A stretch of DNA of 64,000 bases, taken from assembly GCF_016859125.1 (NCBI RefSeq), contig NZ_CP069338.1:2232001-2296000 (forward strand), in the 5' to 3' direction. The notes beneath the pieces were generated by a model. The model was given only the letters and a program-made list of their open reading frames with translations, was not told the DNA's origin and ran no database searches. Position 1 is the stretch's first letter. Every line of letters starts with the position of its first letter. The DNA comes from Archangium violaceum. Lineage in GTDB: Bacteria; Myxococcota; Myxococcia; Myxococcales; Myxococcaceae. The translations under genes were made by a program, and so were the position numbers. Shown in pieces: positions 1 to 64,000 of the stretch.

Positions 1-1478
1 GCCCCCTCGTAGAAGCTCTCTCCCCGGTTCGGATCCGTCTCCCGGTAGGTGTTGTAGTACGCCACCTCCTTCGGGTTCTCCGGCACCGAGACGTCCAGCA
101 CCCTCACCCCGTTCTGGTAGTGCGCGATGTAGAGCCGCTCGCCCTTCAACACCATGTTGTGGATGGAGACGTTCTCGTTCAGCTCGTACCCGCCAATCCG
201 CTTCGGGCGCGCCGGCTCCGTCACGTCCAGCACCCGCAGGTGCGCGCCCCAGTTCTCTCCTCCCTCGAACGCGATGAGCCGCTCCCCGAACTTCCCCACC
301 GCGTTCGCGTGACTCGTCGCGTACGGGTAGGCGTACGAGCCCAGCCGCTTCGTGTTCTCCGGATCGCTCACGTCCACGATGACGTACCCGCTCGACCAGT
401 GGTTGATGTACAGCCGCCCCTCGAAGGCCAGCGCGTCATGTGGATAGCCCACCACCCAGGGGTTGTCGGCCGCTCCCGGCTCCGCGTACTCGCCGAGCAG
501 CCTCGGCGCGGTGGGCTCCTGGATGTCGAAGATGAGCGTCTTCGGCTGCGGGCCCGGTGACATGCCGTACAGCCGCTCCCCCTCCACGAAGACGGTGTGC
601 ACGTCGATCGGCCCCGTCCCCGGGAAGCTGCGCACCTGCCGCGGCTCCGCGGGATTGGAGATGTCGAAGACCACCACCCCCGTGTCCGCGCTCGCCACGT
701 AGAGCGCGTTCCCCTTCGCCCACACCCCGTTCCAGTAGTTGTCCGTCGGCAGGCTGATCCGCTTCCTCAGCACCGGAGCGGCCTTGTCGCTCACGTCGAA
801 CACCGAGAGGCCTCCCGGCTCCTCTCCCCTCGGGATGGACACCACGTACGCGTGGCCCTGCGTCACGTAGATGTCCACGGGCTCGCCCTGCTCCACGAAC
901 GACTCGGACGCGAGCCGCAACCCCGAGGCCTCCGCCTCTCCCGCGCGCGGCTCCCACTTCTCCGCCATGAAGGTGCCCGCGTAGGTGAGGGTGCCATTGC
1001 GGCACGTGGCATGGCAGCCGTACAGCCGGTTGCCCTCGGCGCGGCAGCCCACCAGCGAGCTGCGCATGGACACACTCGAGGACGGATTCCACGTGCGCGT
1101 CAGGAAGAAGCCCTCCACCTCCTGCCAGCGCTCCGTCGGGGCTCCTCCCCGGAAGGAGTCGAGGCTGCCGTCCTCCGAGATGCGGAAGGAGCCCGCGTTG
1201 ATGTACGGCGGCTCGTGCTCGGTCCGATACACCAGCGTGTAGATGCCGTCACGCGGGAGGCTGGCCAGTGAGGCCTTGTCGCACCCGATGAGCTCGAAGG
1301 ATTCAGCCCCACAGGTATGCGAGGAGTAATCCCCTATCACCCTGCACGCGGCGTAACGGCCGGTGTCCGCCCAGTCCGCATCGTCGGAGGACAACACGGG
1401 CGGTTTCTCTTCACGACAGCCGGACAACGACAGGCCGCCCAGGACCAGGACGGCCCAGGCACTCCGCATCCCTCTCAT
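1..1478 (-). CDS. LVIVD-repeat beta-propeller lipoprotein (runs off the window)
   Basis: Exported lipoprotein of the LVIVD-repeat family. The start reads MRGMRSAWAVLVLGG and is followed by the lipobox LSGC, so the mature protein should be lipid-anchored. After a lead-in of roughly 200 residues come at least six repeats ending in motifs such as GVVVFDISNP, GYVIVDVSDP and GVRVLDVSVP. Such repeats are expected to form propeller blades; no ligand can be named. AAGGGGAG lies seven bases before ATG 1478, and an in-frame ATG at 1469 is the alternative start. The 3' end lies outside the window. The gene is divergent from the 1670-5589 operon, which also encodes exported propeller proteins. Confidence 0.85.
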   Translation of the reverse strand, partial: MRGMRSAWAVLVLGGLSLSGCREEKPPVLSSDDADWADTGRYAACRVIGDYSSHTCGAESFELIGCDKASLASLPRDGIYTLVYRTEHEPPYINAGSFRISEDGSLDSFRGGAPTERWQEVEGFFLTRTWNPSSSVSMRSSLVGCRAEGNRLYGCHATCRNGTLTYAGTFMAEKWEPRAGEAEASGLRLASESFVEQGEPVDIYVTQGHAYVVSIPRGEEPGGLSVFDVSDKAAPVLRKRISLPTDNYWNGVWAKGNALYVASADTGVVVFDISNPAEPRQVRSFPGTGPIDVHTVFVEGERLYGMSPGPQPKTLIFDIQEPTAPRLLGEYAEPGAADNPWVVGYPHDALAFEGRLYINHWSSGYVIVDVSDPENTKRLGSYAYPYATSHANAVGKFGERLIAFEGGENWGAHLRVLDVTEPARPKRIGGYELNENVSIHNMVLKGERLYIAHYQNGVRVLDVSVPENPKEVAYYNTYRETDPNRGESFYEG

Positions 1479-1669
1479 GTGCGCGCTCCCCTTTCGTGGC
1501 TCCGGGCGCGCACCCTACCTCCACCTCGTGGCAGGCCTCGCCCGGCCCCGGCGCATGCCCGGAGAACGAGCGGGCAACGGACACATATCGGGTCATCCGC
1601 GCGAGGCACCGGTATACCGTGGCCCCCACGACGTTTATCGTGCGGTCTCCGCCCACGGAGTGCTTCTCC

Positions 1670-3058
1670 ATGAAACTGCTGACCTCGCTCTGCCGTGGAT
1701 GGGTGCTGTTGCCGCTCGCGCTGCACGCCCCCTCCGCTCTCGCGCACCTGGGATATCCCGACACCACCAGCGTCACCCTCCGTCGCGGCCACCCCGAGGA
1801 CATGTTCGTCGGAGCCACCTTCGGCGCGGTCATCTCCCGCGACAGCGGGAAGAGCTGGAACTGGCTCTGCCCCGCGGGCATGGGCTACGGCAGCTGGCGC
1901 CCCGAGACCTTCCTCTGGCAGCCCGAGGGGACCCTGCTCGCGGCCACCGGCGCCGACCTCATCCGCTCGCGCGATGGCGGCTGCACCTGGGAATCGCACC
2001 CCTTCTTCAAGCCCAGGGGCCTGTGGCCGATGAGCCTGGCGTCCCCCGCGTCCAACCCCTCGCGGCTGTGGGTGTCGACGGGCCGCGCCGCCGCCCCCAA
2101 CGGCGTCTACCGCAGCGACGATGGCGGCGAGACGTTCACCCCCACCCCCCTCCAGAGCAACACCCCCGACAAGAACGACAACGCCGTCTACACCTCCGTG
2201 AAGGTGGCGCCCTCGGACACGCGGCGCCTCTACGTCTCCGGCAGCACCCCCGAGGGCCTGCGCCTCTATCGCAGCGATGACGAGGGCGAGACCTGGGACA
2301 CGATTCCCCAGCCCTTCCCCGAGTACTCGAGTCCCTCGCGGGCGTATGACTTCTTCGTCCTGCGGGTGTCCGACAATGATCCGGACCGCCTCTGGGCGCG
2401 AGTCTCCTGGCAGGGCTGGACGTACGTGCTGGAGAGCCGCGACGGCGGCCACACCTTCCGCTCCATCCTCCACCCGGCGAACCAGGAACACGACGGCATC
2501 GACGAGTACCTCATGGACATGGAGGTCTCCGCGGATGCGAAGACCCTCTGGGCCGCCACCCCCACGCGCCTCTTCCGCCTGCGCGAGGGAGACACCGTCG
2601 CCACCCTCCTGTCGCTTCCCGACGGCAACGCCTGCGCGGAGCGCCAGGGCGACGTCCTCTTCGTCTGCGGCGCCACCCGGGTGCACGACTGGGCCCTGGC
2701 CACCACCATGGACGAGGGCGACACGTACACGACCCTCCTCAACCTGCCCGACCTCAAGCCCCCCGCGTGCCCCGCTGGCACCCCGGTGCAGGACCTCTGC
2801 ACTCCCCTCTGGCCCCAGTTCGCGTCCCAGCCCGACATCGGCGCCGATCCCACCCTGCCGGGACAGGATGGCGGGACTCCGGACCCGGGCTCGCCGGATT
2901 CGGGCACCCCGGACGCCGGCCCGTCCGAGCAACCCGAGACGCCCACGGCTCCCCCCAAGAAGTCCGGGTGCTCGTCCACAGGAGGACTCGTGCCCGCGGC
3001 CGCCTTCTTCGTTCTCACCACCCTCCGCCGCTCACGGCGGCACAACCCGGAGAACTGA
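1670..3058 (+). CDS. BNR/sialidase-type propeller protein with MYXO-CTERM tail
   Basis: A 462-residue exported protein. A signal peptide (MKLLTSLCRGW...APSALA) is followed by repeated Asp-box-like units (RDSGKSWNW, SDDGGETFTP, SDDEGETWDT, SRDGGHTFRS), the hallmark of BNR or sialidase-like propellers. No sialidase catalytic set is evident, so it is more likely a binding or structural propeller. A Pro/Asp/Gly-rich linker (about residues 400-430) leads to SGCSSTGG, a hydrophobic stretch and a basic end, the MYXO-CTERM pattern thought to be processed and surface-anchored in myxobacteria. ATG 1670 is chosen because it directly precedes the signal peptide. It is the first gene of a tight operon; the next start lies four bases after its stop. 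Confidence 0.85.
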   Translation: MKLLTSLCRGWVLLPLALHAPSALAHLGYPDTTSVTLRRGHPEDMFVGATFGAVISRDSGKSWNWLCPAGMGYGSWRPETFLWQPEGTLLAATGADLIRSRDGGCTWESHPFFKPRGLWPMSLASPASNPSRLWVSTGRAAAPNGVYRSDDGGETFTPTPLQSNTPDKNDNAVYTSVKVAPSDTRRLYVSGSTPEGLRLYRSDDEGETWDTIPQPFPEYSSPSRAYDFFVLRVSDNDPDRLWARVSWQGWTYVLESRDGGHTFRSILHPANQEHDGIDEYLMDMEVSADAKTLWAATPTRLFRLREGDTVATLLSLPDGNACAERQGDVLFVCGATRVHDWALATTMDEGDTYTTLLNLPDLKPPACPAGTPVQDLCTPLWPQFASQPDIGADPTLPGQDGGTPDPGSPDSGTPDAGPSEQPETPTAPPKKSGCSSTGGLVPAAAFFVLTTLRRSRRHNPEN

Positions 3059-3062
3059 CGAC

Positions 3063-3683
3063 ATGAACGTGAGACACCTGAGCACCGCCTTCGTGGCCGC
3101 CATCGCCCTGGCCACGTCCGCCTGTGAGAGCGAGCCCGTCGAGTGCCCGGAGCCCCTCTACGGCGGTGGGGCCACCGACGAGGCCTGGCACGCCATGGTG
3201 GATGTGAAGACGCGGCCCATCGACTCCTCCCGCGCCGTCACCCTCCTCTCCCCCGCCGAGGGCGAGGTGTACCCGGCCGATGCCACCCCGCCCACCTGGG
3301 AATGGACCTCGCCGATCGCCTCGCTCGAGCGTCCTCGCGCCCGGGGCGCGCTCGCCTTCCAGGCGGCACCCCGTCCCTCCCGCTCCTTCACCGCGTGGCT
3401 CGGAGAGCTGCTCGTCCCCACGGCCCATGCGCACCTGCCTCCGTACACGGGCGACCTCTACTGGGTGGAGATCTCCACTCCCGGCGCCGAGTGCCCCGTG
3501 GCCCAGGTGCTGACCTCGGAGCTGTCGTGGCAGCTCGACTCCAACACGTGGGACGAGCTGGGCAAGCACGCGGGTAAGGAGCTCACCGTGCAGGTGATGA
3601 GCGCCTACCTCGTGCAGAACCGCGTCACCGAGGGCCCCTACCGCCTCGACACGCCGCGCAAGTTCCGCCGGGGTGCGCAGTGA
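3063..3683 (+). CDS. hypothetical lipoprotein
   Basis: A 206-residue exported protein of unknown function. It starts MNVRHLSTAFVAAIALATSAC, a signal peptide ending in a lipobox-like TSAC. Near residue 60 is a segment, TLLSPAEGEVYPADATPPTW, that resembles the entry strand of an immunoglobulin-like domain (inference). No catalytic motif is visible. Its start follows the upstream stop by four bases and its stop overlaps the next start, so it is almost certainly co-translated with its propeller and cytochrome neighbours and may act in the same surface complex. Confidence 0.75.
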   Translation: MNVRHLSTAFVAAIALATSACESEPVECPEPLYGGGATDEAWHAMVDVKTRPIDSSRAVTLLSPAEGEVYPADATPPTWEWTSPIASLERPRARGALAFQAAPRPSRSFTAWLGELLVPTAHAHLPPYTGDLYWVEISTPGAECPVAQVLTSELSWQLDSNTWDELGKHAGKELTVQVMSAYLVQNRVTEGPYRLDTPRKFRRGAQ

Positions 3684-4897
3684 GGCGCCGCCTGCTCGCG
3701 CTGCTGGCCCCGCTCGCGCTCGGGGCATGCACGAGCTCGGAGGTGCCGGAGCTCGACTACTCCATTGAGCAGCCGTGGCCCTCGGGGCCGGAGCTGCCCC
3801 CGGTGGGCAGTGGGCGCATCATCATCACCAACAGCATGGACGACACGCTGAGCCTGCTGGACCTCGACACGATGCTCTCGCCGGACTGGGGCGAGCTGGC
3901 GCGCATCCCGGTGGGGCTCAACCCCGTGGAGCTGGAGGGGCCGCACCACTCCGCCATCTCTCCACGCGGGGACTACTACTACGTGGGCCTCTCCTACTTC
4001 GTGCCCGGCGCGGGCTCGGGTCCGCACGGGGCGCACGGCACGGGCACGGCGGATGGCTACTGCCTCAAGCTGGATGCGAAGACCCACCGGCTGGTGGGCT
4101 CGGTGCGCGTGGACCGCAACCCGGGAGACCTCATCATCAGCGCGGATGGCCGCACGCTGTTCCAGACGCACTTCGACATGGTGAAGATCACCGAGGTGGC
4201 GAAGCGCGGCGGCCCCGAGAGCGAGATGGATGCCCGCATGGCCATCATCGACGCGGACACCCTGACGCGAAAGGCGATGGTGCCGGTGTGTCCCGCGCCG
4301 CACGCGGTGCGTCTGTCCCCGGACGGGACGCGGGCCTATGTGGCCTGCATCTCGGACGAGGTCGCCGTGGTGCGGCTGGACACCGAGGGCTACCCCGTCA
4401 CCCGCATCAAGATGCCCAACCCGGGCACCGCCCTGGCACCGAGGCACGAGCCGTACGCGCTCACCCTGTCGCCCACGGATGGAGCGCTGTGGGTGAGCTC
4501 GCTCGAGAGCCGCACGTTGCACTACCTGGACCCCGAGACCCTCACGGTGGTGCCGGAGCGGTCCATCTACGACCTGGGCGGCTCGCCCATGTTCGGCGTC
4601 GTCAGCGCGGATGGCCGCACGCTCTACATGCCCTACCAGCGCATCGACGCCGTGGCCGTCATCGACACCGCGACGTCCGCCCGGAAGGGGGACATCCACC
4701 TCTCGTCCGAGGGCTGCATCAACGTGCACCAGGTGGAGCTGACACCAGACGGAAAGCACGCGCTCGCGGTGTGCGAGGGCGACCAACAGGGCCCCGGCAC
4801 GCTGCACGTGCTGGATTTGGAGGAGGGCACGGTGGTGAAGACGGTGCGGGTGGGAATCTTCCCGGACTCGGTGGCCATCCTGCGGGGGACGCCATGA
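3680..4897 (+). CDS. YVTN/NHL-like beta-propeller lipoprotein
   Basis: A 405-residue lipoprotein that starts at GTG 3680 and overlaps the preceding TGA. The leader MRRRLLALLAPLALGAC ends in the lipobox LGAC. The body holds repeats of the type found in YVTN/lactonase-like propellers, for example NSMDDTLSLLDLDT, YVACISDEVAVVRLD and YMPYQRIDAVAVIDT. A search would probably place it among the surface-layer or YVTN beta-propeller proteins, which bind rather than catalyse. In many bacteria such proteins sit next to c-type cytochromes, and here the next gene is one. The stop overlaps the next ATG, indicating translational coupling. Confidence 0.82.
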   Translation: MRRRLLALLAPLALGACTSSEVPELDYSIEQPWPSGPELPPVGSGRIIITNSMDDTLSLLDLDTMLSPDWGELARIPVGLNPVELEGPHHSAISPRGDYYYVGLSYFVPGAGSGPHGAHGTGTADGYCLKLDAKTHRLVGSVRVDRNPGDLIISADGRTLFQTHFDMVKITEVAKRGGPESEMDARMAIIDADTLTRKAMVPVCPAPHAVRLSPDGTRAYVACISDEVAVVRLDTEGYPVTRIKMPNPGTALAPRHEPYALTLSPTDGALWVSSLESRTLHYLDPETLTVVPERSIYDLGGSPMFGVVSADGRTLYMPYQRIDAVAVIDTATSARKGDIHLSSEGCINVHQVELTPDGKHALAVCEGDQQGPGTLHVLDLEEGTVVKTVRVGIFPDSVAILRGTP

Positions 4898-5589
4898 GAT
4901 GGCTGGGATTGGGCACGGTGCTGCTCGCGGTCGGCTGCGGCCCCACACCCGCGGCGGAATACGGCGAGAAGCTGTTCAGCGACCCGACGCTCTCGACGAG
5001 CCAGTACAACGCCTTCTCGTGCGCCACGTGCCACGCCACGACGGCCACGCCTCCCGCGGACAAGATGTACTCGGGGCTGTCGCTCCATAACGTGGCCTCC
5101 CGTCCCCACTGGTGGGGTGGCTACGAGACGCGCCTGCTGGACGCGGTGAACTTCTGCTACACGGCCTTCATGCGTGGCGTCACCCCGCTCACGCCCGAGG
5201 ACCCCAAGAGCCGCGCCCTCTACGAGTACCTGGTGGGCCTCAGCCCGGACGCGAGCGCGCCCGCGCAGCCCTTCACCCTCGTCAAGGACATCACCAACGT
5301 CCCCCGGGGCAACGCCGGGCGCGGCGAGCACGTGTACCGTGCCGCGTGTCAGGACTGTCACGGCGAGGCCCACACCGGCAAGGGCAGGCCGACGGAGCTC
5401 GCCCCCATCCTCCCCGAGGTCTCCCAGGAGTACGGCACGCTCTTCCCCAACGTGCCCCCGGGGTTGGTGTTCATCGAGAAGGTGCGCCACGGCCGCTTCT
5501 TCGGCGTCGGCGGAAACATGCCACCCTACAGCCTCGAAGCCTTGTCCGATGAGGACCTGGGTGCGCTGCTTACCTTTCTCGACCTCTAG
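4894..5589 (+). CDS. di-haem cytochrome c lipoprotein
   Basis: A 231-residue protein with two covalent haem c sites: CATCH at residues 43-47 and CQDCH at 152-156. The leader MRWLGLGTVLLAVGC predicts a lipid-anchored periplasmic or outer-membrane protein. GGNMPPYS near the C-terminus offers a methionine as the likely sixth haem ligand of the second domain. The fold is that of two small class I cytochrome domains, so the role should be electron transfer; the partner is unknown. ATG 4894 overlaps the upstream TGA. It is the last gene of the operon and is followed by a strong hairpin at 5627-5657. Confidence 0.88.
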   Translation: MRWLGLGTVLLAVGCGPTPAAEYGEKLFSDPTLSTSQYNAFSCATCHATTATPPADKMYSGLSLHNVASRPHWWGGYETRLLDAVNFCYTAFMRGVTPLTPEDPKSRALYEYLVGLSPDASAPAQPFTLVKDITNVPRGNAGRGEHVYRAACQDCHGEAHTGKGRPTELAPILPEVSQEYGTLFPNVPPGLVFIEKVRHGRFFGVGGNMPPYSLEALSDEDLGALLTFLDL

Positions 5590-5626
5590 AATCAAACACC
5601 TCATGTCATTGTAATTCTTCACTATC

Positions 5627-5657
5627 GGCGCCGCGATGTTCCTCCCATCGCGGCGCC
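5627..5657 (+). terminator. perfect 12-bp hairpin after the cytochrome operon
   Basis: GGCGCCGCGATG at 5627-5638 and its exact complement CATCGCGGCGCC at 5646-5657 are separated by a 7-base loop. It lies 38 bases after the cytochrome stop and 94 bases before the next gene on the same strand. No U-tract follows, so it may be a transcript-end stabiliser or an atypical terminator rather than a classic intrinsic one. Confidence 0.55.
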
Positions 5658-5750
5658 CACACAACAATGACTTCCATGATAAGAATGCAGGGACACCGCA
5701 ACCCGTCATGACGGCGGGTTTCGGATTACCCCCCTCGTTGGAGGACCTCC

Positions 5751-6365
5751 ATGAACAGCACTTCGACGGCGCAGTCTTCCCAGGGACCCGGCTCACAGCA
5801 GGAGCTGGAGCAACGGCTGGCCGTGGTCGGCCCCAAGGACACCACGCGCGGATTTCTCTTCATCGCCGCGCTGGATTTCATGAAGACAGAGGCGAACGCG
5901 GAGGCCCTGAAGCGCTGCATGGAGGCCGCCGGCAACACGAACTTCACGGCCTTCTTCTCCTACCCTGTCGCCACCCTGCTCAAGTTGACCTACGCCGCCG
6001 CGCGGGAGCTGAGCGGCAAGTACAACGGTTTCGACGGCGCGATGCAGCAACTGGGCTTCCGCGCCGCGCCCCGCTTCCTGGAGTCCACCACGGGCAAGAT
6101 GCTGCTGTCGCTGGTGGGCAAGGATCCCAAGCGTCTCATCGACAGCATGCCCAGCGCCTACAAGGCGGCGTGGGAACACGGTGGGTGCACGCTGACGTGG
6201 AACGGGCCCAGGAGCGGCCGGCTCACCTACGTCAACGCCATCCCCGTCGCCTACTTCTCCGGCTCGGTGCTGCAGATCCTCTCGGCCGCGCAACTCAAGA
6301 ACGCGCAAGCCATCGGCCGGCAGACGAGCCTCAGCGAGAGCACGGTGGACTTCTCCTGGGACTAG
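5751..6365 (+). CDS. DUF2378 (TIGR02265, Myxococcus paralogous family) protein
   Basis: A 204-residue cytoplasmic protein with no signal peptide. The pattern TTRGFLFIAALDFMK, followed by FFSYPVATLLKL, an L/F-rich helical core and GGCTLTWNGPRSGRL, matches the family expanded in Myxococcus and relatives as TIGR02265/DUF2378. The length fits the family's usual 180-200 residues. No enzyme activity is known for the family; members are numerous paralogues in each myxobacterial genome. GGAGGACCTCC precedes ATG 5751. It stands alone and converges on the terpene synthase gene, with only about 18 bases between stops. Confidence 0.8.
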   Translation: MNSTSTAQSSQGPGSQQELEQRLAVVGPKDTTRGFLFIAALDFMKTEANAEALKRCMEAAGNTNFTAFFSYPVATLLKLTYAAARELSGKYNGFDGAMQQLGFRAAPRFLESTTGKMLLSLVGKDPKRLIDSMPSAYKAAWEHGGCTLTWNGPRSGRLTYVNAIPVAYFSGSVLQILSAAQLKNAQAIGRQTSLSESTVDFSWD

Positions 6366-6383
6366 GCGCGCCGGGCGCGGGGC

Positions 6384-7361
6384 TCAGGCCACGCGCGAGC
6401 GCTGGGGAGCGAGCTCGGCCTCGCCCCCCTCCTCGTAGCGCCCCGTCTGGATGGACCAGTCCACGTTGGCGCGAATCCATCGGCGCACACCCGTCACGAG
6501 CCGGGCCACGTTCGCGTCGTGCTCGCCGAACGAGGGCAGGTTCTTCTCCTGCTCGATGAAGCGCCGCACGGCCGCGTCGTGCATCTCCACCGCCTTGTCG
6601 ATGGCCGCCTGGAGCTCCAGCCCGTATTGCTTCTGGAGCGAGAACACCAGGTTGGGATGGAAGTCGTCCTTCAGGTCCTGCGCCAGCGAGAACAGATCGT
6701 TGGCCCAGGCAATCACATCCGTGGCCGTCTCGATGAGCTGCGTGAGGGCCGGGTGCGACAGCACCTCCTCGGGCAGCAGGAAGCCCTCGATGGCCTCCAC
6801 CTGGGTGAAGCCCATGTACGTGCCCACCGACAGGCGGCGCAGCTCGATGTACGTGTCCACGTCCAGACAGACGCGGTTGCTGCGGACCTCCGCCTCCCAG
6901 ATGGTGCCCTTGAAGTAGCAGGCGCAGGAATGGATGAAGCGCTCCATCCACTCCGCGGGCATCCGCTCGGCGATGCGCTCGCGGATGCTCGCCAGGAGCC
7001 AGAGCAGCGGCGGCGCGTCGTTGTAGGGAATGGCCCCCTCGAGCACCGCCAGGGCCAGCTCGCTCTGCTGGCGGACCCACTCGGCGGGCACCTCGCCCAC
7101 GTCCACCTGGTCATCCCACGAGAAGTTCCAGATGAGGAAGTCCAGTGCCCCGCGAATCGCCTCCCGCGAGGCCTCCGGGTGGCACCGCCCCAGCAGCACG
7201 GGGAAGTGGCTGCGCTGCAGCTTGCGGAAGACCGCGTGCTTCGCATGGACACCCAGGTACTTCGCCCAGCGCTCCAGCGCCTCGCCCTCGATGACATTCA
7301 TGAGGGGGTTCAGCTCTTGCGGGAATGGGCAATACAGCCTGGGAAGATGAAAGGCGTTCAT
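6384..7361 (-). CDS. class I terpene synthase
   Basis: A 325-residue terpene cyclase that should ionise a prenyl diphosphate (probably farnesyl diphosphate) with Mg2+ and cyclise it; the product cannot be predicted. Visible motifs are the Asp-rich DDQVD at residues 83-87, the pyrophosphate-sensor region ELRR with Arg175, the second metal-binding motif NDLFSLAQD at 221-229, and the C-terminal RY in QTGRYEEGG. Arg175 lies 46 residues before Asn221, the spacing known from bacterial sesquiterpene synthases. The last ligand of the NSE triad is Asp229, not Glu. ATG 7361 is chosen because GGGGGAG lies just upstream and MNAFHLPRLYCPFP is the family's usual N-terminus. No P450 or prenyltransferase is adjacent. 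Confidence 0.9.
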   Translation of the reverse strand: MNAFHLPRLYCPFPQELNPLMNVIEGEALERWAKYLGVHAKHAVFRKLQRSHFPVLLGRCHPEASREAIRGALDFLIWNFSWDDQVDVGEVPAEWVRQQSELALAVLEGAIPYNDAPPLLWLLASIRERIAERMPAEWMERFIHSCACYFKGTIWEAEVRSNRVCLDVDTYIELRRLSVGTYMGFTQVEAIEGFLLPEEVLSHPALTQLIETATDVIAWANDLFSLAQDLKDDFHPNLVFSLQKQYGLELQAAIDKAVEMHDAAVRRFIEQEKNLPSFGEHDANVARLVTGVRRWIRANVDWSIQTGRYEEGGEAELAPQRSRVA

Positions 7362-7843
7362 GTTCGCTCCCCCAACGACGACCTGCGAATCCGACCCGAC
7401 ACGTGTCGTGCAAGGCGTGGACCCATGCTTCGAGTCGTCAACACACACACAACCCCAGGGGGCAAGGGAGCAAGGCGCTAGAGGGAGCGAGACATAGAAT
7501 TCCACCCCGTGCTTTTCAATATTCCCACTTTCTCTTGATTTACAAGGAGGTCAAATCGACCCGGTAGGTCATTGGCACCCCGCACGGGGTGTGAACAGGT
7601 GCCACTGGAAGTTTTCAGACCCGCACGGAAAACCATCCATCCGCCGTGTAGTGTTTGCATTGGGTTGGATGGAGTGGATTCCCGCTGCCCGTGGATACGC
7701 GCGGAGCCCTCTCCGGGAGTCAGGCCGGGTAGGTGCGCCAGGACCCGTCCCCCTGCCTGCTCCGGTCTCCAGGACCATTCCGAAACCCGGCAGGCGTCCT
7801 TATACCTTTGAGATATCCAAGGCACGCAGGCAGGGAGACATAC
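7362..7843. other. 482-bp intergenic region with a small perfect palindrome
   Basis: This is the divergent gap between the terpene synthase and the RTYSF protein gene. It is the longest non-coding stretch in the first 25 kb and is AT-richer than its flanks around 7500-7560. The clearest element is CACCCCG-CA-CGGGGTG at 7576-7591, a perfect 7-bp inverted repeat that could bind a regulator. ACAAGGAGGTCAAA near 7542 looks like a strong ribosome site, but no convincing reading frame follows it. No RNA gene was recognised. Confidence 0.35.
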
Positions 7844-8377
7844 ATGGGCAGGACCTACAGTTTCGAACCCTTCTTGTCACAGCAGCCCGCGCAGGTCTTC
7901 AAAGGTTCCGGTCCGCGTCTGGGGAACGACGAGCACAAGATCGCCCTCACCAAGGACGAGGAGAAGGATACCCTGCCCAAGGCTCCCACCGAGTATGGGC
8001 AGGCCCACGCCGAGACCGTGAAGCGCTACAAGGCCCGGGCCCAGGCGCGCAAGCGTTCGGCGACGAAGACCGCCACCCAGGCGCGCCCCGCGGCGAAGAA
8101 GGCCAAGACCGAGCGGGCGCCGGCCCGGAAGACGGCGGCCAAGGCGGCCACGCCCAAGGCGGCCACCTCCAGGACGGCGGCCCCGAAGACTCCCGCCCGC
8201 CAGCCCGCGGAGGTGGCGGAGACGTCGAGGACCCCCGCCCGGAAGAAGGTGTCCGCTACCGGGCTGGTCGGGACCATCGGACGCAAGGTGGTGACACGCG
8301 CCGCGGCCGCGGCGAAGAAGACCGTGGCGCGCGCCGTGAAAACCGCCACCACGCGCAAGCCGACCAAGAAGCGCTGA
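7844..8377 (+). CDS. Lys/Ala-rich basic protein, RTYSF family member 1
   Basis: A 177-residue soluble protein in two parts. The first 60 residues are mixed in charge and begin MGRTYSFEPF. From about residue 60 the chain is a Lys/Arg/Ala/Thr/Pro-rich tail with repeated AAKKA, PARKT and AAKAA units, resembling histone H1-like or AlgP-like tails that bind DNA or RNA (inference). RTYSF at the N-terminus and YGQAHAETVKRYKAR at 51-65 recur in the gene at 8976-9494, so the two are paralogues. CAGGGAGACAT precedes ATG 7844. Function unknown; nucleoid association is the leading guess. Confidence 0.72.
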   Translation: MGRTYSFEPFLSQQPAQVFKGSGPRLGNDEHKIALTKDEEKDTLPKAPTEYGQAHAETVKRYKARAQARKRSATKTATQARPAAKKAKTERAPARKTAAKAATPKAATSRTAAPKTPARQPAEVAETSRTPARKKVSATGLVGTIGRKVVTRAAAAAKKTVARAVKTATTRKPTKKR

Positions 8378-8422
8378 GAACCCCCGCGCGGGCGGACCTC
8401 GGGCGATAAGCTCGGGGTCCTC

Positions 8423-8830
8423 ATGCGCTACTTCGGAGTGGAAGAGGCCAACCGTCTCATCCCGCTGCTCACCCGTACCTTCGAGAAGGTGCGCCCGTGG
8501 GTGGAGCGCGCGCATTCCACTGTCCGCGAGCTGAAGTCACTCCTGGGCGCCGGGGCCGGAGCGGAGCGCACCGCGCCCCTGCGCGCCGAGCGCGACGCGC
8601 TGCTCGAGAAGATCCGCGCCGAGCTGGAGCAGCTCCATGAGCTGGGCGTGGAGCTCAAGGCCGCCGATGGCCTGGTGGATTTCCGGGCCCTCAAGGGAGG
8701 GCGACCCGTCTACCTCTGCTGGCGATTCGGCGAGCCGGCCGTGCAGCACTGGCACGAGCTGGACGGCGGCTTCGCGGGACGGCGGCCCATCGTCGACGCC
8801 CGGGACTTCGCCCCCTCCTACTTGAGCTGA
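8423..8830 (+). CDS. DUF2203 family protein
   Basis: A 135-residue cytoplasmic protein that matches DUF2203 along its length: MRYFGVEEANRLIPLL at the start, a central amphipathic helical region rich in E/L/R, then GLVDFRALKGGRPVYLCW, QHWHELDGGFAGRRPI and a short tail. The family has no established biochemical role. It lies between two paralogous RTYSF-type genes on the same strand, 45 bases after the first and 145 before the second, which suggests but does not prove joint function. The ribosome site is weak. Confidence 0.82.
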   Translation: MRYFGVEEANRLIPLLTRTFEKVRPWVERAHSTVRELKSLLGAGAGAERTAPLRAERDALLEKIRAELEQLHELGVELKAADGLVDFRALKGGRPVYLCWRFGEPAVQHWHELDGGFAGRRPIVDARDFAPSYLS

Positions 8831-8975
8831 ACCCCGGGTCTCGTCGGCCCCATCGGCCTGACGGAGAGGGCCTCGTCTCCCCGCCTGCCCCCGACCACGG
8901 TTCCAGCATCGCGGGGTGCTTCCTACCTTCCGCGAATACGCGCCGGAGAACCGGCCGACAGCTCAGGAGATAGGG

Positions 8976-9494
8976 ATGCGGACCTACAGCTTCGATCACT
9001 ACAAGGCGGACAAGCCGGAACCCAGCACGACGAACCCGGGTGGCGCCGAGCAGACACCTCCGGCGGAGCAGGCGAAGCCCGCAGTGCCGCCCTCGGAAGA
9101 GGGACAGCTGCATTACGGCCGCCAGCACGCACGGACGGCCGAGCTGTACCAGAAGCGCCGCGAGGAGCGGGAGCGCGCGGAGCAGCTGAGCGTCTCCGAG
9201 GCCCAGCAGGAGCCCATGGGCTCGGAGGTCCCGCCGATGGAGGCCAGCAAGGCGGAGACCCAGGAGCAGCCCGCTGTCGCCGCCCAGCAGGAGGAGCCCG
9301 GACACGAGGGCCTGAAGGAGCTGGCGCAGGATGCCGTGACGAGCGTGGTGCAGGCGGCTCGCGAGGCCGCCAAGGGACGCCCCCTGACGGGCGCCCGGAA
9401 GCTGGCCGGTGATGCGATGTCGGGCGTGCTCCGGGTGGCACGCGAGGTCTCCGCCCTCAGGGCCGAGAAGAAGGGGCCAGGCAAGAAGCGCTAG
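8976..9494 (+). CDS. charged Glu/Ala-rich protein, RTYSF family member 2
   Basis: A 172-residue soluble protein with no recognised domain. It begins MRTYSFDHYKADKPEPS and has YGRQHARTAELYQKRREE at 47-64, both alignable with the protein at 7844-8377. The middle is Glu/Gln/Ala/Pro-rich and probably disordered. The last 65 residues are predicted helical (LKELAQDAVTSVVQAAREA) and end in KKGPGKKR, again like its paralogue's basic end. TCAGGAGATAGGG precedes ATG 8976. Unlike its paralogue the body is acidic to neutral, so the two may be complementary partners (speculation). Confidence 0.7.
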   Translation: MRTYSFDHYKADKPEPSTTNPGGAEQTPPAEQAKPAVPPSEEGQLHYGRQHARTAELYQKRREERERAEQLSVSEAQQEPMGSEVPPMEASKAETQEQPAVAAQQEEPGHEGLKELAQDAVTSVVQAAREAAKGRPLTGARKLAGDAMSGVLRVAREVSALRAEKKGPGKKR

Positions 9495-9568
9495 CACCGC
9501 CGTGCCACCCTCGCCCCGCGCGCCGCCCATCCCCACCTTGGAGAGAGGCTTCTCCCCGGAGGAATCGC

Positions 9569-10486
9569 ATGTTCCGACCCCTGACAGTGTTGGTGACCGG
9601 TGCCACCGGAAAACAGGGCGGCGCGCTGGCCCGACTGCTCCTGAAACGAGGTCACCGGGTGCTCGCCTTCGTCCGCTCTCCGGATTCGCCCCTGGCGAAG
9701 GACCTGCAGCAACGCGGCGCGGAGCTCACCCCGGGTGACTTCGATGACCCGGACAGCCTCGAGCGCGCCATGAGGGGCGTGGACGCCGTGTTCGCCGTGG
9801 CCACGCCCTTCACCTCGGGCGGTCTCGAGGGTGAGGTGCGCTACGGCCGCCACCTCATCGACGCCGCGAAGCTCGCTCACGTGAGTCACTTCATCTATTC
9901 CTCGGTGGCGGGCGCGGACCAGAACACGGGCATTCCCCACTTCGAGACGAAGCACGTGGTGGAGGAGCACCTGCGCCACAGCGGCCTGCCCTACACCATC
10001 GTGGCCCCCGTCTTCTTCATGGAGAACTTCCTCGGGCCCGCGTTCGCCCAGCGACTGCACGAGGGCGTGCTCTCCATGGCGCTGCCGCCCCACCGCGGGC
10101 TGCAGATGGTCCCCGTGGCGGACATCGCCGCCTTCTGCGCCCGGGTGCTGGAGTGGCCCGAGGAGCTCTTCGGCCGGCGCATCGAGGTCGCCTCCGACGA
10201 GGTAACGGGTGAACAGGCCGCGGCCCTCATCTCCTACGTCAGCGGGCACAAGCTGCGCTACGAGGAGATTCCCCTGGAGGCCGTCCGCTCGCGCAGCGAG
10301 GACCTGGGACTGATGTTCGAGTGGTTCCAGCGCGAGGGCTACCACGTCGACGTCTCCCTGATGCGCCGGGACTACCCCGAGGTGGGCTGGCACACCTTCG
10401 AGGACTGGGCCCGCGCGCAGGACTGGGATGCCCTTCTAGGTACCACCTGGCGGGGCCCCGTCGCCGCCGAACCCTCGCCCACCTAG
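9569..10486 (+). CDS. NmrA-like NAD(P)-binding protein
   Basis: A 305-residue protein of the NmrA group of atypical short-chain dehydrogenases. The nucleotide site is VLVTGATGKQGGALARLL at residues 7-24 (GxxGxxG), followed by an Arg-containing FVRSP second strand and GDFDDPDSLERAMRGVDAVF, typical of the family. The classical YxxxK pair is replaced by YSSVAGAD, as in NmrA/HSCARG-type proteins, which often sense redox state rather than catalyse. PHFETKHVVEEHLR and SGLPYTIVAPVFFMEN are also family features. GGAGG lies just before ATG 9569. Substrate unknown. Confidence 0.85.
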   Translation: MFRPLTVLVTGATGKQGGALARLLLKRGHRVLAFVRSPDSPLAKDLQQRGAELTPGDFDDPDSLERAMRGVDAVFAVATPFTSGGLEGEVRYGRHLIDAAKLAHVSHFIYSSVAGADQNTGIPHFETKHVVEEHLRHSGLPYTIVAPVFFMENFLGPAFAQRLHEGVLSMALPPHRGLQMVPVADIAAFCARVLEWPEELFGRRIEVASDEVTGEQAAALISYVSGHKLRYEEIPLEAVRSRSEDLGLMFEWFQREGYHVDVSLMRRDYPEVGWHTFEDWARAQDWDALLGTTWRGPVAAEPSPT

Positions 10487-10563
10487 CCCGTCCAGCGAGC
10501 AGCCACCATGTGCCCTCGCGCACGCGCCCGGGGTCCTTCCTAACTTTCCGGGAGGAGACCCCC

Positions 10564-11295
10564 ATGCGTACGCGTGCCCCGTGGCCCGTACTCGCGGCGC
10601 TGCTGCTCGCCGCGGGCTGCGTGAGCCAGACGACCCTACAACCCCTTCCAACGACTCCCACCACCCAGGCGGGCTCGGCCGTGAGCGAGGCCGAAGGTGT
10701 GCGCCTCGTGGCGAACGGAGCCGCCTGGCGGGGCAATCCCTCCAACCTCGAGAACATCGTCACCCCGGTCCAGGTCCGCATCGAGAACCAGAGCGGCCGG
10801 GCCCTGCGCATCGACTACGACCACTTCGTGTTGGTGGGCGACTCGCGCTTCGAATACTCCGCCCTCGCGCCCTTCGAGCTGCGCGAGGAGGGCCTCTCCG
10901 CCGTGGGTGGCTCGGGAGTCGACGGCAACGTCGCCCTGGGCGTGGGCATCGGCTCCTCGTGGGGATGGGGACCGGGTCCGCTGCGCTCCTCGTACGGCTG
11001 GGGACGCTGGGGCTGGGGCCCGGGTTGGTACGGGCCGGGCTGGTATGATCCCTTCTATGGGCCCTACTACGGCTCCTACGCCTGGCGTCCCCCGGAGCCA
11101 CTGCCCACCCGGGACATGGTGCGCAAGTCCCTGCCCGAGGGCACGCTCGAGACGGGCGGCACCCTCACCGGCTTCCTCTACTTCCAGAACGTGAGCGAGC
11201 GCGAGGGCCACGTCACCCTCCAGGCGCGCCTGGTGGATGCGCGCACCGGAGAGCGATTCGGCACACTCTCCATCCCCTTCGTCGTGCGCTCCTAG
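10564..11295 (+). CDS. lipoprotein with Gly/Trp/Tyr-rich central tract
   Basis: A 243-residue exported lipoprotein. The leader MRTRAPWPVLAALLLAAGC ends in the lipobox AAGC. Residues 60-115 look like a beta-rich domain (NIVTPVQVRIENQSGRALRI). Residues about 130-178 form a tract dominated by Gly, Trp, Tyr and Pro with units such as WGWGPG, WYGPGWYDP and YYGSYAW. A second beta-rich part (GTLTGFLYFQNVSEREG) closes the protein. Function unknown; the aromatic tract could bind carbohydrate or self-associate (inference). GGGAGGAGACCCCC precedes ATG 10564. Its stop overlaps that of the convergent gene by four bases (CTAG). Confidence 0.78.
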   Translation: MRTRAPWPVLAALLLAAGCVSQTTLQPLPTTPTTQAGSAVSEAEGVRLVANGAAWRGNPSNLENIVTPVQVRIENQSGRALRIDYDHFVLVGDSRFEYSALAPFELREEGLSAVGGSGVDGNVALGVGIGSSWGWGPGPLRSSYGWGRWGWGPGWYGPGWYDPFYGPYYGSYAWRPPEPLPTRDMVRKSLPEGTLETGGTLTGFLYFQNVSEREGHVTLQARLVDARTGERFGTLSIPFVVRS

Positions 11296-11579
11296 TGCAG
11301 CAGCGTGGGGCGCTCCGTGAGGGCCATCGGCGGATGGGGCAACAGCGAGTCCTCGCCGATGAGCCCCACCTTGCGACGGATGGCCTCGCCCTTCACGGGC
11401 AGGCCGAAGAGTGGACCGAAAAGACAGACGTCGAACGCTCCGGCGAGCAGGGGCACCAGCCCCACCAGTGACAGCAGCTTCCCCCTACCGGAGCCCGAGG
11501 ACAGCCCGCCCACCACCAGGGCCGCCCCCGCCAACATGCGTGTCCAGCGTCCCGTCCTCGAAGCCATGAATCCCACCAT
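11292..11579 (-). CDS. DUF2892/YgaP-like small membrane protein
   Basis: A 95-residue inner-membrane protein. It begins MVGFMASRTGRWTRMLAGAALVVGGL, the common opening of DUF2892 proteins, followed by a second hydrophobic segment (LLSLVGLVPLLAGAFDVCLFGPLFG) and a short hydrophilic tail. In the family two helices are usual; in YgaP the same domain is fused to a rhodanese, which is absent here. GGGAGG lies seven bases before ATG 11579. Family assignment is by pattern only. Confidence 0.7.
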   Translation of the reverse strand: MVGFMASRTGRWTRMLAGAALVVGGLSSGSGRGKLLSLVGLVPLLAGAFDVCLFGPLFGLPVKGEAIRRKVGLIGEDSLLPHPPMALTERPTLLH

Positions 11580-11779
11580 ACGCACCTCCCAGGCCCGAGG
11601 AAGATGGGCACGCGAGGGCAGACGACACCAGCGTCCCCAGGCCGCTCGCCACCTTCGTGCACCGGCCAACCCTCCTCGCATGTCTGCTTGCCCGCCCGGT
11701 GCCGGGCGACTGTCACGTCCCTAGGTTGAATGCTGGGGGCCGCCGCCCGCTGCCCCGCTCGTGGAGGAGGGAAGAGCAC

Positions 11780-12037
11780 ATGGTGGAACGTTCGGAACTG
11801 CACGCGGGGATGACGGTGTGGACCCACCGGGGCGAGAAACTCGGACAGGTGGTCGAGGTCACCGAGGAGGAGCTCATCGTCGAGAAGGGCCTCCTCGTCT
11901 GGCGCAAGGACTACGCCGTGCCGCTCGATGACGTGCGGGAGATCATCGCGGACGAGGTGCACCTCCGCCATGGTCCGGACAGCCTGCTCTCCGGGCCCCG
12001 GGAAATCCCCCGCCCGGCCCGGCGCACCACGCACTGA
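11780..12037 (+). CDS. small DUF2171/PRC-barrel-like protein
   Basis: An 85-residue cytoplasmic protein. The pattern HAGMTVWTHRGEKLGQVVEV followed by a strand-turn-strand region (ELIVEKGLLVWRKDYAVPLDDVREI) is that of a small beta-barrel of the PRC/DUF2171 type. Such domains act as accessory or stress-associated modules; no specific role can be given. ATG 11780 is preceded by GGAGGAGGGAAGAG. The Pro/Arg-rich end (RPARRTTH) is probably disordered. It converges on the cyclodeaminase gene with a 20-base gap. Confidence 0.65.
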   Translation: MVERSELHAGMTVWTHRGEKLGQVVEVTEEELIVEKGLLVWRKDYAVPLDDVREIIADEVHLRHGPDSLLSGPREIPRPARRTTH

Positions 12038-12057
12038 GCGCTCGCGAGGGGAGGGCT

Positions 12058-13020
12058 TCAGGCTCCGAAGTCCACGCGCTGTACCGCGTCGTCCGTCCGC
12101 GCGACCTGATAGACGTGCCACGCGGCGACCAGGTCCTGGAAGGGCAGGCCCACCGCACCGAAGAGGGTGACCTGCCCCGCGTCGGTCCGGCCCTTCTTCG
12201 TCCCGGCCAGCACCTCGCCCAGCTCCGCGTGGATGACCTCGTCACCCAGGCCCACGCCCGCGGGCGCGCCCATGGCGACATTCAACGCGCGGTGATCACA
12301 GAAGAAGGTGGACTGGCGCAGCAACCCGGCGGCGAGCTCGGCCTTGCCCGGCTCGTCCGCGCCCAACGCGGTGATGTGCGTGCCTCCGCGAATCATCCCC
12401 GGATAGAGGAAGGGCTCGCGCGAGGGCGTGGCGGTGATGACGATGTCCGCGTCCTCCACCGCCTCCTCCACCGACATGGCGGGCCGCACCGGGAGGTCCA
12501 ACGCCTTGTACATGCGGGTGGCGAAGTCCACGGCCCGCGCCACGTCCACGTCATACACGCGCACGTGGTTGAGGCTGCGCACCAGCCGCAAACTCTTGAG
12601 CTGCATCGAGGCCTGGGCCCCCGCGCCGATGAGCGCCACCCGGGAGGCGTCCTGCCGGGCGAGCACGTCCGCGGCCAGCGCCCCCACCACCCCGGTGCGC
12701 AGCGCCGTGAGGTGCCCCGAGTCCATCACCGCCAGCAGCGCCCCCGTCTCCAGGTCATGCAGCTGCAGAACGCCCTGGATGGCCGGAGAGCGGCCGGGGA
12801 ACTTCGCGTGGACCTTCACGGTGTAGGCGGGGATGCCTTGAAGGGTGCCGGGGAAGACCACCAGGGCGCTGCCGTGCTCGTGCAGGGCCCCCCGGGCACG
12901 CTGGGGCTCCACCGAGCGGTGCTCGGCGTCCGTGCGGAAGGCGTCGCGCATCTCCGAGAGAAGGGTGAGGGCCTCCATGTGGCGGATGACGTCGGTGCGG
13001 GAGAGAAGGAGCGTGCTCAT
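12058..13020 (-). CDS. ornithine cyclodeaminase/mu-crystallin family protein
   Basis: A 320-residue member of the OCD/mu-crystallin family, NAD(P)-dependent enzymes that act on amino acids such as ornithine, alanine or lysine-derived imines. Seen are the substrate region TVKVHAKFPG, GALLAVMDSGHLTALRTG, the Rossmann site ALIGAGAQASMQLKSL, YDVDVARAV at the end of the second nucleotide-binding strand, and the family segment ITALGADEPGKAELAA. Length matches the family. The actual substrate cannot be chosen from sequence. GGGGGGAAG precedes ATG 13020. Monocistronic by position, divergent from the histidine kinase. Confidence 0.85.
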   Translation of the reverse strand: MSTLLLSRTDVIRHMEALTLLSEMRDAFRTDAEHRSVEPQRARGALHEHGSALVVFPGTLQGIPAYTVKVHAKFPGRSPAIQGVLQLHDLETGALLAVMDSGHLTALRTGVVGALAADVLARQDASRVALIGAGAQASMQLKSLRLVRSLNHVRVYDVDVARAVDFATRMYKALDLPVRPAMSVEEAVEDADIVITATPSREPFLYPGMIRGGTHITALGADEPGKAELAAGLLRQSTFFCDHRALNVAMGAPAGVGLGDEVIHAELGEVLAGTKKGRTDAGQVTLFGAVGLPFQDLVAAWHVYQVARTDDAVQRVDFGA

Positions 13021-13266
13021 CTTCCCCCCAACCTAACCCTTCCCCCTCCTTCCGGGGGCCATGTCGTGCCCGATGGGCGGCAAGGGAGCTGCCCGCCGGG
13101 GAGGGACGGCCCGCGCGAGGAGCGCCCGGGGATTCCGTCGCATGACGAGGGGTACTCCAGGCGCTCCGCCGACCCTCGGTCCAGGATCTCTGGTACGAGG
13201 CGGGGGCGGCCCACCATGAGCAGACTCGAGGCTGGCGGCGGGGGGCAGCCTCGGGGGAGCGCGCTC

Positions 13267-15342
13267 ATGCGGGACCAGGATCCACCTCAACCGCTCCGGA
13301 CCTCCGTGCCGGAGCGCGGTGAACACCGGCTGGCGGTGCTCCTCCGACGACACCGGGAGGACATCCTCACCGACTGGGCGCATGCCCTGCACGCGCATGC
13401 TCTGGAGCACGCATCGGAAGGCGTGCCGCCACGCGACCACCTCCCCGGCTTCCTCGAGTTGCTGGCGGACGCGGCGGAGAACGCCCACGACGAACCGGGA
13501 GCGAGGGAGCCCCAGGCCCTCACCCAGGAGCACGCGCTGGAGCGGTTGGAGCAGGGATGCACGCCCGAGGAGGTGGCCTTCGAGTACAGGCTGCTGCGCG
13601 CTTGCATCCTCCAGCGGCTGGCACGAGAGGGCCACGGGCCGAGTCTCACCGAGCTGGAGCTGCTCGACGAGGCCATCGACCAGGGCGTCATCCACGCCCT
13701 CACCCGCTACGGCCAGGTGCGCGAACGGATGCTCCACGCACTGGAGCGCGTGTCCCAGGTGGCGCTCGAGAGCGAGGACGTGGACACCTTCCTGCCCAAG
13801 CTGCTGCGGGTGCTGATGGAGGCGGCGGTGGCGGTGGACGGGGCCCTCATCCTCCTGCGCGAGGGGGACCTGCTGCGGCTGCGCGCGGCGGAGGGCCTCG
13901 GGGCGGGGCGAGCCATGGCCGAGGGCTTCAGCATCTCCATGGACCAGGGCATCTCCGGCGAGGTGATCAGCGGGCGGCGGCCCCTCCAGGTGCGCTCGGC
14001 CGCCACCGACCCGCGGATGAGCTACGACCTCCCCCGCGAGCTCGGCCTGCGCGCCACCTACAGCGTCCCGCTCCTACACGGCGAGACACTCATCGGCGTG
14101 GCGCACATGGGCTCGCGGACCGTCTTCGACTTCAGCGAGTCCGACAAGCTGCTCTTCCGCACCATGATGACCCGCGCCACCGGCTTCATCGTGCAGGCGA
14201 GGCTGGCGGAGCGCGAGCGGCTCGCACGGGACGAAGCCCAGCGCTCACTGGCGCAGCTCAACACACTGCTGGAGGCCGCCCCGGTGGGAATCGGCTTCCT
14301 GGACCGGGAGCTCCGCTACCTGCGAGTCAACGACACCCTGGCGAAGCTCAACGGCCAGCCGGTGGCCTTCCACCTGGGGAAGACGGTGCGAGAGGTGCTG
14401 CCCGGGGAGATCGCCGACACCCACGAGCGCCTCTTGCGGCGGATACTGGCGACGGGCCAGCCGGTATCCAACCACGAGTTCACCAGCCGGAACCCTGACG
14501 ACACGGGCCCCACGCACCACTGGCTGGGCAACTACTACCCGGTGCGCGCCGAGAGCGGCGAGGTGCTGGGGGTGGGCTGCGTGGTGGTGGACATCACGAA
14601 GCAGAAGGAGGTGGAGACCGAGCTACGCCGCTCGGGCGAGTTGCGCGAGCAGCTCATCGGGGTGCTGGGGCATGACCTGCGCAACCCGCTCAACGCCATC
14701 AGCGCCTCGGCCTACCTGCTGCAGCGGAGCGAAGACCTGGAAGACAGCGCCGCCCAGCGCGCGGTGGAGCGCATCCGCAACAGCGCGGCGAGGATGACGC
14801 GGATGCTCAGCGACATCCTCGACTTCGCTCTCAGCAGCATGGGTGGCGGCCTGCCCGTGCACCGCGAGCGGGCGAACCTGCACGACATCTGCCGGAGCGC
14901 GCTGGAGGAGCTCCAGGTGGCCCACCCGGGCCGTCAGTTGGAGCTGGACGCGAGGGGCGATGGCTGGGGCTGGTGGGACCCGGACCGGCTGACGCAGGTG
15001 TTGGGCAACCTGGTGAGCAATGCCTTGAACCACGGCCGGCCGGACAGTCCCGTGCGCGTGGAGGTGCGAGACGCCGGGAGCGAGGTGCGCCTCTCCGTGC
15101 ACAACGAGGGAGAGCCCATCTCCCCCGAGCTGCAGGCGATGCTCTTCCAGCCCTTCCGCCGCGGCGCCATCGGTAAGGCGGCCACCCGCAGCGTGGGGCT
15201 GGGGCTCTACATCGTCCGGCAGGTGGCGCGCGCGCACGGAGGCGAGGTGGAGTTGCGCTCCAGCCGGAACGAGGGCACCACCTTCACGGTGCGCCTGCCG
15301 CGCGACGCGCCCGCCCGTCTCACTTCTTCGCCGGTGGCGTGA
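13267..15342 (+). CDS. GAF/PAS sensor histidine kinase
   Basis: A 691-residue soluble sensor kinase. In order: an all-helical N-terminal region (about 1-160) like RsbRD/RsbU sensory domains, a GAF domain (about 170-330, DQGISGEVISGRR), a PAS domain (about 345-455, ending GCVVVDITKQKE), HisKA with phospho-accepting His469 in GHDLRNPLNAIS, and an HATPase_c domain with N-box LGNLVSNALNHG and G-box SVGLGLYIV. There is no transmembrane segment, so it senses an internal signal. ATG 13267 is chosen because CGGGGGAG lies seven bases upstream; ATG 13216 would add 17 residues. No response regulator is adjacent. The last 23 bases overlap the convergent peptidase gene. Confidence 0.88.
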   Translation: MRDQDPPQPLRTSVPERGEHRLAVLLRRHREDILTDWAHALHAHALEHASEGVPPRDHLPGFLELLADAAENAHDEPGAREPQALTQEHALERLEQGCTPEEVAFEYRLLRACILQRLAREGHGPSLTELELLDEAIDQGVIHALTRYGQVRERMLHALERVSQVALESEDVDTFLPKLLRVLMEAAVAVDGALILLREGDLLRLRAAEGLGAGRAMAEGFSISMDQGISGEVISGRRPLQVRSAATDPRMSYDLPRELGLRATYSVPLLHGETLIGVAHMGSRTVFDFSESDKLLFRTMMTRATGFIVQARLAERERLARDEAQRSLAQLNTLLEAAPVGIGFLDRELRYLRVNDTLAKLNGQPVAFHLGKTVREVLPGEIADTHERLLRRILATGQPVSNHEFTSRNPDDTGPTHHWLGNYYPVRAESGEVLGVGCVVVDITKQKEVETELRRSGELREQLIGVLGHDLRNPLNAISASAYLLQRSEDLEDSAAQRAVERIRNSAARMTRMLSDILDFALSSMGGGLPVHRERANLHDICRSALEELQVAHPGRQLELDARGDGWGWWDPDRLTQVLGNLVSNALNHGRPDSPVRVEVRDAGSEVRLSVHNEGEPISPELQAMLFQPFRRGAIGKAATRSVGLGLYIVRQVARAHGGEVELRSSRNEGTTFTVRLPRDAPARLTSSPVA

Positions 15343-16954
15343 GGGCCAGGGTGTGCAGGGCCTCGGCGACCATGCGGGTGGCGGCGTCGAGGTTGTCGAG
15401 CGAGATGGATTCGTCCGGAGCGTGGCCCGTGTAGAGGTCTCCGGGGAAGGCGGGCCCGAAGTCGACGGCGCGAGGGAAGAGACGCGCGTAGGTGCCACCG
15501 CGCACGGACGTGGGCTTCGCCTCCGGTTCGCCCCGGTGCCGCTTGTAGATGTCGAGCAGCGTGGTGACGAGTGGCCCCGAGGTGTCCGCCACATGCGGGT
15601 CACCCACGTACCGGCTCCCCTCACCGCCCTTCACCGCCTTCGGCTCCCTCACCCGTCCGCCCGAGTCCCGCGAGAGCAGGGCCGCGGCCTCATCGAGCGA
15701 GGCGTTGAAGGCGGCGTTGTCCCGGCCCTGGGGCCGGCGCATGTTGACGCCCAGGCTCACCTTCCCGTCCTTCACCCGCAGCACGGTGGGCGCGACGAGG
15801 AGACGGCCCATCAGCGCGTCCTGGTAGGCCACGCCCAGCTTCTCGCCCCAGTTGTCCCCGTCGAAGCGGCTCGCCACCACGCCCAGCAGGGCCTCGATGC
15901 CGTTGGACTCCAGGGGCAGCTTCGCGGCCACGGCGGCCAGGTCCCACATCGCGTTGTGCCCCTCCTCCGCCACCGAGGCGTGCACCGCCTTGCCATGGGT
16001 GGTGAGGACGACCTGGGCGCCCTCCTGCTTCACCTCGGCCTGGAGCGAGGGACGCGCCTTCCGCACCTCGGCCACGGCGTCCTTCACGGCGGCGAGCGCC
16101 TTGTCCGGCGCCAGCCCCGCGGGCTCCAGCTTCAGCACGGCGGCGCCAGGCACCTGGGTGAGGAACTCTCCCGCGGTGACGTCCACGGCGCGCATCCGCC
16201 CCGCGGTGGGCTGAGCGGGCGCGGTCCCGAGATCGGCCTCGAGCTGCCACGCGACGAAGCCGCCCTGCGCCGCCACCACCGGGAAGTTCGAATCCACCGA
16301 GATGACGTGCGTGGGGTGCGGCGTCTGCGTCTCGGCGTATTTCTGCATCCCGCTCCAATCACTCTCCTCGCCGTTGCCAATGATGACGAGCACCTTGCCC
16401 TGGCGGGGGCTCAACCCCAGCTCCTTCGCCAGGGAGATCGCCACGAGGGTGGAGGCCAGCGGACCCTTGTCGTCCTCGACACCGCGGCCATACAGGCGGC
16501 CCTTCTCGACGTACGGCTCGAAGGGAGGCTTCTTCCACTCGTGCGCGGGCGCGGGGACGACGTCCCCGTGGAAGACGAGCCCCAGCCTCGGCGCGCCCTC
16601 GCCCCAGGACAGCTCGAAGACGTCATTGCCACCCACGGAGCGGAAACCGAGGCCGTGCTCGCGGGCCCACTTCTCCAGGAAGCGGCCCATGGCGGCGACC
16701 TCCGGGCTCTTCGCCGCGGGCTGCTCGCTGCTCACGGTCTTGAAGCGCACCAGCGACTTCGTGAGGTCCACCACCTCGTCGAGCGCGCACGCCTTGACGT
16801 ATTCGGCGTAGCGCTCCGCGGGGGACCTGCCCTTCAGGGCCTTGTCGGAGAAACGGGCGGCGCGGGCCTTGGGAGTGCCCTTGCAGCGGGCATCACCGGC
16901 GAGCGCGACGGAGGGAAGCAGGAAGCACAGGGCGGCGAGCAGTCGGGTTCGCAT
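15320..16954 (-). CDS. M20-family metallopeptidase (dipeptidase-like), exported
   Basis: A 544-residue exported peptidase. The start MRTRLLAALCFLLPSVALA is a signal peptide. M20 di-zinc motifs are visible: LVFHGDVVPAP (His and Asp), GRGVEDDKGPLAS (bridging Asp), IGNGEESDWSG (Glu-Glu with the general base) and a C-terminal YTGHAPDESI (His and Glu). A lid or dimerisation insert lies between, as in PepV-like dipeptidases. It probably cleaves short peptides in the periplasm or outside the cell, which fits a predatory bacterium (inference). The start at 16954 is chosen for the signal peptide; an upstream in-frame ATG at 17047 would bury it. Confidence 0.88.
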   Translation of the reverse strand: MRTRLLAALCFLLPSVALAGDARCKGTPKARAARFSDKALKGRSPAERYAEYVKACALDEVVDLTKSLVRFKTVSSEQPAAKSPEVAAMGRFLEKWAREHGLGFRSVGGNDVFELSWGEGAPRLGLVFHGDVVPAPAHEWKKPPFEPYVEKGRLYGRGVEDDKGPLASTLVAISLAKELGLSPRQGKVLVIIGNGEESDWSGMQKYAETQTPHPTHVISVDSNFPVVAAQGGFVAWQLEADLGTAPAQPTAGRMRAVDVTAGEFLTQVPGAAVLKLEPAGLAPDKALAAVKDAVAEVRKARPSLQAEVKQEGAQVVLTTHGKAVHASVAEEGHNAMWDLAAVAAKLPLESNGIEALLGVVASRFDGDNWGEKLGVAYQDALMGRLLVAPTVLRVKDGKVSLGVNMRRPQGRDNAAFNASLDEAAALLSRDSGGRVREPKAVKGGEGSRYVGDPHVADTSGPLVTTLLDIYKRHRGEPEAKPTSVRGGTYARLFPRAVDFGPAFPGDLYTGHAPDESISLDNLDAATRMVAEALHTLALTPPAKK

Positions 16955-17092
16955 CGCGGCCCGGTGTACACCCGGGAGTGGCGCGTGTCCCGGGCTACCG
17001 AGGGGAGCACCGGTCCGCGCTGGCACACGCTCATCAGGAGCGGCCAACCCCGTGGGAGCGGCCAGCCTGCTCGCCTGCTGAAGTACGGCGGC

Positions 17093-17494
17093 TCAGCGGC
17101 CGTTGCGGCGGCTGCGCACGGGCACGGGGATGGGGCGGAGGTGGCCGCCGGACTGATCGTCCTCGTCCCGCACACCCGCGCGCGCGAGGTGCTTGGACAG
17201 CCGGCCAACGAGCATCAGGCCCGCCATCCGGAAATCGGAGAAGAGCGACCACAGCGGGTACTTGAAGGTCGCGGGGCGGTTCTTCTCGAGGGTGAAGTGG
17301 CTCACCCAGGCGAAGCCATAGCCCGCCACCACCGCGGCCGGCAGCAGCGCCACGTTACCCGTCAGCGCGGCAGTGACCCCCAGGCTCACCGCCACCGAAG
17401 TGCCCAGGAAGTGCAGCCAGCGGGTGATCGGCAGCGAGTGCTCACGCAGGTAATACGGCCAGAATTCGGCGTAGGTCGGGATGCGCTCGGTCAT
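17093..17494 (-). CDS. DUF962 (Mpo1-like) membrane protein
   Basis: A 133-residue protein of the DUF962/Mpo1-like group. The motifs are YAEFWPYYLREHSLPITRWL, HFLGTS, a hydrophobic hairpin (VAVSLGVTAALTGNVALLPAAVV), WVSHFTLEKNRPATFKYP and LWSLFSDFRM. In yeast Mpo1 is an iron-dependent dioxygenase acting on 2-hydroxy fatty acids; the conserved His residues in LHFLGT and WVSHF are consistent with metal binding, but activity here is inferred. Two to three membrane segments are likely. The C-terminal 35 residues are basic and variable. The ribosome site is weak. Confidence 0.8.
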   Translation of the reverse strand: MTERIPTYAEFWPYYLREHSLPITRWLHFLGTSVAVSLGVTAALTGNVALLPAAVVAGYGFAWVSHFTLEKNRPATFKYPLWSLFSDFRMAGLMLVGRLSKHLARAGVRDEDDQSGGHLRPIPVPVRSRRNGR

Positions 17495-17602
17495 AGGTGA
17501 ATTGTGCTTCCGGAGCCTCCCCTTCCGTCAACCCTTTGCAACACCTCTTTGATGCTCCGGTATCATTCGGTCCAGGTTTGTAGGGATGCGGGAGGACGGA
17601 TC

Positions 17603-18667
17603 GTGAACGACTGGACGCCCAGGCTCAATTCCACCACCGCGCTCGCCAGGCTTCCTTTGACCCCCGAGGAAGGCTTCGTCCTCTCGCGCCTGGACGGCGC
17701 CACGCCCGTGCGGCACCTGACGGCCCTCACCGGACTCCCTCCCGAGCGCATCCAGGCCATTCTGACGCGCCTCGTCGAACACGGCGCCGTGCTCCCCGCG
17801 CCCACCAGCGCCTCCGCGCCCACCCCCTCCGCGACCACGCCCCGGAGCGCCGCACCGCCCCAGCAGGAGGAGTCCTCGGAGGAAGAAGGCGAGCCACTCC
17901 TGGTGGACGGCGAGGAGACCCTGACCCCCGAGGAGGACGCTCCCGAGGAAGACGCCTCGGCCGAGGCCGCCGCGGGCAACTGGAGGCAGCTCTTCGAGCG
18001 ACGGTTACACCCCCTCCCGGAGGACGAGCGAGCAAGCCTCGCCCGCTCCGCCGAGGAGCCGGAGCTGTCCGCCTTCTGCTTCGACCCGGTGCCGGCGGTC
18101 ATCAAGTCCGTGCTGGAGAACATGCGGGTGGGCCTGGGGCACGCGCGGCTCATCGCGCGGCACCACCACAACCCGGTGGGACTGGAGGCGCTCTGTGGCC
18201 GGGCGGCCTTCGCCTCGGATGTGGGAGTGCGCCGGTGGCTGGTGCGCAACCCGCAGTTGCCCTCGGGGCTCTACCGCCGCCTGTGGAGTGGCCGCCGCCT
18301 GCTGGAGCAGTACAAGGTGGCGATGGACCGGGACGTGCCCGAGGGCACCCGCCGCACCGCGCGCGAGGTGATGCGCACGCGCTTCAACACCGCGCCCGCC
18401 GAGGAGCGCGTGGAGCTCATCATCAACACCGAGGGGAGGGTACTGGCCTCGCTGGTGGGGCTGGGGGTGGACGGCAAGACGGCGGCGCTGTTGTGCGGGC
18501 GCACCTACCGCTCGCCCATGCTCATCCAGAACATCGCGCGCTGGAGCGCGGCCCCACCGGTGCTCATCGCGCACCTGCTCAAGCAGGAGGCCGTGAGGAG
18601 ACAGCCGCAGCTGCGCATGCTGTTGCAGCGCCACCCCAATGCCCCCGCGGACGCGCGCCGCGGGTAG
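17603..18667 (+). CDS. myxobacterial protein with N-terminal winged-helix-like module and helical repeats
   Basis: A 354-residue cytoplasmic protein. The N-terminal 70 residues (LTPEEGFVLSRLDGATPVRHL, then LPPERIQAILTRLVEHGAV) match a short winged-helix-like module common at the N-termini of many myxobacterial proteins. An acidic, probably disordered linker follows (about 75-150, rich in E/P/A). The C-terminal 200 residues are helical and look like degenerate HEAT-type repeats (ARLIARHHHNPVGLEAL, RRWLVRNPQLPSGLYRRLW, ILINTEGRVLASLVGLG-like segments). No enzyme motif is seen; a scaffold role is inferred. GTG 17603 is preceded by GCGGGAGGACG; in-frame ATGs at 17504 and 17552 lack such a site. 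Confidence 0.62.
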   Translation: MNDWTPRLNSTTALARLPLTPEEGFVLSRLDGATPVRHLTALTGLPPERIQAILTRLVEHGAVLPAPTSASAPTPSATTPRSAAPPQQEESSEEEGEPLLVDGEETLTPEEDAPEEDASAEAAAGNWRQLFERRLHPLPEDERASLARSAEEPELSAFCFDPVPAVIKSVLENMRVGLGHARLIARHHHNPVGLEALCGRAAFASDVGVRRWLVRNPQLPSGLYRRLWSGRRLLEQYKVAMDRDVPEGTRRTAREVMRTRFNTAPAEERVELIINTEGRVLASLVGLGVDGKTAALLCGRTYRSPMLIQNIARWSAAPPVLIAHLLKQEAVRRQPQLRMLLQRHPNAPADARRG

Positions 18668-18789
18668 CGCCGGGTACGAGGGACATGAGGCAGGTTCTAC
18701 GAGTTCCCGGAGCACGCGGAGACGGTGTGGATGGCGAGCCGGGCTTCGCCTGCCATCGCAGGACCGCCCACGAGCCCTGGAGGTGCGAG

Positions 18790-19224
18790 TCACTCGAAGA
18801 TGCGGCCCTCGAGCGCCTCGATGGCGGCGCGCACCTCCGTCGGCACGGGCACCTTCTGGTAGGTGGGGTACTGCAGGGTGACGAGCACCGCGCCACCGCG
18901 CGCGTAGCGCACCCCACTCTGGGCATCCTCCACCGCGTACTCCATGGTGATGCTCGTGGTGCCGATGCGCGTGACGCGCGCGCCCACCACCAGCTCCGCC
19001 GGGAAGACGACGGGGCGCAGGTACTCCGCGTTCGTCGCCGCGACGATGGGGCCCACGCCGCCCTCGGGCTTCTGCATCTCCGGGCTCACCAGCCCCACCC
19101 GATTCATGTAGGCGATACGGGCCGACTCGAACCAGGTGAAGTAGCGCGCGTTGTTCACGTGTCCGTACGCGTCCATCTCGCTCCAATGGATGGGGAAGCG
19201 CACGGTGATGGGGAAGTCGTTCAT
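18790..19224 (-). CDS. acyl-CoA thioesterase, 4HBT hotdog family
   Basis: A 144-residue hotdog-fold thioesterase. The catalytic signature is SEMDAYGHVNNARYFTWFES, where the Asp of D-x-x-G-H acts in 4-hydroxybenzoyl-CoA-type thioesterases. It continues with PIVAATNAEYLRPVVFPAEL and TSITMEYAVEDAQSG, both typical strands. It should hydrolyse a medium- or short-chain acyl-CoA in the cytoplasm; the acyl chain is unknown. ATG 19224 is the family-consistent start; GTG 19242 would add six residues. It stands alone and is divergent from the phosphoesterase gene. Confidence 0.87.
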   Translation of the reverse strand: MNDFPITVRFPIHWSEMDAYGHVNNARYFTWFESARIAYMNRVGLVSPEMQKPEGGVGPIVAATNAEYLRPVVFPAELVVGARVTRIGTTSITMEYAVEDAQSGVRYARGGAVLVTLQYPTYQKVPVPTEVRAAIEALEGRIFE

Positions 19225-19353
19225 GGAACGGCCATGCACCACGGCCCGGGCCCCTCGGCAACCGGAATCGTCCGCTCGCCCGCTCGCTCGGAGAGCGGGC
19301 TCGGAAGTTCGCGGAGTTGACCGGAACTCGGGCCTGGGGGACCGTCACGCACA

Positions 19354-21213
19354 GTGACACAGCACGAGCCTGGTACCGCCAAGAAGCCGCAATCTCCGGA
19401 GACGCACGAAGAGCCCTCCCGCGACTTCACCCTCCACGACGTCGGCCCCAGCGACACCGGGACCGCGACGAAGCCCCGGCAGCACGCGGACATGGTGCGC
19501 TGGCTCCACCCGGGCATGCTCATCCGCACCGGCCTGGACGCGCTGGTGGCCGCCGTCTTCGGTGCTCGCGCGGACCACCGGCTCATCGAGGCCGTGGTGC
19601 GCCCGCAGCCGCCCTACTTCGACTACTCGGAGGAGTCCCCCGACGAGGACTTCTGGCTGGACTACGTGGCGGACACCGGTGACGGGTGGAACTCCACCTA
19701 CGCCGTGGCGCGGTTGATGGCGCTGCCCTCGCTCGAGGTGAAGGACCCCGAGAACCAGTCCCACACGCTCGAGCGCGGGCGCATCCTCGTGCTCGGCGGA
19801 GACCAGGTGTACCCGGGCGCCAGCCGCGACACGTACGAGGAGCGTCTGGTGCTGCCGTACGAGGAGGCCATGGCGCGCACGAAGGCGCCCAGCCCGGACC
19901 TGTTCGCCATCCCCGGCAACCACGACTGGTACGACGGGCTGGCCGCCTTCATGCGGCTGTTCTGCGCCAACCGCTGGGTGGCGGGACGGCGCACGCGCCA
20001 GAGCCGCAGCTACTTCGCCCTCAAGCTCCCACACGGGTGGTGGCTCATCGGCACGGACGTGCAGCTCGACAGCGACATCGACGTGCCCCAGGTCGAGTAC
20101 TTCCGTCAGGTGGCCACGCACATGAAGCAGGGGGACCGCATCATCCTCTGCAACGCCGAGCCCGCGTGGATCCTCGCGGCAGCCTCCAAGCGGCGCCGCG
20201 GCTACCTGGAGAACAACCTCGAGTACCTCCAGGAGAAGGTGTTCGGCCGGCGCATCTGCCTCTTCCTCGCGGGCGACCTGCACCACTACCGGCGGCACGA
20301 GGGCCCCGATGGCCGGCATAAAATCACCGCGGGCGGCGGAGGGGCCTTCCTCGCGCCCACCCATGCTCCGGCGGCGCCGCGGCTGCGCGATGGGTACGTG
20401 CAGAAGAAGAGCTTCCCGGACGAGAAGACCTCTCGGGAGCTGGCGCGCCAGAACCTCCTCCTCATCCGCCACAGCCCGCTCTTCGGGCTGATGACGGGCG
20501 CGCTCTACCTGCTGCTCGCGCTGGCGACGTACACGGAGCTCGGCGCCTTCGGCCTGTCGGACTACAAGGAAGCCGTCAGCGCGGTGGCCTCCTCGGTGGT
20601 GACCCGCCCGTGGTCACTGACGCTGGGGCTGGCCACCCTCGGTGGGCTGATGGGGTTCGCGGACAAGGCCTTCGGACGCTGGCGCCTGCTGGTCGGCGGA
20701 CTGCACGGCCTGGCGCACATCCTCGCCGCGTTCTTCGTGGCGTGGGGCTCGGTGTACTTCACCGTCAGCGTGCTGGGCTTCTGTCCCGAGGTGATACAGA
20801 GCAACGCATCGCTGGTCCCCGGGGTCGCCCTGTGCTCGGCCGGATGGAAACACGTGTGGGCCAAGTTCTTCCTGAGCTCACTCTTCACCTTCGTGGGCGG
20901 ATTCCTCGTCGGGCCCTTCATCATGGGCCTGTACCTGATGGTGAGCGTCAACGGCTTCGAGGCCCACTCCAACGAGGCCTTCATCTCGCTGGCCATCCCC
21001 GACTGGAAGAACTTCCTGCGGCTGCGCATCGACAAGGACGGGCAGCTCACCGTGTTCCCCGTGGGCCTCGAGCGCGTGCCTCGCAAGTGGAAGGAGACGC
21101 ACGCCGGCCCCTACGCGCCCGCCTATGAGCCCGATGACCCCCAGGCCACCGAGCCCCGGCTCATCGAGGCCCCCGTGCACGTGGTGCCCCGGAAACGCGG
21201 CTCAGTCCCATAG
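19354..21213 (+). CDS. membrane-anchored metallophosphoesterase
   Basis: A 619-residue protein with a cytoplasmic calcineurin-like phosphoesterase domain followed by membrane helices. Metal-binding motifs are ADTGDGWNS (about 107), LVLGGDQVYPG (about 146-155), IPGNHDWYDG (about 187-195) and LAGDLHHYRRHE (about 308). After about residue 375 come at least four hydrophobic segments (FGLMTGALYLLLALATY, WSLTLGLATLGGLMGFA, LAHILAAFFVAWGSVYF, TFVGGFLVGPFIMGLYL). The substrate is unknown. The start is GTG 19354. The last 12 bases overlap the convergent redoxin gene. Confidence 0.87.
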   Translation: MTQHEPGTAKKPQSPETHEEPSRDFTLHDVGPSDTGTATKPRQHADMVRWLHPGMLIRTGLDALVAAVFGARADHRLIEAVVRPQPPYFDYSEESPDEDFWLDYVADTGDGWNSTYAVARLMALPSLEVKDPENQSHTLERGRILVLGGDQVYPGASRDTYEERLVLPYEEAMARTKAPSPDLFAIPGNHDWYDGLAAFMRLFCANRWVAGRRTRQSRSYFALKLPHGWWLIGTDVQLDSDIDVPQVEYFRQVATHMKQGDRIILCNAEPAWILAAASKRRRGYLENNLEYLQEKVFGRRICLFLAGDLHHYRRHEGPDGRHKITAGGGGAFLAPTHAPAAPRLRDGYVQKKSFPDEKTSRELARQNLLLIRHSPLFGLMTGALYLLLALATYTELGAFGLSDYKEAVSAVASSVVTRPWSLTLGLATLGGLMGFADKAFGRWRLLVGGLHGLAHILAAFFVAWGSVYFTVSVLGFCPEVIQSNASLVPGVALCSAGWKHVWAKFFLSSLFTFVGGFLVGPFIMGLYLMVSVNGFEAHSNEAFISLAIPDWKNFLRLRIDKDGQLTVFPVGLERVPRKWKETHAGPYAPAYEPDDPQATEPRLIEAPVHVVPRKRGSVP

Positions 21214-21663
21214 CGGCGCGGAGCACTCGCCGCACTGGCGCTGCGCCAGGTCCAACCACTCCAGGGCCTCGCCGAGCACCTCCGCCGCGCTCCGGCCGTG
21301 CACATCCAGCACCCGGTAGAGCTCGCCGAAGCGGTTGGCCACCGCCAGCACCGCCGTCCCGGGCACGCGCCCGAAGCGCTCCGCGAGCTTCCACGTCACC
21401 GCGCCCTCCGGGTCCAACAGCGCCCCGGGCAACAGCGGCTCTCCGGGCCGTCCGGGCATCACCACGCTGAAGGCCTCGACCTCCTCCTGGCGCCACCCGG
21501 GCGCCCGTGCCATCAGCTCGCGGTGGAGCCCCTGACAGGCATCACAGTTGGCGTGCAGCAGCGCCACCAGCATCTCCCGCCGCTGCCATGCATCGCGCGT
21601 CCCACGCGGATGACCGTCCTCGGACTCGAGTTGGAACAGGGGGATGTCTCGTCGCAGCGGCAT
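21202..21663 (-). CDS. thioredoxin-fold redoxin-like protein
   Basis: A 153-residue cytoplasmic protein with a thioredoxin-like layout: MPLRRDIPLFQLESEDG at the start, REMLVALLHANCDACQGLH with a CDAC redox motif after the first central strand, LLDPEGAVTWKLAERFGRVP, and TAVLAVANRFGELYRVLDVHG near the end. It resembles AhpC/TSA-type proteins but lacks the PxxxTxxC peroxidase signature, so thiol-disulfide exchange is more likely than peroxide reduction (inference). AGGAGGTGGCCC precedes ATG 21663. Two further cysteines near the C-terminus (CGEC) form a second possible redox or metal pair. Confidence 0.68.
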   Translation of the reverse strand: MPLRRDIPLFQLESEDGHPRGTRDAWQRREMLVALLHANCDACQGLHRELMARAPGWRQEEVEAFSVVMPGRPGEPLLPGALLDPEGAVTWKLAERFGRVPGTAVLAVANRFGELYRVLDVHGRSAAEVLGEALEWLDLAQRQCGECSAPLWD

Positions 21664-21789
21664 GGGCCACCTCCTCTCCTTCGATAACACCCGGCCCCCC
21701 CACCGAATCCCACATCCACTCCAGCCCGGAAATGTCGGGAAACAGCTGGATCAGCAGCGCGTTGGTCCGTTTTCGTGTAAAATTATGAC

Positions 21790-22464
21790 ATGACTGGCTT
21801 CTCACTCTCCGTGAATCCTCGTTTTACCCTCGCCTGCCTGCTGGCCGCATGCGTGGCCCTGGGGGGTACGGGGTGTGCCACGACCTCACGGGCAAGCACC
21901 TCCCCGCTTCCCGCGCCGGAGCCGATCGCCGAGTCCACGCCGGCCCCGGCGCCCGAGCCCCAGCCGACTCCAGCACCCGTCGCCAAGGCCGGGAAGCCCA
22001 AGGCCGGGAAGCGGGCCGTGCCTCGAAGCACCCCCGAGGTGAAGGCCGAGACGAAGACGCCCGTGGCGGCGAGGACACCCGTGGCGGCGAGGACGCCCGT
22101 GGCGGCGAGGACGCCCGAGCTGAGACGGCCGCAGATGGACGGAGCGAACGCGTCGCTGGGAGCCACGCCCTCGCAGCCCGTGCCCTTCGAGCCCGGGGGA
22201 ATGACGCGCCCCCAGCGGGTGAGCGGGAGGGAGCCGCAGCTCACCTCGGAGGCCCGTGCCGAGCGCGTGCGCGGTACCGCATTGGTGCGCTGCGTGGTGA
22301 CACGCGAGGGCCAGGTGACGAACTGCCGGTTGCTCAATGGCCTGCCCCACATGGAGCAGGAGCTGCTCGAGGCGCTGTCCACCTGGCGCGTCACGCCCGT
22401 GATGGCGCAGGGCAAGCCGATCGACGTGGACTACACCTTCGTCGTCCGCATCCCCGCGGGGTGA
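21790..22464 (+). CDS. lipoprotein with TonB C-terminal-like domain
   Basis: A 224-residue protein. The leader ends CVALGGTGCATT (lipobox GTGC). A Pro/Ala/Lys-rich spacer (about 35-120) contains three tandem VAARTP units. The C-terminal 75 residues (LTSEARAERVRGTALVRCVV, then TREGQVTNCRLLNGLPHMEQ and a DVDYTFVVRI end) match the TonB C-terminal fold seen in energy transducers and AgmX/PglI-like myxobacterial proteins. A lipid anchor in place of a membrane helix makes classical TonB function doubtful. No ribosome site precedes ATG 21790; TAAAAT lies about eight bases upstream, compatible with a leaderless message. Confidence 0.72.
   Translation: MTGFSLSVNPRFTLACLLAACVALGGTGCATTSRASTSPLPAPEPIAESTPAPAPEPQPTPAPVAKAGKPKAGKRAVPRSTPEVKAETKTPVAARTPVAARTPVAARTPELRRPQMDGANASLGATPSQPVPFEPGGMTRPQRVSGREPQLTSEARAERVRGTALVRCVVTREGQVTNCRLLNGLPHMEQELLEALSTWRVTPVMAQGKPIDVDYTFVVRIPAG
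22060..22113 (+). repeat. 18-bp tandem repeat, three copies, inside the TonB-like gene
   Basis: The unit CCCGTGGCGGCGAGGACG occurs three times end to end, with one A/G difference, and encodes PVAART. The repeat keeps the frame and lies in the flexible spacer between lipid anchor and TonB-like domain, so copy-number change would alter spacer length without breaking the protein. Confidence 0.8.
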
Positions 22465-22607
22465 ACCGGACGCCGGGGAAGGAATGGCGGGCCCGCTTAC
22501 GCGGGACCTGTCGTCGCTCCCCAGGATGATGAAGCATCTCCATCTCCGTCCCGGGGACCTCGCCGGCCGGGTGGCACGAGGGAGAATGCGGCGTTAAACC
22601 TGCCGCC

Positions 22608-23711
22608 ATGTCCAAGGGTTCCGTCTTCGGTGGGAAGGCCCACGGTCCGCGCCTCGAGCGCATGCGTGCATCACCCCGTTTCCGCGACGGGGTCTTCAAG
22701 AACACCGCGCCGGTGGGCCCCGGGCTCAAACCCGGCACCACGTTCTCGACGATGAGCGAGTACCTGCGCGGTGGCAGGGACCGGACCCCTCCCGCGCCCC
22801 TGCCGTCCGAGAGTCCGCTCGCGACGTGGGCGCGGCCGGTGGACACGGGACTGCGCGCGACGTGGCTCGGACACTCGACGGTGCTCATCGAGATCGACGG
22901 GCTGCGCGTGCTCACGGACCCCGTCTGGGGCGAGCGCGCCTCGCCCATGTCCTTCGCGGGGCCGAAGCGCTTCCATCCGGTGCCGGTGACGCTCTCGCAG
23001 CTGCCGCCGCTGGACGCGGTCATCGTCTCGCACGACCACTACGACCACCTCGACTACCCGACGATCCTCGAGCTGGCGCGGACGGACGTGCCCTTCTACA
23101 CGTCGCTCGGCGTGGGCGCGCACCTGGAGGCGTGGGGCATCGCTCCGGAGCGGATCACCGAACTGGACTGGTGGGAGTCCGCCATGCTCCCGCGCGGAGA
23201 GCTGCGCATCACCGCCGCGCCCTCGCAGCACTTCTCCGGCCGCGGCATGGCGGATCGCAACCGCACGCTCTGGTCCTCGTTCGTCATCGAGAGCCCGAAG
23301 CACAAGGTCTTCTTCAGCGGCGACACGGGGCTCACTCCGGAGTACGGCGACATCCGTCAGAGGCTCGGGCCGTTCGACCTGGTGATGCTGGAGGTGGGCG
23401 CGTACCACCCGGCGTGGGGCCACATCCACCTGGGGCCGGAGAACGCGCTGAAGGCGCTGGAGCTGCTCGGCGGCGGTGCGTTCCTTCCGGTGCACTGGGG
23501 CACGTTCAACCTCGCCCTCCACGCGTGGGACGAGCCGGCGGAGACGCTCGTGCGGCTCGGGCAGGAGCAGCGGGTGCGGCTGGTGATGCCGAGGCTGGGA
23601 ACGCCGGTGGAGCCGTCGCGGGTGGAGAGCGTGGAGCCGTGGTGGCGCTCCGTCCGCGCCGCCAGCGAGAGCGAGCCGCCCCTGACGAGCGCCGCGGAGC
23701 CCACGAGCTGA
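22608..23711 (+). CDS. MBL-fold hydrolase, NAPE-PLD/UlaG-like
   Basis: A 367-residue metallo-beta-lactamase-fold protein. After a basic leader comes RATWLGHSTVLIEIDGLRVL, LTDPVWGERASPMSF, the zinc motif VIVSHDHYDHLDY, then APSQHFSGRG, VFFSGDTGLTPEYGDI and LEVGAYHPAWGHIHLGPENA, ending with LPVHWGTFNLALHAWDEP. These match the NAPE-hydrolysing phospholipase D-like branch, which cleaves phosphodiesters in lipids. In bacteria the substrate is usually unproven. No signal peptide is seen. The ribosome site is weak. Confidence 0.85.
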   Translation: MSKGSVFGGKAHGPRLERMRASPRFRDGVFKNTAPVGPGLKPGTTFSTMSEYLRGGRDRTPPAPLPSESPLATWARPVDTGLRATWLGHSTVLIEIDGLRVLTDPVWGERASPMSFAGPKRFHPVPVTLSQLPPLDAVIVSHDHYDHLDYPTILELARTDVPFYTSLGVGAHLEAWGIAPERITELDWWESAMLPRGELRITAAPSQHFSGRGMADRNRTLWSSFVIESPKHKVFFSGDTGLTPEYGDIRQRLGPFDLVMLEVGAYHPAWGHIHLGPENALKALELLGGGAFLPVHWGTFNLALHAWDEPAETLVRLGQEQRVRLVMPRLGTPVEPSRVESVEPWWRSVRAASESEPPLTSAAEPTS

Positions 23712-23717
23712 GCGGCG

Positions 23718-24170
23718 TCACTCCCCCGGAGGCAGGGGCGTGTACGTGCCGCCCCGGGACTCCACGGCCTGCCGCACGGCCTGCTCGAACTCCGCCCGGG
23801 CGGTGAACATGCGGATGCCCCCCAGCTTGATGCCGGCCATCGTCACGCCCATCTCGACGAGGCTCGAGCCGATCAGCACGCTGAGGGAGCTGAGCCGGGG
23901 CGCGACGCGCAGACCCAGGTCCGTCAGCTCGGTCCGGGCGTCCGTGGTGTAGAGCGCCATGGCCTCCCAGTCATGGAAGATGTCCACCTTCTGCCGGTTG
24001 CGGGAGATGAGCTCGTCGACGGCCGTCACGACGATCCGGGAGAACGCGGAGTCGAACAGGGGCCCGCGGAACCTCAACACGAGGACATGGAGGGCGGGGC
24101 TCCACAGGCGCAGCTCTCCATTGGTGGAGGTCCACGTCCGGGTTCCATTCGCGAGCGACCTGATGAGCAT
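23718..24170 (-). CDS. STAS-like protein of unknown function
   Basis: A 150-residue cytoplasmic protein. The first half (ELRLWSPALHVLVLRFRG, then AFSRIVVTAVDELISRNRQ and KVDIFHDWEAMALYTTDARTE) follows the strand-helix-strand order of STAS/SpoIIAA-like folds, often found in myxobacterial single-domain proteins. The second half includes LSVLIGSSLVEMGVTMAG and a C-terminal helix with AEFEQAVRQAVESRGG. No phosphorylatable serine can be assigned. Fold assignment is an inference from pattern. It is convergent with the MBL gene (six-base gap) and lies 33 bases downstream of the MocR gene on the same strand. Confidence 0.6.
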   Translation of the reverse strand: MLIRSLANGTRTWTSTNGELRLWSPALHVLVLRFRGPLFDSAFSRIVVTAVDELISRNRQKVDIFHDWEAMALYTTDARTELTDLGLRVAPRLSSLSVLIGSSLVEMGVTMAGIKLGGIRMFTARAEFEQAVRQAVESRGGTYTPLPPGE

Positions 24171-24203
24171 GGTGGGGCGCGCAGTATGGCAGCGAGCGCC
24201 CTG

Positions 24204-25643
24204 TCACGCGAGACTGCGCGCGAGACTCCCCAGGGTGGCCAGGGCGCCCTCCAGCCGCGGGGACCAGGGGAAGCCACAATTCAGGCGGATGAAGTTGCCG
24301 TAGCGCCGCTGCGCCGAGAAGATGGGGCCGGGCGCGATGCTGATGCCCGCCTCCAGTGCCCGCGAGTGCAGCACCAGCGCGTCCACCTTGCGCGGCAGCT
24401 CCACCCAGACCAGGGGGCCTCCCTCGGGCCGGGTCACGCGCGTGCCCTCGGGGAAGTGTCCACCAATGGCCTCCACCATCCGCTGCACCTGCGAGGCGAG
24501 TTGCTTGCGCAGCGAGCGCAGGTGTCGGTCATACCCGCCGTCGCGAAGGAAGGCGGTGATGGCGAGCTGGGGCAGCGTGGGCGTGGCCACCGTCTGCGCG
24601 AACTTGAGCAGCTCCACCTTCTCCCGGAAGCGCCCCGGGGCCACCCAGCCCACCCGGTAGCCCGGCGCCAGCGTCTTGGAGAAGGAGCCGCACAGCAGCA
24701 CGAGGCCCTCCTTGTCGTGGGCCTTCGCCGGCCTGGGGCGCCGCGGGCCGAAGTGTAGATCCCCGTAGATGTCGTCCTCGATGAGGGGGATGCCCCGGGC
24801 GGCGAGCATCTCCACCAGCCGCTGACGGTTCTCCTCCGGCATGCAGCTGCCCAGCGGGTTGCTGAAGCTGGGCACCACCAGCACCGCGGCCACCTTGCGC
24901 TTCTTCAGCGTGGCCTCCAGCGCGTCCAGCTCCATGCCGTGGCGCGGGTGGCTCGGAATCTCCAGCGCGCGCAGCCCCTGCGCTTCGATGGCCTGCAGCG
25001 CGCCGTAGTAGGCGGGGGACTCGATGGCCACGGAGTCACCGGTGCGGGCCACCGCGAACAGGCTCAGGTGCACCGCCTCCGAGGCCCCGCACGTCATCAC
25101 GAAGTCCTCCGGCGCGAGCGGGCATCCCCAATCCAGCGAACGGCGCGCCACCTGCTGCCGCATCACCAGACATCCCGGGGGCATGTCGTAGTCGATGGCC
25201 ACCTCGCCGGACTCGCGGGCCAGGAGGGACAGCTCGCGGTTGAGGCGCCGGGTGGGCAGCAGCGCCGGAGAGGGAGCCGCCGCCCCGAGGGGAATGATGC
25301 CCGGGTCGCTCACCGCGCGGTACACCCGGGCCACCAACGCGCTCACGCTCACGGGCGAGGCCGTGCCCGAGGGTTGGGACACCTGGGGCTCGGCGGGCAG
25401 GGGGCGCTCGCGCCGGCGCACGTAGTGCCCGGACTGGGGCCGCGTCTCGATGAGCCCCATCGACTCCAGGTGCAGGTAGGCCTGCAGCACCGTGGACACG
25501 CTCACCCGCTCGCTCGAGCTGAGCTGGCGCACCGAGGGCAACCGGTCCCCCGCCCGCAGCGTGCCCGCCGCGATGGCGTCGCCGAGCCGCTCGGCCACCT
25601 GCTCGTACAACCTCGACTTGTGCGCCGCGCTCGCCTGCCTCAT
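24204..25643 (-). CDS. MocR-type regulator (GntR HTH fused to aminotransferase)
   Basis: A 479-residue transcription regulator of the MocR/GabR type. Residues 1-75 are a GntR winged helix (LYEQVAERLGDAIAAGTLRAG then RLPSVRQLSSSERVSVSTVLQ). From about residue 100 it is a fold-type I aminotransferase with the PLP-binding Lys323 in CGSFSKTLAPGYRVGW and VPSFSNPLGSCMPEENR upstream. The enzyme domain senses PLP or an amino compound in characterised relatives. GAGAGGAGGACGCG precedes ATG 25643. It is divergent from a DUF2917-EamA transporter gene 189 bases away, the usual arrangement of a MocR regulator and its target. Confidence 0.9.
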   Translation of the reverse strand: MRQASAAHKSRLYEQVAERLGDAIAAGTLRAGDRLPSVRQLSSSERVSVSTVLQAYLHLESMGLIETRPQSGHYVRRRERPLPAEPQVSQPSGTASPVSVSALVARVYRAVSDPGIIPLGAAAPSPALLPTRRLNRELSLLARESGEVAIDYDMPPGCLVMRQQVARRSLDWGCPLAPEDFVMTCGASEAVHLSLFAVARTGDSVAIESPAYYGALQAIEAQGLRALEIPSHPRHGMELDALEATLKKRKVAAVLVVPSFSNPLGSCMPEENRQRLVEMLAARGIPLIEDDIYGDLHFGPRRPRPAKAHDKEGLVLLCGSFSKTLAPGYRVGWVAPGRFREKVELLKFAQTVATPTLPQLAITAFLRDGGYDRHLRSLRKQLASQVQRMVEAIGGHFPEGTRVTRPEGGPLVWVELPRKVDALVLHSRALEAGISIAPGPIFSAQRRYGNFIRLNCGFPWSPRLEGALATLGSLARSLA

Positions 25644-25832
25644 CGCGTCCTCCTCTCCGAGACCTGTCTCCGCTCCTAACGGGGTGGCCTGTTCCGGCAC
25701 AGATACAGCTGCCCCTCGCGAGGACCAGCACAGTTCGACGGGAGTGAACTGTACTGGTTACAAACGCACCGCGCTGAATCTGTTCCGCTCGTCGCCCGGG
25801 ACGCATGTTGAGTGCTCGAGAGGAGGCGGCAC

Positions 25833-26972
25833 ATGGCCTGGAAGACACGCGTCGCGGGTGAGGAGCCGGCGGGACTGGCGCTCGCACAGGGCGCGCTGTG
25901 GACGTACCTGCCCCGCATGGGAGGGTTGATGCTCTCCTGCTGCGAAGGCTCGGTGTGGCTCACCCGCGAGGGAGACTCCGAGGACCACGTGCTGAAACCC
26001 GGGGACGCGCTCCAGGTGGAGGGACATGGACGGGTGGTGGTGCAGGCACTGCGTCCCGCCCGCCTGTACTTCGCCCCCACGCCGCAGCCCGAGTCCGCGC
26101 GCGTGCTGGAGGGGCTGCTGCTCGGCGCGCTCGGGGTGGTGGCCTTCAGCCTCACCCTGCCCGCCACCCGGGTGGCCGTGCCGGAGCTGGGCAGCACCGT
26201 GGTGGGACTGGGCCGGGCGGTGGTGGCGGCGGTGCTCGCGGGGCTGGTGCTGTCCGTGCGCCGCGAGCGGCTCCCCGAGCGCCGGTACTGGCCGCGCCTC
26301 GCGCTGGTGGCCGGAGGCGTGGTGGTGGGCTTCCCCCTGCTGTCCGCGCTCGCGCTGCGCCACATGCCCGCCTCGCACGGCGCGGTGCTGGTGGGCCTGT
26401 TGCCCGCGGCGACGGCCGTGGCCGCCGTCTTCCGGGCGCGCGAGCGTCCCTCGTGGGGCTTCTGGCTGTCGGCGCTGGCGGGGCTCGGCGGCGTGCTGGC
26501 CTTCGCGGTGGCACAGGGCGCGGGGCTGCCCACGGCGGGGGATGCGCTGATGTTGCTCGCCGTGGCCGCGGCCGCGGTGGGCTACGCCGAGGGTGGCGTG
26601 CTCTCGCGCGAGCTGGGGAGCTGGCGCGTCATCTGCTGGGCGCTGGTGCTCTCCGCGCCCGTCCTCGTGCCCGTGGTGGCGCTCTCCGTGGAGCCTGGGA
26701 TGCTCTCCGCGAGCCCGCGCGCATGGCTCGGCCTGGGCTACGTCTCGGCGGTGAGCATGTTCCTCGGCTTCTTCGCCTGGTACCGGGGACTGGCGCTCGG
26801 GGGCGTGGCGCGTGTCAGCCAGCTCCAGCTCGCCCAGCCGCTGCTCACCCTGGGGTGGTGCGCGCTGCTGCTCGGCGAGCCGGTGGGGCGAGGGACACTC
26901 GGGGCGGCCGTGCTGGTGATGCTGTGCGTGCTCACCAGCGTGCGCAGCCGCGTGCGGCGCGTGGGGCCATAG
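25833..26972 (+). CDS. DUF2917-EamA fusion: DMT-superfamily exporter
   Basis: A 379-residue membrane protein. Residues about 25-80 (MLSCCEGSVWLTREGDSEDH, then VLKPGDALQVEGHGRVVVQAL) are a DUF2917 domain, a small cupin-like unit normally encoded as a separate protein. From about residue 90 there are ten hydrophobic helices arranged as two EamA halves (LLGALGVVAFSLTLPATRVAV, AVLVGLLPAATAVAAVF, VSMFLGFFAWYRGLALGGVA, LQLAQPLLTLGWCALLLGEP). EamA carriers usually export amino acids or metabolites. AGAGGAGGCGGC precedes ATG 25833. The divergent MocR gene probably regulates it. Confidence 0.87.
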   Translation: MAWKTRVAGEEPAGLALAQGALWTYLPRMGGLMLSCCEGSVWLTREGDSEDHVLKPGDALQVEGHGRVVVQALRPARLYFAPTPQPESARVLEGLLLGALGVVAFSLTLPATRVAVPELGSTVVGLGRAVVAAVLAGLVLSVRRERLPERRYWPRLALVAGGVVVGFPLLSALALRHMPASHGAVLVGLLPAATAVAAVFRARERPSWGFWLSALAGLGGVLAFAVAQGAGLPTAGDALMLLAVAAAAVGYAEGGVLSRELGSWRVICWALVLSAPVLVPVVALSVEPGMLSASPRAWLGLGYVSAVSMFLGFFAWYRGLALGGVARVSQLQLAQPLLTLGWCALLLGEPVGRGTLGAAVLVMLCVLTSVRSRVRRVGP

Positions 26973-26977
26973 GCGCC

Positions 26978-27976
26978 TCAGGCCACCGTGAGGATTTCCG
27001 CGCCCTGGTCCGTCACCAGGATGGTGTGCTCGAACTGCGCCGTGCGGCTGCCGTCCGCCGTCACCGCCGTCCAGCCGTCATCCCACGTCCGGTGGTGCCA
27101 GTGGCCGAGCGTAATCATGGGCTCGATGGTGAACGTCATCCCGGGCTCCATGATCGTCTTGGCCTCGGGATCGAAGTGGTGCGGAATCTGGAGCGAGGTG
27201 TGGAAGCGCTCGCCGATGCCGTGGCCACAGTAGGCCCGCACCACGCCCATGCGGTTCTTCGTCGCGTGCGCCTCGATGGCCCTGCCGATGTCGTTGATGG
27301 GACGGCCGGGCTTCACCGCCTCGATGCCGAGCATGAGGCACTCACGCGTCACCTGCACCAGGCGCTCGCTGTCCGGGTCCACCCTGCCCACGAGGTAGGT
27401 GGCCGAGCAGTCCCCGTGCACGCCCTCGAGGTAGATGGTGATGTCGAGGTTGATGATGTCGCCTTCCTCGAGCGGCCGGTTGTCGGGGATGCCGTGGCAG
27501 ATGACCTCGTTGATCGAGGTGCAGATGGACTTGGGGAAGCCGTGGTAGTTGAGGGGGCTCGGGTAGCCGCCGCGGCGGATGTACTCCTCGTGGGCGATGG
27601 CATCGAGCTCGTCGGTGGTGATGCCGGGGCGCACGTGGGCGGCGGTGGCGTTCATCACCTCGGCGGCGGCCTTGCAGGCGCGGCGCATGCGGGCGATGAC
27701 GTCCGGGCTCTTCACCTCGGAGGGAGGGAAGAAGCGGCCGGGCCGGCCCGACACCGCGTAGTCCGGACGCGGGATGTGGGCGGGAACGGTGCGCATGGGG
27801 CTGATGACGCCTGGCCGGATGCCACGCGAGGGGGCTTCTGGCCCTCGCTTGCGTGCCTCCACGGCGTCCGCCCCCCGGTGACACTTCTTGTACTTGGTGC
27901 CGCTGCCGCACCAACAAGGGTCGTTCGGCTTGGGCAACACTGCGGGTGCGACCCGCACGGTGGAGACGTCGGTCAT
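26978..27976 (-). CDS. map: type I methionine aminopeptidase with N-terminal SEC-C zinc motif
   Basis: A 332-residue enzyme that removes the initiator methionine from new proteins. The N-terminus carries a SEC-C motif (NDPCWCGSGTKYKKCHRG, about 18-35), as in longer bacterial MetAPs. The pita-bread catalytic domain shows the five metal ligands in LDITIYLEGVHGDCS (two Asp), YCGHGIGERFH (His), TFTIEPMITLG (Glu) and AQFEHTILV (Glu). Length is that of the SEC-C-extended form. It stands alone and converges on the transporter gene with a five-base gap. Many bacteria carry a second, shorter MetAP elsewhere, so essentiality cannot be judged. Confidence 0.93.
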   Translation of the reverse strand: MTDVSTVRVAPAVLPKPNDPCWCGSGTKYKKCHRGADAVEARKRGPEAPSRGIRPGVISPMRTVPAHIPRPDYAVSGRPGRFFPPSEVKSPDVIARMRRACKAAAEVMNATAAHVRPGITTDELDAIAHEEYIRRGGYPSPLNYHGFPKSICTSINEVICHGIPDNRPLEEGDIINLDITIYLEGVHGDCSATYLVGRVDPDSERLVQVTRECLMLGIEAVKPGRPINDIGRAIEAHATKNRMGVVRAYCGHGIGERFHTSLQIPHHFDPEAKTIMEPGMTFTIEPMITLGHWHHRTWDDGWTAVTADGSRTAQFEHTILVTDQGAEILTVA

Positions 27977-28133
27977 GTCATGGAGCTATAGCCCCTGGGA
28001 GCGAACCGCGCACGCCTTCTCGGCTGCCCGCCCCGGGGGTGCCCAGGCCCGGACACGCCGCGTCAGGTAGGACTGGTTGGGTGTTCACTGTGCGAGAATC
28101 CCCGCCCTCCGGTGCACGCCAGGAGAGCGCTCC

Positions 28134-28925
28134 ATGAGGTTCCCCTCGAAGGCCCGGTTACGGCGGGCGGTGCTCGCCGCCAGTGCCCTGCTCACGGCCT
28201 GCGGCTCGGCGGGCTACTCCGTGGACTCCGCCACGAGCGCCTGCCGTCAGAACCCTGCCTACTGCGCCACCGCGGCGGGCGAGGAGGCCGTGGTGCCCAC
28301 CAGCGTCCGGGGCGCCGCCGAGCTCGCCTCCGTGGGGGCCACGCTCCGGGTACTGACGGCCAGCATGAAGTCCAGCATCGAACGCGAGTTGGTGGAGTGC
28401 GCTGAATGGGCGAGCGACACGGTCAACCGCCGACACTTCGGCGGCAACAGCCCCTCACGCAGCCAGTGCCAGGAGCAAATGGGGATGGACCCATGTGGAA
28501 AAAAGGTGACGAGGGCCATGCAATTGGGCACCGAGAAGCACCACCTGGCCCTCCAATGCGCGGAGCAGAAGCTGGGCGCGCTGATACCGGGACGTTTCAG
28601 CCTGGAGCAGCGCTACCGCTACGACCGACAGACAGGGCAGAAACAACTGGTCAGCCGCGAGGCGGCACAGACACTCCGCCAGCAGAGGTGCGCTGACGAG
28701 CTCCTGGGTACACTCGAGCCCGATGTGGTCATCCACTCGGGCAATCCGCTCGAAGTCCTGGCCATCTACGACTTCAAGTTCCCCTGCCCTTCCACCAATG
28801 AACCCAGGTGGAACGACCATCCCCCAGGACACCCCTACGAGAAATTCTCGCAGGGGGCGATGTACAAGGAAGCCTTTGGAGTAAAGCCCCATCCCGTGGC
28901 ACCCCGATGGGGAGTCTACCCATGA
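28134..28925 (+). CDS. lipoprotein with C-terminal PD-(D/E)XK (RecB-like) signature; candidate toxin
   Basis: A 263-residue lipoprotein. The leader MRFPSKARLRRAVLAASALL ends in LTAC (Cys23). The C-terminal half shows a nuclease-like order: Glu134 in MQLGTEKHHLAL, Pro196-Asp197 in LEPDVVIHSG, Asp213-Phe-Lys215 in LAIYDFKFPC, and Gln240 to Tyr244 in SQGAMYKEAFG. This matches the PD, DxK and QxxxY motifs of RecB-like PD-(D/E)XK nucleases. No database match was run. The next gene starts inside its stop (ATGA) and encodes a DUF3396-type immunity protein, which supports a toxin role. Delivery by lipoprotein exchange, as for SitA toxins of Myxococcus, is a further inference. CAGGAGAGCGC precedes ATG 28134. 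Confidence 0.68.
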   Translation: MRFPSKARLRRAVLAASALLTACGSAGYSVDSATSACRQNPAYCATAAGEEAVVPTSVRGAAELASVGATLRVLTASMKSSIERELVECAEWASDTVNRRHFGGNSPSRSQCQEQMGMDPCGKKVTRAMQLGTEKHHLALQCAEQKLGALIPGRFSLEQRYRYDRQTGQKQLVSREAAQTLRQQRCADELLGTLEPDVVIHSGNPLEVLAIYDFKFPCPSTNEPRWNDHPPGHPYEKFSQGAMYKEAFGVKPHPVAPRWGVYP

Positions 28926-29830
28926 GCGAGCGTTTCCCGAGGCTCCGCGTCCACGCACGGAATGGTGAAGTCCTGCTCTGCGATGGCCTGAGCATCTGCT
29001 TCTACATGCGCCGCTCCCATCAGGAGATAGCGCCAGGCGTGATGCGCTCGCTGGACACCTATCTGAGAGCCTTGGGACCCCAGGCGCTCTGTTGGTACGC
29101 GGATCATGAAGGGGACTGGCAGGAGCTCGATACCGCGGGATGGGAAGTCGTCCAGAGTGAGCTGAGTGCAGGCAACTCCGCACGCGTCACGCTGAAGGAC
29201 ATCCCGGGGGGCGCTGGCCAGTACCGGTTCGAGTACTACGGCAGACAGCTCGATGCCCCCTGGTCTGTCAACAAACCAGGGATGGTGTCCGCGGTGGAGT
29301 TCTGGCTGCCCACCGAGTTCCTCGAAGAGCACGGACCCGAGCGGGTGCGAGAACTGGCGCAGGAGATGGCGGCACCGCTGCCCTTCAACTCCGGCCACGC
29401 GGGCCTCTCATTCAACGCCTTGGGACAACTCCCGGGCGTGTCTGGAGAGATTCGCCAGTCGTGCTTCCGCTACCCGGGAATGGACGTCCGGGATGTGGAA
29501 GACCTCGCGTCAAACCTCGGTACACGCGTGCGAGGAGCGTACTGGCTCACCTTCCTGGGCCAGCCCGTGCTGGGTGAGTTGGGAGGCGCGGCCGGTCTGC
29601 GCGCCCGTCTCTCCTCCCCGGACATCACCGTCCAGGAGATGGAAGGAGCGCGGGCCGTCGTCACCCTCGGCATGTGGCCCGAGGCCGGTGACACCGAACA
29701 GGGCCACGACCTGCCCCTGTATCGCGAGCTGGCACGGGTCCTGGAGCCCTGGCTCTACCAGTCTCCCCCCACCCAGGACAGCGCCGCCGATGAAGACCTG
29801 CGCCGCTGGGAGCGCCGCTTCCTCGACTGA
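28922..29830 (+). CDS. DUF3396 / type VI immunity-family protein
   Basis: A 302-residue soluble protein that resembles the DUF3396 group annotated as type VI immunity proteins. Recognisable parts are LCDGLSICFYMRRSHQEIAP near the start, a central region with VSAVEFWLPTEFLEEHGPER, NSGHAGLSFNALGQLPG, and the tail VVTLGMWPEAGDTEQGHDL followed by RELARVLEPWLY and RRWERRFLD. ATG 28922 overlaps the stop of the candidate nuclease gene by four bases, the tight coupling expected of an immunity protein. The last 65 residues recur in a truncated copy at 42104-42298. A 6-bp GC hairpin follows the stop. Confidence 0.78.
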   Translation: MSERFPRLRVHARNGEVLLCDGLSICFYMRRSHQEIAPGVMRSLDTYLRALGPQALCWYADHEGDWQELDTAGWEVVQSELSAGNSARVTLKDIPGGAGQYRFEYYGRQLDAPWSVNKPGMVSAVEFWLPTEFLEEHGPERVRELAQEMAAPLPFNSGHAGLSFNALGQLPGVSGEIRQSCFRYPGMDVRDVEDLASNLGTRVRGAYWLTFLGQPVLGELGGAAGLRARLSSPDITVQEMEGARAVVTLGMWPEAGDTEQGHDLPLYRELARVLEPWLYQSPPTQDSAADEDLRRWERRFLD

Positions 29831-29845
29831 CTCCCGCCACGGGAG
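29831..29845 (+). terminator. GC hairpin directly after the immunity gene
   Basis: CTCCCG at 29831-29836 pairs with CGGGAG at 29840-29845 across a three-base loop and begins on the base after the immunity-gene stop. There is no U-tract, so it is at best a weak or Rho-assisted terminator for the toxin-immunity operon. Confidence 0.35.
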
Positions 29846-30058
29846 CACGGGTGTGCGCCACTGGAGCGCTGGCCCTCCACCCCATTCCCGCCCGGAGGCC
29901 GTGTGGGAGAGCGGAAAGGCGACGAGGAACCATGCTCCAGGGCGCACCCCGACAACCTAGGAGGAACCCCTCACGGGAGCAAGCGCGAAACCACTTCTCT
30001 GGTCACTTCGTCACAATCGACTTCTGGAATCACGTTCGCGGGAAACCACGGCCCCGAT

Positions 30059-30403
30059 TCAGCGCCGCAGTTCCTCGCTGCACGCCATGCAGTGACGCGC
30101 CTCGGGGATGGCCCGCAGCCGGTGCCGGCCGATCGCCCCGCCGCAGCGCGCGCAGTGCCCGAAGTCCCCCTGCGCGATGCGCACCAGCGCGTCGTCGATG
30201 TCCTTCAACTCCCGCTGCTCCCGCTCCGACAACTGCTCGAGCACCTCCTCCGCGCTTCCCTCCGCCGGCTCGTCCACGAGCTCAGCCTCCCGCCCGCGCC
30301 TCAGCCCCTCGGCCTCCGCCAGGGTGTCTCGCGGCAGGCCACGCAGGCTGCTCCGCCGCTGCAGCAACGCCGCCCGTGCCTCGTTCTCCCACGTGTCCAT
30401 CAT
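30059..30403 (-). CDS. TraR/DksA zinc-finger protein
   Basis: A 114-residue protein of the DksA/TraR family. An N-terminal helical hairpin (LAEAEGLRRGREAEL to LSEREQRELKDIDDAL) is followed by FGHCARCGGAIGRHRL and IPEARHCMACSEEL, giving a Cys4 zinc site of the form C-x2-C-x17-C-x2-C. DksA binds the RNA polymerase secondary channel and adjusts transcription with ppGpp; short paralogues like this one are common in myxobacteria and may be stress-specific. ATG 30403 and 30400 are adjacent; either could be used. It stands alone between divergent neighbours. Confidence 0.86.
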   Translation of the reverse strand: MMDTWENEARAALLQRRSSLRGLPRDTLAEAEGLRRGREAELVDEPAEGSAEEVLEQLSEREQRELKDIDDALVRIAQGDFGHCARCGGAIGRHRLRAIPEARHCMACSEELRR

Positions 30404-30616
30404 GATGCGCCCTCACTTCTCCGGCGCGCCGCACGGGCCCGCCGCCATATGGCTCCAGCCTCGTTTCAGGAAACGTGCCTCGCGCATCCGCTCCTGAATC
30501 CCGCCTCACCTGCGCAAGGATTGCGGGTCTCCCCGGGTCCCTCCGCACCCCTTGCGCACCCAGGCGGGCTGCTCTCTCGTACCCTCGCTGGAACGGCCCT
30601 TGCTCCGAGCCGCATC

Positions 30617-31429
30617 ATGTCCCCTCTCTCCACCCACCCCGCTCCGGGCCCGCTCCTCCAGGGGCTCCTCCCGCGTGAGCACGGCGTCTGGTTCCAGCTC
30701 GGTCTGCCCCTGGTCACCGCCCTGTTCGTCTCCGGCGCACCGGCCAGCGCCCTCTGGCTCTCGGGGGCCGCTCTCGCCTGCCTGCTCGCCCATGAGCCGC
30801 TGGTCCTGCTGCTCGGCCACCGGGGAGCCCGCCGCGGTGAGCGTGACGGGGGCCGTGCACGGACATGGGGCCTCCTGGTGGGCGCGGTGGGCGCGGTGTG
30901 CTTCGCGCTCGGCGCCCTCACGCTGCCGCCCGAGGCCCGGCCCTTCCTCGCGATGCCCCTCATCCTCGGCGGCGAGGTGCTCCTGCTCGTGTGGAACCGC
31001 CAGGAGCGCACGCTCTCCGGAGAGGTGCTCGCCTCACTCGCGCTCGGCGCCTGGGCCGTCCCCGTCGCCATGGCCGGAGGCATGCCGGCCTCCACCGCGA
31101 TGACGCTCTGGGGCACCTATGGGCTGTCCTTCGCGCTGGCCACCCTCGCCGTCCGCCTCGTCATCGCCAGCCACCGGCCCCGCGCCCACCGCACACGGCT
31201 GCGGTGCACGGGCGCCGTCCTGGTGACGGCCCTGCTCGCCACGGCCGTGCTCTGGGCGCTCGACTCCGGGCTTCACCCGCTGCGCGTGGTGGCGCTATTG
31301 CCCGTGGGCCTCGTGGCGCTCGGGTTGTGCGTGGCCCTGCCCTCGCCCCGGCGGCTGCACTCCATCGGCTGGACGCTGGGGGTGGCCGGGACGCTCACGC
31401 TGGTGCTGCTCGGCGTGGGGCTCTCCTAG
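30617..31429 (+). CDS. YwiC-like membrane protein
   Basis: A 270-residue inner-membrane protein. The opening LLPREHGVWFQLGLPLVTALF is the YwiC-like family signature. About eight hydrophobic helices follow (ALWLSGAALACLLAHEPLVLLL, LLVGAVGAVCFALGALTL and FLAMPLILGGEVLLLVW among them). LAHEPLVLLLGHRGARRG is also typical. The function of the family is unknown. ATG 30617 is chosen because it lies a few residues before the family start. Its stop overlaps the convergent START-domain gene by four bases (CTAG). Confidence 0.78.
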   Translation: MSPLSTHPAPGPLLQGLLPREHGVWFQLGLPLVTALFVSGAPASALWLSGAALACLLAHEPLVLLLGHRGARRGERDGGRARTWGLLVGAVGAVCFALGALTLPPEARPFLAMPLILGGEVLLLVWNRQERTLSGEVLASLALGAWAVPVAMAGGMPASTAMTLWGTYGLSFALATLAVRLVIASHRPRAHRTRLRCTGAVLVTALLATAVLWALDSGLHPLRVVALLPVGLVALGLCVALPSPRRLHSIGWTLGVAGTLTLVLLGVGLS

Positions 31430-32058
31430 CGCGCCGAGGCCCGCTCCGTGGCCAGCTGCCGCGCGCGCTTCTCCACCGCGCGCACCGTGTCCATCACCGC
31501 GTCCTTCTGGCCCAGGCCGGCCAGGAAGCCCGGGATGGAGCCACCGGGCTCCACGGTGAAGCGGTACACGAAGTGGACCTTGCCCTCGCCGCGCGGGGTG
31601 AAGAGCCAGCTGCCCTCGTTGTGGAGCAGCCGCACCACGCCCTTGCGCGCCGGCAGCGCCTGGTTCTCCGGCACCCACTTCTGACGGAACTCCCCCGTCC
31701 CGTCCGCCGCCAGCACCTGCTCGTCCACCACCTTGAGCACGTAGTCGCGGTTGGAGATGATGGGCAGGTTCAGCCGCGTGTACGTCACGCGCGAGCCGTC
31801 CGGCCCCGACGCGAGCACCCGCGACTCCGTCACGTACGGCATCCAGTGGCGGAAGCTCTCGTGATCCCTGAGCGCGGATTGGACGTCCTGGATGCTTGCG
31901 TCCAGCTCACCCTCCGCCCAGATTTCTCGCCCGCCGGGAATGTCCGGACGCATCCGTACGCGGATGACCACATCCCCGTCCGCGACCTTCTCCCACGTCT
32001 CGGCGCCAATGACGGCACCCGCAGCCAACGCGACCACCAGGACCAGTAGGCCCTTCAT
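31426..32058 (-). CDS. exported START/SRPBCC-domain protein
   Basis: A 210-residue exported protein. MKGLLVLVVALAAGAVIGA is a signal peptide. The rest follows the START-like lipid-binding fold: EGELDASIQDVQSALRDHES, FRHWMPYVTESRVLASG, YTRLNLPIISNRDYVLKVV, VPENQALPARKGVVRLLHNEG and a long C-terminal helix (AVMDTVRAVEKRARQLATER). Such proteins carry or sense lipids. A periplasmic location suggests a role in envelope lipid handling (inference). It stands alone, divergent from the HAD nucleotidase gene. Confidence 0.82.
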   Translation of the reverse strand: MKGLLVLVVALAAGAVIGAETWEKVADGDVVIRVRMRPDIPGGREIWAEGELDASIQDVQSALRDHESFRHWMPYVTESRVLASGPDGSRVTYTRLNLPIISNRDYVLKVVDEQVLAADGTGEFRQKWVPENQALPARKGVVRLLHNEGSWLFTPRGEGKVHFVYRFTVEPGGSIPGFLAGLGQKDAVMDTVRAVEKRARQLATERASAR

Positions 32059-32171
32059 GTTCGACTCCCCTCACTGTGAGGCGGGCCCCGGCCGGTCTCC
32101 CGCCCTCCACCAACACCCTCGCCGCCAGAAGCATCGACTTTTGGCACCGGCCAGGGCACGAAGGTAGCCAT

Positions 32172-33665
32172 ATGATCGGCCACCTGACAGCCCCCCCACC
32201 GGAGCGCGGGCTCTTCTGCAATCGAACCCTCAACATGAGGGCCATCAAAGCCATCGGGTATGACATGGATTACACGCTCATCCACTACAAAGTGGAAGCG
32301 TGGGAACAACGAGCCTACGAACATATGAGGGATCGGCTCGTGGCCCAAGGCTGGCCCGTGGCCCACCTGACGTTCGAGCCGATGCTGGCCATGCGCGGCC
32401 TCATCATCGACACCGAGAAGGGCAACCTCCTCAAGGCCAACCGCTTCGGGTTCGTGAAGAAGGCGCTCCACGGCACCCGGACCATGGACTTCGAGACACA
32501 GCGCAACGAGTACGCCCGCACCATCATCGACCTGTCCGAGCGCCGCTGGGTCTTCCTCAATACCCTTTTCTCACTTTCCGAGGCGTGCCTCTACGCCCAG
32601 GTGGTGGACCTGCTGGACGCCGGCAAGCTCGCGGGCCCCATGGGCTACGCCGACGTCTACGAGCACGTGCGCCGCAGCCTCGACGCCACGCACATGGAGG
32701 GCAAGCTCAAGGCGGAGATCATCGCCGACCCGGGGCGCTACGTGCTGGCCGAGTCGGACACGGCGCTCGCGCTGCTGGACCAGAAGAACGCGGGCAAGAG
32801 GCTGCTGCTCATCACCAACAGCGAGTGGGCCTACACGCTGCCCATGATGCACGCCGCGTTCGACCCGTACCTGCCCAGGGGGATGACGTGGCGCGAGCTG
32901 TTCGACGTGGTCATCGTCAGCGCGCGCAAGCCCGAGTTCTTCACCACGCGCTCCTCGCTCTTCGAGGTGGTGACGGAGCCGGGACAGGAGGGCCTGCTGC
33001 GCCCGCACTCGGGGCCGCTCAAGCCGGGGGTGCCCTACTTCGGCGGCAGCGCCACGGAGGTGGAGCGCTCGCTGGGCATGAGCGGGGATGAAATCCTCTA
33101 CGTGGGCGACCACATGTTCGGCGACGTGCACGTCACCAAGAACGTGCTGCGCTGGCGCACCGCGCTCATCCTGCGCGAGCTGGAGGATGAGATCCGCGCC
33201 ATCAGCGCCTTCCGCGCCACCGAGGCGCGGCTCGAGGAGCGCATGGTGCACAAGGAGCGGCTGGAGGCGGAGTCCTGCCAGGTGAAGTTGGAGCTGCAGC
33301 GGCGGCGGCTGGGCTACGGCCCGCGCGATCCCTCGGCCCCCGACGAGCAGCTCCACGCCCGCGCCGCCGAGCTGCGCCTGCAACTGGAGGCGCTCGACGC
33401 GGAGCTGGGCCCCATGGCCCGCGCCGCCAGCGAGCTGTCCAACCCCATCTGGGGCCTGCTGACGCGGGCGGGCAACGACAAGAGCCACCTGGCGCGCCAG
33501 GTGGAGCGCTACGCGGACATCTACACGTCGCGGGTGAGCAACTTCCTCTTCGCCACGCCGTTCGTCTACCTGCGCAGCCCCCGCGGCAGCCTGCCGCACG
33601 ACCCGAGCTCCCCGGGAGGCACGCCCGTCCTCGCGTCCAACGCCGCGGAGACGAGCGCGCCCTGA
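32172..33665 (+). CDS. HAD-IG family 5'-nucleotidase (cN-II-like)
   Basis: A 497-residue cytoplasmic haloacid dehalogenase-fold nucleotidase, related to eukaryotic cytosolic purine 5'-nucleotidase, which dephosphorylates IMP and GMP. Visible are the nucleophile motif GYDMDYTLIHY (Asp31, Asp33), LLLITNSEWAYT (motif II), SARKPEFFTT (motif III lysine) and ILYVGDHMFGDVHVTKN (motif IV acids). The C-terminal 150 residues are helical with coiled-coil character (LEERMVHKERLEAESCQVKL). Length fits the family. ATG 32172 is preceded by AAGG. NMRAIKAIGYDMDY begins at residue 21, so a start at ATG 32235 is also possible. Confidence 0.88.
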   Translation: MIGHLTAPPPERGLFCNRTLNMRAIKAIGYDMDYTLIHYKVEAWEQRAYEHMRDRLVAQGWPVAHLTFEPMLAMRGLIIDTEKGNLLKANRFGFVKKALHGTRTMDFETQRNEYARTIIDLSERRWVFLNTLFSLSEACLYAQVVDLLDAGKLAGPMGYADVYEHVRRSLDATHMEGKLKAEIIADPGRYVLAESDTALALLDQKNAGKRLLLITNSEWAYTLPMMHAAFDPYLPRGMTWRELFDVVIVSARKPEFFTTRSSLFEVVTEPGQEGLLRPHSGPLKPGVPYFGGSATEVERSLGMSGDEILYVGDHMFGDVHVTKNVLRWRTALILRELEDEIRAISAFRATEARLEERMVHKERLEAESCQVKLELQRRRLGYGPRDPSAPDEQLHARAAELRLQLEALDAELGPMARAASELSNPIWGLLTRAGNDKSHLARQVERYADIYTSRVSNFLFATPFVYLRSPRGSLPHDPSSPGGTPVLASNAAETSAP

Positions 33666-33681
33666 GGAGCACCCGGGCGCT

Positions 33682-34767
33682 TCATCTGCGTGCGCTCCAG
33701 GAGGCGGGAGCGTACGCGGAGCCCATGGGCACCGGACGCACGCCGGCCTCGTACCGCGCCGCCGCCCGGCTCCAGCACCGGGCGAGCCCCAGCACCACCA
33801 GCACCAGCGGCACCGCGCACACCAGGTCCGTCGCGTAGTGGAAGCGGCCCACCAGGGTGGCCACGATGAGGCCGATCCCCGGCAGCAACATCACCCGGAA
33901 GACGCGCCGCTCGAAGCGGAAGGCATACACGAGCACCACCAGCGTGGTGCCGGTGTGCCCCGAGGGGAAGCAGTCCTTCGAGAAGGGCGGCGTGCGCATC
34001 ACCGAGTCCAGGAAGGGCGTGAGCCACAGCCCCTTCAGCGGCTCGGGGAAGTCATTGAAGAGGAAGTAGCGCGGGCCGATGGCCGGCACCAGCGCGTAGC
34101 AGAAGTAGTTGAAGGCGAAGAGCAGACCGAGCGCCAACAGGTACTCGTCGAAGGCGTCACGGCGCCGGGTGAAGTACAGCACCGCGGCCAGCACCAGCGG
34201 CCAGAGGAAGTGGCCGTAGTAGCAGAGCATCAGGAGCTCGGTGAGCCAGGGCGGCACCCACTGCCCGAGCACCACCGAGGTGTACGCACCGACCATCCGC
34301 AACTCGAGGGCGGCGAGCTGGGAATCTCGCAGCACCGGGGTGACGGCCGTCACGAGGGGCGCGAGCATCTCGTGTCCGAGGCCCAGCACCGGCAGCAACC
34401 AGAAGGACGCCACGAAGGCCACCAGCCGCCGCCTGGGGAAGGTGGCCTCCAGGGTGCGCAGCACCAGCGGCCCGAGCGCGAAGACGGTGAAGTAGACGGC
34501 GGACCGTGTGGAGCCGGGAGCCCACCGGGCGGGCCCCACCAGCGCCAGGGCCGCCAGCGCGCACGACACCAGGATGACGACGTCCACGCCTCGCAGGTAC
34601 ACGTCCCGCGCATCCCAGAAGGCGGCGCGTGGGGACGCCCCCTGTTGGCGCGCGCCCACCGCCGCGACGGGAGCCACGGCGGCCTCGGCGCGCTTGCCGG
34701 GCTCCAGGCTCCGAGCCATTCCCCTCTCGACACTCTCCTCGTCCAGGACCTGCTGAGGACGTCCCAT
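33682..34767 (-). CDS. PAP2-family membrane phosphatase
   Basis: A 361-residue membrane protein with a PAP2-superfamily core. The catalytic motifs are KDCFPSGHTGTTLVVL (His of the phosphatase signature) and VGRFHYATDLVCAVPLVLV (second His and Asp). At least seven hydrophobic helices surround them, for example VVILVSCALAALALVG and LLALGLLFAFNYFCYALVPAIG. The layout resembles aureobasidin-resistance/inositol phosphorylceramide synthase-like PAP2_3 proteins, so transfer of a phosphate-linked head group to lipid is as possible as simple phosphatase action. A 9-bp inverted repeat lies 16-43 bases upstream of ATG 34767 and may be an operator. Confidence 0.82.
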   Translation of the reverse strand: MGRPQQVLDEESVERGMARSLEPGKRAEAAVAPVAAVGARQQGASPRAAFWDARDVYLRGVDVVILVSCALAALALVGPARWAPGSTRSAVYFTVFALGPLVLRTLEATFPRRRLVAFVASFWLLPVLGLGHEMLAPLVTAVTPVLRDSQLAALELRMVGAYTSVVLGQWVPPWLTELLMLCYYGHFLWPLVLAAVLYFTRRRDAFDEYLLALGLLFAFNYFCYALVPAIGPRYFLFNDFPEPLKGLWLTPFLDSVMRTPPFSKDCFPSGHTGTTLVVLVYAFRFERRVFRVMLLPGIGLIVATLVGRFHYATDLVCAVPLVLVVLGLARCWSRAAARYEAGVRPVPMGSAYAPASWSARR

Positions 34768-34782
34768 GACTCCGCCCCACCA

Positions 34783-34810
34783 CTTAGTTAGCTATTAGTA
34801 ACTAACTAAG
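34783..34810. promoter_or_regulatory. AT-rich inverted repeat upstream of the PAP2 gene
   Basis: CTTAGTTAG (34783-34791) and its exact complement CTAACTAAG (34802-34810) flank a 10-base spacer, also A/T-rich. In DNA of this GC content a 28-bp element that is almost all A/T with perfect dyad symmetry stands out. Its position just before the PAP2 start suggests an operator for a TetR- or MarR-type repressor. The regulator gene is not in the window. Confidence 0.6.
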
Positions 34811-34851
34811 CCTTTGACGCGGAGGGAATCAAGAGGGGGGTGTCCGCACTC

Positions 34852-35316
34852 CTATTGCGTGCGCCGCCAGAGGTCCTGCAGGTCGCGGGAGAGGTTGCTC
34901 TCCACGTCCTGGGCCTCGCCCTCGGAGATGTGCTCACGCAGCCCCAGGAAGACGGCGCGCACGATGGGCTCCACCTCGGAGACGTCCTTGCGCAGGTCCT
35001 CCGCCACCGCCCGCAGGAAGTCGTCCCGGCTCTTGCCCAGGGTGCGTCCGGGCTTCTGGGCCTCGTCCTTGGGCAGGAAGTCCAACAGCTTGCGCGGCAG
35101 CTGCGCCTGGAGATCCTTCGCCTCCTCCGGTTGGATGCGGTGCAGCAGTGCGTTGACGACCGACACCGCGGCACATTCGGCCAGGCCGGCATCGAGCTTT
35201 CCCACCTCGGACAGGTGTTTGATGAAGGCGGCGTAGGTGGAGCCGATGTGGGACTGGTGGCGCTTCTCACTACGGCTCTGGGGGGCTCCCGGGGCTCCCG
35301 GTGGAGTGTCGGCCAT
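34852..35316 (-). CDS. DUF2267 family protein
   Basis: A 154-residue soluble protein matching DUF2267. After a Pro/Gly-rich lead come STYAAFIKHLSEVGKLD, LAECAAVSVVNALLHRIQPEE, KDLQAQLPRKLLDFLPKDE, then RDDFLRAVAEDLRKDVSEVE and VRAVFLGLREHISEGEAQDV. The doubled helical pattern is typical of this family, which has no proven activity. It is small, monocistronic and shares the PAP2 strand, with the AT-rich operator-like repeat lying between them, 42 bases after its stop. Confidence 0.83.
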   Translation of the reverse strand: MADTPPGAPGAPQSRSEKRHQSHIGSTYAAFIKHLSEVGKLDAGLAECAAVSVVNALLHRIQPEEAKDLQAQLPRKLLDFLPKDEAQKPGRTLGKSRDDFLRAVAEDLRKDVSEVEPIVRAVFLGLREHISEGEAQDVESNLSRDLQDLWRRTQ

Positions 35317-35566
35317 GTCGCTCTCCTCGCGCGGTGTGTCGTTTGTCGAAAGGTGGGCACGCCCCGGGATGAGGGGGATGGCCGATCACACGGGCGACGC
35401 GGGGGGGCGGCTCCGGGCCGGCCGCCTGGGGAACGAGCGGGCGGCCGGGGCGGATCAGCAGGGCATGTCAGACCCCTCCAATATGAGTAGAGTCGTGAGC
35501 CACTCGACCACCAACGGCGCGTTGCGAGTCCTGGAACAAGGGAACCTTCTCGGCGGGGCGGACCTG

Positions 35567-35995
35567 ATGCCTCTTCTCGGCAAGAGCGGACAAAAGAAGC
35601 GCTCCCGCAAGAAGGTGGAGCAGAAGCCGGCGTTCGCCACGGCGCTGGCGCTGGTGGTGCAGCGCGGGCGTCAGGTCGCCAAGGAGATCGGCAAGACGGC
35701 GCTGTCGCGCTGCCCTCGCTGTGGACACGTGGGGCCGACACAGCAGGACTTCGGCACCCGCATCATCCGGGGCGAGCGCCGGCCGCAGTCGTGGTGCCGC
35801 AACTGCCGCAAGGTGAACCTGCCGCCGCTCAAGGCCCTGCCGAGCGCCTCGGGCCGGGAAGTGAAGGCGACCCGGGTGGAGACGGCCAACGAGAAGCCCG
35901 TGAAGACCCGGCGCCAGGAGGCCCTCAAGTTCTCCGAGGAGGGCTGGCTGTTCCCTCCGGAAGTGCTGTCGGGCGGCAAGCGCCGCGACTCCTGA
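35567..35995 (+). CDS. basic zinc-ribbon protein
   Basis: A 142-residue protein with a basic N-terminus (MPLLGKSGQKKRSRKKVEQK), a helix, then a zinc ribbon: CPRCGHVGPTQQDFG and QSWCRNCRKVNLPPL give two CxxC pairs. The C-terminal part is charged and may be disordered. The domain is of the general DNA- or RNA-binding ribbon type; no specific family is claimed. The start is uncertain: in-frame ATGs at 35465 and 35483 would add 34 or 28 residues of poor coding appearance, so 35567 is preferred. Confidence 0.6.
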   Translation: MPLLGKSGQKKRSRKKVEQKPAFATALALVVQRGRQVAKEIGKTALSRCPRCGHVGPTQQDFGTRIIRGERRPQSWCRNCRKVNLPPLKALPSASGREVKATRVETANEKPVKTRRQEALKFSEEGWLFPPEVLSGGKRRDS

Positions 35996-36105
35996 GCCAC
36001 GCCCACCGGGCAACCGCTCGGAGCCTCCGTCCGCTCCTCGTGGGATGACGTCACCGCCCCTCGCGCTCATTCCTCCTCTGAAGTCTGTCCAAGGAGGAAC
36101 GACAC

Positions 36106-36372
36106 ATGGCGGTTCGGACGGATACCGTGGGTATCAAGAACCTGCGTCAGGCGAGCGCGCACTCCGCTCAGCCCAGCCAGCACACCAGCAAGGGAAAGCC
36201 CCTCCCCTTCCGGGATGAGATTCCGCTGCTCCGGCGCGAACGGTTGCTGGCCCGGGCCCGGCTGGGGCCCGCGGCGGAGCCCCACCTGCCGAAGATTCCC
36301 CGGACGGAGGCCCCGGTGCGCGGGCGCAAGAAGCCGCCCAGCCAGATGCACATCAAGCGCAACGGTGGATGA
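36106..36372 (+). CDS. small basic protein, MAVRT/GRKK family member A
   Basis: An 88-residue, strongly basic protein without a recognised domain. It starts MAVRTDTVGIKNLRQ, has LLRRERLLARARLGPAAEPH in the middle, and ends PVRGRKKPPSQMHIKRNGG. The start and middle align with the protein at 37184-37462, and the end aligns with that at 37556-38059. AAGGAGGAACGACAC before ATG 36106 is one of the strongest ribosome sites in the window, which suggests high expression. Nucleic-acid binding is a reasonable guess from charge only. Confidence 0.72.
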   Translation: MAVRTDTVGIKNLRQASAHSAQPSQHTSKGKPLPFRDEIPLLRRERLLARARLGPAAEPHLPKIPRTEAPVRGRKKPPSQMHIKRNGG

Positions 36373-36425
36373 ACGCGGTCAACAAATCGGGGACACGCGC
36401 GGTTCACGGTCTATGCTGGGGGTGA

Positions 36426-37094
36426 ATGAGCGACGCGCTGTTCTCCTCGGAGTTCGAACCGGCTGACACACGCTACCTGTGGCGGCTGTGGTTCGCGGAC
36501 ATTCTGGACCTGGCCACCTCGGCGCTGCTGGGCTGGGGTGCCCTGCGCGCGGTGGACGTGGATCGCACGCCGCGCGCGCTCGTGGTGGCCGGGGTGGTGA
36601 CGTGGCTCCTCATGTCCGTGGCGGGCGGGCTGAGCGGCTGGACGCTGTGGCGGGGACTGGTGGGCCTGCGGCTGGTGACGGACGGGGGCGCACCGGGCCC
36701 CGTGCGAGGCTTCATCCGGGCCTTCCTCGTCCCGGTGGATCTGCTCATCTCGCCCATGCTGCAACGGCGGTACTGCGACCGCTCGCTCAAGGTGCAGCCG
36801 GAGGCGGTGCCGCTCCTGACGAAGAAATGGCAGCGCGCGCTGGGCTGGCAGGGCTTCTGGCTGCTGATGGTGTTCGCGTCGGCGTGGTTCGTGGTGATGC
36901 CCACCCGGCGCGAGGCCCTCTCGTACCTGAAGAAGCTGGATGGGTGGCGCTGCTGTCACGCGAGGACGCCGCCCTCGCCCTTCAAGTGCACGACCTCGGT
37001 GTCGCGCGCGGTGAGAGAGGCGGAAGACGGTGATGCCCGGGCCCGGGCCATCGTGGCGGACTGTCCGAGGGCCGCGGCCAGGATGGGGCGCTGA
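36426..37094 (+). CDS. RDD-like membrane protein
   Basis: A 222-residue protein with three to four membrane helices. RYLWRLWFADILDLATSALLG opens with the Arg and Asp residues that name the RDD family, and LWRGLVGLRLVTDGGAPGPV followed by RAFLVPVDLLI is the family's second signature. Another helix lies at GFWLLMVFASAWFVVM. The C-terminal 60 residues contain two vicinal Cys pairs or singles (GWRCCHARTPPSPFKC). RDD proteins are small transporters or ion-handling proteins; the role here is unknown. The gene interrupts the run of small basic-protein genes on the same strand. Confidence 0.74.
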   Translation: MSDALFSSEFEPADTRYLWRLWFADILDLATSALLGWGALRAVDVDRTPRALVVAGVVTWLLMSVAGGLSGWTLWRGLVGLRLVTDGGAPGPVRGFIRAFLVPVDLLISPMLQRRYCDRSLKVQPEAVPLLTKKWQRALGWQGFWLLMVFASAWFVVMPTRREALSYLKKLDGWRCCHARTPPSPFKCTTSVSRAVREAEDGDARARAIVADCPRAAARMGR

Positions 37095-37183
37095 GCCTGC
37101 GAGCGCCCGGCCAGGGAATGGTTGGGCGGGGGATGGAAAAACGGCCCGAGCGTCCTTACCTCCCACTCAGGAGGCCATCATCC

Positions 37184-37462
37184 ATGGCAGTCAGGACTCG
37201 GGAAGCAGGTATCAAGAACAAGCGGCGGATGGCGAATGTCGACGAGGCGCAGACGAACCGTCAGGCCCCGGGACTCAGCAATGGGCGCAAGACCGTGCCC
37301 CGTGATCAGGCCGCGGCGCTGCGTCGCCAGAAGCTGATGCGCAAGGCCACGCCCGGCCCGGCCATGACGGAGCCGGTGGGGCACGGGCCCGCCACCACCG
37401 AGGTGCGGCCCGGCAAGAAGACCCTCTCGCGACGGAAGGCCAAGCGCGGCAATACCGTCTGA
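37184..37462 (+). CDS. small basic protein, MAVRT/GRKK family member B
   Basis: A 92-residue basic protein. It begins MAVRTREAGIKNKRRMANVD, aligning with MAVRTDTVGIKNLRQ of the 36106 protein, and continues with GRKTVPRDQAAALRRQKLM and ATPGPAMTEP. The GRKTVPRDQAAALRR element is repeated twice, in variant form, in the 37556 protein. It ends KKTLSRRKAKRGNTV. CAGGAGGCC precedes ATG 37184; the in-frame ATG at 37118 lacks homology upstream of MAVRT. Function unknown. Confidence 0.7.
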   Translation: MAVRTREAGIKNKRRMANVDEAQTNRQAPGLSNGRKTVPRDQAAALRRQKLMRKATPGPAMTEPVGHGPATTEVRPGKKTLSRRKAKRGNTV

Positions 37463-37555
37463 CCCTCCCGCCCCATCCGACAATTCGAACCCGACAGATG
37501 GACCGGCCCCTGGTCAATCCGGCCGGCCATCCCTACCTCACATGGGGGAGGACCC

Positions 37556-38059
37556 ATGCCAGAGAAGACCAAGCAGCTGCGCGCCAAGCGGGCCAAGGCC
37601 AAGGGCACGACGATGACAGTGATGGCCTCGGATACCGGTGACGTCCCCGCAGGCAAGAGCGCCCACGCCCTCAAGAAGAGCCGCGGCATCGCCGGCCGCA
37701 CCCGCACCACCGAGCGCTCCGTCAGCCGGCGCCGCCCACCCGGCGAAGGCAAGACGGCCCAGAGCGCCAAGCTGCCCCTGCCCGAGACCGGCAGCAGCAC
37801 CTCACGCCGCAAGACGATTCCGGACGAGGCCGCCGCCACCTACCGCCAGGGGCACCGCCGCAAGACGGTGGCCACCGAGAACGCCGCCGCCTACCGCCGC
37901 GAGGAGCGGCCCAAGGTTCCGCGCAACGAGGCGAAGCAGCGCCAGGAGACGCGCAGCAAGCGCGGCTCACCCGTGCAGGGCCGCAAGAAGGCCCCGAGCG
38001 AGATGGAAATCACCCACCGCGGCGGGCCGCGCAAGCGCCTCCGCATCCACGGCGGCTGA
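37556..38059 (+). CDS. basic repeat-bearing protein, MAVRT/GRKK family member C
   Basis: A 167-residue very basic protein. It contains two tandem units, RRKTIPDEAAATYRQGH and RRKTVATENAAAYRREE, that match GRKTVPRDQAAALRR in the 37184 protein. Near its end, SPVQGRKKAPSEMEITHRGG matches PVRGRKKPPSQMHIKRNGG of the 36106 protein. Hydrophobic residues are scarce, so it is probably disordered or folds on binding a polyanion. GGGGGAGGACCC precedes ATG 37556. The last 50 bases overlap, in antisense, the 3' end of the protease gene. Confidence 0.68.
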   Translation: MPEKTKQLRAKRAKAKGTTMTVMASDTGDVPAGKSAHALKKSRGIAGRTRTTERSVSRRRPPGEGKTAQSAKLPLPETGSSTSRRKTIPDEAAATYRQGHRRKTVATENAAAYRREERPKVPRNEAKQRQETRSKRGSPVQGRKKAPSEMEITHRGGPRKRLRIHGG

Positions 38060-39266
38060 GGCTCCGAAACAGCGCCCACACGCATAGGGCCCACCCCACG
38101 GGTGACGCCGCTGGCGCTCCCGTGCAACCACTCGACGCCTCCGCTTCCTCGAGTGGAAGGGGGGCGCAGGGTGTGAAGCAGCGGCACGCCTCCGCCCCCT
38201 CGGGCTCCAGGCGCGCGCACACGCCGCCCGCCGCGCACTGCGCGTCCTCGGAACAGGCGGCGCCGTAGTTCCCCTCCTGCAGTGCGTACTGCAGGCAGCG
38301 GCCCGGCCCGTCCTCCGTCACGGAGACACAGGAGAGTCCCGCGGGGCACTCGGCGTCGCGCGTGCACGCGGCGGTGCAGAGGGACTCGGGCGCGAGCACC
38401 GGACCCTGGGGCTCCGGGCGCTCGGCGAGGAAGGGCTGGATGAAGTCCTCGAGCAGCGCCTCCACGCGGACGTTGAGGGCCTCCTTCCGACAGGCCACGT
38501 CGCCGCTCGCGGTGATTCCCACCAGCACCTCGCGCCCGTCCGCTCCGCGCGCCAGCACGGGACCGCCACTGTCTCCCACGCAGCTCATCGCCGGAGCGGG
38601 CCCCGCGTGGAACGCGCCCGGCTCCACCTCCGTCACTTCCAGCACGCCCTGGCGCCGCTGGCCCGCGGGGGCTCCGTCCTCCTTCGTCTCTCCGAAGCCC
38701 ACCACCCTCGCCGCCTGGCCTGGCTCCAGCGCTCCCCAGCCGGGCTCCGGCAGTGGCAGCGGTGACACGTCCACCGGCTTCGCCAGACGCAGCAGCGCCG
38801 CGTCATGGGCGTGCGTCGTCCGGGCGTAGCGCGGGTGACGCACCGCGCGCGCCACCCGGACGAAGCGGCCTCCCGGCTCGGGCTCCGGCAGCAGCCGCTC
38901 GCCGAGGAAGATTTCGTAGTCGCCCTCCTCGCCGAAGATCTCCAGGCAGTGCGCCGCCGTCAGCACCACGTCTGGCGCCACCAGCGCCCCCGAGCACAGC
39001 AGCGCCTCCGCGTCTTGTGCGCACCGCGCTCGACGGGGGAGAAGCGCCACCACCGCCGTGTCTCCCGGTGCGGCCGTGCCTCCGACCACCGCGTCCGTGC
39101 GCGGCGTGGGACTCGGGGGGAACTCGGGTGGGGCGGAGATGGGGGCGCAGGCCACGCAGAGCGTCCACAGTGTCGTGAACAGAATCGCTTGGGTTCCGCC
39201 AGGGCCCTCGAGACCCTCACCCCGGCCCTCTCCCGGAGGGAGAGGGTGCTCGCGACCCGGGTTCAT
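38010..39266 (-). CDS. trypsin-like serine protease with MYXO-CTERM tail
   Basis: A 418-residue exported chymotrypsin-fold protease. The triad is His106 (VVLTAAHC), Asp155 (HAHDAALLRL) and Ser233 (CVGDSGGPVL). AVVGGTAA at 59-66 is the mature N-terminus motif, implying activation cleavage. A Cys-rich module follows (CTAACTRDAECPAGLSC and ACSEDAQCAAGGVC), then SGCTGAPAASP, a hydrophobic stretch and RSLSRRG, a MYXO-CTERM-type anchor. The first 24 residues are encoded partly by an intergenic-type repeat (39213-39247), so the true start is uncertain; the likely secretion signal is ILFTTLWTLCVAC. It is suited to surface proteolysis during predation (inference). Confidence 0.82.
   Translation of the reverse strand: MNPGREHPLPPGEGRGEGLEGPGGTQAILFTTLWTLCVACAPISAPPEFPPSPTPRTDAVVGGTAAPGDTAVVALLPRRARCAQDAEALLCSGALVAPDVVLTAAHCLEIFGEEGDYEIFLGERLLPEPEPGGRFVRVARAVRHPRYARTTHAHDAALLRLAKPVDVSPLPLPEPGWGALEPGQAARVVGFGETKEDGAPAGQRRQGVLEVTEVEPGAFHAGPAPAMSCVGDSGGPVLARGADGREVLVGITASGDVACRKEALNVRVEALLEDFIQPFLAERPEPQGPVLAPESLCTAACTRDAECPAGLSCVSVTEDGPGRCLQYALQEGNYGAACSEDAQCAAGGVCARLEPEGAEACRCFTPCAPLPLEEAEASSGCTGAPAASPVGWALCVWALFRSLSRRGCGGACAARRGG
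39213..39247. repeat. dispersed GGGAGAGGG-type palindromic repeat, copy 1
   Basis: Read on the minus strand this is CCCTCTCCCTCCGGGAGAGG followed by GCCGGGGTGAGGGT. The same pattern occurs at 52387-52422 and 57913-57947. It is a short palindrome plus a G-rich arm, common between genes in GC-rich bacteria. Here it falls inside the predicted start of the protease gene. Confidence 0.7.
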
Positions 39267-39270
39267 CCGA

Positions 39271-39864
39271 TTACCGCGCCTGAGTGCTCGCGCTCACCGC
39301 GCCCTGTTCTTCTCGCTGGGCCGTCTCCGCCAGCGCGGCCGTCTCCTCTCGCAGCCTGCCCAGTCGCTCCCGATGCCGCGTCAGCTGCACCTCCAACCGC
39401 CTCGCCTCCGCCCCGTCTCCTCTCGACTCCGCTTCCTTCCGCTCCTGCTCCAGCCTCTCGATGTCCCGCCCCAGCAGCTCCGTGATGCGCACCAGCTTCC
39501 CGTGCCGCCACGCCGCCGTCTGCGGCTTCTCCGGCTCGATGGGATCGTTCTGCTGCGGCAACGGATTCGCCACCTCGGGCTCCGGCACCTCGTCCCCGGG
39601 TCCGAGGGGCACCACCGTCCCCCGCCCCTCCGCGATCTCCATGCGTGGCGCGGCCTTCACCGGCTCGGGATTCGTCGGCGCGGGGACAACAGGGGATACG
39701 ACGGGCGGCGTCGGCGTGGACGCCACGGGAGACGCCGTCACGCGCGGACCCGCCTTCTCCGAGGGCCTCACCTCCGGCCCGGGCCAGAAGATGCGCAGCG
39801 CCAACGCCGCCCCCAACAGCAGGCCCGCGGCGAGCGGTGGAACGAATCGGGACCGGTTGTTCAT
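39271..39864 (-). CDS. single-pass protein with C-terminal coiled coil
   Basis: A 197-residue protein. An N-terminal membrane anchor (FVPPLAAGLLLGAALALRIFW) is followed by a Pro/Val-rich spacer (about 30-75), then a charged helical region with heptad-like spacing (LLGRDIERLEQERKEAESRG to LTRHRERLGRLREETAALAE) that should form a coiled coil. Function unknown; a periplasmic spacer or scaffold is inferred. The gene is third of a three-gene operon. GAGGAG overlaps the upstream stop; ATG 39864 has better spacing than ATG 39867. Confidence 0.66.
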   Translation of the reverse strand: MNNRSRFVPPLAAGLLLGAALALRIFWPGPEVRPSEKAGPRVTASPVASTPTPPVVSPVVPAPTNPEPVKAAPRMEIAEGRGTVVPLGPGDEVPEPEVANPLPQQNDPIEPEKPQTAAWRHGKLVRITELLGRDIERLEQERKEAESRGDGAEARRLEVQLTRHRERLGRLREETAALAETAQREEQGAVSASTQAR

Positions 39865-39872
39865 CATGCTCC

Positions 39873-40259
39873 TCACAGGCGCAGCTTCCACCCGTCCGGA
39901 TGCCGCTCCACACGCAGGAGCAGCGGTTGCTCGCGGACCTGCCCATCCCGAGCCACCCGCGCACGCACCACCACCGCGTTCGGGTCGCGCCCGTCCACCT
40001 TCACGTCCAGCACCTCCACCAGGGAGAAGCCGTGCGCGTTCATCTCGTCCACCGTCGCGCGGCAGGTGTCGGCCGCCTTGCCGATCAGCAGGGCGCCGAG
40101 CACCGCGCAGTCCCCCCCGGGCAGCGCCTCGAAGAAGCGCTGCACCGTGTCCCGCGCGGCCTCGGTCTTTCTCGACTCCGGATTGCAGGCGAGGGCGGCC
40201 AGCAGGCCCAGCCACAACGCGGCACGCGGCACCGCCCTCACCGTCAGCGAGCGCATCAT
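39873..40259 (-). CDS. NTF2-like/DUF4878-like lipoprotein
   Basis: A 128-residue lipoprotein. The leader ends WLGLLAALACNPES (lipobox LAAC-type). The mature part, DTVQRFFEALPGGDCAVLGA then DEMNAHGFSLVEVLDVKVDG, VVVRARVARDGQ and LLLRVERHPDGWKLRL, follows the helix then curved-sheet order of small NTF2-like (DUF4878/lumazine-type) domains found in many lipoproteins. No active site is apparent. ATG 40259 overlaps the preceding gene's stop by one base, and the next gene begins within nine bases, so the three genes form an operon. Confidence 0.7.
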   Translation of the reverse strand: MMRSLTVRAVPRAALWLGLLAALACNPESRKTEAARDTVQRFFEALPGGDCAVLGALLIGKAADTCRATVDEMNAHGFSLVEVLDVKVDGRDPNAVVVRARVARDGQVREQPLLLRVERHPDGWKLRL

Positions 40260-41155
40260 CAGTAGCAGTTGGGAGCGTACATCTCGTCGTCGCTCGCGGA
40301 GGCGAACTGGTCGTCGCAGTAGGCGCTCGCCAGCGCGTGGCCGTTGCGCACGCAGCCGTCGTGGTTGGTGGCGTCCAGCGTGTACTGGGTGTCACCGCCG
40401 CAACCGCCGCCGCAGCGGCCGAAACAGTTGCCCATCACCTTCGGGCGGCTCCAGTGGTCCGGCTCGCCGCACACCCACGAGCCACTGCGCAGGTAGTACT
40501 CGTCGCCACTGCACGTGCCGTGGTTGCCGAGCTGGGCGATCTGCTGGTTGATGGTCGAGTCGAAGCCGCCATGCTGGCAGTCGTGCTTCGCGTACGAGTA
40601 CCAGTTGTAGGAGCCACCGCAGCTGCCCGTCCAGGAGCCATTGCACTTCGCGTAGCTGCACAGCATGGTGTAGCCACGGCCCTGCTCGCCCATGACCGTG
40701 CGCTGCAGCTCCACCGTCGTCGGATGCTGCGACCACAGGCTCACCGCGCGCCGCAGGTACTTCGCCTCGGCCGCCGCCGCGTCACCCGCCGGCAGCTGCG
40801 AGTTGAGCGCCGCGTACAGGCCGGACAAGAGCTCACGGTCCCCGTCCAGCATCTGCGTGCCCTGCCCGCTCTCCTCCGCGAAGCCGTCCAGCGTCGACAC
40901 GCCATTCACCGCGTCCACCAGGCCCGTCAGCGTCATGCCGTTCTGCCGCACCTCGATGCGGTAGACGCCCTGCTCCACCTCCCGCGAGGCGAAGCGCGCC
41001 TCCGAGCCCCCCTGCGTGAAGCGGCCGGACACCACACCGGCCTCCTGCGTCAGCTCCAGCCCGTCCGCCGCTCGTCCCGCCTCGGCGGACCCGCTGTCCT
41101 GCCCTCCGCAGCCCCACAGCATCATCGCGGTGACCGCTCCCAAGACTTTCCGCAT
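40259..41155 (-). CDS. Cys-rich lipoprotein of unknown function
   Basis: A 298-residue lipoprotein. The leader MRKVLGAVTAMMLWGCGG has a lipobox-like LWGC. Residues about 40-130 hold a beta-rich segment (QGVYRIEVRQNGMTLTGLVD). The C-terminal 140 residues carry about a dozen cysteines in motifs such as CSYAKCNGSWTGSCGGSY, CFGRCGGGCGGDTQY and NHDGCVRNGHALASAYCDDQ, probably disulfide-bonded, with several aromatic residues. A secreted hydrolase fold cannot be excluded, but no catalytic motif is clear. ATG 41155 is preferred to ATG 41197 because it starts the signal peptide. First gene of a three-gene operon. Confidence 0.7.
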   Translation of the reverse strand: MRKVLGAVTAMMLWGCGGQDSGSAEAGRAADGLELTQEAGVVSGRFTQGGSEARFASREVEQGVYRIEVRQNGMTLTGLVDAVNGVSTLDGFAEESGQGTQMLDGDRELLSGLYAALNSQLPAGDAAAAEAKYLRRAVSLWSQHPTTVELQRTVMGEQGRGYTMLCSYAKCNGSWTGSCGGSYNWYSYAKHDCQHGGFDSTINQQIAQLGNHGTCSGDEYYLRSGSWVCGEPDHWSRPKVMGNCFGRCGGGCGGDTQYTLDATNHDGCVRNGHALASAYCDDQFASASDDEMYAPNCY

Positions 41156-41254
41156 AAGCTCGTATCCCTCTTGCGCGGGCGTTTCCCAAATGCGCATAGA
41201 ACGAGAGGAATCCAGATTTAGCGGAACTGTCGTTTTCCAGCAAGTCGGGGTGCG

Positions 41255-42082
41255 TCAAAGCCCCACGTCGTCCCGGTGGAAGAGGGGCAGCGCCCCTGCG
41301 GCGCGAACCAGTCCTTGAGCGTTCTCCGGCAGGGACTCGTGGGCCCCCGTGACGAGCAGTCCCCCGGGAGCCAGACGTTCCAGGAGCCGCATCAGCACCT
41401 CGTGCTGCACGGACCTCGCGAAGTAGGTGAAGGCCACGTTGCGGCAGAGCACCAGGTGGAAGGGGCCCTCGGGCATGCGCTGGCGCAGATCCTCACAGCG
41501 GAAGCCGATGCCCTCGCGGTACTCGGGCCGCAGGCACAGCTCGCCCTCCTGGGGCGTGAAGGCCTCGTCCACCCAATCGGAGGGGAGCTCGCGCAACGTG
41601 GCGCGCCGGTAGCAGCCACGGCGGGCGCGCTCCAGGAGCGAGGCATCCGCGTCGGTGGCCACCAGCTCCAGGCGGAAGTCCGGGAAGCGCGGCCGCAGGC
41701 CCAGGTGGAAGAGGACGGCCACGGTATAGGGCTCCTCGCCCGAGGCACACCCCGCGCTCCACACGCGCAGGACACGCTCCCCGCGAGCGCGAGCGGCCTC
41801 CATCACCCGGGGAAGGAGCGGCTCACGGAGCGCATCGAAGACGCCCTGGTCCCGGTAGAAGCGCGAGATGGTGACGCGGCACAGGGCGTCCAGCACGGCC
41901 CGCTCGGCGGGGTCCGCCTCCAGCCGCTCGAGGTACGCGGACAATCCCGCCACACCGAGCGCCTTCATCCTCCGGCCCACGCGCTTGCACACCTGCCCGC
42001 GCACGCGGCGGAAGCCCTCGTAACGCAGGCCCAGGCGCGGCGCGGCCCACCGCAGCAACTCCAGACACTCGGCATCCGTCAC
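41255..42082 (-). CDS. CheR-type chemoreceptor methyltransferase
   Basis: A 275-residue SAM-dependent methyltransferase of the CheR family, which methylates glutamates on chemoreceptors. It has a helical N-terminal domain (GLRYEGFRRVRGQVCKRVGRR), the linker segment ISRFYRDQGVFDALR, the SAM site LRVWSAGCASGEEPYTVA, LELVATDADASLLERAR and FHLVLCRNVAFTYF. Length matches stand-alone CheR. No other chemotaxis gene is nearby, so it is an orphan, possibly acting on a receptor or a non-chemotaxis system. It is followed downstream by a remnant toxin-immunity locus on the same strand. Confidence 0.9.
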   Translation of the reverse strand: MTDAECLELLRWAAPRLGLRYEGFRRVRGQVCKRVGRRMKALGVAGLSAYLERLEADPAERAVLDALCRVTISRFYRDQGVFDALREPLLPRVMEAARARGERVLRVWSAGCASGEEPYTVAVLFHLGLRPRFPDFRLELVATDADASLLERARRGCYRRATLRELPSDWVDEAFTPQEGELCLRPEYREGIGFRCEDLRQRMPEGPFHLVLCRNVAFTYFARSVQHEVLMRLLERLAPGGLLVTGAHESLPENAQGLVRAAGALPLFHRDDVGL

Positions 42083-42103
42083 GTGGCACCTCCCTGAACG
42101 GAG

Positions 42104-42298
42104 TCAGTCGAGAAATCGGCGTTCCCAGCGACGCCTGTCCTCCGGGCCGAAGTCCTTGTCGAACAGGGGCCCCTCGTAGAGCCAGGGTTCCAGCACGCGC
42201 GCCAGCTCGCGGTAGGCGGGCGGTGTGCGGCCCTGCTCGGTATCACCTGCTTCCGGCCACTCCCCCAGCGTCACCACCGCCCGCTCCCCGTCCAACAT
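42104..42298 (-). pseudogene. 3' remnant of a DUF3396-type immunity gene
   Basis: The 64 residues encoded here (RAVVTLGEWPEAGDTEQG, RELARVLEPWLYEG and RRRWERRFLD) align with the last 65 of the immunity protein at 28922-29830, including its stop position. The N-terminal ~235 residues are missing. It lies in the same frame as the toxin remnant upstream, 9 bases after that stop, so a deletion has joined the toxin end to the immunity tail. It is unlikely to work as an immunity protein. Confidence 0.8.
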
Positions 42299-42307
42299 GG
42301 CACGCGC

Positions 42308-42547
42308 TCACCAGAAGACTCCTTCGCGAGGGCCAATCAGCTCGACCTCGGGCCCGAATGCTTCCCTGTAGATGTCTCCTTGGAGCTTACCCTCGTAGCG
42401 GTGTCCCACGGGGTACCGCCTCCATCTGGGCTGCTCCTCGAAGTTCACACCCAGCTTCATCCCGGCACACGTCATGGCCACCTCGTGCATCTCCAGCCCG
42501 AGCCGCATGGCCCACGTCACGCCGCGCCCCTTCGCGTCCACCGTCAT
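42308..42547 (-). pseudogene. remnant of a PD-(D/E)XK lipoprotein toxin lacking the catalytic core
   Basis: The 79 residues align with two separate parts of the 28134-28925 protein. GVTWAMRLGLEMHEVAMTC aligns with KVTRAMQLGTEKHHLALQC, and QPRWRRYPVGHRYEGKLQG then DIYREAFGPEVELIG align with its last 40 residues. About 70 residues between them, including PD (196-197) and DxK (213-215), are absent, while QxxxY is retained. The lipoprotein leader is also gone: homology ends at 42547, where an unrelated plus-strand fragment begins. Dead paralogue of the toxin. Confidence 0.8.
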
Positions 42548-42825
42548 CTATTGGCATCAAGGGGACGCTCCAGCGCAGCTTCAAGGGCTCCATCCAGGTG
42601 GTGGAGGCGCAGCCGGATGGCTCCTGGAGTAACCCGGTTCTCACCGTCTCCAACCACCTCCCCCAGTGGCTCGGGTACGCCGTGCGCGACGCCTGCTCCA
42701 TCGAAGGAGAGGGGTGCGACAACGGTGGTGCCTCCTGCTGCAATAATCTCTACTGCATGACGGAGAGTGGCGAGTCTTGCACCACGGAAGCCAACTGCAC
42801 CTGCAGGCCTCCTGAGCGCTGGTAG
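42548..42825 (+). pseudogene. 5'-truncated fragment of a Cys-rich secreted protein gene
   Basis: A coding-like stretch without a start: GTLQRSFKGSIQVVEAQPDG, SWSNPVLTVSNHLPQWLGY, then a Cys-rich end (CSIEGEGCDNGGASCCNNLYC and CTTEANCTC) to a TAG at 42823. The disulfide-rich tail resembles other myxobacterial exported proteins, but the family is not recognised. The 5' side abuts the toxin remnant at about 42547, so both are products of a rearrangement. It could be read as the end of a longer frame from 42223, but that part is antisense to the remnants. Confidence 0.5.
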
Positions 42826-42907
42826 CACCGCATCAGTGACGAGGGGGCTTGCCTCGAGCACGCCCCTCCCGTCCGCCCTCCGGGTCTTTACGTCGGCGAG
42901 CGCGGAC

Positions 42908-43246
42908 CTAGCGGCGCGTGAGCTTGCAGCCCAGGGATCTGGTGCCGCTCTTGACCTCGAAGTAGTACTGGCCGGGTTTGCTCATGGATATCAGCGCGAA
43001 GCGCTCGCAGATGCGCGCGCGCTGATAGTTATCGTAGCTCCCGTACTGGTCGTAGGCGGTGATCGTCCTGGGCGTGGCCTCCCCCTGAAGGATGCCGGTG
43101 ATCTTCGCCGTGCTCGCACTCTCCATCTCGAAGCTGTCCACGGTCTCGAACACGTAGACGGTCGTGTCGGACTGCGCCGAGGCGAACGGCAGGGGCGAAA
43201 GCGTGAGCAGCAGCGCGGCGCTGGAAATGAGTGCCTTGAGGTTCAT
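42908..43246 (-). CDS. small secreted protein
   Basis: A 112-residue exported protein. MNLKALISSAALLLTLSPLPFASA is a clear signal peptide. The 88-residue mature part is beta-rich (TTVYVFETVDSFEMESAST, KITGILQGEATPRTITAYDQ, QYYFEVKSGTRSLGCKL) with two cysteines (CERFALI and LGCKL) that could pair. No family is recognised. GAGGGGGGACCCACATC precedes ATG 43246. It is divergent from the CAP protein gene, 122 bases away. Confidence 0.72.
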   Translation of the reverse strand: MNLKALISSAALLLTLSPLPFASAQSDTTVYVFETVDSFEMESASTAKITGILQGEATPRTITAYDQYGSYDNYQRARICERFALISMSKPGQYYFEVKSGTRSLGCKLTRR

Positions 43247-43368
43247 GATGTGGGTCCCCCCTCGAATGGGTACGTTGCACGCGGGGTTCTAGCCCAAGCT
43301 CACGCCGGGAGCACTTCTCGTCGTGAATCAATCCCGCGCCGAAGTGTTGGAGCACTCAGGAGCCCATC

Positions 43369-43944
43369 ATGAATCGACCCAAGTACCGCCTGCTCGCCCT
43401 GTCGCTGACCTGCCTGGCCGCGGGAGCCACCGGCTACGGCGTCAGCGAGGCCGCGACGAAGCGCGGCACGAGCACCGGCGCCAACTCGTCCCTCGCGGCC
43501 GAGATGGTGGCCGCGCACAACCAGGCCCGGGCGAAGGCGAAGCCCACGCCGAAGCCGGCGCTGCCACCCCTCACCTGGTCGGAGGACGCCGCCAAGGTCG
43601 CGCGGGCCTACGCGGCCCAGTGCAGGTTCGAGCACAACAAGAACCGGGGCAAATACGGGGAGAACCTCGCGGCCGCGGCGCCCCCGGACTCCAAGACGAA
43701 CACGCAGGTGGTCCAGGACTGGGTGTCCGAGTCCGCCGACTACTCATACGCGACGAACAAGTGCGCGCCGGGCAAGGTGTGCGGCCACTACACGCAGGTG
43801 GTGTGGCGCAACACGACGCAGGTGGGCTGCGCGAGCGTCACCTGCACGAAGAACTCGCCCTTCGGCGCGAAGTTCCCCACCTGGCGGCTCTGGGTGTGCA
43901 ACTACGCGCCGCCGGGCAACTACGTGGGGCAGAAGCCGTACTGA
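43369..43944 (+). CDS. CAP-domain (SCP/PR-1) secreted protein
   Basis: A 191-residue exported protein with a CAP domain. A signal peptide (YRLLALSLTCLAAGATGYG) is followed by AAEMVAAHNQARAKAK, LTWSEDAAKVARAYAAQC, YGENLAAAAPP, VCGHYTQVVWRNTTQVGC (CAP1 signature with the conserved His) and LWVCNYAPPGNYVGQKPY (CAP2 signature). CAP proteins bind sterols, lipids or metals and some are proteolytic; bacterial roles are poorly known. CAGGAGCCC precedes ATG 43369. The first His (AAHN) and second His (GHYT) are both present, so the metal site is intact. Confidence 0.92.
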   Translation: MNRPKYRLLALSLTCLAAGATGYGVSEAATKRGTSTGANSSLAAEMVAAHNQARAKAKPTPKPALPPLTWSEDAAKVARAYAAQCRFEHNKNRGKYGENLAAAAPPDSKTNTQVVQDWVSESADYSYATNKCAPGKVCGHYTQVVWRNTTQVGCASVTCTKNSPFGAKFPTWRLWVCNYAPPGNYVGQKPY

Positions 43945-43981
43945 CCCACGCGGCCCGAGGCGAGGCCCGCCCCACCGGGGC

Positions 43982-44833
43982 TCACTGCTTCAGGTGCTCG
44001 GCGAGGAACGCCCTCACCTGCTCCCACGAGGCGGCGGCGGCCTCGGCGTCGTAGCGTCCCGGCGCCGACGGGTTCGCGAAGGCGTGTGGCGCGTCGTACT
44101 TCAGGATCTTGTGCGGCACCCCCGCGTCCGACAGCGCCTCGTCGAACTCCTCCACCACGTCGTTGGGGATGGACTCGTCCTTCGTCCCGAAGACGCCCAG
44201 CACCGGCGCCTTGATGGACTTGAGCTCCTGCGCGTCCGTCACCGGCCGCCCGTAGTACATGACCACCGCGCTCAGCTCGGGGATGGTCATCCCCGCCCGG
44301 AGTGACCACCCGCCCCCGAAGCACCAGCCGATGACGCCCGTGCGCGTCGACTGCACCCGGTTGGACGTCATCAGGAAGGCGTGCGCCGCCTTGAGGATCT
44401 CCTCCGCGCGCTTCGCGTCCACCGTCTTCATGGTGGCCATCGCCTCCTCGGGCGTGGTGGCCACCTTGCCGCCGTACAGGTCCACCGCCAGCGCCGCGTA
44501 GCCCTCGGCCGCCAACCGGTCCGCCCAGTGCATGATGTGCTCGTTGAGGCCCCACCACTCGTGGACGACGAGCACCCCCGGCATGGGCGCCTCCGCGTTC
44601 TCCGGCAGGCTCAGGTAGGCCCGCGCGCCCGCCACCTCCACCATCTGCCCCTTGCGCGGCGGCGCCGCCTCCGCCTTCAGCTCGTGCAGCGCCTGGAACT
44701 GCTTCTCCGTCAGCCCGCCCAGCTCCTCGCGCCGCTCCTCCGAGCCCGCCTTCTCCGCCCCCTGCTTCGTCGCGCAGCCGCCCAATGCGAGCAGCACCGC
44801 AGCCATCACTCCCCACTTCATCCGCGGATTCAT
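43982..44833 (-). CDS. dienelactone hydrolase-family lipoprotein
   Basis: A 283-residue alpha/beta hydrolase of the dienelactone hydrolase family, exported as a lipoprotein (leader ...AVLLALGGC). Motifs are GVLVVHEWWGLNEHI, LAAEGYAALAVDLYGGK, the nucleophile Cys in IGWCFGGGWSL, Asp in VFGTKDESIP and His in KYDAPHAFANPS. The Cys-Asp-His triad is complete. Family members cleave dienelactones or other small esters; the natural substrate here is unknown and the periplasmic location is unusual for aromatic degradation. It converges on the CAP gene with a 37-base gap. Confidence 0.88.
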   Translation of the reverse strand: MNPRMKWGVMAAVLLALGGCATKQGAEKAGSEERREELGGLTEKQFQALHELKAEAAPPRKGQMVEVAGARAYLSLPENAEAPMPGVLVVHEWWGLNEHIMHWADRLAAEGYAALAVDLYGGKVATTPEEAMATMKTVDAKRAEEILKAAHAFLMTSNRVQSTRTGVIGWCFGGGWSLRAGMTIPELSAVVMYYGRPVTDAQELKSIKAPVLGVFGTKDESIPNDVVEEFDEALSDAGVPHKILKYDAPHAFANPSAPGRYDAEAAAASWEQVRAFLAEHLKQ

Positions 44834-45025
44834 CCGTATCCTCTCCTCCGGGCCTCTCTCGCACTCGGGCCCCGGAGCACGCCCGGACTAGCGCGCTCCC
44901 ACCGCGCGCGCCAGGGTCCAGAGCCGCGCGGGACGCCGGGTGCAAGAAAGACGACGGGCCATCCGGCGCCCGCCCCGTCGAGGAGTGGGAGCCCGATGGC
45001 CCGAGGTGGACTCGCGCGCGTCCGA

Positions 45026-45808
45026 TTACTTCTTCTGCGCGGGCTGTCCCTGCTGGCCCTGCGGAGCGCCGCCCGGCTGGCCCTGCGGAGCGCCCGGCAT
45101 GCCCGGAGGCGGCTCGTTCTTCTGCACGTCCAGCAGCTCCACCTCGAACACGAGCGCCGAGCCGCCCGGGATGCCCGGCGTGCCACGGTCGCCGTAGGCC
45201 AGGTCGGACGGGCACACCAGCTTGGCCTTGCCGCCCACCTTCATCTTCTGCAGACCCTCGGTCCAGCAGCGGATGACGCCGTTGAGCGGGAACTGGGCCG
45301 GCTCGTTGCGCTTGTACGAGCTGTCGAACTCCTTGCCGTCCGGCAGCGTGCCCCGGTAGTTCACCTTCACGATGTCGGTGGCCGTAGGCTGCGCGCCGGT
45401 GCCCTCCTGCAGCGACTTGAAGATGAGGCCGGACTCGGTGCGAATCGCGCCCTCCTCCTTGGCGGCCTGCTCCAGGAACTCCTTGGACTTCACCTTCTCC
45501 TTCTCGGCGCGGGCCGTGGAGCGGGTGCGCGCCAGCTCCTGCAGCTTCGGCCCGTACGTCTGGATGTCCACCGCGGGCTCCTTGCCCGTCACCTGCGCGG
45601 ACAGACCCGCCTTCACGAACTCCAGCTCCTCGGGCGTCATGTCGAACACCTGGATCTGCCGGCCCAGGGTGAGCCCGAGCGCATAGAACGTCTTCTGATC
45701 ATCCGTCTGCGGGTTGGCCCCGGCGCCGGTGCCACCGCCGCCAGAGGAGCCCTGCTGCTGACAGCCCGCCACGGCGAGCATCAACGCCACCACCAGAAAC
45801 TTCCGCAT
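45026..45808 (-). CDS. FKBP-type peptidyl-prolyl isomerase lipoprotein
   Basis: A 260-residue periplasmic or outer-membrane proline isomerase. The leader MRKFLVVALMLAVAGC is a lipoprotein signal. An FKBP-N dimerisation region (about 40-125, QKTFYALGLTLGRQIQVF) precedes the FKBP catalytic domain (about 130-235: IVKVNYRGTLPDGKEFDSSY, FPLNGVIRCWTEGLQKMKVG, PSDLAYGDRGTPGIPG, LVFEVELLDV). The layout is that of Mip/FkpA chaperones. The last 25 residues are a low-complexity Gly/Gln/Pro tail (GQPGGAPQGQQGQPAQKK). ATG 45808 is chosen for the signal peptide. Confidence 0.9.
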   Translation of the reverse strand: MRKFLVVALMLAVAGCQQQGSSGGGGTGAGANPQTDDQKTFYALGLTLGRQIQVFDMTPEELEFVKAGLSAQVTGKEPAVDIQTYGPKLQELARTRSTARAEKEKVKSKEFLEQAAKEEGAIRTESGLIFKSLQEGTGAQPTATDIVKVNYRGTLPDGKEFDSSYKRNEPAQFPLNGVIRCWTEGLQKMKVGGKAKLVCPSDLAYGDRGTPGIPGGSALVFEVELLDVQKNEPPPGMPGAPQGQPGGAPQGQQGQPAQKK

Positions 45809-45950
45809 GTAACCTGTCCTTTCCAATCGAGGCAGCGAGCGCTGCCCGTGTCGGCGCCCTTATACAAAGGGGCGGCCCGGCTGGGGAGCGGAGCGTCCTT
45901 ATCTTTTGCCGAGAACCGGGGCGAGGGGTGGACCAGGAGGCACTTGGGGC

Positions 45951-48383
45951 ATGGACATCGACGTGCGACGCGTCCTGGACTCGTTGGGGGACCCATTGTT
46001 GGCCTTGGATCGCTCGGCACGCATCCTCCACGCCAACGCGGGGATGAAGGAGCTGCTGGGCTGGTCGCGGCTGGAGCTGCTCGGCCGTCCCCTGACGCAG
46101 GTGATTCCAGGGGGGCTGCCCGGGTTGCGCTCGGAAGGCCCGAGCGCCCCTCCCCAGGGTCCATGCTGGGAGCCACACCTGCCCCCCCCCCGCCCCCTCG
46201 TCCGGGTGAGTGCCCTGCGGCGCGATGGGCGCACCCGCGAGGTGGAGGTACGGCTGTCGCCCTGGCCCGGGGGAGAGGCGGAGGGGCTGAGCATCCTCTC
46301 CTTCCACCCGCTGGACACCCAGGTGGAGCTCGAGAGGCACCTGCGGCTGTGCCGCCGGCTGCACGTGCTGGAAGCCGCGTTGACCCAGACGTTCTCCCAG
46401 ACATCGGACGAGGAGGACGCGGCCTACGCGGTGCTCCGGGTCTGTGGTGAGCTGGAGGGCTGGACGCTGGGCACGTACTGGCGGATGGAGCACGACCCCC
46501 ACGTGCTGGTGCCGCTCACCCTGTGGACGGCATCACCCGGCCTGGGCGATTTCACGAATGTCACGATGCGGCGAACCCTCGCGCCCCTCGAGGAACTGCC
46601 CGGCCAGGCGTGGACGCGCCGGGAGCCCATCTGGTGCCGCGACGTGACGCGGGAGGCGCGCTTCCTGCGCGCGGAGGTGGCGGCGCGGGAGGGCCTGCAC
46701 GGGGCGCTCTTCCTCCCGGTGACGGGCGGCGGTGGCCGGATGTACGGGGTGCTGGAGCTGTTCAGCCGGGCCCCCCGGGAGGATCGCGAGGCGGACGAGA
46801 CCCTCGCCAGCGCGCTGGGCCACCGCTTCGGGCGCTTCCTGGACCGGCTCAACCACACGGCGCTGGAGCTCACGCGCGACAAGGCCGTGCGCTACCTGTG
46901 GGAGTCGGACCTGCTGGGGCTGTTCGTCAGCGACACCCGGGGCCAGCTGTTGGACGCCAACGCCACCCTGCTGCGGATGCTGGGCTATTCGCGGCGGGAC
47001 GTGCGGGAGGGGCTGCTCACATGGTCGACGCTCCTCCCACCGAGCCAGCGCATCAGCCTCGAGGGCGTGCTGCGGCGGCTGCGGCACGACGGCGTCTTCC
47101 ACTCCGTGGAGAGCGAGCTGCTGCGCAAGAACGACAACAGGGTGCCGGTGCTGCTGGGCTCGGCGAGCCTGGGCGACGAGCACGTGGTGACGTTCGCGTT
47201 GGACCTGTCGGCCTGGAAGCCGATGGAGGCCAACGTGCCCCGGGAAGCGGACGCGCGGCTGCATACCCTCATCTCCCACGCGCCCGTGGTGCTCTTCGCG
47301 CTGGACCGCGACGGATACTTCACCCTCTCCGAGGGCCGGGGACTGGAGGCCCTGGGGCTGAAGCCCGGGCAGGTGGTGGGCATGTCCGCGTTCGAGCTCT
47401 ACCGGGCCGAGTCGGCCACGCTGTCCCACGTGCGCCGGGCGCTCGCCGGGGAGGACTTCTTCTCCGTGGATGCGCTGTCCTTCGGGCCCATCTACGAGAC
47501 CCACTGGGTGCCCCTGAGGGACGTGGAGGGGCACCCCACGGGCACGCTCGGGCTGTCGGTGGACGTCACCCAACGCGAGCAGGAGGCACGCTGGCGGGCC
47601 CAGCTCCTCGCGGAGGCGGAGGAGGCGCGCGTGGAGGCGGAGCGGGCGGTGCGGGCGCGCGACGAGTTCCTCACCATCGCCTCGCACGAGCTGAAGACAC
47701 CGCTCACCTCCCTGGGCCTGCAGCTGCACACCCTGCTGAAGCGGGCACGCGAGGGCGGACGGCCGGAGGACGCCGAGATGGTGCAGCGGCTGGAGAAGGC
47801 GCAGCGCCAGGTCCAGAAGCTGGCGCGGATGATGGACGAGCTGCTGGACGTGTCGCGGGTGACGGAGGGGCGGCTGCGGCTGGAGCTGACCGAGGTGGAC
47901 CTGCTGCAGCTGGTGCGCGAGGTGATGGAGCGCTTCCAGGAGGAGGCCCAGCGCATGGGGACGCGCCTGGAGCTGCGGGGAGAGGAACCGGTGGTGGGCC
48001 GGTGGGACCGGGCGAAGCTGGAGCAGGTGGTGACGAACCTGGTGTCCAACGCGATGAAGTACGGGGCGGGAGCGCCGGTGGAGGTCCATGTGCGCTCCAG
48101 TGGGGCCATGGCGCTGCTCGAGGTGAAGGACCATGGCATCGGCATCGCGCAGCAGGACGTGGAGCGCATCTTCGGGAAGTTCGAGCGGGCGGTGACAGTA
48201 CGGAAATACGGTGGCTTTGGACTGGGGCTGTACATCGTGCGGCAGCTGGTGGAGGCCCTGGGCGGAGCGGTGGACGTGGAGAGCGCACCGGGACGGGGCT
48301 CCACCTTCCACCTCGTGCTCCCGCTGGCCGGGCCCGAGGCGCGGTTGCCCTCCGCGCCCTCCTCGGACGCGGGCCTGCATTGA
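45951..48383 (+). CDS. multi-PAS/GAF sensor histidine kinase
   Basis: An 810-residue soluble kinase. In order: PAS (about 1-120, LDSLGDPLLALDRSARILHA), GAF (about 145-300, RREPIWCRDVTREARFL), PAS (about 315-420, GLFVSDTRGQLLDANATLLR), PAS (about 435-550, LGLSVDVTQREQE), HisKA with His579 in IASHELKTPLTSL, and HATPase_c with VVTNLVSNAMKYG and GGFGLGLYIV. No transmembrane helix, so it senses an internal or diffusible signal. CAGGAGGCACTTGGGGC precedes ATG 45951. It is followed on the same strand by a receiver-kinase hybrid 142 bases on, a likely phosphorelay partner. Confidence 0.9.
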   Translation: MDIDVRRVLDSLGDPLLALDRSARILHANAGMKELLGWSRLELLGRPLTQVIPGGLPGLRSEGPSAPPQGPCWEPHLPPPRPLVRVSALRRDGRTREVEVRLSPWPGGEAEGLSILSFHPLDTQVELERHLRLCRRLHVLEAALTQTFSQTSDEEDAAYAVLRVCGELEGWTLGTYWRMEHDPHVLVPLTLWTASPGLGDFTNVTMRRTLAPLEELPGQAWTRREPIWCRDVTREARFLRAEVAAREGLHGALFLPVTGGGGRMYGVLELFSRAPREDREADETLASALGHRFGRFLDRLNHTALELTRDKAVRYLWESDLLGLFVSDTRGQLLDANATLLRMLGYSRRDVREGLLTWSTLLPPSQRISLEGVLRRLRHDGVFHSVESELLRKNDNRVPVLLGSASLGDEHVVTFALDLSAWKPMEANVPREADARLHTLISHAPVVLFALDRDGYFTLSEGRGLEALGLKPGQVVGMSAFELYRAESATLSHVRRALAGEDFFSVDALSFGPIYETHWVPLRDVEGHPTGTLGLSVDVTQREQEARWRAQLLAEAEEARVEAERAVRARDEFLTIASHELKTPLTSLGLQLHTLLKRAREGGRPEDAEMVQRLEKAQRQVQKLARMMDELLDVSRVTEGRLRLELTEVDLLQLVREVMERFQEEAQRMGTRLELRGEEPVVGRWDRAKLEQVVTNLVSNAMKYGAGAPVEVHVRSSGAMALLEVKDHGIGIAQQDVERIFGKFERAVTVRKYGGFGLGLYIVRQLVEALGGAVDVESAPGRGSTFHLVLPLAGPEARLPSAPSSDAGLH

Positions 48384-48445
48384 GCCCGTGCCCGGCTGGC
48401 CGCGCTCCGGGCGGGCGGAGCGGCATGTCTTCCAACATACCAGTG

Positions 48446-48466
48446 TCCCAACATGGGGTTACATCC
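48446..48466 (+). promoter_or_regulatory. CCCAAC...GGGTTACA motif upstream of the receiver-kinase gene
   Basis: TCCCAACATGGGGTTACATCC begins 80 bases before GTG 48526. Its halves CCCAAC and GGGTTACA recur at 51250-51270, upstream of the lipoprotein gene at 51338. CCAACAT also occurs just upstream at 48432. A shared regulator site is possible; two occurrences are thin evidence. Confidence 0.3.
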
Positions 48467-48525
48467 GCGCTCGCCGTCTGGAGCCCCGTCTGATACGGCG
48501 GCATATCCGGGTTCTGGGAGGAGTC

Positions 48526-49764
48526 GTGCAACCAGGGGACGTGCAACGCACCAGCGTTCTGTTGGTGGATGACCAACCGGCGGATCTCGCCGCGCTGGAA
48601 CGCCATCTGGACCCCTTCGCACTGCACCTGGTGAAGGCCCATTCGGGCGAGGAGGCACTGCATCGCATCGAGGACGAGGAGTTCGCGCTCGTGCTCATGG
48701 ACGTGCGGATGCCGGGGCTCAGCGGCTTCGAGACGGCGCGGATACTCCGGGAGAACGAGTCGGAGCGGCACGTGCCGCTCATCTTCCTCACGGGCGCGCC
48801 GCGCGAGGAGGCCTCCGTGGCGCACGCGTACGCGACGGGGGCGGTGGACTGGCTGCGCAAGCCCGTGGAGCCGGAGACGCTGCGCGCCAAGGTGCGCGTC
48901 TTCGTCGAGCTGCACCGTGAGCGTGAGGCGCTGCGGCGCCATGAGGCTCGGCTGCGGGAGCGGGAGCGGGAGGCGTTGGAGGAGAAGCGTCTGCGGGCCG
49001 AGGCGGAGCGCGAGCGGCTCGTGGTGGAGCTGCGCGAGGCGGTGCGCCTGCGTGACGAGTTCCTCTCCGTGGCCAGCCATGAGCTGAAGACGCCCCTCAC
49101 CCCGCTCGCCCTGCGCCTGCAGATGATGTGGCAGGAGCTGGAGGCGGAGCCGCCGAACCGCGAGCGCCTGCGCCGGCACGTGGAGGCGGTGCGCGGGCAG
49201 ATGCGGCGGATGACGACGCTGGTGGACAGCCTGCTGGACGCCACGCGCCTCACCAACGGCCAGCTCGTCCTGCGCTACGAGCGGAACGTGGACCTCGCGG
49301 CCGTCGTGCGCGACGTGGCCTCGGCCTTCGAGAGCCAGGCGATGCGCGCGGAGTGCCCGCTGACGGTGGAGGCCGCCGACCGCGTCGAGGGCCAGTGGGA
49401 CGTGCTACGGCTGGAGCAGGTGGTGGCCAACCTGCTGTCCAACGCCCTCAAGTTCGGCGCGGGCTGCCCCGTGCACGTGCGCGTGGAGGCGCGTGGGGAG
49501 TGGGCCCGGCTGACGGTGCGCGACGGGGGCATCGGAATGGACGAGGACGTGCGCACGCGCATCTTCGGCCGGTTCGAGCGCGGTGTGTCGGAGCGTCACT
49601 ACGGCGGCCTGGGACTGGGCCTCTTCATCACCCATCAGGTGGTGAAGGCCCTGGGTGGACACATCCTCGTGGAGAGCGCTCCGGGGCTGGGCTCCACCTT
49701 CGTCGTCGAGCTGCCCTGCTCTCCGCCCGGGGAGGCCGGCGGAGGAGGGCGCCTTGATTCCTGA
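48526..49764 (+). CDS. receiver-histidine kinase hybrid
   Basis: A 412-residue protein with an N-terminal response-regulator receiver (SVLLVDDQPADLAALERHL; phospho-accepting Asp59 in LVLMDVRMPG; Lys in WLRKPVEPETL), a long charged coiled coil (about 125-175), HisKA with His185 in VASHELKTPLTPL and HATPase_c (VVANLLSNALKFG, YGGLGLGLFI). Receiver-first hybrids take a phosphate from another kinase and pass on a new signal. GTG 48526 is preceded by GGGAGGAGTC. The close upstream kinase at 45951 is the natural candidate donor. No output domain is present. Confidence 0.9.
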   Translation: MQPGDVQRTSVLLVDDQPADLAALERHLDPFALHLVKAHSGEEALHRIEDEEFALVLMDVRMPGLSGFETARILRENESERHVPLIFLTGAPREEASVAHAYATGAVDWLRKPVEPETLRAKVRVFVELHREREALRRHEARLREREREALEEKRLRAEAERERLVVELREAVRLRDEFLSVASHELKTPLTPLALRLQMMWQELEAEPPNRERLRRHVEAVRGQMRRMTTLVDSLLDATRLTNGQLVLRYERNVDLAAVVRDVASAFESQAMRAECPLTVEAADRVEGQWDVLRLEQVVANLLSNALKFGAGCPVHVRVEARGEWARLTVRDGGIGMDEDVRTRIFGRFERGVSERHYGGLGLGLFITHQVVKALGGHILVESAPGLGSTFVVELPCSPPGEAGGGGRLDS

Positions 49765-49847
49765 GCCGTGACGTCCAACGCGGAGGAGGGGACGGCCTTC
49801 ACGCTCCACCCACCGCGCCATCCGCCCACCCCGGGCAGGGAGCACAC

Positions 49848-50330
49848 ATGACGCAGATTGGAAGTGGAAGCGTGGGCGTGGCGCGGGTGGAGGTGGAGGT
49901 GACGGTGGGCGCGCCTCGGGAGCGGGTCTGGCGGGCGCTGGTGGAGGAGGCGGGCCAGTGGTGGCCCAGGGACTTCTACGTGGGCCGGGAGCCGAAGGGC
50001 TTCGTCCTCGAGGCGCGCCCGGGAGGCCGGGTGTACGAGGACTGGGGCAACGAGGCGGGAGCGCTCTGGTACACGGTGCTGGTGGTGGAGCCACCGGCGG
50101 TGCTGGAGCTGGCGGGGCACCTGACGCCGGCCTTCGGAGGGCCCGCGACGACGACGGTGCGGCTGACGCTGAAGGACGAGGGCGACAAGACGGTGGTGAA
50201 GGTGGAGGACGCGGTGTTCGGCCGGGTGGACGAGCACACGGTGCCACGGCTGCGCGAGGGCTGGCGCACGCTGATGGGCGGCGGAGGACTGAAGGCCTGG
50301 GTGGAAGGCCAGACCTCCACGCCCGCCTGA
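49848..50330 (+). CDS. SRPBCC/AHSA1-family protein
   Basis: A 160-residue protein with the START-like AHSA1 fold: RVEVEVTVGAPRERVWRALV, WWPRDFYVGREPKGFVLEAR, GGRVYEDWGNEAGALWYTVL, VRLTLKDEGDKTVVKVEDAV and a C-terminal helix (LREGWRTLMGGGGLKAWVEG). Proteins of this group bind hydrophobic ligands or act as Hsp90-activator relatives; here the function is unknown. CAGGGAGCACAC precedes ATG 49848. It lies between a kinase gene and a barrel-protein gene on the same strand with 80-120 base gaps. Confidence 0.83.
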   Translation: MTQIGSGSVGVARVEVEVTVGAPRERVWRALVEEAGQWWPRDFYVGREPKGFVLEARPGGRVYEDWGNEAGALWYTVLVVEPPAVLELAGHLTPAFGGPATTTVRLTLKDEGDKTVVKVEDAVFGRVDEHTVPRLREGWRTLMGGGGLKAWVEGQTSTPA

Positions 50331-50449
50331 GCGCTGACCCACCGGGCCAGCGACCGTGGCCTCCAGTCGCATGGCCCGGGCCCCACCGCGTGCCCACCCT
50401 GCCCCCGAGCGGGGATCGCACACGGGTGCGCCGCGGCGAGGGGGGGACG

Positions 50450-51181
50450 ATGAAGGCATGGAGGGGAGGAGGCGCGCTGCTGCTGCTCGCGGGGCTGCTG
50501 GCGGGAGCGCGGGCGCGGGCCGAGGAGGAGCGGGAGCGCCACGGCTGGGACATCACCGTGGAGGCGAACACGGACTTCCCGCTGTCGGTGGGTGGGCGGC
50601 TGGGAATCGAGTCACCGTGGCGGCTGCGCCTGTCGACGTCGCTGGGCTACCTGCCCGAGGCGTACGTGCGGCTGGTGAATGACGCGGCGGTGGAGCTGGG
50701 CGCCTACGGCCGCAACGAGGCGGACCTCATCGAGGAGTCGCTGAAGAACTCGCTGGTGTGGCGCACGCACGTGGGCTGGCGGCCCTTCCCGAGGGCGGGC
50801 TTCTACGTGGAGGGGGGCTACGGGCTGGTGGCGCTCGGCGGAGACACGAACGCGGAGGAGGTGCTGGTGACGCTGACGGGCATCTCGCCGCCGGTGGGCG
50901 AGTCCGTGTTGGATCGCGTGTACCGCGTGCGCTCCGTGCTGCACATGCTGGACGTGGAGCTGGGCTGGCGCTGGGGACTGGGCGCGGGCTGGACGGCGCG
51001 CACGGCCGTGGGCGCGGCCTTCACCCTGGACTCCAACAGCCGGATAGAGCCCCAGTTCGTGCCCGAGGTGCCCGTGCTCGTCACCGGCTTCACGCGTCTG
51101 GCCGAGGGCTACCTGGACCGGACCTTCGAGCGGTACGTGCACCTGCCGGTGCTCTCCTTCTCCCTCGGCTATGCCTTCTGA
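50450..51181 (+). CDS. outer-membrane beta-barrel-like protein
   Basis: A 243-residue exported protein. The signal peptide is LLLLAGLLAGARARA. The rest is a series of amphipathic strands: ITVEANTDFPLSVGGRLGIE, LRLSTSLGYLPEAYVRLVND, FYVEGGYGLVALGGD, AAFTLDSNSRIEPQFVPEV, closing with LPVLSFSLGYAF, whose terminal Phe is typical of outer-membrane proteins recognised by the Bam machinery. An eight-stranded barrel fits the length. Function unknown. GCGAGGGGGGACG precedes ATG 50450. Confidence 0.75.
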   Translation: MKAWRGGGALLLLAGLLAGARARAEEERERHGWDITVEANTDFPLSVGGRLGIESPWRLRLSTSLGYLPEAYVRLVNDAAVELGAYGRNEADLIEESLKNSLVWRTHVGWRPFPRAGFYVEGGYGLVALGGDTNAEEVLVTLTGISPPVGESVLDRVYRVRSVLHMLDVELGWRWGLGAGWTARTAVGAAFTLDSNSRIEPQFVPEVPVLVTGFTRLAEGYLDRTFERYVHLPVLSFSLGYAF

Positions 51182-51248
51182 GGTGACGGTTTGAGGTGAC
51201 GGCGGGGTGACCGCCGAGGACAGGTAGCTGGAAATCACCTCTGGCGTC

Positions 51249-51300
51249 TCCCAACGTGTTGGGTTACAACTTGACACCTGACCCTCACCCATGGTCAAAT
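51249..51300 (+). promoter_or_regulatory. palindrome plus sigma70-like promoter before the 51338 operon
   Basis: CCCAAC-GT-GTTGGG at 51250-51263 is a perfect 6-bp inverted repeat and is followed by TTACAAC. TTGACA at 51271-51276 and TCAAAT at 51295-51300, with an 18-base spacer, form a plausible -35/-10 pair, 38 bases before GTG 51338. The palindrome just upstream of -35 suits an activator site. CCCAAC and GGGTTACA are shared with 48446-48466. Confidence 0.4.
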
Positions 51301-51337
51301 CCGGTTTAATCGTATTTGGCCTCAATGGGGGTGGACC

Positions 51338-51850
51338 GTGCATACCTGGAAGGTCCTGATCGGCGGATGGGCGCTGATGTGCGCCGCCGGGTGTGGCCAC
51401 GGAGAGGCGGTGCGGCGGGAGGAGCCCGGGGAAGGACTGGGGGTGGCGTGTGCCCGGGGCGACGAAGGGGCGTGCGGAGCGGACGAGTCCGAGGAGGGCA
51501 CACGCACCAAGGGAGGCACGGTTTCGCTGCGCATCTGGTCGCTCATCGCGCAGGGGCAGTTCGCGGAGGCGCAGCTGCTGATCGCCGAGTCGACGGCGGC
51601 GGGGCTCCTCACGCAGCAGCAGGCGACGCGGATGCTGGAGCGCATCACGCTGCTCAACACGCGGCTGGGACAGATACCGGCCACGCTGCAACGGGTGCAG
51701 GACTTCCCGTCACAGCTGCGCGACTTCACCCTTTTTCAAATCAAGCAGCAGCTGGAGCGCCGGGACTTCACGCTGGCGACGCAGGCGCAATTGAAGCTGG
51801 CCGAGAAGCTCATCGAGCAGCAGGACCGGTTGATGGAGAAGGTGAAATGA
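51338..51850 (+). CDS. helical lipoprotein of unknown function
   Basis: A 170-residue lipoprotein starting at GTG 51338 (MHTWKVLIGGWALMCAAGC; lipobox AAGC). A short acidic region with ACARGDEGACGADE follows, then a C-terminal helical domain (SLIAQGQFAEAQLLIAESTA, QQATRMLERITLLNTRLGQI, KLAEKLIEQQDRLMEKVK). No family is recognised. It overlaps the next gene by four bases (ATGA), so the pair is co-translated and perhaps forms a complex. GGGGGTGGACC precedes the start, and a promoter-like element lies at 51271-51300. Confidence 0.68.
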   Translation: MHTWKVLIGGWALMCAAGCGHGEAVRREEPGEGLGVACARGDEGACGADESEEGTRTKGGTVSLRIWSLIAQGQFAEAQLLIAESTAAGLLTQQQATRMLERITLLNTRLGQIPATLQRVQDFPSQLRDFTLFQIKQQLERRDFTLATQAQLKLAEKLIEQQDRLMEKVK

Positions 51851-52386
51851 CGAAAGCGCCCTCGCCCCCGAGTGTGGAGGAGCTGACCGAGCGCCTGCGC
51901 GAGGCCCGGCGCGCGGGAGCACCGGGGAGTCCGGAGCGGCTGAGACTGCACCGGGAGTTGGCGGAGAGCTGCCCCACCTTCACGCCCAACCTGCTGGAGC
52001 TCGCGAGACAGTTGCAGCTCGCGAACGAGCCGGGGCGGGACGCGAGGGAGAACCTCGAGGAGGCGCGACGACTGCTGGAGCAGGCGGTGATGGGCTCGGA
52101 GCGGAGCGGCCCGGCGGTGGTGGAGCTGGGGTACTACCTGGACACGATCCACGACGCGCCGGAGCAGGCGAGGAAGCTGTACGAGGAGGGAGCGGCGAGG
52201 GCGCTGGAGACGCTGGAGGACGCGTGGGCGGGGCTGCTGCGCGCGTGGGTGCACGAGCGGACGAAGGAGTCGCTGGAGAAGGCGCTGAAGCTGAGCGAGC
52301 TGGCGGAAAAACTCTTCCCGGACTCGGGGCGAATCCAGGGAGTGGTGAACGACGCACGTCAGGCCGCCAGACACGAAGGCCAGTAA
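51847..52386 (+). CDS. helical TPR-like cytoplasmic protein
   Basis: A 179-residue soluble protein made almost wholly of charged helices. VEELTERLREARRAGAPGSP, RLHRELAESCPTFTPNLLEL, AVVELGYYLDTIHDAPEQAR and LEDAWAGLLRAWVHERTKES have the helix-turn-helix rhythm and small/large residue pattern of tetratricopeptide-like repeats. No catalytic residues are evident. It has no signal peptide although its translationally coupled partner is a lipoprotein, an arrangement also seen for exported effectors and cytoplasmic antidotes; that role is speculative here. Confidence 0.66.
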   Translation: MTKAPSPPSVEELTERLREARRAGAPGSPERLRLHRELAESCPTFTPNLLELARQLQLANEPGRDARENLEEARRLLEQAVMGSERSGPAVVELGYYLDTIHDAPEQARKLYEEGAARALETLEDAWAGLLRAWVHERTKESLEKALKLSELAEKLFPDSGRIQGVVNDARQAARHEGQ

Positions 52387-52422
52387 CCCCCTCTCCCCCT
52401 GGGAGAGGGCTGGGGTGAGGGT
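52387..52422. repeat. dispersed GGGAGAGGG-type palindromic repeat, copy 2
   Basis: CCCCTCTCCCCCTGGGAGAG followed by GGCTGGGGTGAGGGTA directly after the 52386 stop. Same family as 39213-39247 and 57913-57947. It may act as a transcript-end hairpin for the upstream gene. Confidence 0.75.
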
Positions 52423-52476
52423 AAGTCCCCCCGTGACCCCAAGGTGAGCCCACCTCGCGTAGGGTGCGAGGCGCGA

Positions 52477-53583
52477 ATGAGCCACCTGAGAAGAGCGACG
52501 CGAGAAGACAATCCCCGGCTGCTCGAGCTGTTCGGAGCGGTGCCGATGCAGGGCGAGCTGGTGCTGGCGACGCAGCGCTCACCGGACTTCTTCCGCCTCT
52601 ACGACATGCAGCGAGGAGACACCGAGCTCTGGGTGCACGAAGCAGAAGAGGGGCTGGACGGGATGGGAGCGGTGCTCGTGAGGGAGGGCTGGCTGGGGGG
52701 CCGGCCGTGCCGGGTGGGGTACCTGGGAGACCTGCGCACGCGCTTCTCGGCGAGACGAAGCCGGGGACTGGCGCGCTTCTACGGGCCGGTGCTGGAGGAG
52801 ACGGCGAAGCGGCTGGGCGTGGACGTGTTCCTCACCTCGGTGATGGCGAGCAACGCGGCGGCGCTGCAGGCGCTGGTGAAGCGCAAGAAGAAGCGCGAAG
52901 CCCAACCCCACTACGCCCTGCTGCGACGCTTCTCGGCGGTGTCGGTGCACTTCACCCGTCGGCGCAAACCACGCCCAGGCCGCATCCAGGTGCGTCGCGC
53001 CACACCGGGGGACATACCGGCCATGGCGGCGATGCTGGACGCGGACCACCGGGCACGCCCCTTCGGCTACCGGTACGACGCGGGAGAGCTGGAGCACCGG
53101 TTGGAGCGCTGGCCGGGCCTGAGCGTGGAGGGCTGCTACCTGGCCTTCGACGGAGGCGGGAAGCTGGTGGGGTGCACCTCGGTGTGGGCTCCAGACGCGG
53201 TGAAGCGGTACCGGGTGCTGGCGTACCGGGGCTCGATGAGGTGGGTGAAGTGGGGCTACGACGCGATGGCCACGGTGCTGCGCGCGCCGAGGCTGCCGGA
53301 ACCGGGCAACGACTTCCGCTACTTCTACCTGTGCAACACGAGTATCGCGGGAGAGGACCCGACCATCCTGCGCGCGCTGGTGGAGCAGGTTTACGCGGAC
53401 CACCACGGCAAGGGGTACCACTTCTTCTCGCTGTACCTGGACGAGGGAGATCCACTCACCCCGGCACTGGAAGGCTTCTTCCAGCGGAGGCTGGACTTCC
53501 ACCTCTACGCGGTGACGCCAGCGAGCTCGGCGCGCGAGCACTTCCCCGCGGGACGCACCGGCTTCGAGATGGCCCTGGCCTGA
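52477..53583 (+). CDS. tandem GNAT-fold acetyltransferase-like protein
   Basis: A 368-residue protein with two GNAT-like halves. The first begins HLRRATREDNPRLLELFGAV and includes VGYLGDLRTRFSARRSRGLA, an acetyl-CoA-loop-like Arg/Gly segment. The second begins IQVRRATPGDIPAMAAMLDA and has YLAFDGGGKLVGCTSVW. A C-terminal part (FFSLYLDEGDPLTPALEGFF) closes the fold. The second half's CoA loop is poorly conserved, so one half may be structural. The acceptor is unknown. ATG 52477 is preceded by GCGAGGCGCGA; it begins the first GNAT strand. Confidence 0.78.
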   Translation: MSHLRRATREDNPRLLELFGAVPMQGELVLATQRSPDFFRLYDMQRGDTELWVHEAEEGLDGMGAVLVREGWLGGRPCRVGYLGDLRTRFSARRSRGLARFYGPVLEETAKRLGVDVFLTSVMASNAAALQALVKRKKKREAQPHYALLRRFSAVSVHFTRRRKPRPGRIQVRRATPGDIPAMAAMLDADHRARPFGYRYDAGELEHRLERWPGLSVEGCYLAFDGGGKLVGCTSVWAPDAVKRYRVLAYRGSMRWVKWGYDAMATVLRAPRLPEPGNDFRYFYLCNTSIAGEDPTILRALVEQVYADHHGKGYHFFSLYLDEGDPLTPALEGFFQRRLDFHLYAVTPASSAREHFPAGRTGFEMALA

Positions 53584-53595
53584 AATACTCCCCGC

Positions 53596-54411
53596 TCAAT
53601 ACGACGAGAGGGGTGGCCGCATCATCACGACCTTCGGGTACGCGCAGCGGAAGCCCGCCTTCTCATAGCTGCGCTGCGAGGCCGTCAGGGGCTCCGTCGA
53701 GGCCGTCACCACGTCACAGCCCCGCTCGGCCGCCCAGGCCATGCGCGCGCGGATGAGCGCGAGCTGGATGCCCCTGCCCCGGAACGGCGGCGCGACACCA
53801 TCCGCCGAGAGCAGGGCCACTCCCTCCGTCGCGGACACCACGCCCACGCCCCGGGCCTCGCCGTCCTGGAGCGCGAAGAAGCAGGTGTTCCCCACGGTGT
53901 CCACCAGGCCCAACCCCCCGGCCAGCTCCTGCTCGGACCCGGCGGGCCGTCCCAGGTAGGCGCGGAAGAAGAGCTCCGCCCAGCGCCGCTCCTCCCCCGG
54001 ACGAATGGGCCGCACCTCCACGCCTGGAGGCGCCGGCGGCACGGGCGACGGCGCGCGCCACCACACCTGGAGGAAGCGCTCCACCCGGTAGCCCCTCGCG
54101 CCCAGCTTCGCGGAGAGCGAGGGCTCGCAGAACGGGTTCAGCTCGATGCGCACGGCACCTCCGCCCTGGCTCAACAGCTCCTCGATGCGCTCGAGGTCCG
54201 CCGTGCCCACCCTCCCCTCGAGCCCCACGCCAATTGCCGCCGAGTAGGGCGAGCGCACACCGAGGAAGATGGCCCGCCCGCCCGCGACACGCAGCGAGGG
54301 GACCCCCTGGCGCGCGGGGAATGGCGTCCGGTCGATCTGCTCCGCCTGGGCATTCTCGATGCGCCGGGCGAGCACGCGCGGTTCCACCCAAGGAAGAGAC
54401 ACGGCTGTCAT
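53596..54411 (-). CDS. GNAT-family N-acetyltransferase
   Basis: A 271-residue protein. The N-terminal half (about 1-125: LPWVEPRVLARRIENAQAEQ to RIELNPFCEPSLSAKLGARG) is a degenerate GNAT-like domain. The C-terminal half is a standard GNAT domain: VEVRPIRPGEERRWAELFF, NTCFFALQDGEARGVGVVSA, the acetyl-CoA loop APPFRGRGIQLALIRARMA and ASTEPLTASQRSYEKAGFRC. Its substrate is unknown. CAGGAGGCCTGC precedes ATG 54411. It converges on the other GNAT gene with a 12-base gap but is not clearly a recent duplicate of it. Confidence 0.85.
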   Translation of the reverse strand: MTAVSLPWVEPRVLARRIENAQAEQIDRTPFPARQGVPSLRVAGGRAIFLGVRSPYSAAIGVGLEGRVGTADLERIEELLSQGGGAVRIELNPFCEPSLSAKLGARGYRVERFLQVWWRAPSPVPPAPPGVEVRPIRPGEERRWAELFFRAYLGRPAGSEQELAGGLGLVDTVGNTCFFALQDGEARGVGVVSATEGVALLSADGVAPPFRGRGIQLALIRARMAWAAERGCDVVTASTEPLTASQRSYEKAGFRCAYPKVVMMRPPLSSY

Positions 54412-54499
54412 GCAGGCCTCCTGTCCAGAGTCTGCTCTCAAGCAAGCGGCCGGTCGAGCGCGCTTGCGAGGTGTACGTCCGACATCTCATGCTTCGCGG

Positions 54500-55714
54500 A
54501 TGCCAAGACTCCAACTCCCGGGAGGACTGCTCCTCGTCCTCCTCGCCGGCGCCGGCTGCACCGCGGGCCGCGCCCATGCGCCGACAAGCGCGAGTGCCTC
54601 GGACGCCTACGAGGACCGTCTGGAGCGGGCCCGCCTCGGCCTGCGCGGGTCCGGGCGCGAGGCCGCGCTCTCCGAGCTGGAGACCCTCGCGCACGAGCTG
54701 GAAACGCAGCTCGAGAAGAGCCCCCGGGAGGCCCGGCTGCATGCCCTGCTGGCACGCACGGCCTTCCTCCTGAACCAGGAGGAGAAGGCGCTCGCGGAGG
54801 CCGAGCGGAGCCTCGCGCTCAAGCCGGACCAGGCCGAGCCCCACTTCATCAAGGCCTTCGTCCTCGGAAGCGGGGACGCGGTGGAGGCCGCCCTCGCCAG
54901 CGCCCGCCGCGCCACCGAGCTGGACTCCCGGCAGGGCCGGTACTGGCAGCTGTTGGGCACGCTGTACATCCAGCTCGACAAACCGGCGGAGGCGCGCGGG
55001 GCCATCGACAAGACGCTCGCGCTGGAGCCGAACAACGCCCAGGCGCTCTTCCTGATCGGCCTGCTGCACATGGAACAGGGCAGGCATCTCGAGGCACTGG
55101 ATGCCTACGAGAAGGCACGCGAGGTCGAGCCGGCCTTCGCGATGGCGCACTACAACGCCGGGCAGATCCAGCAGCTGAAGGGGAATCACGCCGCGGCGCT
55201 GGAGCGCTTCCAGAAGGCGGCCGAGCTGGAGCCCCAGGACTGGAGGACGCGGGCCAAGCTGGTGCAGCTGCACCAGGCGCTCGGACACAAGGAACAGCGG
55301 GACGCCGAGCGCGAGGCCTTGCTGCTGCTGCGCCAGGCGGGCAAGGTGGACAAGGAGTACTTCATCCGCGAGCAGTTCAGCGAAGCGGGCCGCAACGTCA
55401 TGGTGGTGGAGAACTTCGAGCTGGAGGGCGACTGGGCCCGCCGCTACGAGTTCCAGGTGTACACACCGGACCAGGAGAGGCCCTCGCTCGTCATCTCCCT
55501 GGGCTCCTATTCCTTCGCCAACACGTTCGCGCGCGAGAAGGACCCCAACGGTCCGCGCCTGTTCCACCTCGACGGCTACCACCCTGACAACGCGCACGAC
55601 ACGTATGGCTTCTTCCAGGGAGAGCCCTCCTATGACGAAACTCGGGAGATGGTGCTCTCCGTCCTGAGGGGCGAGCTCAAGCCCATGTCCTCCACGAAGC
55701 CCGGCAAGCCATGA
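54500..55714 (+). CDS. TPR-repeat lipoprotein
   Basis: A 404-residue lipoprotein. The leader MPRLQLPGGLLLVLLAGAGC ends in AGAGC. Residues about 60-290 hold at least six tetratricopeptide repeats (for example ALAEAERSLALKPDQAEPHF, ARGAIDKTLALEPNNAQALF, ALDAYEKAREVEPAFAMAHY, ALERFQKAAELEPQDWRTRA). The C-terminal 110 residues are a separate beta-rich part (NFELEGDWARRYEFQVYTPD, SLGSYSFANTFAREKD). TPR lipoproteins are assembly or docking factors. Its stop overlaps the next ATG (ATGA). The start is chosen for the signal peptide; its ribosome site is weak. Confidence 0.84.
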   Translation: MPRLQLPGGLLLVLLAGAGCTAGRAHAPTSASASDAYEDRLERARLGLRGSGREAALSELETLAHELETQLEKSPREARLHALLARTAFLLNQEEKALAEAERSLALKPDQAEPHFIKAFVLGSGDAVEAALASARRATELDSRQGRYWQLLGTLYIQLDKPAEARGAIDKTLALEPNNAQALFLIGLLHMEQGRHLEALDAYEKAREVEPAFAMAHYNAGQIQQLKGNHAAALERFQKAAELEPQDWRTRAKLVQLHQALGHKEQRDAEREALLLLRQAGKVDKEYFIREQFSEAGRNVMVVENFELEGDWARRYEFQVYTPDQERPSLVISLGSYSFANTFAREKDPNGPRLFHLDGYHPDNAHDTYGFFQGEPSYDETREMVLSVLRGELKPMSSTKPGKP

Positions 55715-56334
55715 AAACATTCTTCGAAGACGCGACCCGGACGAGGGCCGCCCAGGAAGTGAAGGCCATCGAGGCCCGCACCGCCGCCGAGGTGGTGGTG
55801 GCCGTCCGCCAGACCTCCGGCCACTACCGGCACACGGACTACCTCGTGGGCTTCGGACTGTCGCTCGTGACGCTGCTGGCCATGCTCTACCTGCCGCCCG
55901 AGTTCCCGCTGGAGACGTTCCCCGTGGGCGTGGCGCTCACCTTCGCGCTGGGGGTCTATGTCAGCGAGCGGCTGCCGGGCCCGCGCCGGCGGCTCACCTC
56001 GCGCGCGCTGCTGGAGGAGAACGTGAGGACGGCGGCACGCGCGAGCTTCGTGGAGCTCGGGGTGTCGCGCACCTCGGGGCGCACCGGAGTGCTCGTGCTG
56101 GTCTCCACCTTCGAGCGGCGCGTGGAGGTGGTGACGGACATCGGCGTGGACACCGCCGCGCTGGGCCCGGAATGGGAGCAGGCCGTGGCGAAGCTGTCGG
56201 CCGCCGTGGCCACCTCCGAGTCCCCCGAGCCCTTCTTCGAGGCGCTGCGCCTGTTGGCTCCTCCTCTGGAGCGGGCGCTGCCACGCGCCGACGATGACAT
56301 CAACGAGCTTCCCGACGCTCCCCACGCCGCGTGA
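55711..56334 (+). CDS. TPM-domain membrane protein
   Basis: A 207-residue protein. An N-terminal helix (IEARTAAEVVVAVRQTSGHY, a typical TPM opening) is followed by two membrane helices (LVGFGLSLVTLLAMLYLP and VGVALTFALGVYVSERL), then the second part of the TPM domain (GVSRTSGRTGVLVLVSTFER, VVTDIGVDTAALGPEWEQAV, FFEALRLLAPPLERAL). TPM proteins are linked to photosystem repair in plants and of unknown role in bacteria. Start and stop both overlap neighbours by four bases, so it is the middle gene of a coupled three-gene operon. Confidence 0.82.
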   Translation: MKTFFEDATRTRAAQEVKAIEARTAAEVVVAVRQTSGHYRHTDYLVGFGLSLVTLLAMLYLPPEFPLETFPVGVALTFALGVYVSERLPGPRRRLTSRALLEENVRTAARASFVELGVSRTSGRTGVLVLVSTFERRVEVVTDIGVDTAALGPEWEQAVAKLSAAVATSESPEPFFEALRLLAPPLERALPRADDDINELPDAPHAA

Positions 56335-57902
56335 GACCCATGAATCGCATTGGCCGATGGATCCTCTTCGCCGCGCCGCTCCTGCTGGCGCTGGTCCTCG
56401 TCTCGCGAGAGAGCCAGGCGCGCCCGGGAGGCGGCAACACCTACCGCGGCTCGAGCTCCTCCAGCAGCAGCAGCCGGGGCTATTCCAGTTCCAGCAGCTC
56501 CTCGCGAAGCTACAGCTCCTCGAGTAGCTACTCCGGAAGCTCCTCCTCGGGCTCGAGCGACCCCGGCGGGTACATCTGCCTGTTCTTCGGACTCGTCGTC
56601 GCCGTGGTCACCGTCAAGAACTACGTCGACAACCGCAACGCCCCGAAGCCGCCCGACTGGAGCACGACCCAGAAGCTGTCCTCGGAGCGCAAGGAGCAGG
56701 CGAGGGAGCGGCTGAACCGGCTGAGGACGGAGGGGCCTGCGGGACCGGACGGAAGACCCATCCCGTTCGATCCGGACTTCTCGCAGATCCTCTTCGAGGA
56801 CTTCCTCTACGCGCTGTACGCGCGGGTGCACGAGGCGCGCGGCGGCGGCCGGCTGGACACGATGGCCGCATACCTCTCCACGCGGGCACGGCAGACACTG
56901 CGAGTCCTCGGCGAACCGGAGCGGGTGCACGGGGTGGTGGTGGGCGCCATGCAGTACCTCTCGACGAGCCCGCTCTCGGCCACCAGCCAGCGCATCAGCG
57001 TCCGCGTGCGCTTCGAGTCCAACTACACCGAGGAGTCCGCCTCCGGCGCCGCACGGAGCTACTACGTAGCGGAGGAGTGGACGCTCACGCGCTCCACGAA
57101 GGCGAAGTCACGCTCACCCCAGAACGCCCGGGTCTTCAAGTGCCCCAACTGCGGCGCGCCGCTGGAGGGGATGCAGGGCAACACCTGCGCCTACTGCCAG
57201 AAGACGGTGAACACGGGCGAGTTCGACTGGGTGGTGGACGGCGTGTCGGTGGTGGAGCGGAAGGAGCGCGGTCCACAACTCACCGGGGACACGCCCGAGG
57301 AGGGAACGGATCTGCCCACGGTGAAGCAACCCCGGGCGGACGAGCGCCTGGGCAGGCTGCTCACGGCGGACCCGGCGCTGACGTGGGAGGCACTCGAGCA
57401 GCGCCTCGGGCTCATCTTCCGGGAGCTGCAGGTGGCGTGGTCCAACCGCGAGTGGGAGCGGGCGCGCCCGTATGTGAGCGACAGCCTCTTCCAGATGCAG
57501 CTCTACTGGATGGAGACCTACAAGCGAGCGGGGCTGCGCAACGTGACGGAGAACGCGCGCATCACCCGGGTAGAGTTGGCGCGGGTGACAGTGGACCGGT
57601 ACTACGTGGCGCTGACGGTGCGCCTGTTCGCCACGGGGATGGACTACACGGTGCGGGACTCGGATGGGATGTGCCTGAGTGGCAGTCAGCGGCGCGAGCG
57701 CCGCTACAGCGAGTACTGGACGCTCATCCGGGGCACGCGCACGAGAGGAAAACCGAGTGCCGACAAACGCTGCCCCTCATGTGGAGCGGCCCTGACCATC
57801 AACATGGCGGGCAACTGCACGCACTGCTCGGCGAAGGTGACATCCGGAGACTTCGACTGGGTGCTCAGCCGAATCGAGCAGGACGAGTCCTATCAAGGCT
57901 GA
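56331..57902 (+). CDS. Tim44-like protein with Ser-rich linker and two zinc ribbons
   Basis: A 523-residue membrane protein. The start is GTG 56331 (overlapping TGA) with a second start at ATG 56340. After a signal-anchor (ILFAAPLLLALVLVS) comes a Ser/Tyr-only tract (about 40-76), then a membrane helix (YICLFFGLVVAVVTV). Two modules follow, each a Tim44-like domain (first about 140-265; second about 345-450) plus a zinc ribbon (Cys271/274 with CAYC; Cys481/484 with CTHC). This is an internal duplication. Tim44-like proteins bind lipid or act in transport; the function is unknown. A damaged copy of the last 95 codons lies at 59007-59291. Confidence 0.82.
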   Translation: MRPMNRIGRWILFAAPLLLALVLVSRESQARPGGGNTYRGSSSSSSSSRGYSSSSSSSRSYSSSSSYSGSSSSGSSDPGGYICLFFGLVVAVVTVKNYVDNRNAPKPPDWSTTQKLSSERKEQARERLNRLRTEGPAGPDGRPIPFDPDFSQILFEDFLYALYARVHEARGGGRLDTMAAYLSTRARQTLRVLGEPERVHGVVVGAMQYLSTSPLSATSQRISVRVRFESNYTEESASGAARSYYVAEEWTLTRSTKAKSRSPQNARVFKCPNCGAPLEGMQGNTCAYCQKTVNTGEFDWVVDGVSVVERKERGPQLTGDTPEEGTDLPTVKQPRADERLGRLLTADPALTWEALEQRLGLIFRELQVAWSNREWERARPYVSDSLFQMQLYWMETYKRAGLRNVTENARITRVELARVTVDRYYVALTVRLFATGMDYTVRDSDGMCLSGSQRRERRYSEYWTLIRGTRTRGKPSADKRCPSCGAALTINMAGNCTHCSAKVTSGDFDWVLSRIEQDESYQG

Positions 57903-57912
57903 GCCCCCTCCT

Positions 57913-57947
57913 CCCTCTCCCCCTGGGAGAGGGTCGGGGTGAGGGTA
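57913..57947. repeat. dispersed GGGAGAGGG-type palindromic repeat, copy 3
   Basis: CCCTCTCCCCCTGGGAGAGG followed by GTCGGGGTGAGGGTA, ten bases after the Tim44-like gene stop. It matches 52387-52422 nearly base for base. A degenerate relative follows the duplicated gene end at about 59294-59330. Confidence 0.75.
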
Positions 57948-57986
57948 TAGAGGTTCGCGGGTTGGCTCGGAATGAAGGTCCTCGGG

Positions 57987-58566
57987 CTACTCCAGAAGAA
58001 ATACGTCCACGGGCTCAACGGGAAGCCCGCTGGCAACATCCGCGATGGGCTCAACCCGCCCCAGCTCCGCCCACTCTCGATACAGGGACTCTACCGTCCC
58101 AACATCCCGCCCATCCCGTAGCAACCCGTGCTCATTCAGGACGAAGGGAAGCGGGTGCGACGGGTCTTGCAACACATGCTCTTGCAAGATCTTCAAGAGA
58201 GACCACTCTCCGACCGAAATCACATCAGTCCCCAAAAAAATGGAGAGCACGACCGGAAGTCTCGGCTCGGAATCGCAGGGAAGAAAGATACGGAGAAGAC
58301 ACCGCGATCAACTCGCATGGAGACCCGTTGGCGATGGAATAGACCAACAACTCATGGGCAGATCCAATCTCACGACTCACTGGCAACCAGAATCCGCGCG
58401 GCTCACGAAGGTTGATGTGCTCAAACCTGCTCCGTTCCTCTTTCGGAAGCCGCCCTTCGTAGAAATGGCCAGTAACCACTTCCCAAGGATTCCTATCGAC
58501 CCCACGATAGAGGAAACCCTGCCGAGGCTCTTCAACAACAATATATCCATTCACATCAAGCTTCAT
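57987..58566 (-). pseudogene. frameshifted gene, possible orphan immunity protein
   Basis: Two overlapping minus-strand reading frames appear to be one broken gene. The 5' part (from ATG 58566: MKLDVNGYIVVEEPRQGFLY, YRGVDRNPWEVVTGHFYEGR) runs to about 58270 and then loses coding sense. The 3' part (PRLPVVLSIFLGTDVISVGE, then WSLLKILQEHVLQDPSHPLP and VASGLPVEPVDVFLLE) continues in the +1 frame to 57987. The shift lies near 58250-58300, possibly at the run of seven A at 58233-58239 or just upstream of it. No family is recognised. It is lower in GC than its surroundings, and its place behind a toxin tail suggests a former immunity gene. Confidence 0.6.
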
Positions 58567-58608
58567 CGAGGCACCACTCCGGTCTTGAGTCAGGCTGAGG
58601 GATGACCC

Positions 58609-58911
58609 TCAATCAACACGAATCGCTGAAAGTAGCACTCCGAGGAGCAAGACACAGCTCGCGGAGAGAGCCGCAACCAGCGGACCGGGAAGGCGCGGCC
58701 ACAAGCGCCGAACCACTGCGAAGACCACCGCGCCCGCGAGGGCACCGAGAACGAGCCCCGGCCCCGCGTCCCACGGCTCACTCTTCGGCAGCTCAGCCCA
58801 GCGGAGCGCGTCAAAGGAGAGAGAGCGCTCGCGAGGGTAGGCACCGACCAACCCTCCAGAGATGGCTCCGGGCAGCACCCCGTACACCAGAGCGCCAAGC
58901 CAACTGTTCAT
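58609..58911 (-). CDS. small membrane protein, candidate orphan immunity protein
   Basis: A 100-residue protein with three hydrophobic segments (LGALVYGVLPGAISGGLVGAY, PGLVLGALAGAVVFAVV and LVAALSASCVLLLGVLLSA), so it is an inner-membrane protein. ATG 58911 lies five bases after the TAA (58917-58919) of a lost upstream gene, and the ribosome site GAGAGG lies in that gene's last codons, so the two were translationally coupled. A membrane immunity protein against a pore-forming or membrane toxin would fit, but this is inferred from position only. Confidence 0.6.
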   Translation of the reverse strand: MNSWLGALVYGVLPGAISGGLVGAYPRERSLSFDALRWAELPKSEPWDAGPGLVLGALAGAVVFAVVRRLWPRLPGPLVAALSASCVLLLGVLLSAIRVD

Positions 58912-58916
58912 CTTGA

Positions 58917-59006
58917 TTACCTCTCACGCCAACGGATCGCTCTCCAATTCTCCGCTTCGTAAGCGAAGCACTCCTTCAGTTCTTCGAATCCTTTGACATC
59001 AGCCCA
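58917..59006 (-). pseudogene. 29-codon C-terminal tail of a lost gene (probably an older Rhs tip)
   Basis: Reading the minus strand from 59006, the codons WADVKGFEELKECF then AYEAENWRAIRWRER run to TAA at 58917-58919. The residue pattern is that of a genuine protein end, and the membrane-protein gene begins five bases after the stop. Everything upstream has been replaced: at 59007 the duplicated 3' end of the Tim44-like gene begins exactly. The best explanation is the stump of a previous toxin gene. Confidence 0.5.
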
Positions 59007-59291
59007 GTGCGCCTGTTCGCCGCGGGGCTGGACTACACGGTGCAGAACTCGGATGGGATGTGCCTGAGTGGCAGCCAGAGGCGAGAGCGCCGCTACAGCG
59101 AATACTGGACGCTCATCCGAGGCACGCGCACGAGAGGAAAACCCAGCGCCGACAAACGCTGCCCCTCATGAGGGGCGGCGCTGACCATCAACATGGCGGG
59201 CAACTGCACGCACTGCTCGGCGAAGGTGACATCCGGAGACTTCGACTGGGTGCTGAGCCGAATCGAACACGACGAGTCCTATCAAGGCTGA
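59007..59291 (+). pseudogene. duplicated 3' end of the Tim44-like gene with a nonsense mutation
   Basis: These 285 bases match 57618-57902 without gaps; about 17 mismatches were counted by eye. The copy starts at codon V430 of the parent, has no start or promoter, and the second Cys codon of the zinc ribbon (TGT at 57780) is TGA at 59169, ending the frame. Other changes are mostly silent or conservative (for example ATGM to AAGL). It is a scar sequence rather than a gene and bounds the orphan cassette at 57987-59006. Confidence 0.88.
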
Positions 59292-59553
59292 GCCCCTCCC
59301 CTCCCTCTGGCCATGGGAGAAGGAGGGGAGAGATAACTTGTTCCAGCCCACGCTCGGATGCGCGCCGGCTCGCGATGCCGGTGAAGACCACCCGCAGCAC
59401 CCGCTCGGGCCGGAGTGTGGGCAGGCTCAGGGGTTATGTGAACCTCCAAGCTGTGACCAAGCTGCGCGGCCAGGGTACGAGCTGGAGGGAGAGCACCATT
59501 TCCGCCTCCTCTCCATTGCCACATACTCAAGGCGCAGGCCTACCGTTGGAGCA

Positions 59554-59880
59554 TCAAACTATTCGCCACTGCCTCTCAGTGCCGTCCCACGGGAAGACTC
59601 CGTTTACGGCTATCTCGATAAAGCTAACGCGCCCGTTCGATGCGACCACCTCGAACGAAAGCCCGTAAGGGACTCCGTCCATCTCAATGAACTTGCCTTG
59701 GGCGGCGTAGAAGCCATCGCGCACAAACTGCTCATGCCTGTCTCTGAGATGCGTGAACCGACCAGCTCCCGTATTCTCTCGCCTCGGCACTTCGAGACCG
59801 TCGGTCCGGAAGCCAGGCCAGTTTTCCAATGCAACGACCCGAATGATTTCCCGCTCAAGAGGGGAAAGCTCCTCGCTCAT
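59554..59880 (-). CDS. candidate immunity protein of the Rhs toxin
   Basis: A 108-residue soluble protein of no recognised family. It begins MSEELSPLEREIIRVVALEN and is beta-rich after residue 60 (KFIEMDGVPYGLSFEVVASN, GRVSFIEIAVNGVFPWDG). Its ATG (59878-59880) overlaps the Rhs stop by four bases, so it is translationally coupled to the toxin, the standard layout of Rhs or Cdi immunity genes. Base composition is lower in GC than the surrounding chromosome, like the toxin tip itself, consistent with transfer as a unit. The role is inferred from position. Confidence 0.66.
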   Translation of the reverse strand: MSEELSPLEREIIRVVALENWPGFRTDGLEVPRRENTGAGRFTHLRDRHEQFVRDGFYAAQGKFIEMDGVPYGLSFEVVASNGRVSFIEIAVNGVFPWDGTERQWRIV

Positions 59881-62800
59881 TTCAACCCCATTCTGCTGGC
59901 TGAACCGACATAAAGAACGCCATCAATGACCCTGCCGCCGATCAGACGGATCTGAGTGCCAGCTACATCTATAACCGGTCCGGCGTTACCTAGCGGAAGC
60001 ATTCCATTGGGTCCAGGCACAATCTTCCCTTCCTGCAGAGCCTTGTTCGCCGCCTCATGAATTGCCAGGAACGCTCTTTCTCGGCTTCCATGGGCCTTCA
60101 CGAAGGCATCAAGCGCATGTTCGGCCTTCCCAAATATATGATTCATTTTATTGGGATCGATTGGCACCTTTGTGGCCGAATTGGCGCCACAAGTGGCTAC
60201 CGATGGAATCAGCGTAGCACCAATCCATTCCAAGGCAAAGTAACTAGCAAAGAATGCCCCCGTTGCCACAATCGCCATACCGGCTCCTCGGTCGTGCGCG
60301 GCGAGCAATTCGGGGGAGAATTGATTGCGGCGGCCAAGGACATCGTCATCGGGCAGGAATCCGTCCTTATCCGCGAAGAGCAGAGGGTTGTTCAGCGCGT
60401 ATGCATAGGGCGTAAGCATTCGGCTTTGCCGCGCATAGTCGCGAACGATCGCGGGCTTTTGGAGCATCGGTTCGGGCTGCAGGTACCTACCGATGCTCGG
60501 GTCATAGTAGCGGTTCCAGTTCTCGAAGAGGTCCGTCTCCGCGTCGTAGTACTGACCGGGGAAGCGCAGCGGCGTCCAGAAGGGCTGCGCCCCCGTCTGG
60601 TAGCGCTGGTACTCATACCCCTCCAGCACGACTCCCGTCGAAGGCGAGCCTCCTACACCGCCAGGCCACACCACCTTGACGCTGGCACTCCCCGTCGACG
60701 GCTGCACCCAGTCCGACCAAAAGCGCGCACGCCCCGTACCTGACTCCGAGGCCAGCACCGAACCGGCCGCCCCATCCACCAACTCCACCGTCCCCGCGCT
60801 CATGTCCAGCAGATGGAACAGGGCTCGCATCTTCACCGACACCGCGCCATTCGTCGGTTGTATCATCGAAGCAAGCGTGCTGGTGCCAGCGGTCGTGCTG
60901 TCGAGCGGATGCGTCGTCTCCGCGCTCAGCGTGACCCGGTTGACATGGCCAAAGGGCTCATGGTCCGCCGCCCCCGCCACGCGCCCTCTTCCATCCAGCA
61001 TCAGCACCGGCTTGCCGATGTGGTCCGTCACCGGGAAGTACACCCCACAGGCCGCGGCCTCTCCATTGCGCGCACAGTCCGTCGAGCTGTCCGCCTGCCG
61101 CGCCCACGTGTTGCTCAGCCTGCCTCGCACCATCGCCACCGGCCGCCCCCCCAGCCACACGTAGTCGTCCTGCGTGTAGTAGGCCACTGGCGCCGCGAGC
61201 CCGCTGCTTCCCCGGTCCACCAGCAACTGGTTGCGCTGGTCGTGGAAGTACTCGTCCGAAGTCCCTCCGGGGTAGCTCTTCAGCCGCCGCCGCCCCAGCG
61301 CGTCGTAGTAGTAGTTGTAGAAGGCTCCATTCACGTTCACCGCCCGGAAGACCGTCTCCGTGGCCACGCCCTCCGACTGCCCGTACTCGAATCCCAGCAC
61401 ATACCCGGGAACGTTACTCGAGCCGTAGGCTCCTTCCTTCCGGGAGGCTCGTCCATCCGCGTCATACTTCAGTGCATATTTCAGCAGGCTTCCAGACGCA
61501 GAGGGATTCCAGCCTTCCAACCTGTCCTTGCGAGGCGCGGCCGCATAGCTCATGGCATATGGAGACGAGCCGCTGCTCATGGACACGCGGTTGCCACGGC
61601 CGTCGTACCCGTAGGCCTGCTCCCCGACGACGGTCCCGCCCTCCAGCCGCTGCATCCCCTTCAACCGCAGCGTCCTGTCGTAGCCATACGTCTCCGTCCT
61701 CGGCAACGTAGCCCCCAGCAGGCACGTGTCCGTCCTCACCACCTGGTCCGCCTTCCACGTGTACGTCCGCTGGTAGATGTCGCCCGCCCCAGCGCCCATG
61801 GCGACAGTTCCCGAGGACACGCGCAGGCCGCGCAGTCGGCCCGTCAGGTCCGAGGCCGCCGCGGACGGGAAGGTCGCCGAACAGCCCGCGGGCGCCACCG
61901 AGCCATCATCCCCCAGGCCATACTCCACCGTACTCGTCGTGCCCGACGTGGGGTGACTCAGCACATAGCCACGCAGCCCACCATACGGCTCCCAGGACAC
62001 GTTGCTCAGCAGTCGCTTCGTGCTCCAGGCCGTGCCGTCGTACAGCGTCACGTCGACGGCCACCACCCGGTCCACGTTGGCGTCCGTCCCATACACGTAC
62101 GTCACCATTCGCCCGTTCGGGTACGTCACCGAGGCGAGGTTTCCATTCGCCGTGTACGTGTACTGGGTGTGCGGGTTCGCATTGGCCACGCTCCCGCACG
62201 TCGTCTCCCCGGCCCTCACGCGAATCTCCCCCAGCACCCGTCCCTCCGGGTCGTACTGGTACCAGGTCCGTCCAAACGAGTCCTCCCGGTAGCGAATCCG
62301 CCCCAGGGTGTTGCTCGGGGCCGGGCAGCCGGCGGGGGACGTTCCCTCCGAGTCGTAACCGTAACGGTAGAGAAGCTGGGACCCCTTGTCGGACACCTGC
62401 CGGGCGGACAGTTGCCTCGAGAGCATGTCGTAGGAGTAGGTGACGTACTCATGCGCCTGGCGCATGGCCTCCGTCTCCTTCACCACCACGTTGCCCAACA
62501 CATCGTAGGCGTAGCGGACCGGGCCATCCGCGTGCGGCAAAGTCACCTCCACCACCCCTCCGAAGTCGTCGTACTTGTACGTCGCCGCTGGCTGGACACA
62601 GGTCGCGAAGGAGTCCGTGGCCGTGCACCCCACCTTTACCCCGGACACGTTGCCCTGCACGTCATACTCGAAGAGCGTGCGCTGGGCCACTCCGTCCGCC
62701 GGGAACTCGTCCACCTGCACCAGGCGGTCGGCCCGGTCGTATGTCATGGAGGAGCACAACTGCGACAGCGGCGTGCCGTTCGCCTTCACGCCACCGCACC

Positions 62801-64000
62801 AGGCCGGCGGGTTGTTGAAGGGCAGTCCCACACCCGTCTGGTTGTTCGCACCATCGAAGGACCTCGCCGAAGTGAAACTTCCCGCCCCATCACCCCACTT
62901 CTGCCACGTGGGCCTGCGGTGCGCGTCCGCCGCGTACTTCAACACCCGCCGCGTCTCCGTCGTCGCCCCCGTCCTGGACAGGTAGCGCTCCTCTTTCCGC
63001 GTCCCATCCGGCCAATACGTGTACACCACCTTCTCCGTCCAACCCGTGCCGTCCGTGCTCGTGGCTCGGGCCTTCCACTGCAGCTTGTCGGTCAGCGTCC
63101 CGCCCGTGCACGCATCTCCCGTCGTCCCCGTCCGGTAGCAGAACACTTCCGCGTTCCCCGAAGGAGACTGGACCGAGGTCAGGTGCCGGCCATCCGCATA
63201 GCTGAAAAAGGTCCGTTGCCCGTTCGTTACTTTCTGGGTCAACCTGTCTTCTTCATACGAGTAGCCCGTCACCACACCATTCTCATCCTTGATGCTCGTG
63301 GCCTGGCCCCGCGCGTCGTAGGCAAGGTACTCCGTCGCCAGGGGCACGGAGGAAGAGCGCGTGGGATAGGCAGTCACCCGCTGCAGGCGGTTGCGAACAC
63401 TGTCTCCAGCGGTGCTGGGGTAGTAGTCGTAGCGGATCAGCGGGTAGTCATCGGCCGCACTGCAGTCGGTGGCGGACTCGCTCGAAACCATGCATGGGCC
63501 ATGCACCTCCATCGTCCGGCCCAATGGATCGGGGATGGACTCGCCCGAGGACACATGCGAGGTGAAATAGAAGGTCCCCACGAAACGACGCGTCGTCGTC
63601 CAATTGCCGTCGCTGGCGCGCACCAGCGTCCAGCCGGACTCGATGACGGCCTTCCGTCTGCCCGACTCGTACACATACGCGGTACGCTTCCGGCTGTCCG
63701 GCGCCGCGCCCAGCACGCTCTTCTCCTCGATGGATTGCGGTAACTGCTCCCCGTTGGGGCCGTAGGTATAGCTGAAGGTCTGCTCCTCCAGCGCTCCCGC
63801 TCCAAACATGTCCGAGGCACCGAGCTTCACACTGGTGCGCTCCAGCCGTGGCTGCGCCTCCGAGGACAAGGAGTACCCATACACCTCCCAGTTGTCCCTC
63901 TTGTCCTTGCGCGCCGCCTCATGGCCGGGCATTCCCGCGGTCGAGCATGTCCACTCCGTGCGCTCCGAGCCCGGGCTGCACGATTGGCTGGGGCTACACG
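59877..64000 (-). CDS. Rhs-family polymorphic toxin (5' end beyond window)
   Basis: About 1,370 residues of an Rhs/YD-repeat protein; the frame stays open to the window edge, so the N-terminus is unseen. Dozens of YD units (YDVLGNVVVKETE, YDPEGRVLGEIRV, YGYDGRGNRVSM, YYYDALGRRRLKSY) form the hollow shell. The core ends RFPGQYYDAETDLFENWNR followed by YYDPSIGRYLQPEPM near 60480. The variable tip of about 200 residues follows: a hydrophobic segment (AGMAIVATGAFFASYFALEW), then KMNHIFGKAEHALDAFVKAHG, AIHEAANKALQEGKIVPGPNG and TQIRLIGGRVIDGVLYVGS. The last 90 residues are probably the toxin; an RNase of the colicin-like BECR class is possible but unproven. GC falls in the tip. Confidence 0.88.
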   Translation of the reverse strand, partial: CSPSQSCSPGSERTEWTCSTAGMPGHEAARKDKRDNWEVYGYSLSSEAQPRLERTSVKLGASDMFGAGALEEQTFSYTYGPNGEQLPQSIEEKSVLGAAPDSRKRTAYVYESGRRKAVIESGWTLVRASDGNWTTTRRFVGTFYFTSHVSSGESIPDPLGRTMEVHGPCMVSSESATDCSAADDYPLIRYDYYPSTAGDSVRNRLQRVTAYPTRSSSVPLATEYLAYDARGQATSIKDENGVVTGYSYEEDRLTQKVTNGQRTFFSYADGRHLTSVQSPSGNAEVFCYRTGTTGDACTGGTLTDKLQWKARATSTDGTGWTEKVVYTYWPDGTRKEERYLSRTGATTETRRVLKYAADAHRRPTWQKWGDGAGSFTSARSFDGANNQTGVGLPFNNPPAWCGGVKANGTPLSQLCSSMTYDRADRLVQVDEFPADGVAQRTLFEYDVQGNVSGVKVGCTATDSFATCVQPAATYKYDDFGGVVEVTLPHADGPVRYAYDVLGNVVVKETEAMRQAHEYVTYSYDMLSRQLSARQVSDKGSQLLYRYGYDSEGTSPAGCPAPSNTLGRIRYREDSFGRTWYQYDPEGRVLGEIRVRAGETTCGSVANANPHTQYTYTANGNLASVTYPNGRMVTYVYGTDANVDRVVAVDVTLYDGTAWSTKRLLSNVSWEPYGGLRGYVLSHPTSGTTSTVEYGLGDDGSVAPAGCSATFPSAAASDLTGRLRGLRVSSGTVAMGAGAGDIYQRTYTWKADQVVRTDTCLLGATLPRTETYGYDRTLRLKGMQRLEGGTVVGEQAYGYDGRGNRVSMSSGSSPYAMSYAAAPRKDRLEGWNPSASGSLLKYALKYDADGRASRKEGAYGSSNVPGYVLGFEYGQSEGVATETVFRAVNVNGAFYNYYYDALGRRRLKSYPGGTSDEYFHDQRNQLLVDRGSSGLAAPVAYYTQDDYVWLGGRPVAMVRGRLSNTWARQADSSTDCARNGEAAACGVYFPVTDHIGKPVLMLDGRGRVAGAADHEPFGHVNRVTLSAETTHPLDSTTAGTSTLASMIQPTNGAVSVKMRALFHLLDMSAGTVELVDGAAGSVLASESGTGRARFWSDWVQPSTGSASVKVVWPGGVGGSPSTGVVLEGYEYQRYQTGAQPFWTPLRFPGQYYDAETDLFENWNRYYDPSIGRYLQPEPMLQKPAIVRDYARQSRMLTPYAYALNNPLLFADKDGFLPDDDVLGRRNQFSPELLAAHDRGAGMAIVATGAFFASYFALEWIGATLIPSVATCGANSATKVPIDPNKMNHIFGKAEHALDAFVKAHGSRERAFLAIHEAANKALQEGKIVPGPNGMLPLGNAGPVIDVAGTQIRLIGGRVIDGVLYVGSASRMGLK

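Follow-up and report, generated by a model that had tools for sequence, protein, structure and literature searches.

What are the three small basic proteins, P1, P2 and P3, that are encoded on one strand of a 64,000-nucleotide stretch of Archangium violaceum DNA (the window), and does their resemblance reflect common descent or only a shared composition? A sequence-only reading of the window had proposed that they form a family built from three shared motifs. The coordinates, lengths (88, 92 and 167 aa) and common plus strand it had given for the genes proved correct (Table 1), where the P2 start is an inner ATG of the listed open reading frame. It had also called the proteins very basic, which agrees with isoelectric points of 11.87, 12.0 and 11.68 for P1, P2 and P3, respectively, and had noted strong ribosome sites, which lie 5' of all three genes. 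An RDD-like membrane protein gene, absent from that reading, sits between P1 and P2, so that the three genes are not contiguous.

Table 1. Position of the P1, P2 and P3 genes, their motifs and two neighboring genes in the window.
Feature	Position	Strand	Remark
Zinc-ribbon protein gene (CPRCGHxGPTxxDFG...C..C)	35465..35995	+	syntenic, 5' of P1
P1 ribosome-binding site AAGGAGG	36091..36097	+	8 bases 5' of ATG
P1, 88-aa basic A-family copy	36106..36372	+	head and tail, without core
P1 A head MAVRTDTVGIKNLR	36106..36147	+	
P1 stretch LLRRERLLARARLGPAAEP	36226..36282	+	AlphaFold2 helix at residues 39-50
P1 tail motif GRKKPPSQM	36322..36348	+	
RDD-like membrane protein, 222 aa	36426..37094	+	Pfam RDD E=0.0031, 18.2 bits vs cut-off 24.1
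P2 ribosome-binding site AGGAGG	37169..37174	+	9 bases 5' of ATG
P2, 92-aa basic A-family copy	37184..37462	+	head and core, without tail
P2 core GRKTVPRDQAAALRR	37283..37327	+	
GGAGG 5' of P3	37547..37551	+	spacer of 4 bases
P3, 167-aa basic protein	37556..38059	+	B head, doubled core and A-type tail
P3 B head (MPEK...)	37556..37789	+	module present in other families of the order too
P3 core unit 1 RRKTIPDEAAATYRQ	37805..37849	+	
P3 core unit 2 RRKTVATENAAAYRR	37856..37900	+	
P3 tail motif GRKKAPSEM	37979..38005	+	

The shared motifs were largely recovered as described. The opening MAVRTxxxGIKNxR is present in P1 (MAVRTDTVGIKNLR) and P2 (MAVRTREAGIKNKR). A segment RKT(V/I)P followed by AAA occurs once in P2 (RKTVPRDQAAA) and in tandem in P3 (RKTIPDEAAA and RKTVATENAAA), but in the second P3 copy an alanine replaces the proline. 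PVxGRKKxPSxM is found in P1 (PVRGRKKPPSQM) and P3 (PVQGRKKAPSEM); it was said to end both proteins, but lies near their ends, with 7 and 17 residues following. The element LLRR...ARxGPAxxEP does link P1 (LLRRERLLARARLGPAAEP) and P2 (ALRRQKLMRKATPGPAMTEP), although more loosely than had been stated.

To separate homology from composition, pairwise BLOSUM62 local alignments were compared with alignments of 2000 shuffled sequences. P1 and P2 aligned with a score of 102 (shuffle maximum 63) and P1 and P3 with a score of 86 (shuffle maximum 62). Neither score was reached in any of the 2000 shuffles, and both links are therefore regarded as homology. The alignment of P2 with P3 alone was not significant (score 57, equalled by 81 of 2000 shuffles); this weak similarity lies in the short core, and the direct link between these two proteins leans on the family context. 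The single-copy protein of family A, to which P1 and P2 belong, from genome G070 scored 195 against P1, 191 against P2 and 181 against the C-terminal half of P3 (0/2000 shuffles each). Similarity between families A and B, the latter named for the head of P3, is weak and rests on the short core, 15 of 2000 shuffles being as good, and no similarity to A was detected for the P3 head in the shuffle-tested alignment. The two core units of P3, which were chosen by eye, aligned with a score of 45 that none of 5000 shuffles of one unit reached. The back-translated tail matched the window exactly twice and was absent from 100 shuffled versions.

Comparison of the window genes with their orthologues (8 for P1, 8 for P2 and 6 for P3, G032 being omitted) yielded pN/pS values of 0.18-0.52 in 22/22 cases. 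Of the 71 A genes, 57 have a ribosome-site match of 6-7 bases in front of them, versus 10 of 661 plus-strand ATGs of the window, which served as an unmatched control; sites of B genes are mostly 5-base matches (29/35), and two B genes have none. High-GC DNA gives rise to many spurious basic reading frames, and P2-P3 alone misses significance, which would fit a compositional coincidence or over-called reading frames. The shuffle tests, the pN/pS values below 1 and the occurrence, in dozens of genomes, of full-length orthologues preceded by ribosome sites speak against it. The sequence-only reading had itself named a lack of homologues outside this genome, or homologues devoid of the motifs, as signs of a merely compositional similarity; on the contrary, matches were obtained in 63 of the 96 Myxococcaceae genomes (G047 through a B tail only), and the motifs are kept in the homologues. 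The compositional reading is thus refuted by the shuffle scores and by the homologues, and its remaining probability is negligible. These data demonstrate that the three reading frames are genuine protein-coding genes under selection and belong to two linked small-protein families.

The distribution of family A was determined with P1 and with a profile of 14 sequences (A1), each of which matched 63/96 genomes of the family; the profile matched 0/51 other genomes of the class. Fourteen of the matching loci were assigned to Pyxidicoccus, Myxococcus, Hyalangium, Citreicoccus, Archangium and other Myxococcaceae. An A gene is present in 62 genomes, as G047 is matched only through its B protein, in the tail, and through a partial hit on contig C822; inspection of the latter for head and tail letters revealed none, and G047 was therefore counted as B only. 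With E limited to 0.001, the genome that contains the window yielded no further member of A or B. Weaker matches there (E of at least 0.002), several of them with stop codons, were rejected as paralogues. In the searches made here both families are confined to the myxobacterial order.

Most Myxococcaceae with family A carry it as a single-copy protein of approximately 98 aa with a MAVRT/MSVRT head, the core GRKTLPRDEAAALRR, LGPAAE, the tail GRKKAPSxM and GGPxxRxxLHGG; in general form, the core reads RKTLPxxxAAxxRR and the tail GRKKxPSxM...GG. Core and tail were scored by hand-made patterns in a set of 71 A proteins, which covers 61 of the 62 genomes; G074 and G047 were left out of the set and of the motif counts. 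The 51 single-copy proteins have the core in 44, the tail in 50 and the C-terminal GG in all 51 cases, the misses being mostly motif variants. G074, which was read afterwards, encodes a full A protein (with both tail and GG, and RKTLPHDDADA as a variant core) together with a tail-less B protein. A different picture was obtained in Archangium (g1, the genus of the window) and a related genus (g6), in which A is duplicated: the ten P1-type proteins have the core in 0/10, the tail in 10/10 and the GG in 10/10 cases, and the ten P2-type proteins the core in 10/10, the tail in 0/10 and the GG in 0/10. In a tree of the 71 A proteins the P1 and P2 sequences form separate clades (support 100/99 each) on long stems of 0.50 and 0.72 changes per column, respectively; the alignment is short and the deeper nodes have no clear order. 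As all P1 proteins group together, all P2 proteins group together and both stems are long, the duplication is most likely older than the split of the two genera. Judged from these sequences, P1 and P2 are duplicates of one ancestral A gene that underwent complementary motif loss, and the motif exchange among neighbors that had been proposed does not apply to them. A P1 orthologue of 68 aa in another Archangium violaceum locus (L124, 8656-9186) has kept the tail and is shorter by approximately 20 head and linker residues.

Family B was searched with a profile of MPEK proteins (A2), which at E up to 0.01 had matches in 37 of the 147 genomes searched within the class, 32 within the family and five outside it (G097, G100, G106 and G107 of family f2, and G139 of family f8; E 5e-11 to 1e-13), where mainly the head was matched. 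When 195 genomes of the phylum were searched with alignment A4, which already includes some sequences from outside the family, only G088 was added (E=2e-4), a doubtful match in a long frame. B is thus without a match in 64/96 and A in 33/96 family genomes, and neither is therefore indispensable to the family, with the proviso that some absences may be assembly gaps. A second, weak B match in G053 (E=0.0025, L174) was excluded from the counts; this genome also has a full B gene, and the stray sequence at G053:C93:165500-167000 (GDTTPLKAGKAYKGRGARKTSVRT) resembles a headless B C-terminus.

Within the core, nine positions (S83, R84, R85, T87, P89, A92, A93, Y96 and R97) are invariant in all 14 aligned Myxococcaceae B proteins. 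An A-type tail with GG is present in 10 of 35 B proteins (six g1 genomes, G031 and G032 of g6, G001 and G047) and absent from 25; G074 and G097 were left out of this set. A second core unit occurs in P3 of Archangium and of G031 and G032, and no B match was obtained in the g6 genomes G033 and G034. The last 26 residues of P3 (GRKKAPSEMEITHRGGPRKRLRIHGG) differ at two positions from the single-copy A protein of G070. From these sequences, P3 looks like a head/tail recombination, the alternative being that the tail was lost elsewhere; it is the only one of the three proteins to which the idea of motif exchange could apply.

To follow the tail independently of the profiles, its back-translated pattern was searched without mismatch in 145 genomes of the class. 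This gave 56 occurrences in 48 genomes (control 0), all of which fall inside A or B genes according to a script check and all of which lie within the family. Being strict, the pattern misses 16 genomes that the A profile does match; these include Myxococcus and g5 genomes, in which the tails read PSAM or PSQI. With two mismatches it was found three times elsewhere in the window's own genome, versus once in the control. The residue preceding the glycine in xGRKKxPSxM is R, Q, N, K or V. C-terminal Gly-Gly was observed in P1, P3, 51/51 single-copy A and 10/10 tail-bearing B proteins, and in 0/10 P2 and 0/25 tail-less B proteins; in P1 translation stops directly behind the GG that comes first in the longer tail. 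A C-terminal Gly-Gly (or GGE/GGQ) is also a mark of ubiquitin- and Pup-like modifiers, and Pfam searches of eight further proteins of the window revealed no activating or ligating enzyme for such a modifier.

The genomic neighborhood was analyzed for possible partners. For 58 A/P1 genes the upstream DNA extends over at least 700 bases (three further genes fall outside this count), and 50 of them are preceded, within 2.5 kb and in the same orientation, by a zinc-ribbon protein gene, whose product has no Pfam match above cut-off. For the other eight, this gene is co-oriented on the same contig at a distance of 2.5-5.5 kb upstream in six (G024, G062, G065, G066, G076 and G077), for four of which the upstream count covered just 1.5 kb, and on another contig in two (G044 and G051). 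The ribbon is present in 67/96 family genomes, an A match in 63/96 and both in 61; G001, G045, G080, G081, G082 and G095 have the ribbon without an A match. In 45 measured pairs the ribbon and A genes are separated by 100-248 bases. Synteny extends to further genes of the region, such as those for the 5'-nucleotidase and the trypsin-like protein, so that proximity of the ribbon gene is unspecific. It was not accepted as a specific partner, and a functional link with A is possible. Among 12 loci compared, which did not include g6, the RDD-like gene has matches only at two Archangium loci (L123 and L124).

Nearly all proteins of both families are very basic. All 71 A proteins have a pI of 11.36-12.0 and a net charge of +9 to +22, and 34 of 35 B proteins have a pI above 10, so that the K/R-rich, strongly basic character of Histone H1-like proteins is found in 71/71 A and 34/35 B proteins, with one acidic B. 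Group means range from 21 to 26% for K+R and from +11.5 (P1) to +25 (tail-bearing B) for net charge. The B-head protein of G139 (L141, 3245-3601) is unlike the other relatives in having a slightly acidic pI of 6.18 (net charge -3), and the G106 protein is only mildly basic (pI 10.25, net +7); the B head itself therefore need not belong to a polycation. AlphaFold2 models of P1 (15 sequences; mean pLDDT 63, pTM 0.22) contain one helix at residues 39-50, and those of P3 (7 sequences; mean pLDDT 56, pTM 0.15) short helices only. The models would fit disordered proteins, but the low confidence may stem from shallow alignments instead.

Database searches agreed with the earlier proposal of a modular family without a named domain: homologues occur in many genomes, and for P1, P2 and P3 no Pfam, NCBIfam or PHROGs family was matched at E up to 1. 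Six relatives gave one chance-level Pfam match (DUF4192, E=0.14, below cut-off). Against the PDB, the sole match of the A profile was mitochondrial bS21m at chance level (E=0.55), and the B profile had none at E up to 1. No A relative was found among the candidate viral contigs. An AT-hook or HMGA-like assignment of the CarD type was rejected, with RGRP in 0/106 proteins (71 A and 35 B); GRP alone occurs in 4/71 A and 7/35 B proteins, outside the tail motif (GRKKxPS). Titles and abstract openings, among the matches listed, of literature on myxobacterial basic, nucleoid, spore and lineage-specific proteins contained no account of the A/B family.

Taken together, charge and predicted disorder tentatively suggest, as the most likely reading, that A and B are disordered polycations that bind nucleic acid. 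The proteins would be cytoplasmic and intrinsically disordered and would bind an anionic polymer, for which DNA or RNA is the most likely candidate. The flanking basic stretches would supply the electrostatic work, and specific contacts with a partner would be made by two motifs, the short helical core and the conserved tail. Duplication could then have let these contacts move onto separate proteins, the tail to P1 and the core to P2. Because one B relative (G139) is acidic, the nucleic-acid reading is held slightly less strongly.

A different weight on the same features leads to a short-linear-motif adaptor, in which core and tail dock folded partners, possibly the zinc-ribbon protein, and charge merely keeps the linkers soluble. 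Its mode of action would resemble that of CarD-CarG in Myxococcus xanthus, a pair formed by a partly basic and disordered protein and a zinc-binding one. In favor of such an adaptor, the conserved columns are those of head, core and tail while the linkers vary, and the ribbon gene is both close to A/P1 genes (50/58) and found together with A in 61 genomes; the synteny of other genes such as the 5'-nucleotidase and trypsin-like genes, the six genomes with a ribbon and no A match and the 100-248 bases between the two genes weaken this case, and we regard the adaptor as unlikely. Alternatively, the proteins could be associated with the ribosome or rRNA, like ribosomal tail proteins or hibernation and assembly factors. 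Their size, a pI near 12, the lack of a predicted fold, the strong ribosome sites and the identity of the sole PDB match of A, bS21m, point in this direction, but that match is at chance level, no significant match to a ribosomal family was obtained in Pfam, NCBIfam or the PDB, and one third of the family's genomes have no match, which makes a ribosomal role improbable.

Charge alone cannot tell binding of DNA, RNA, polyphosphate or membranes apart. A role in binding another polyanion (polyphosphate, surface polysaccharide or phospholipid head groups), with the RDD-like protein as partner, also has to be weighed. The charge itself and the membrane-protein gene between P1 and P2 in the window are in line with it; the RDD-like gene, however, has matches only in L123 and L124 of the 12 loci, while A is wider, and this reading seems improbable as well. 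Returning to nucleic acid as the target, a more specific version can be envisaged, namely a lineage-specific, protamine- or H1-like system of Myxococcaceae in which nucleic acid is packed by a disordered polycation that has two independent docking motifs. Gene duplication would have been followed by the distribution of these motifs over P1 and P2, with the tail also placed on an unrelated head (P3), which would amount to a natural experiment in how a disordered protein subfunctionalises. This version is speculative and rather unlikely.

If nucleic acid is bound, myxobacteria would possess a disordered packaging or RNA-binding family that has no name in the annotation libraries searched. In addition, the complementary motif loss in 20/20 P1 and P2 proteins would provide a testable case of linear-motif subfunctionalisation in a probably disordered bacterial protein, for which the single-copy A form surviving in related genera is available for comparison.

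Several known systems resemble these families in part. Ribosomal proteins of the bS21 type are similar to P1-P3 in size and pI; A differs in having no significant sequence match to them (best E=0.55) and in its patchy presence. H1-like bacterial proteins (Hc1/Hc2, AlgP and the H1-like tails of HU) use degenerate K/A/P repeats. They are small or extended disordered polycations, as P1-P3 are predicted to be, for which electrostatic binding of nucleic acid is expected, whereas P1-P3 carry short conserved motifs and are matched by no Pfam or NCBIfam model. A parallel in arrangement is CarD of Myxococcus xanthus, whose C-terminal HMGA-like domain is a basic disordered segment confined to myxobacteria; CarG, a zinc-binding protein encoded next to CarD, forms with it a pair that acts as one unit (PMC8156234). 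CarD-CarG and the A/P1 locus have in common a basic protein segment, whose disorder is only predicted in the case of A, and a neighboring gene for a zinc-binding or zinc-ribbon protein. CarD, unlike A and B, combines a folded domain that binds RNA polymerase with an acidic stretch and four AT-hooks of the RGRP type; A and B, with RGRP in none of the 106 proteins, are instead distinguished by the conserved tail xGRKKxPSxM.
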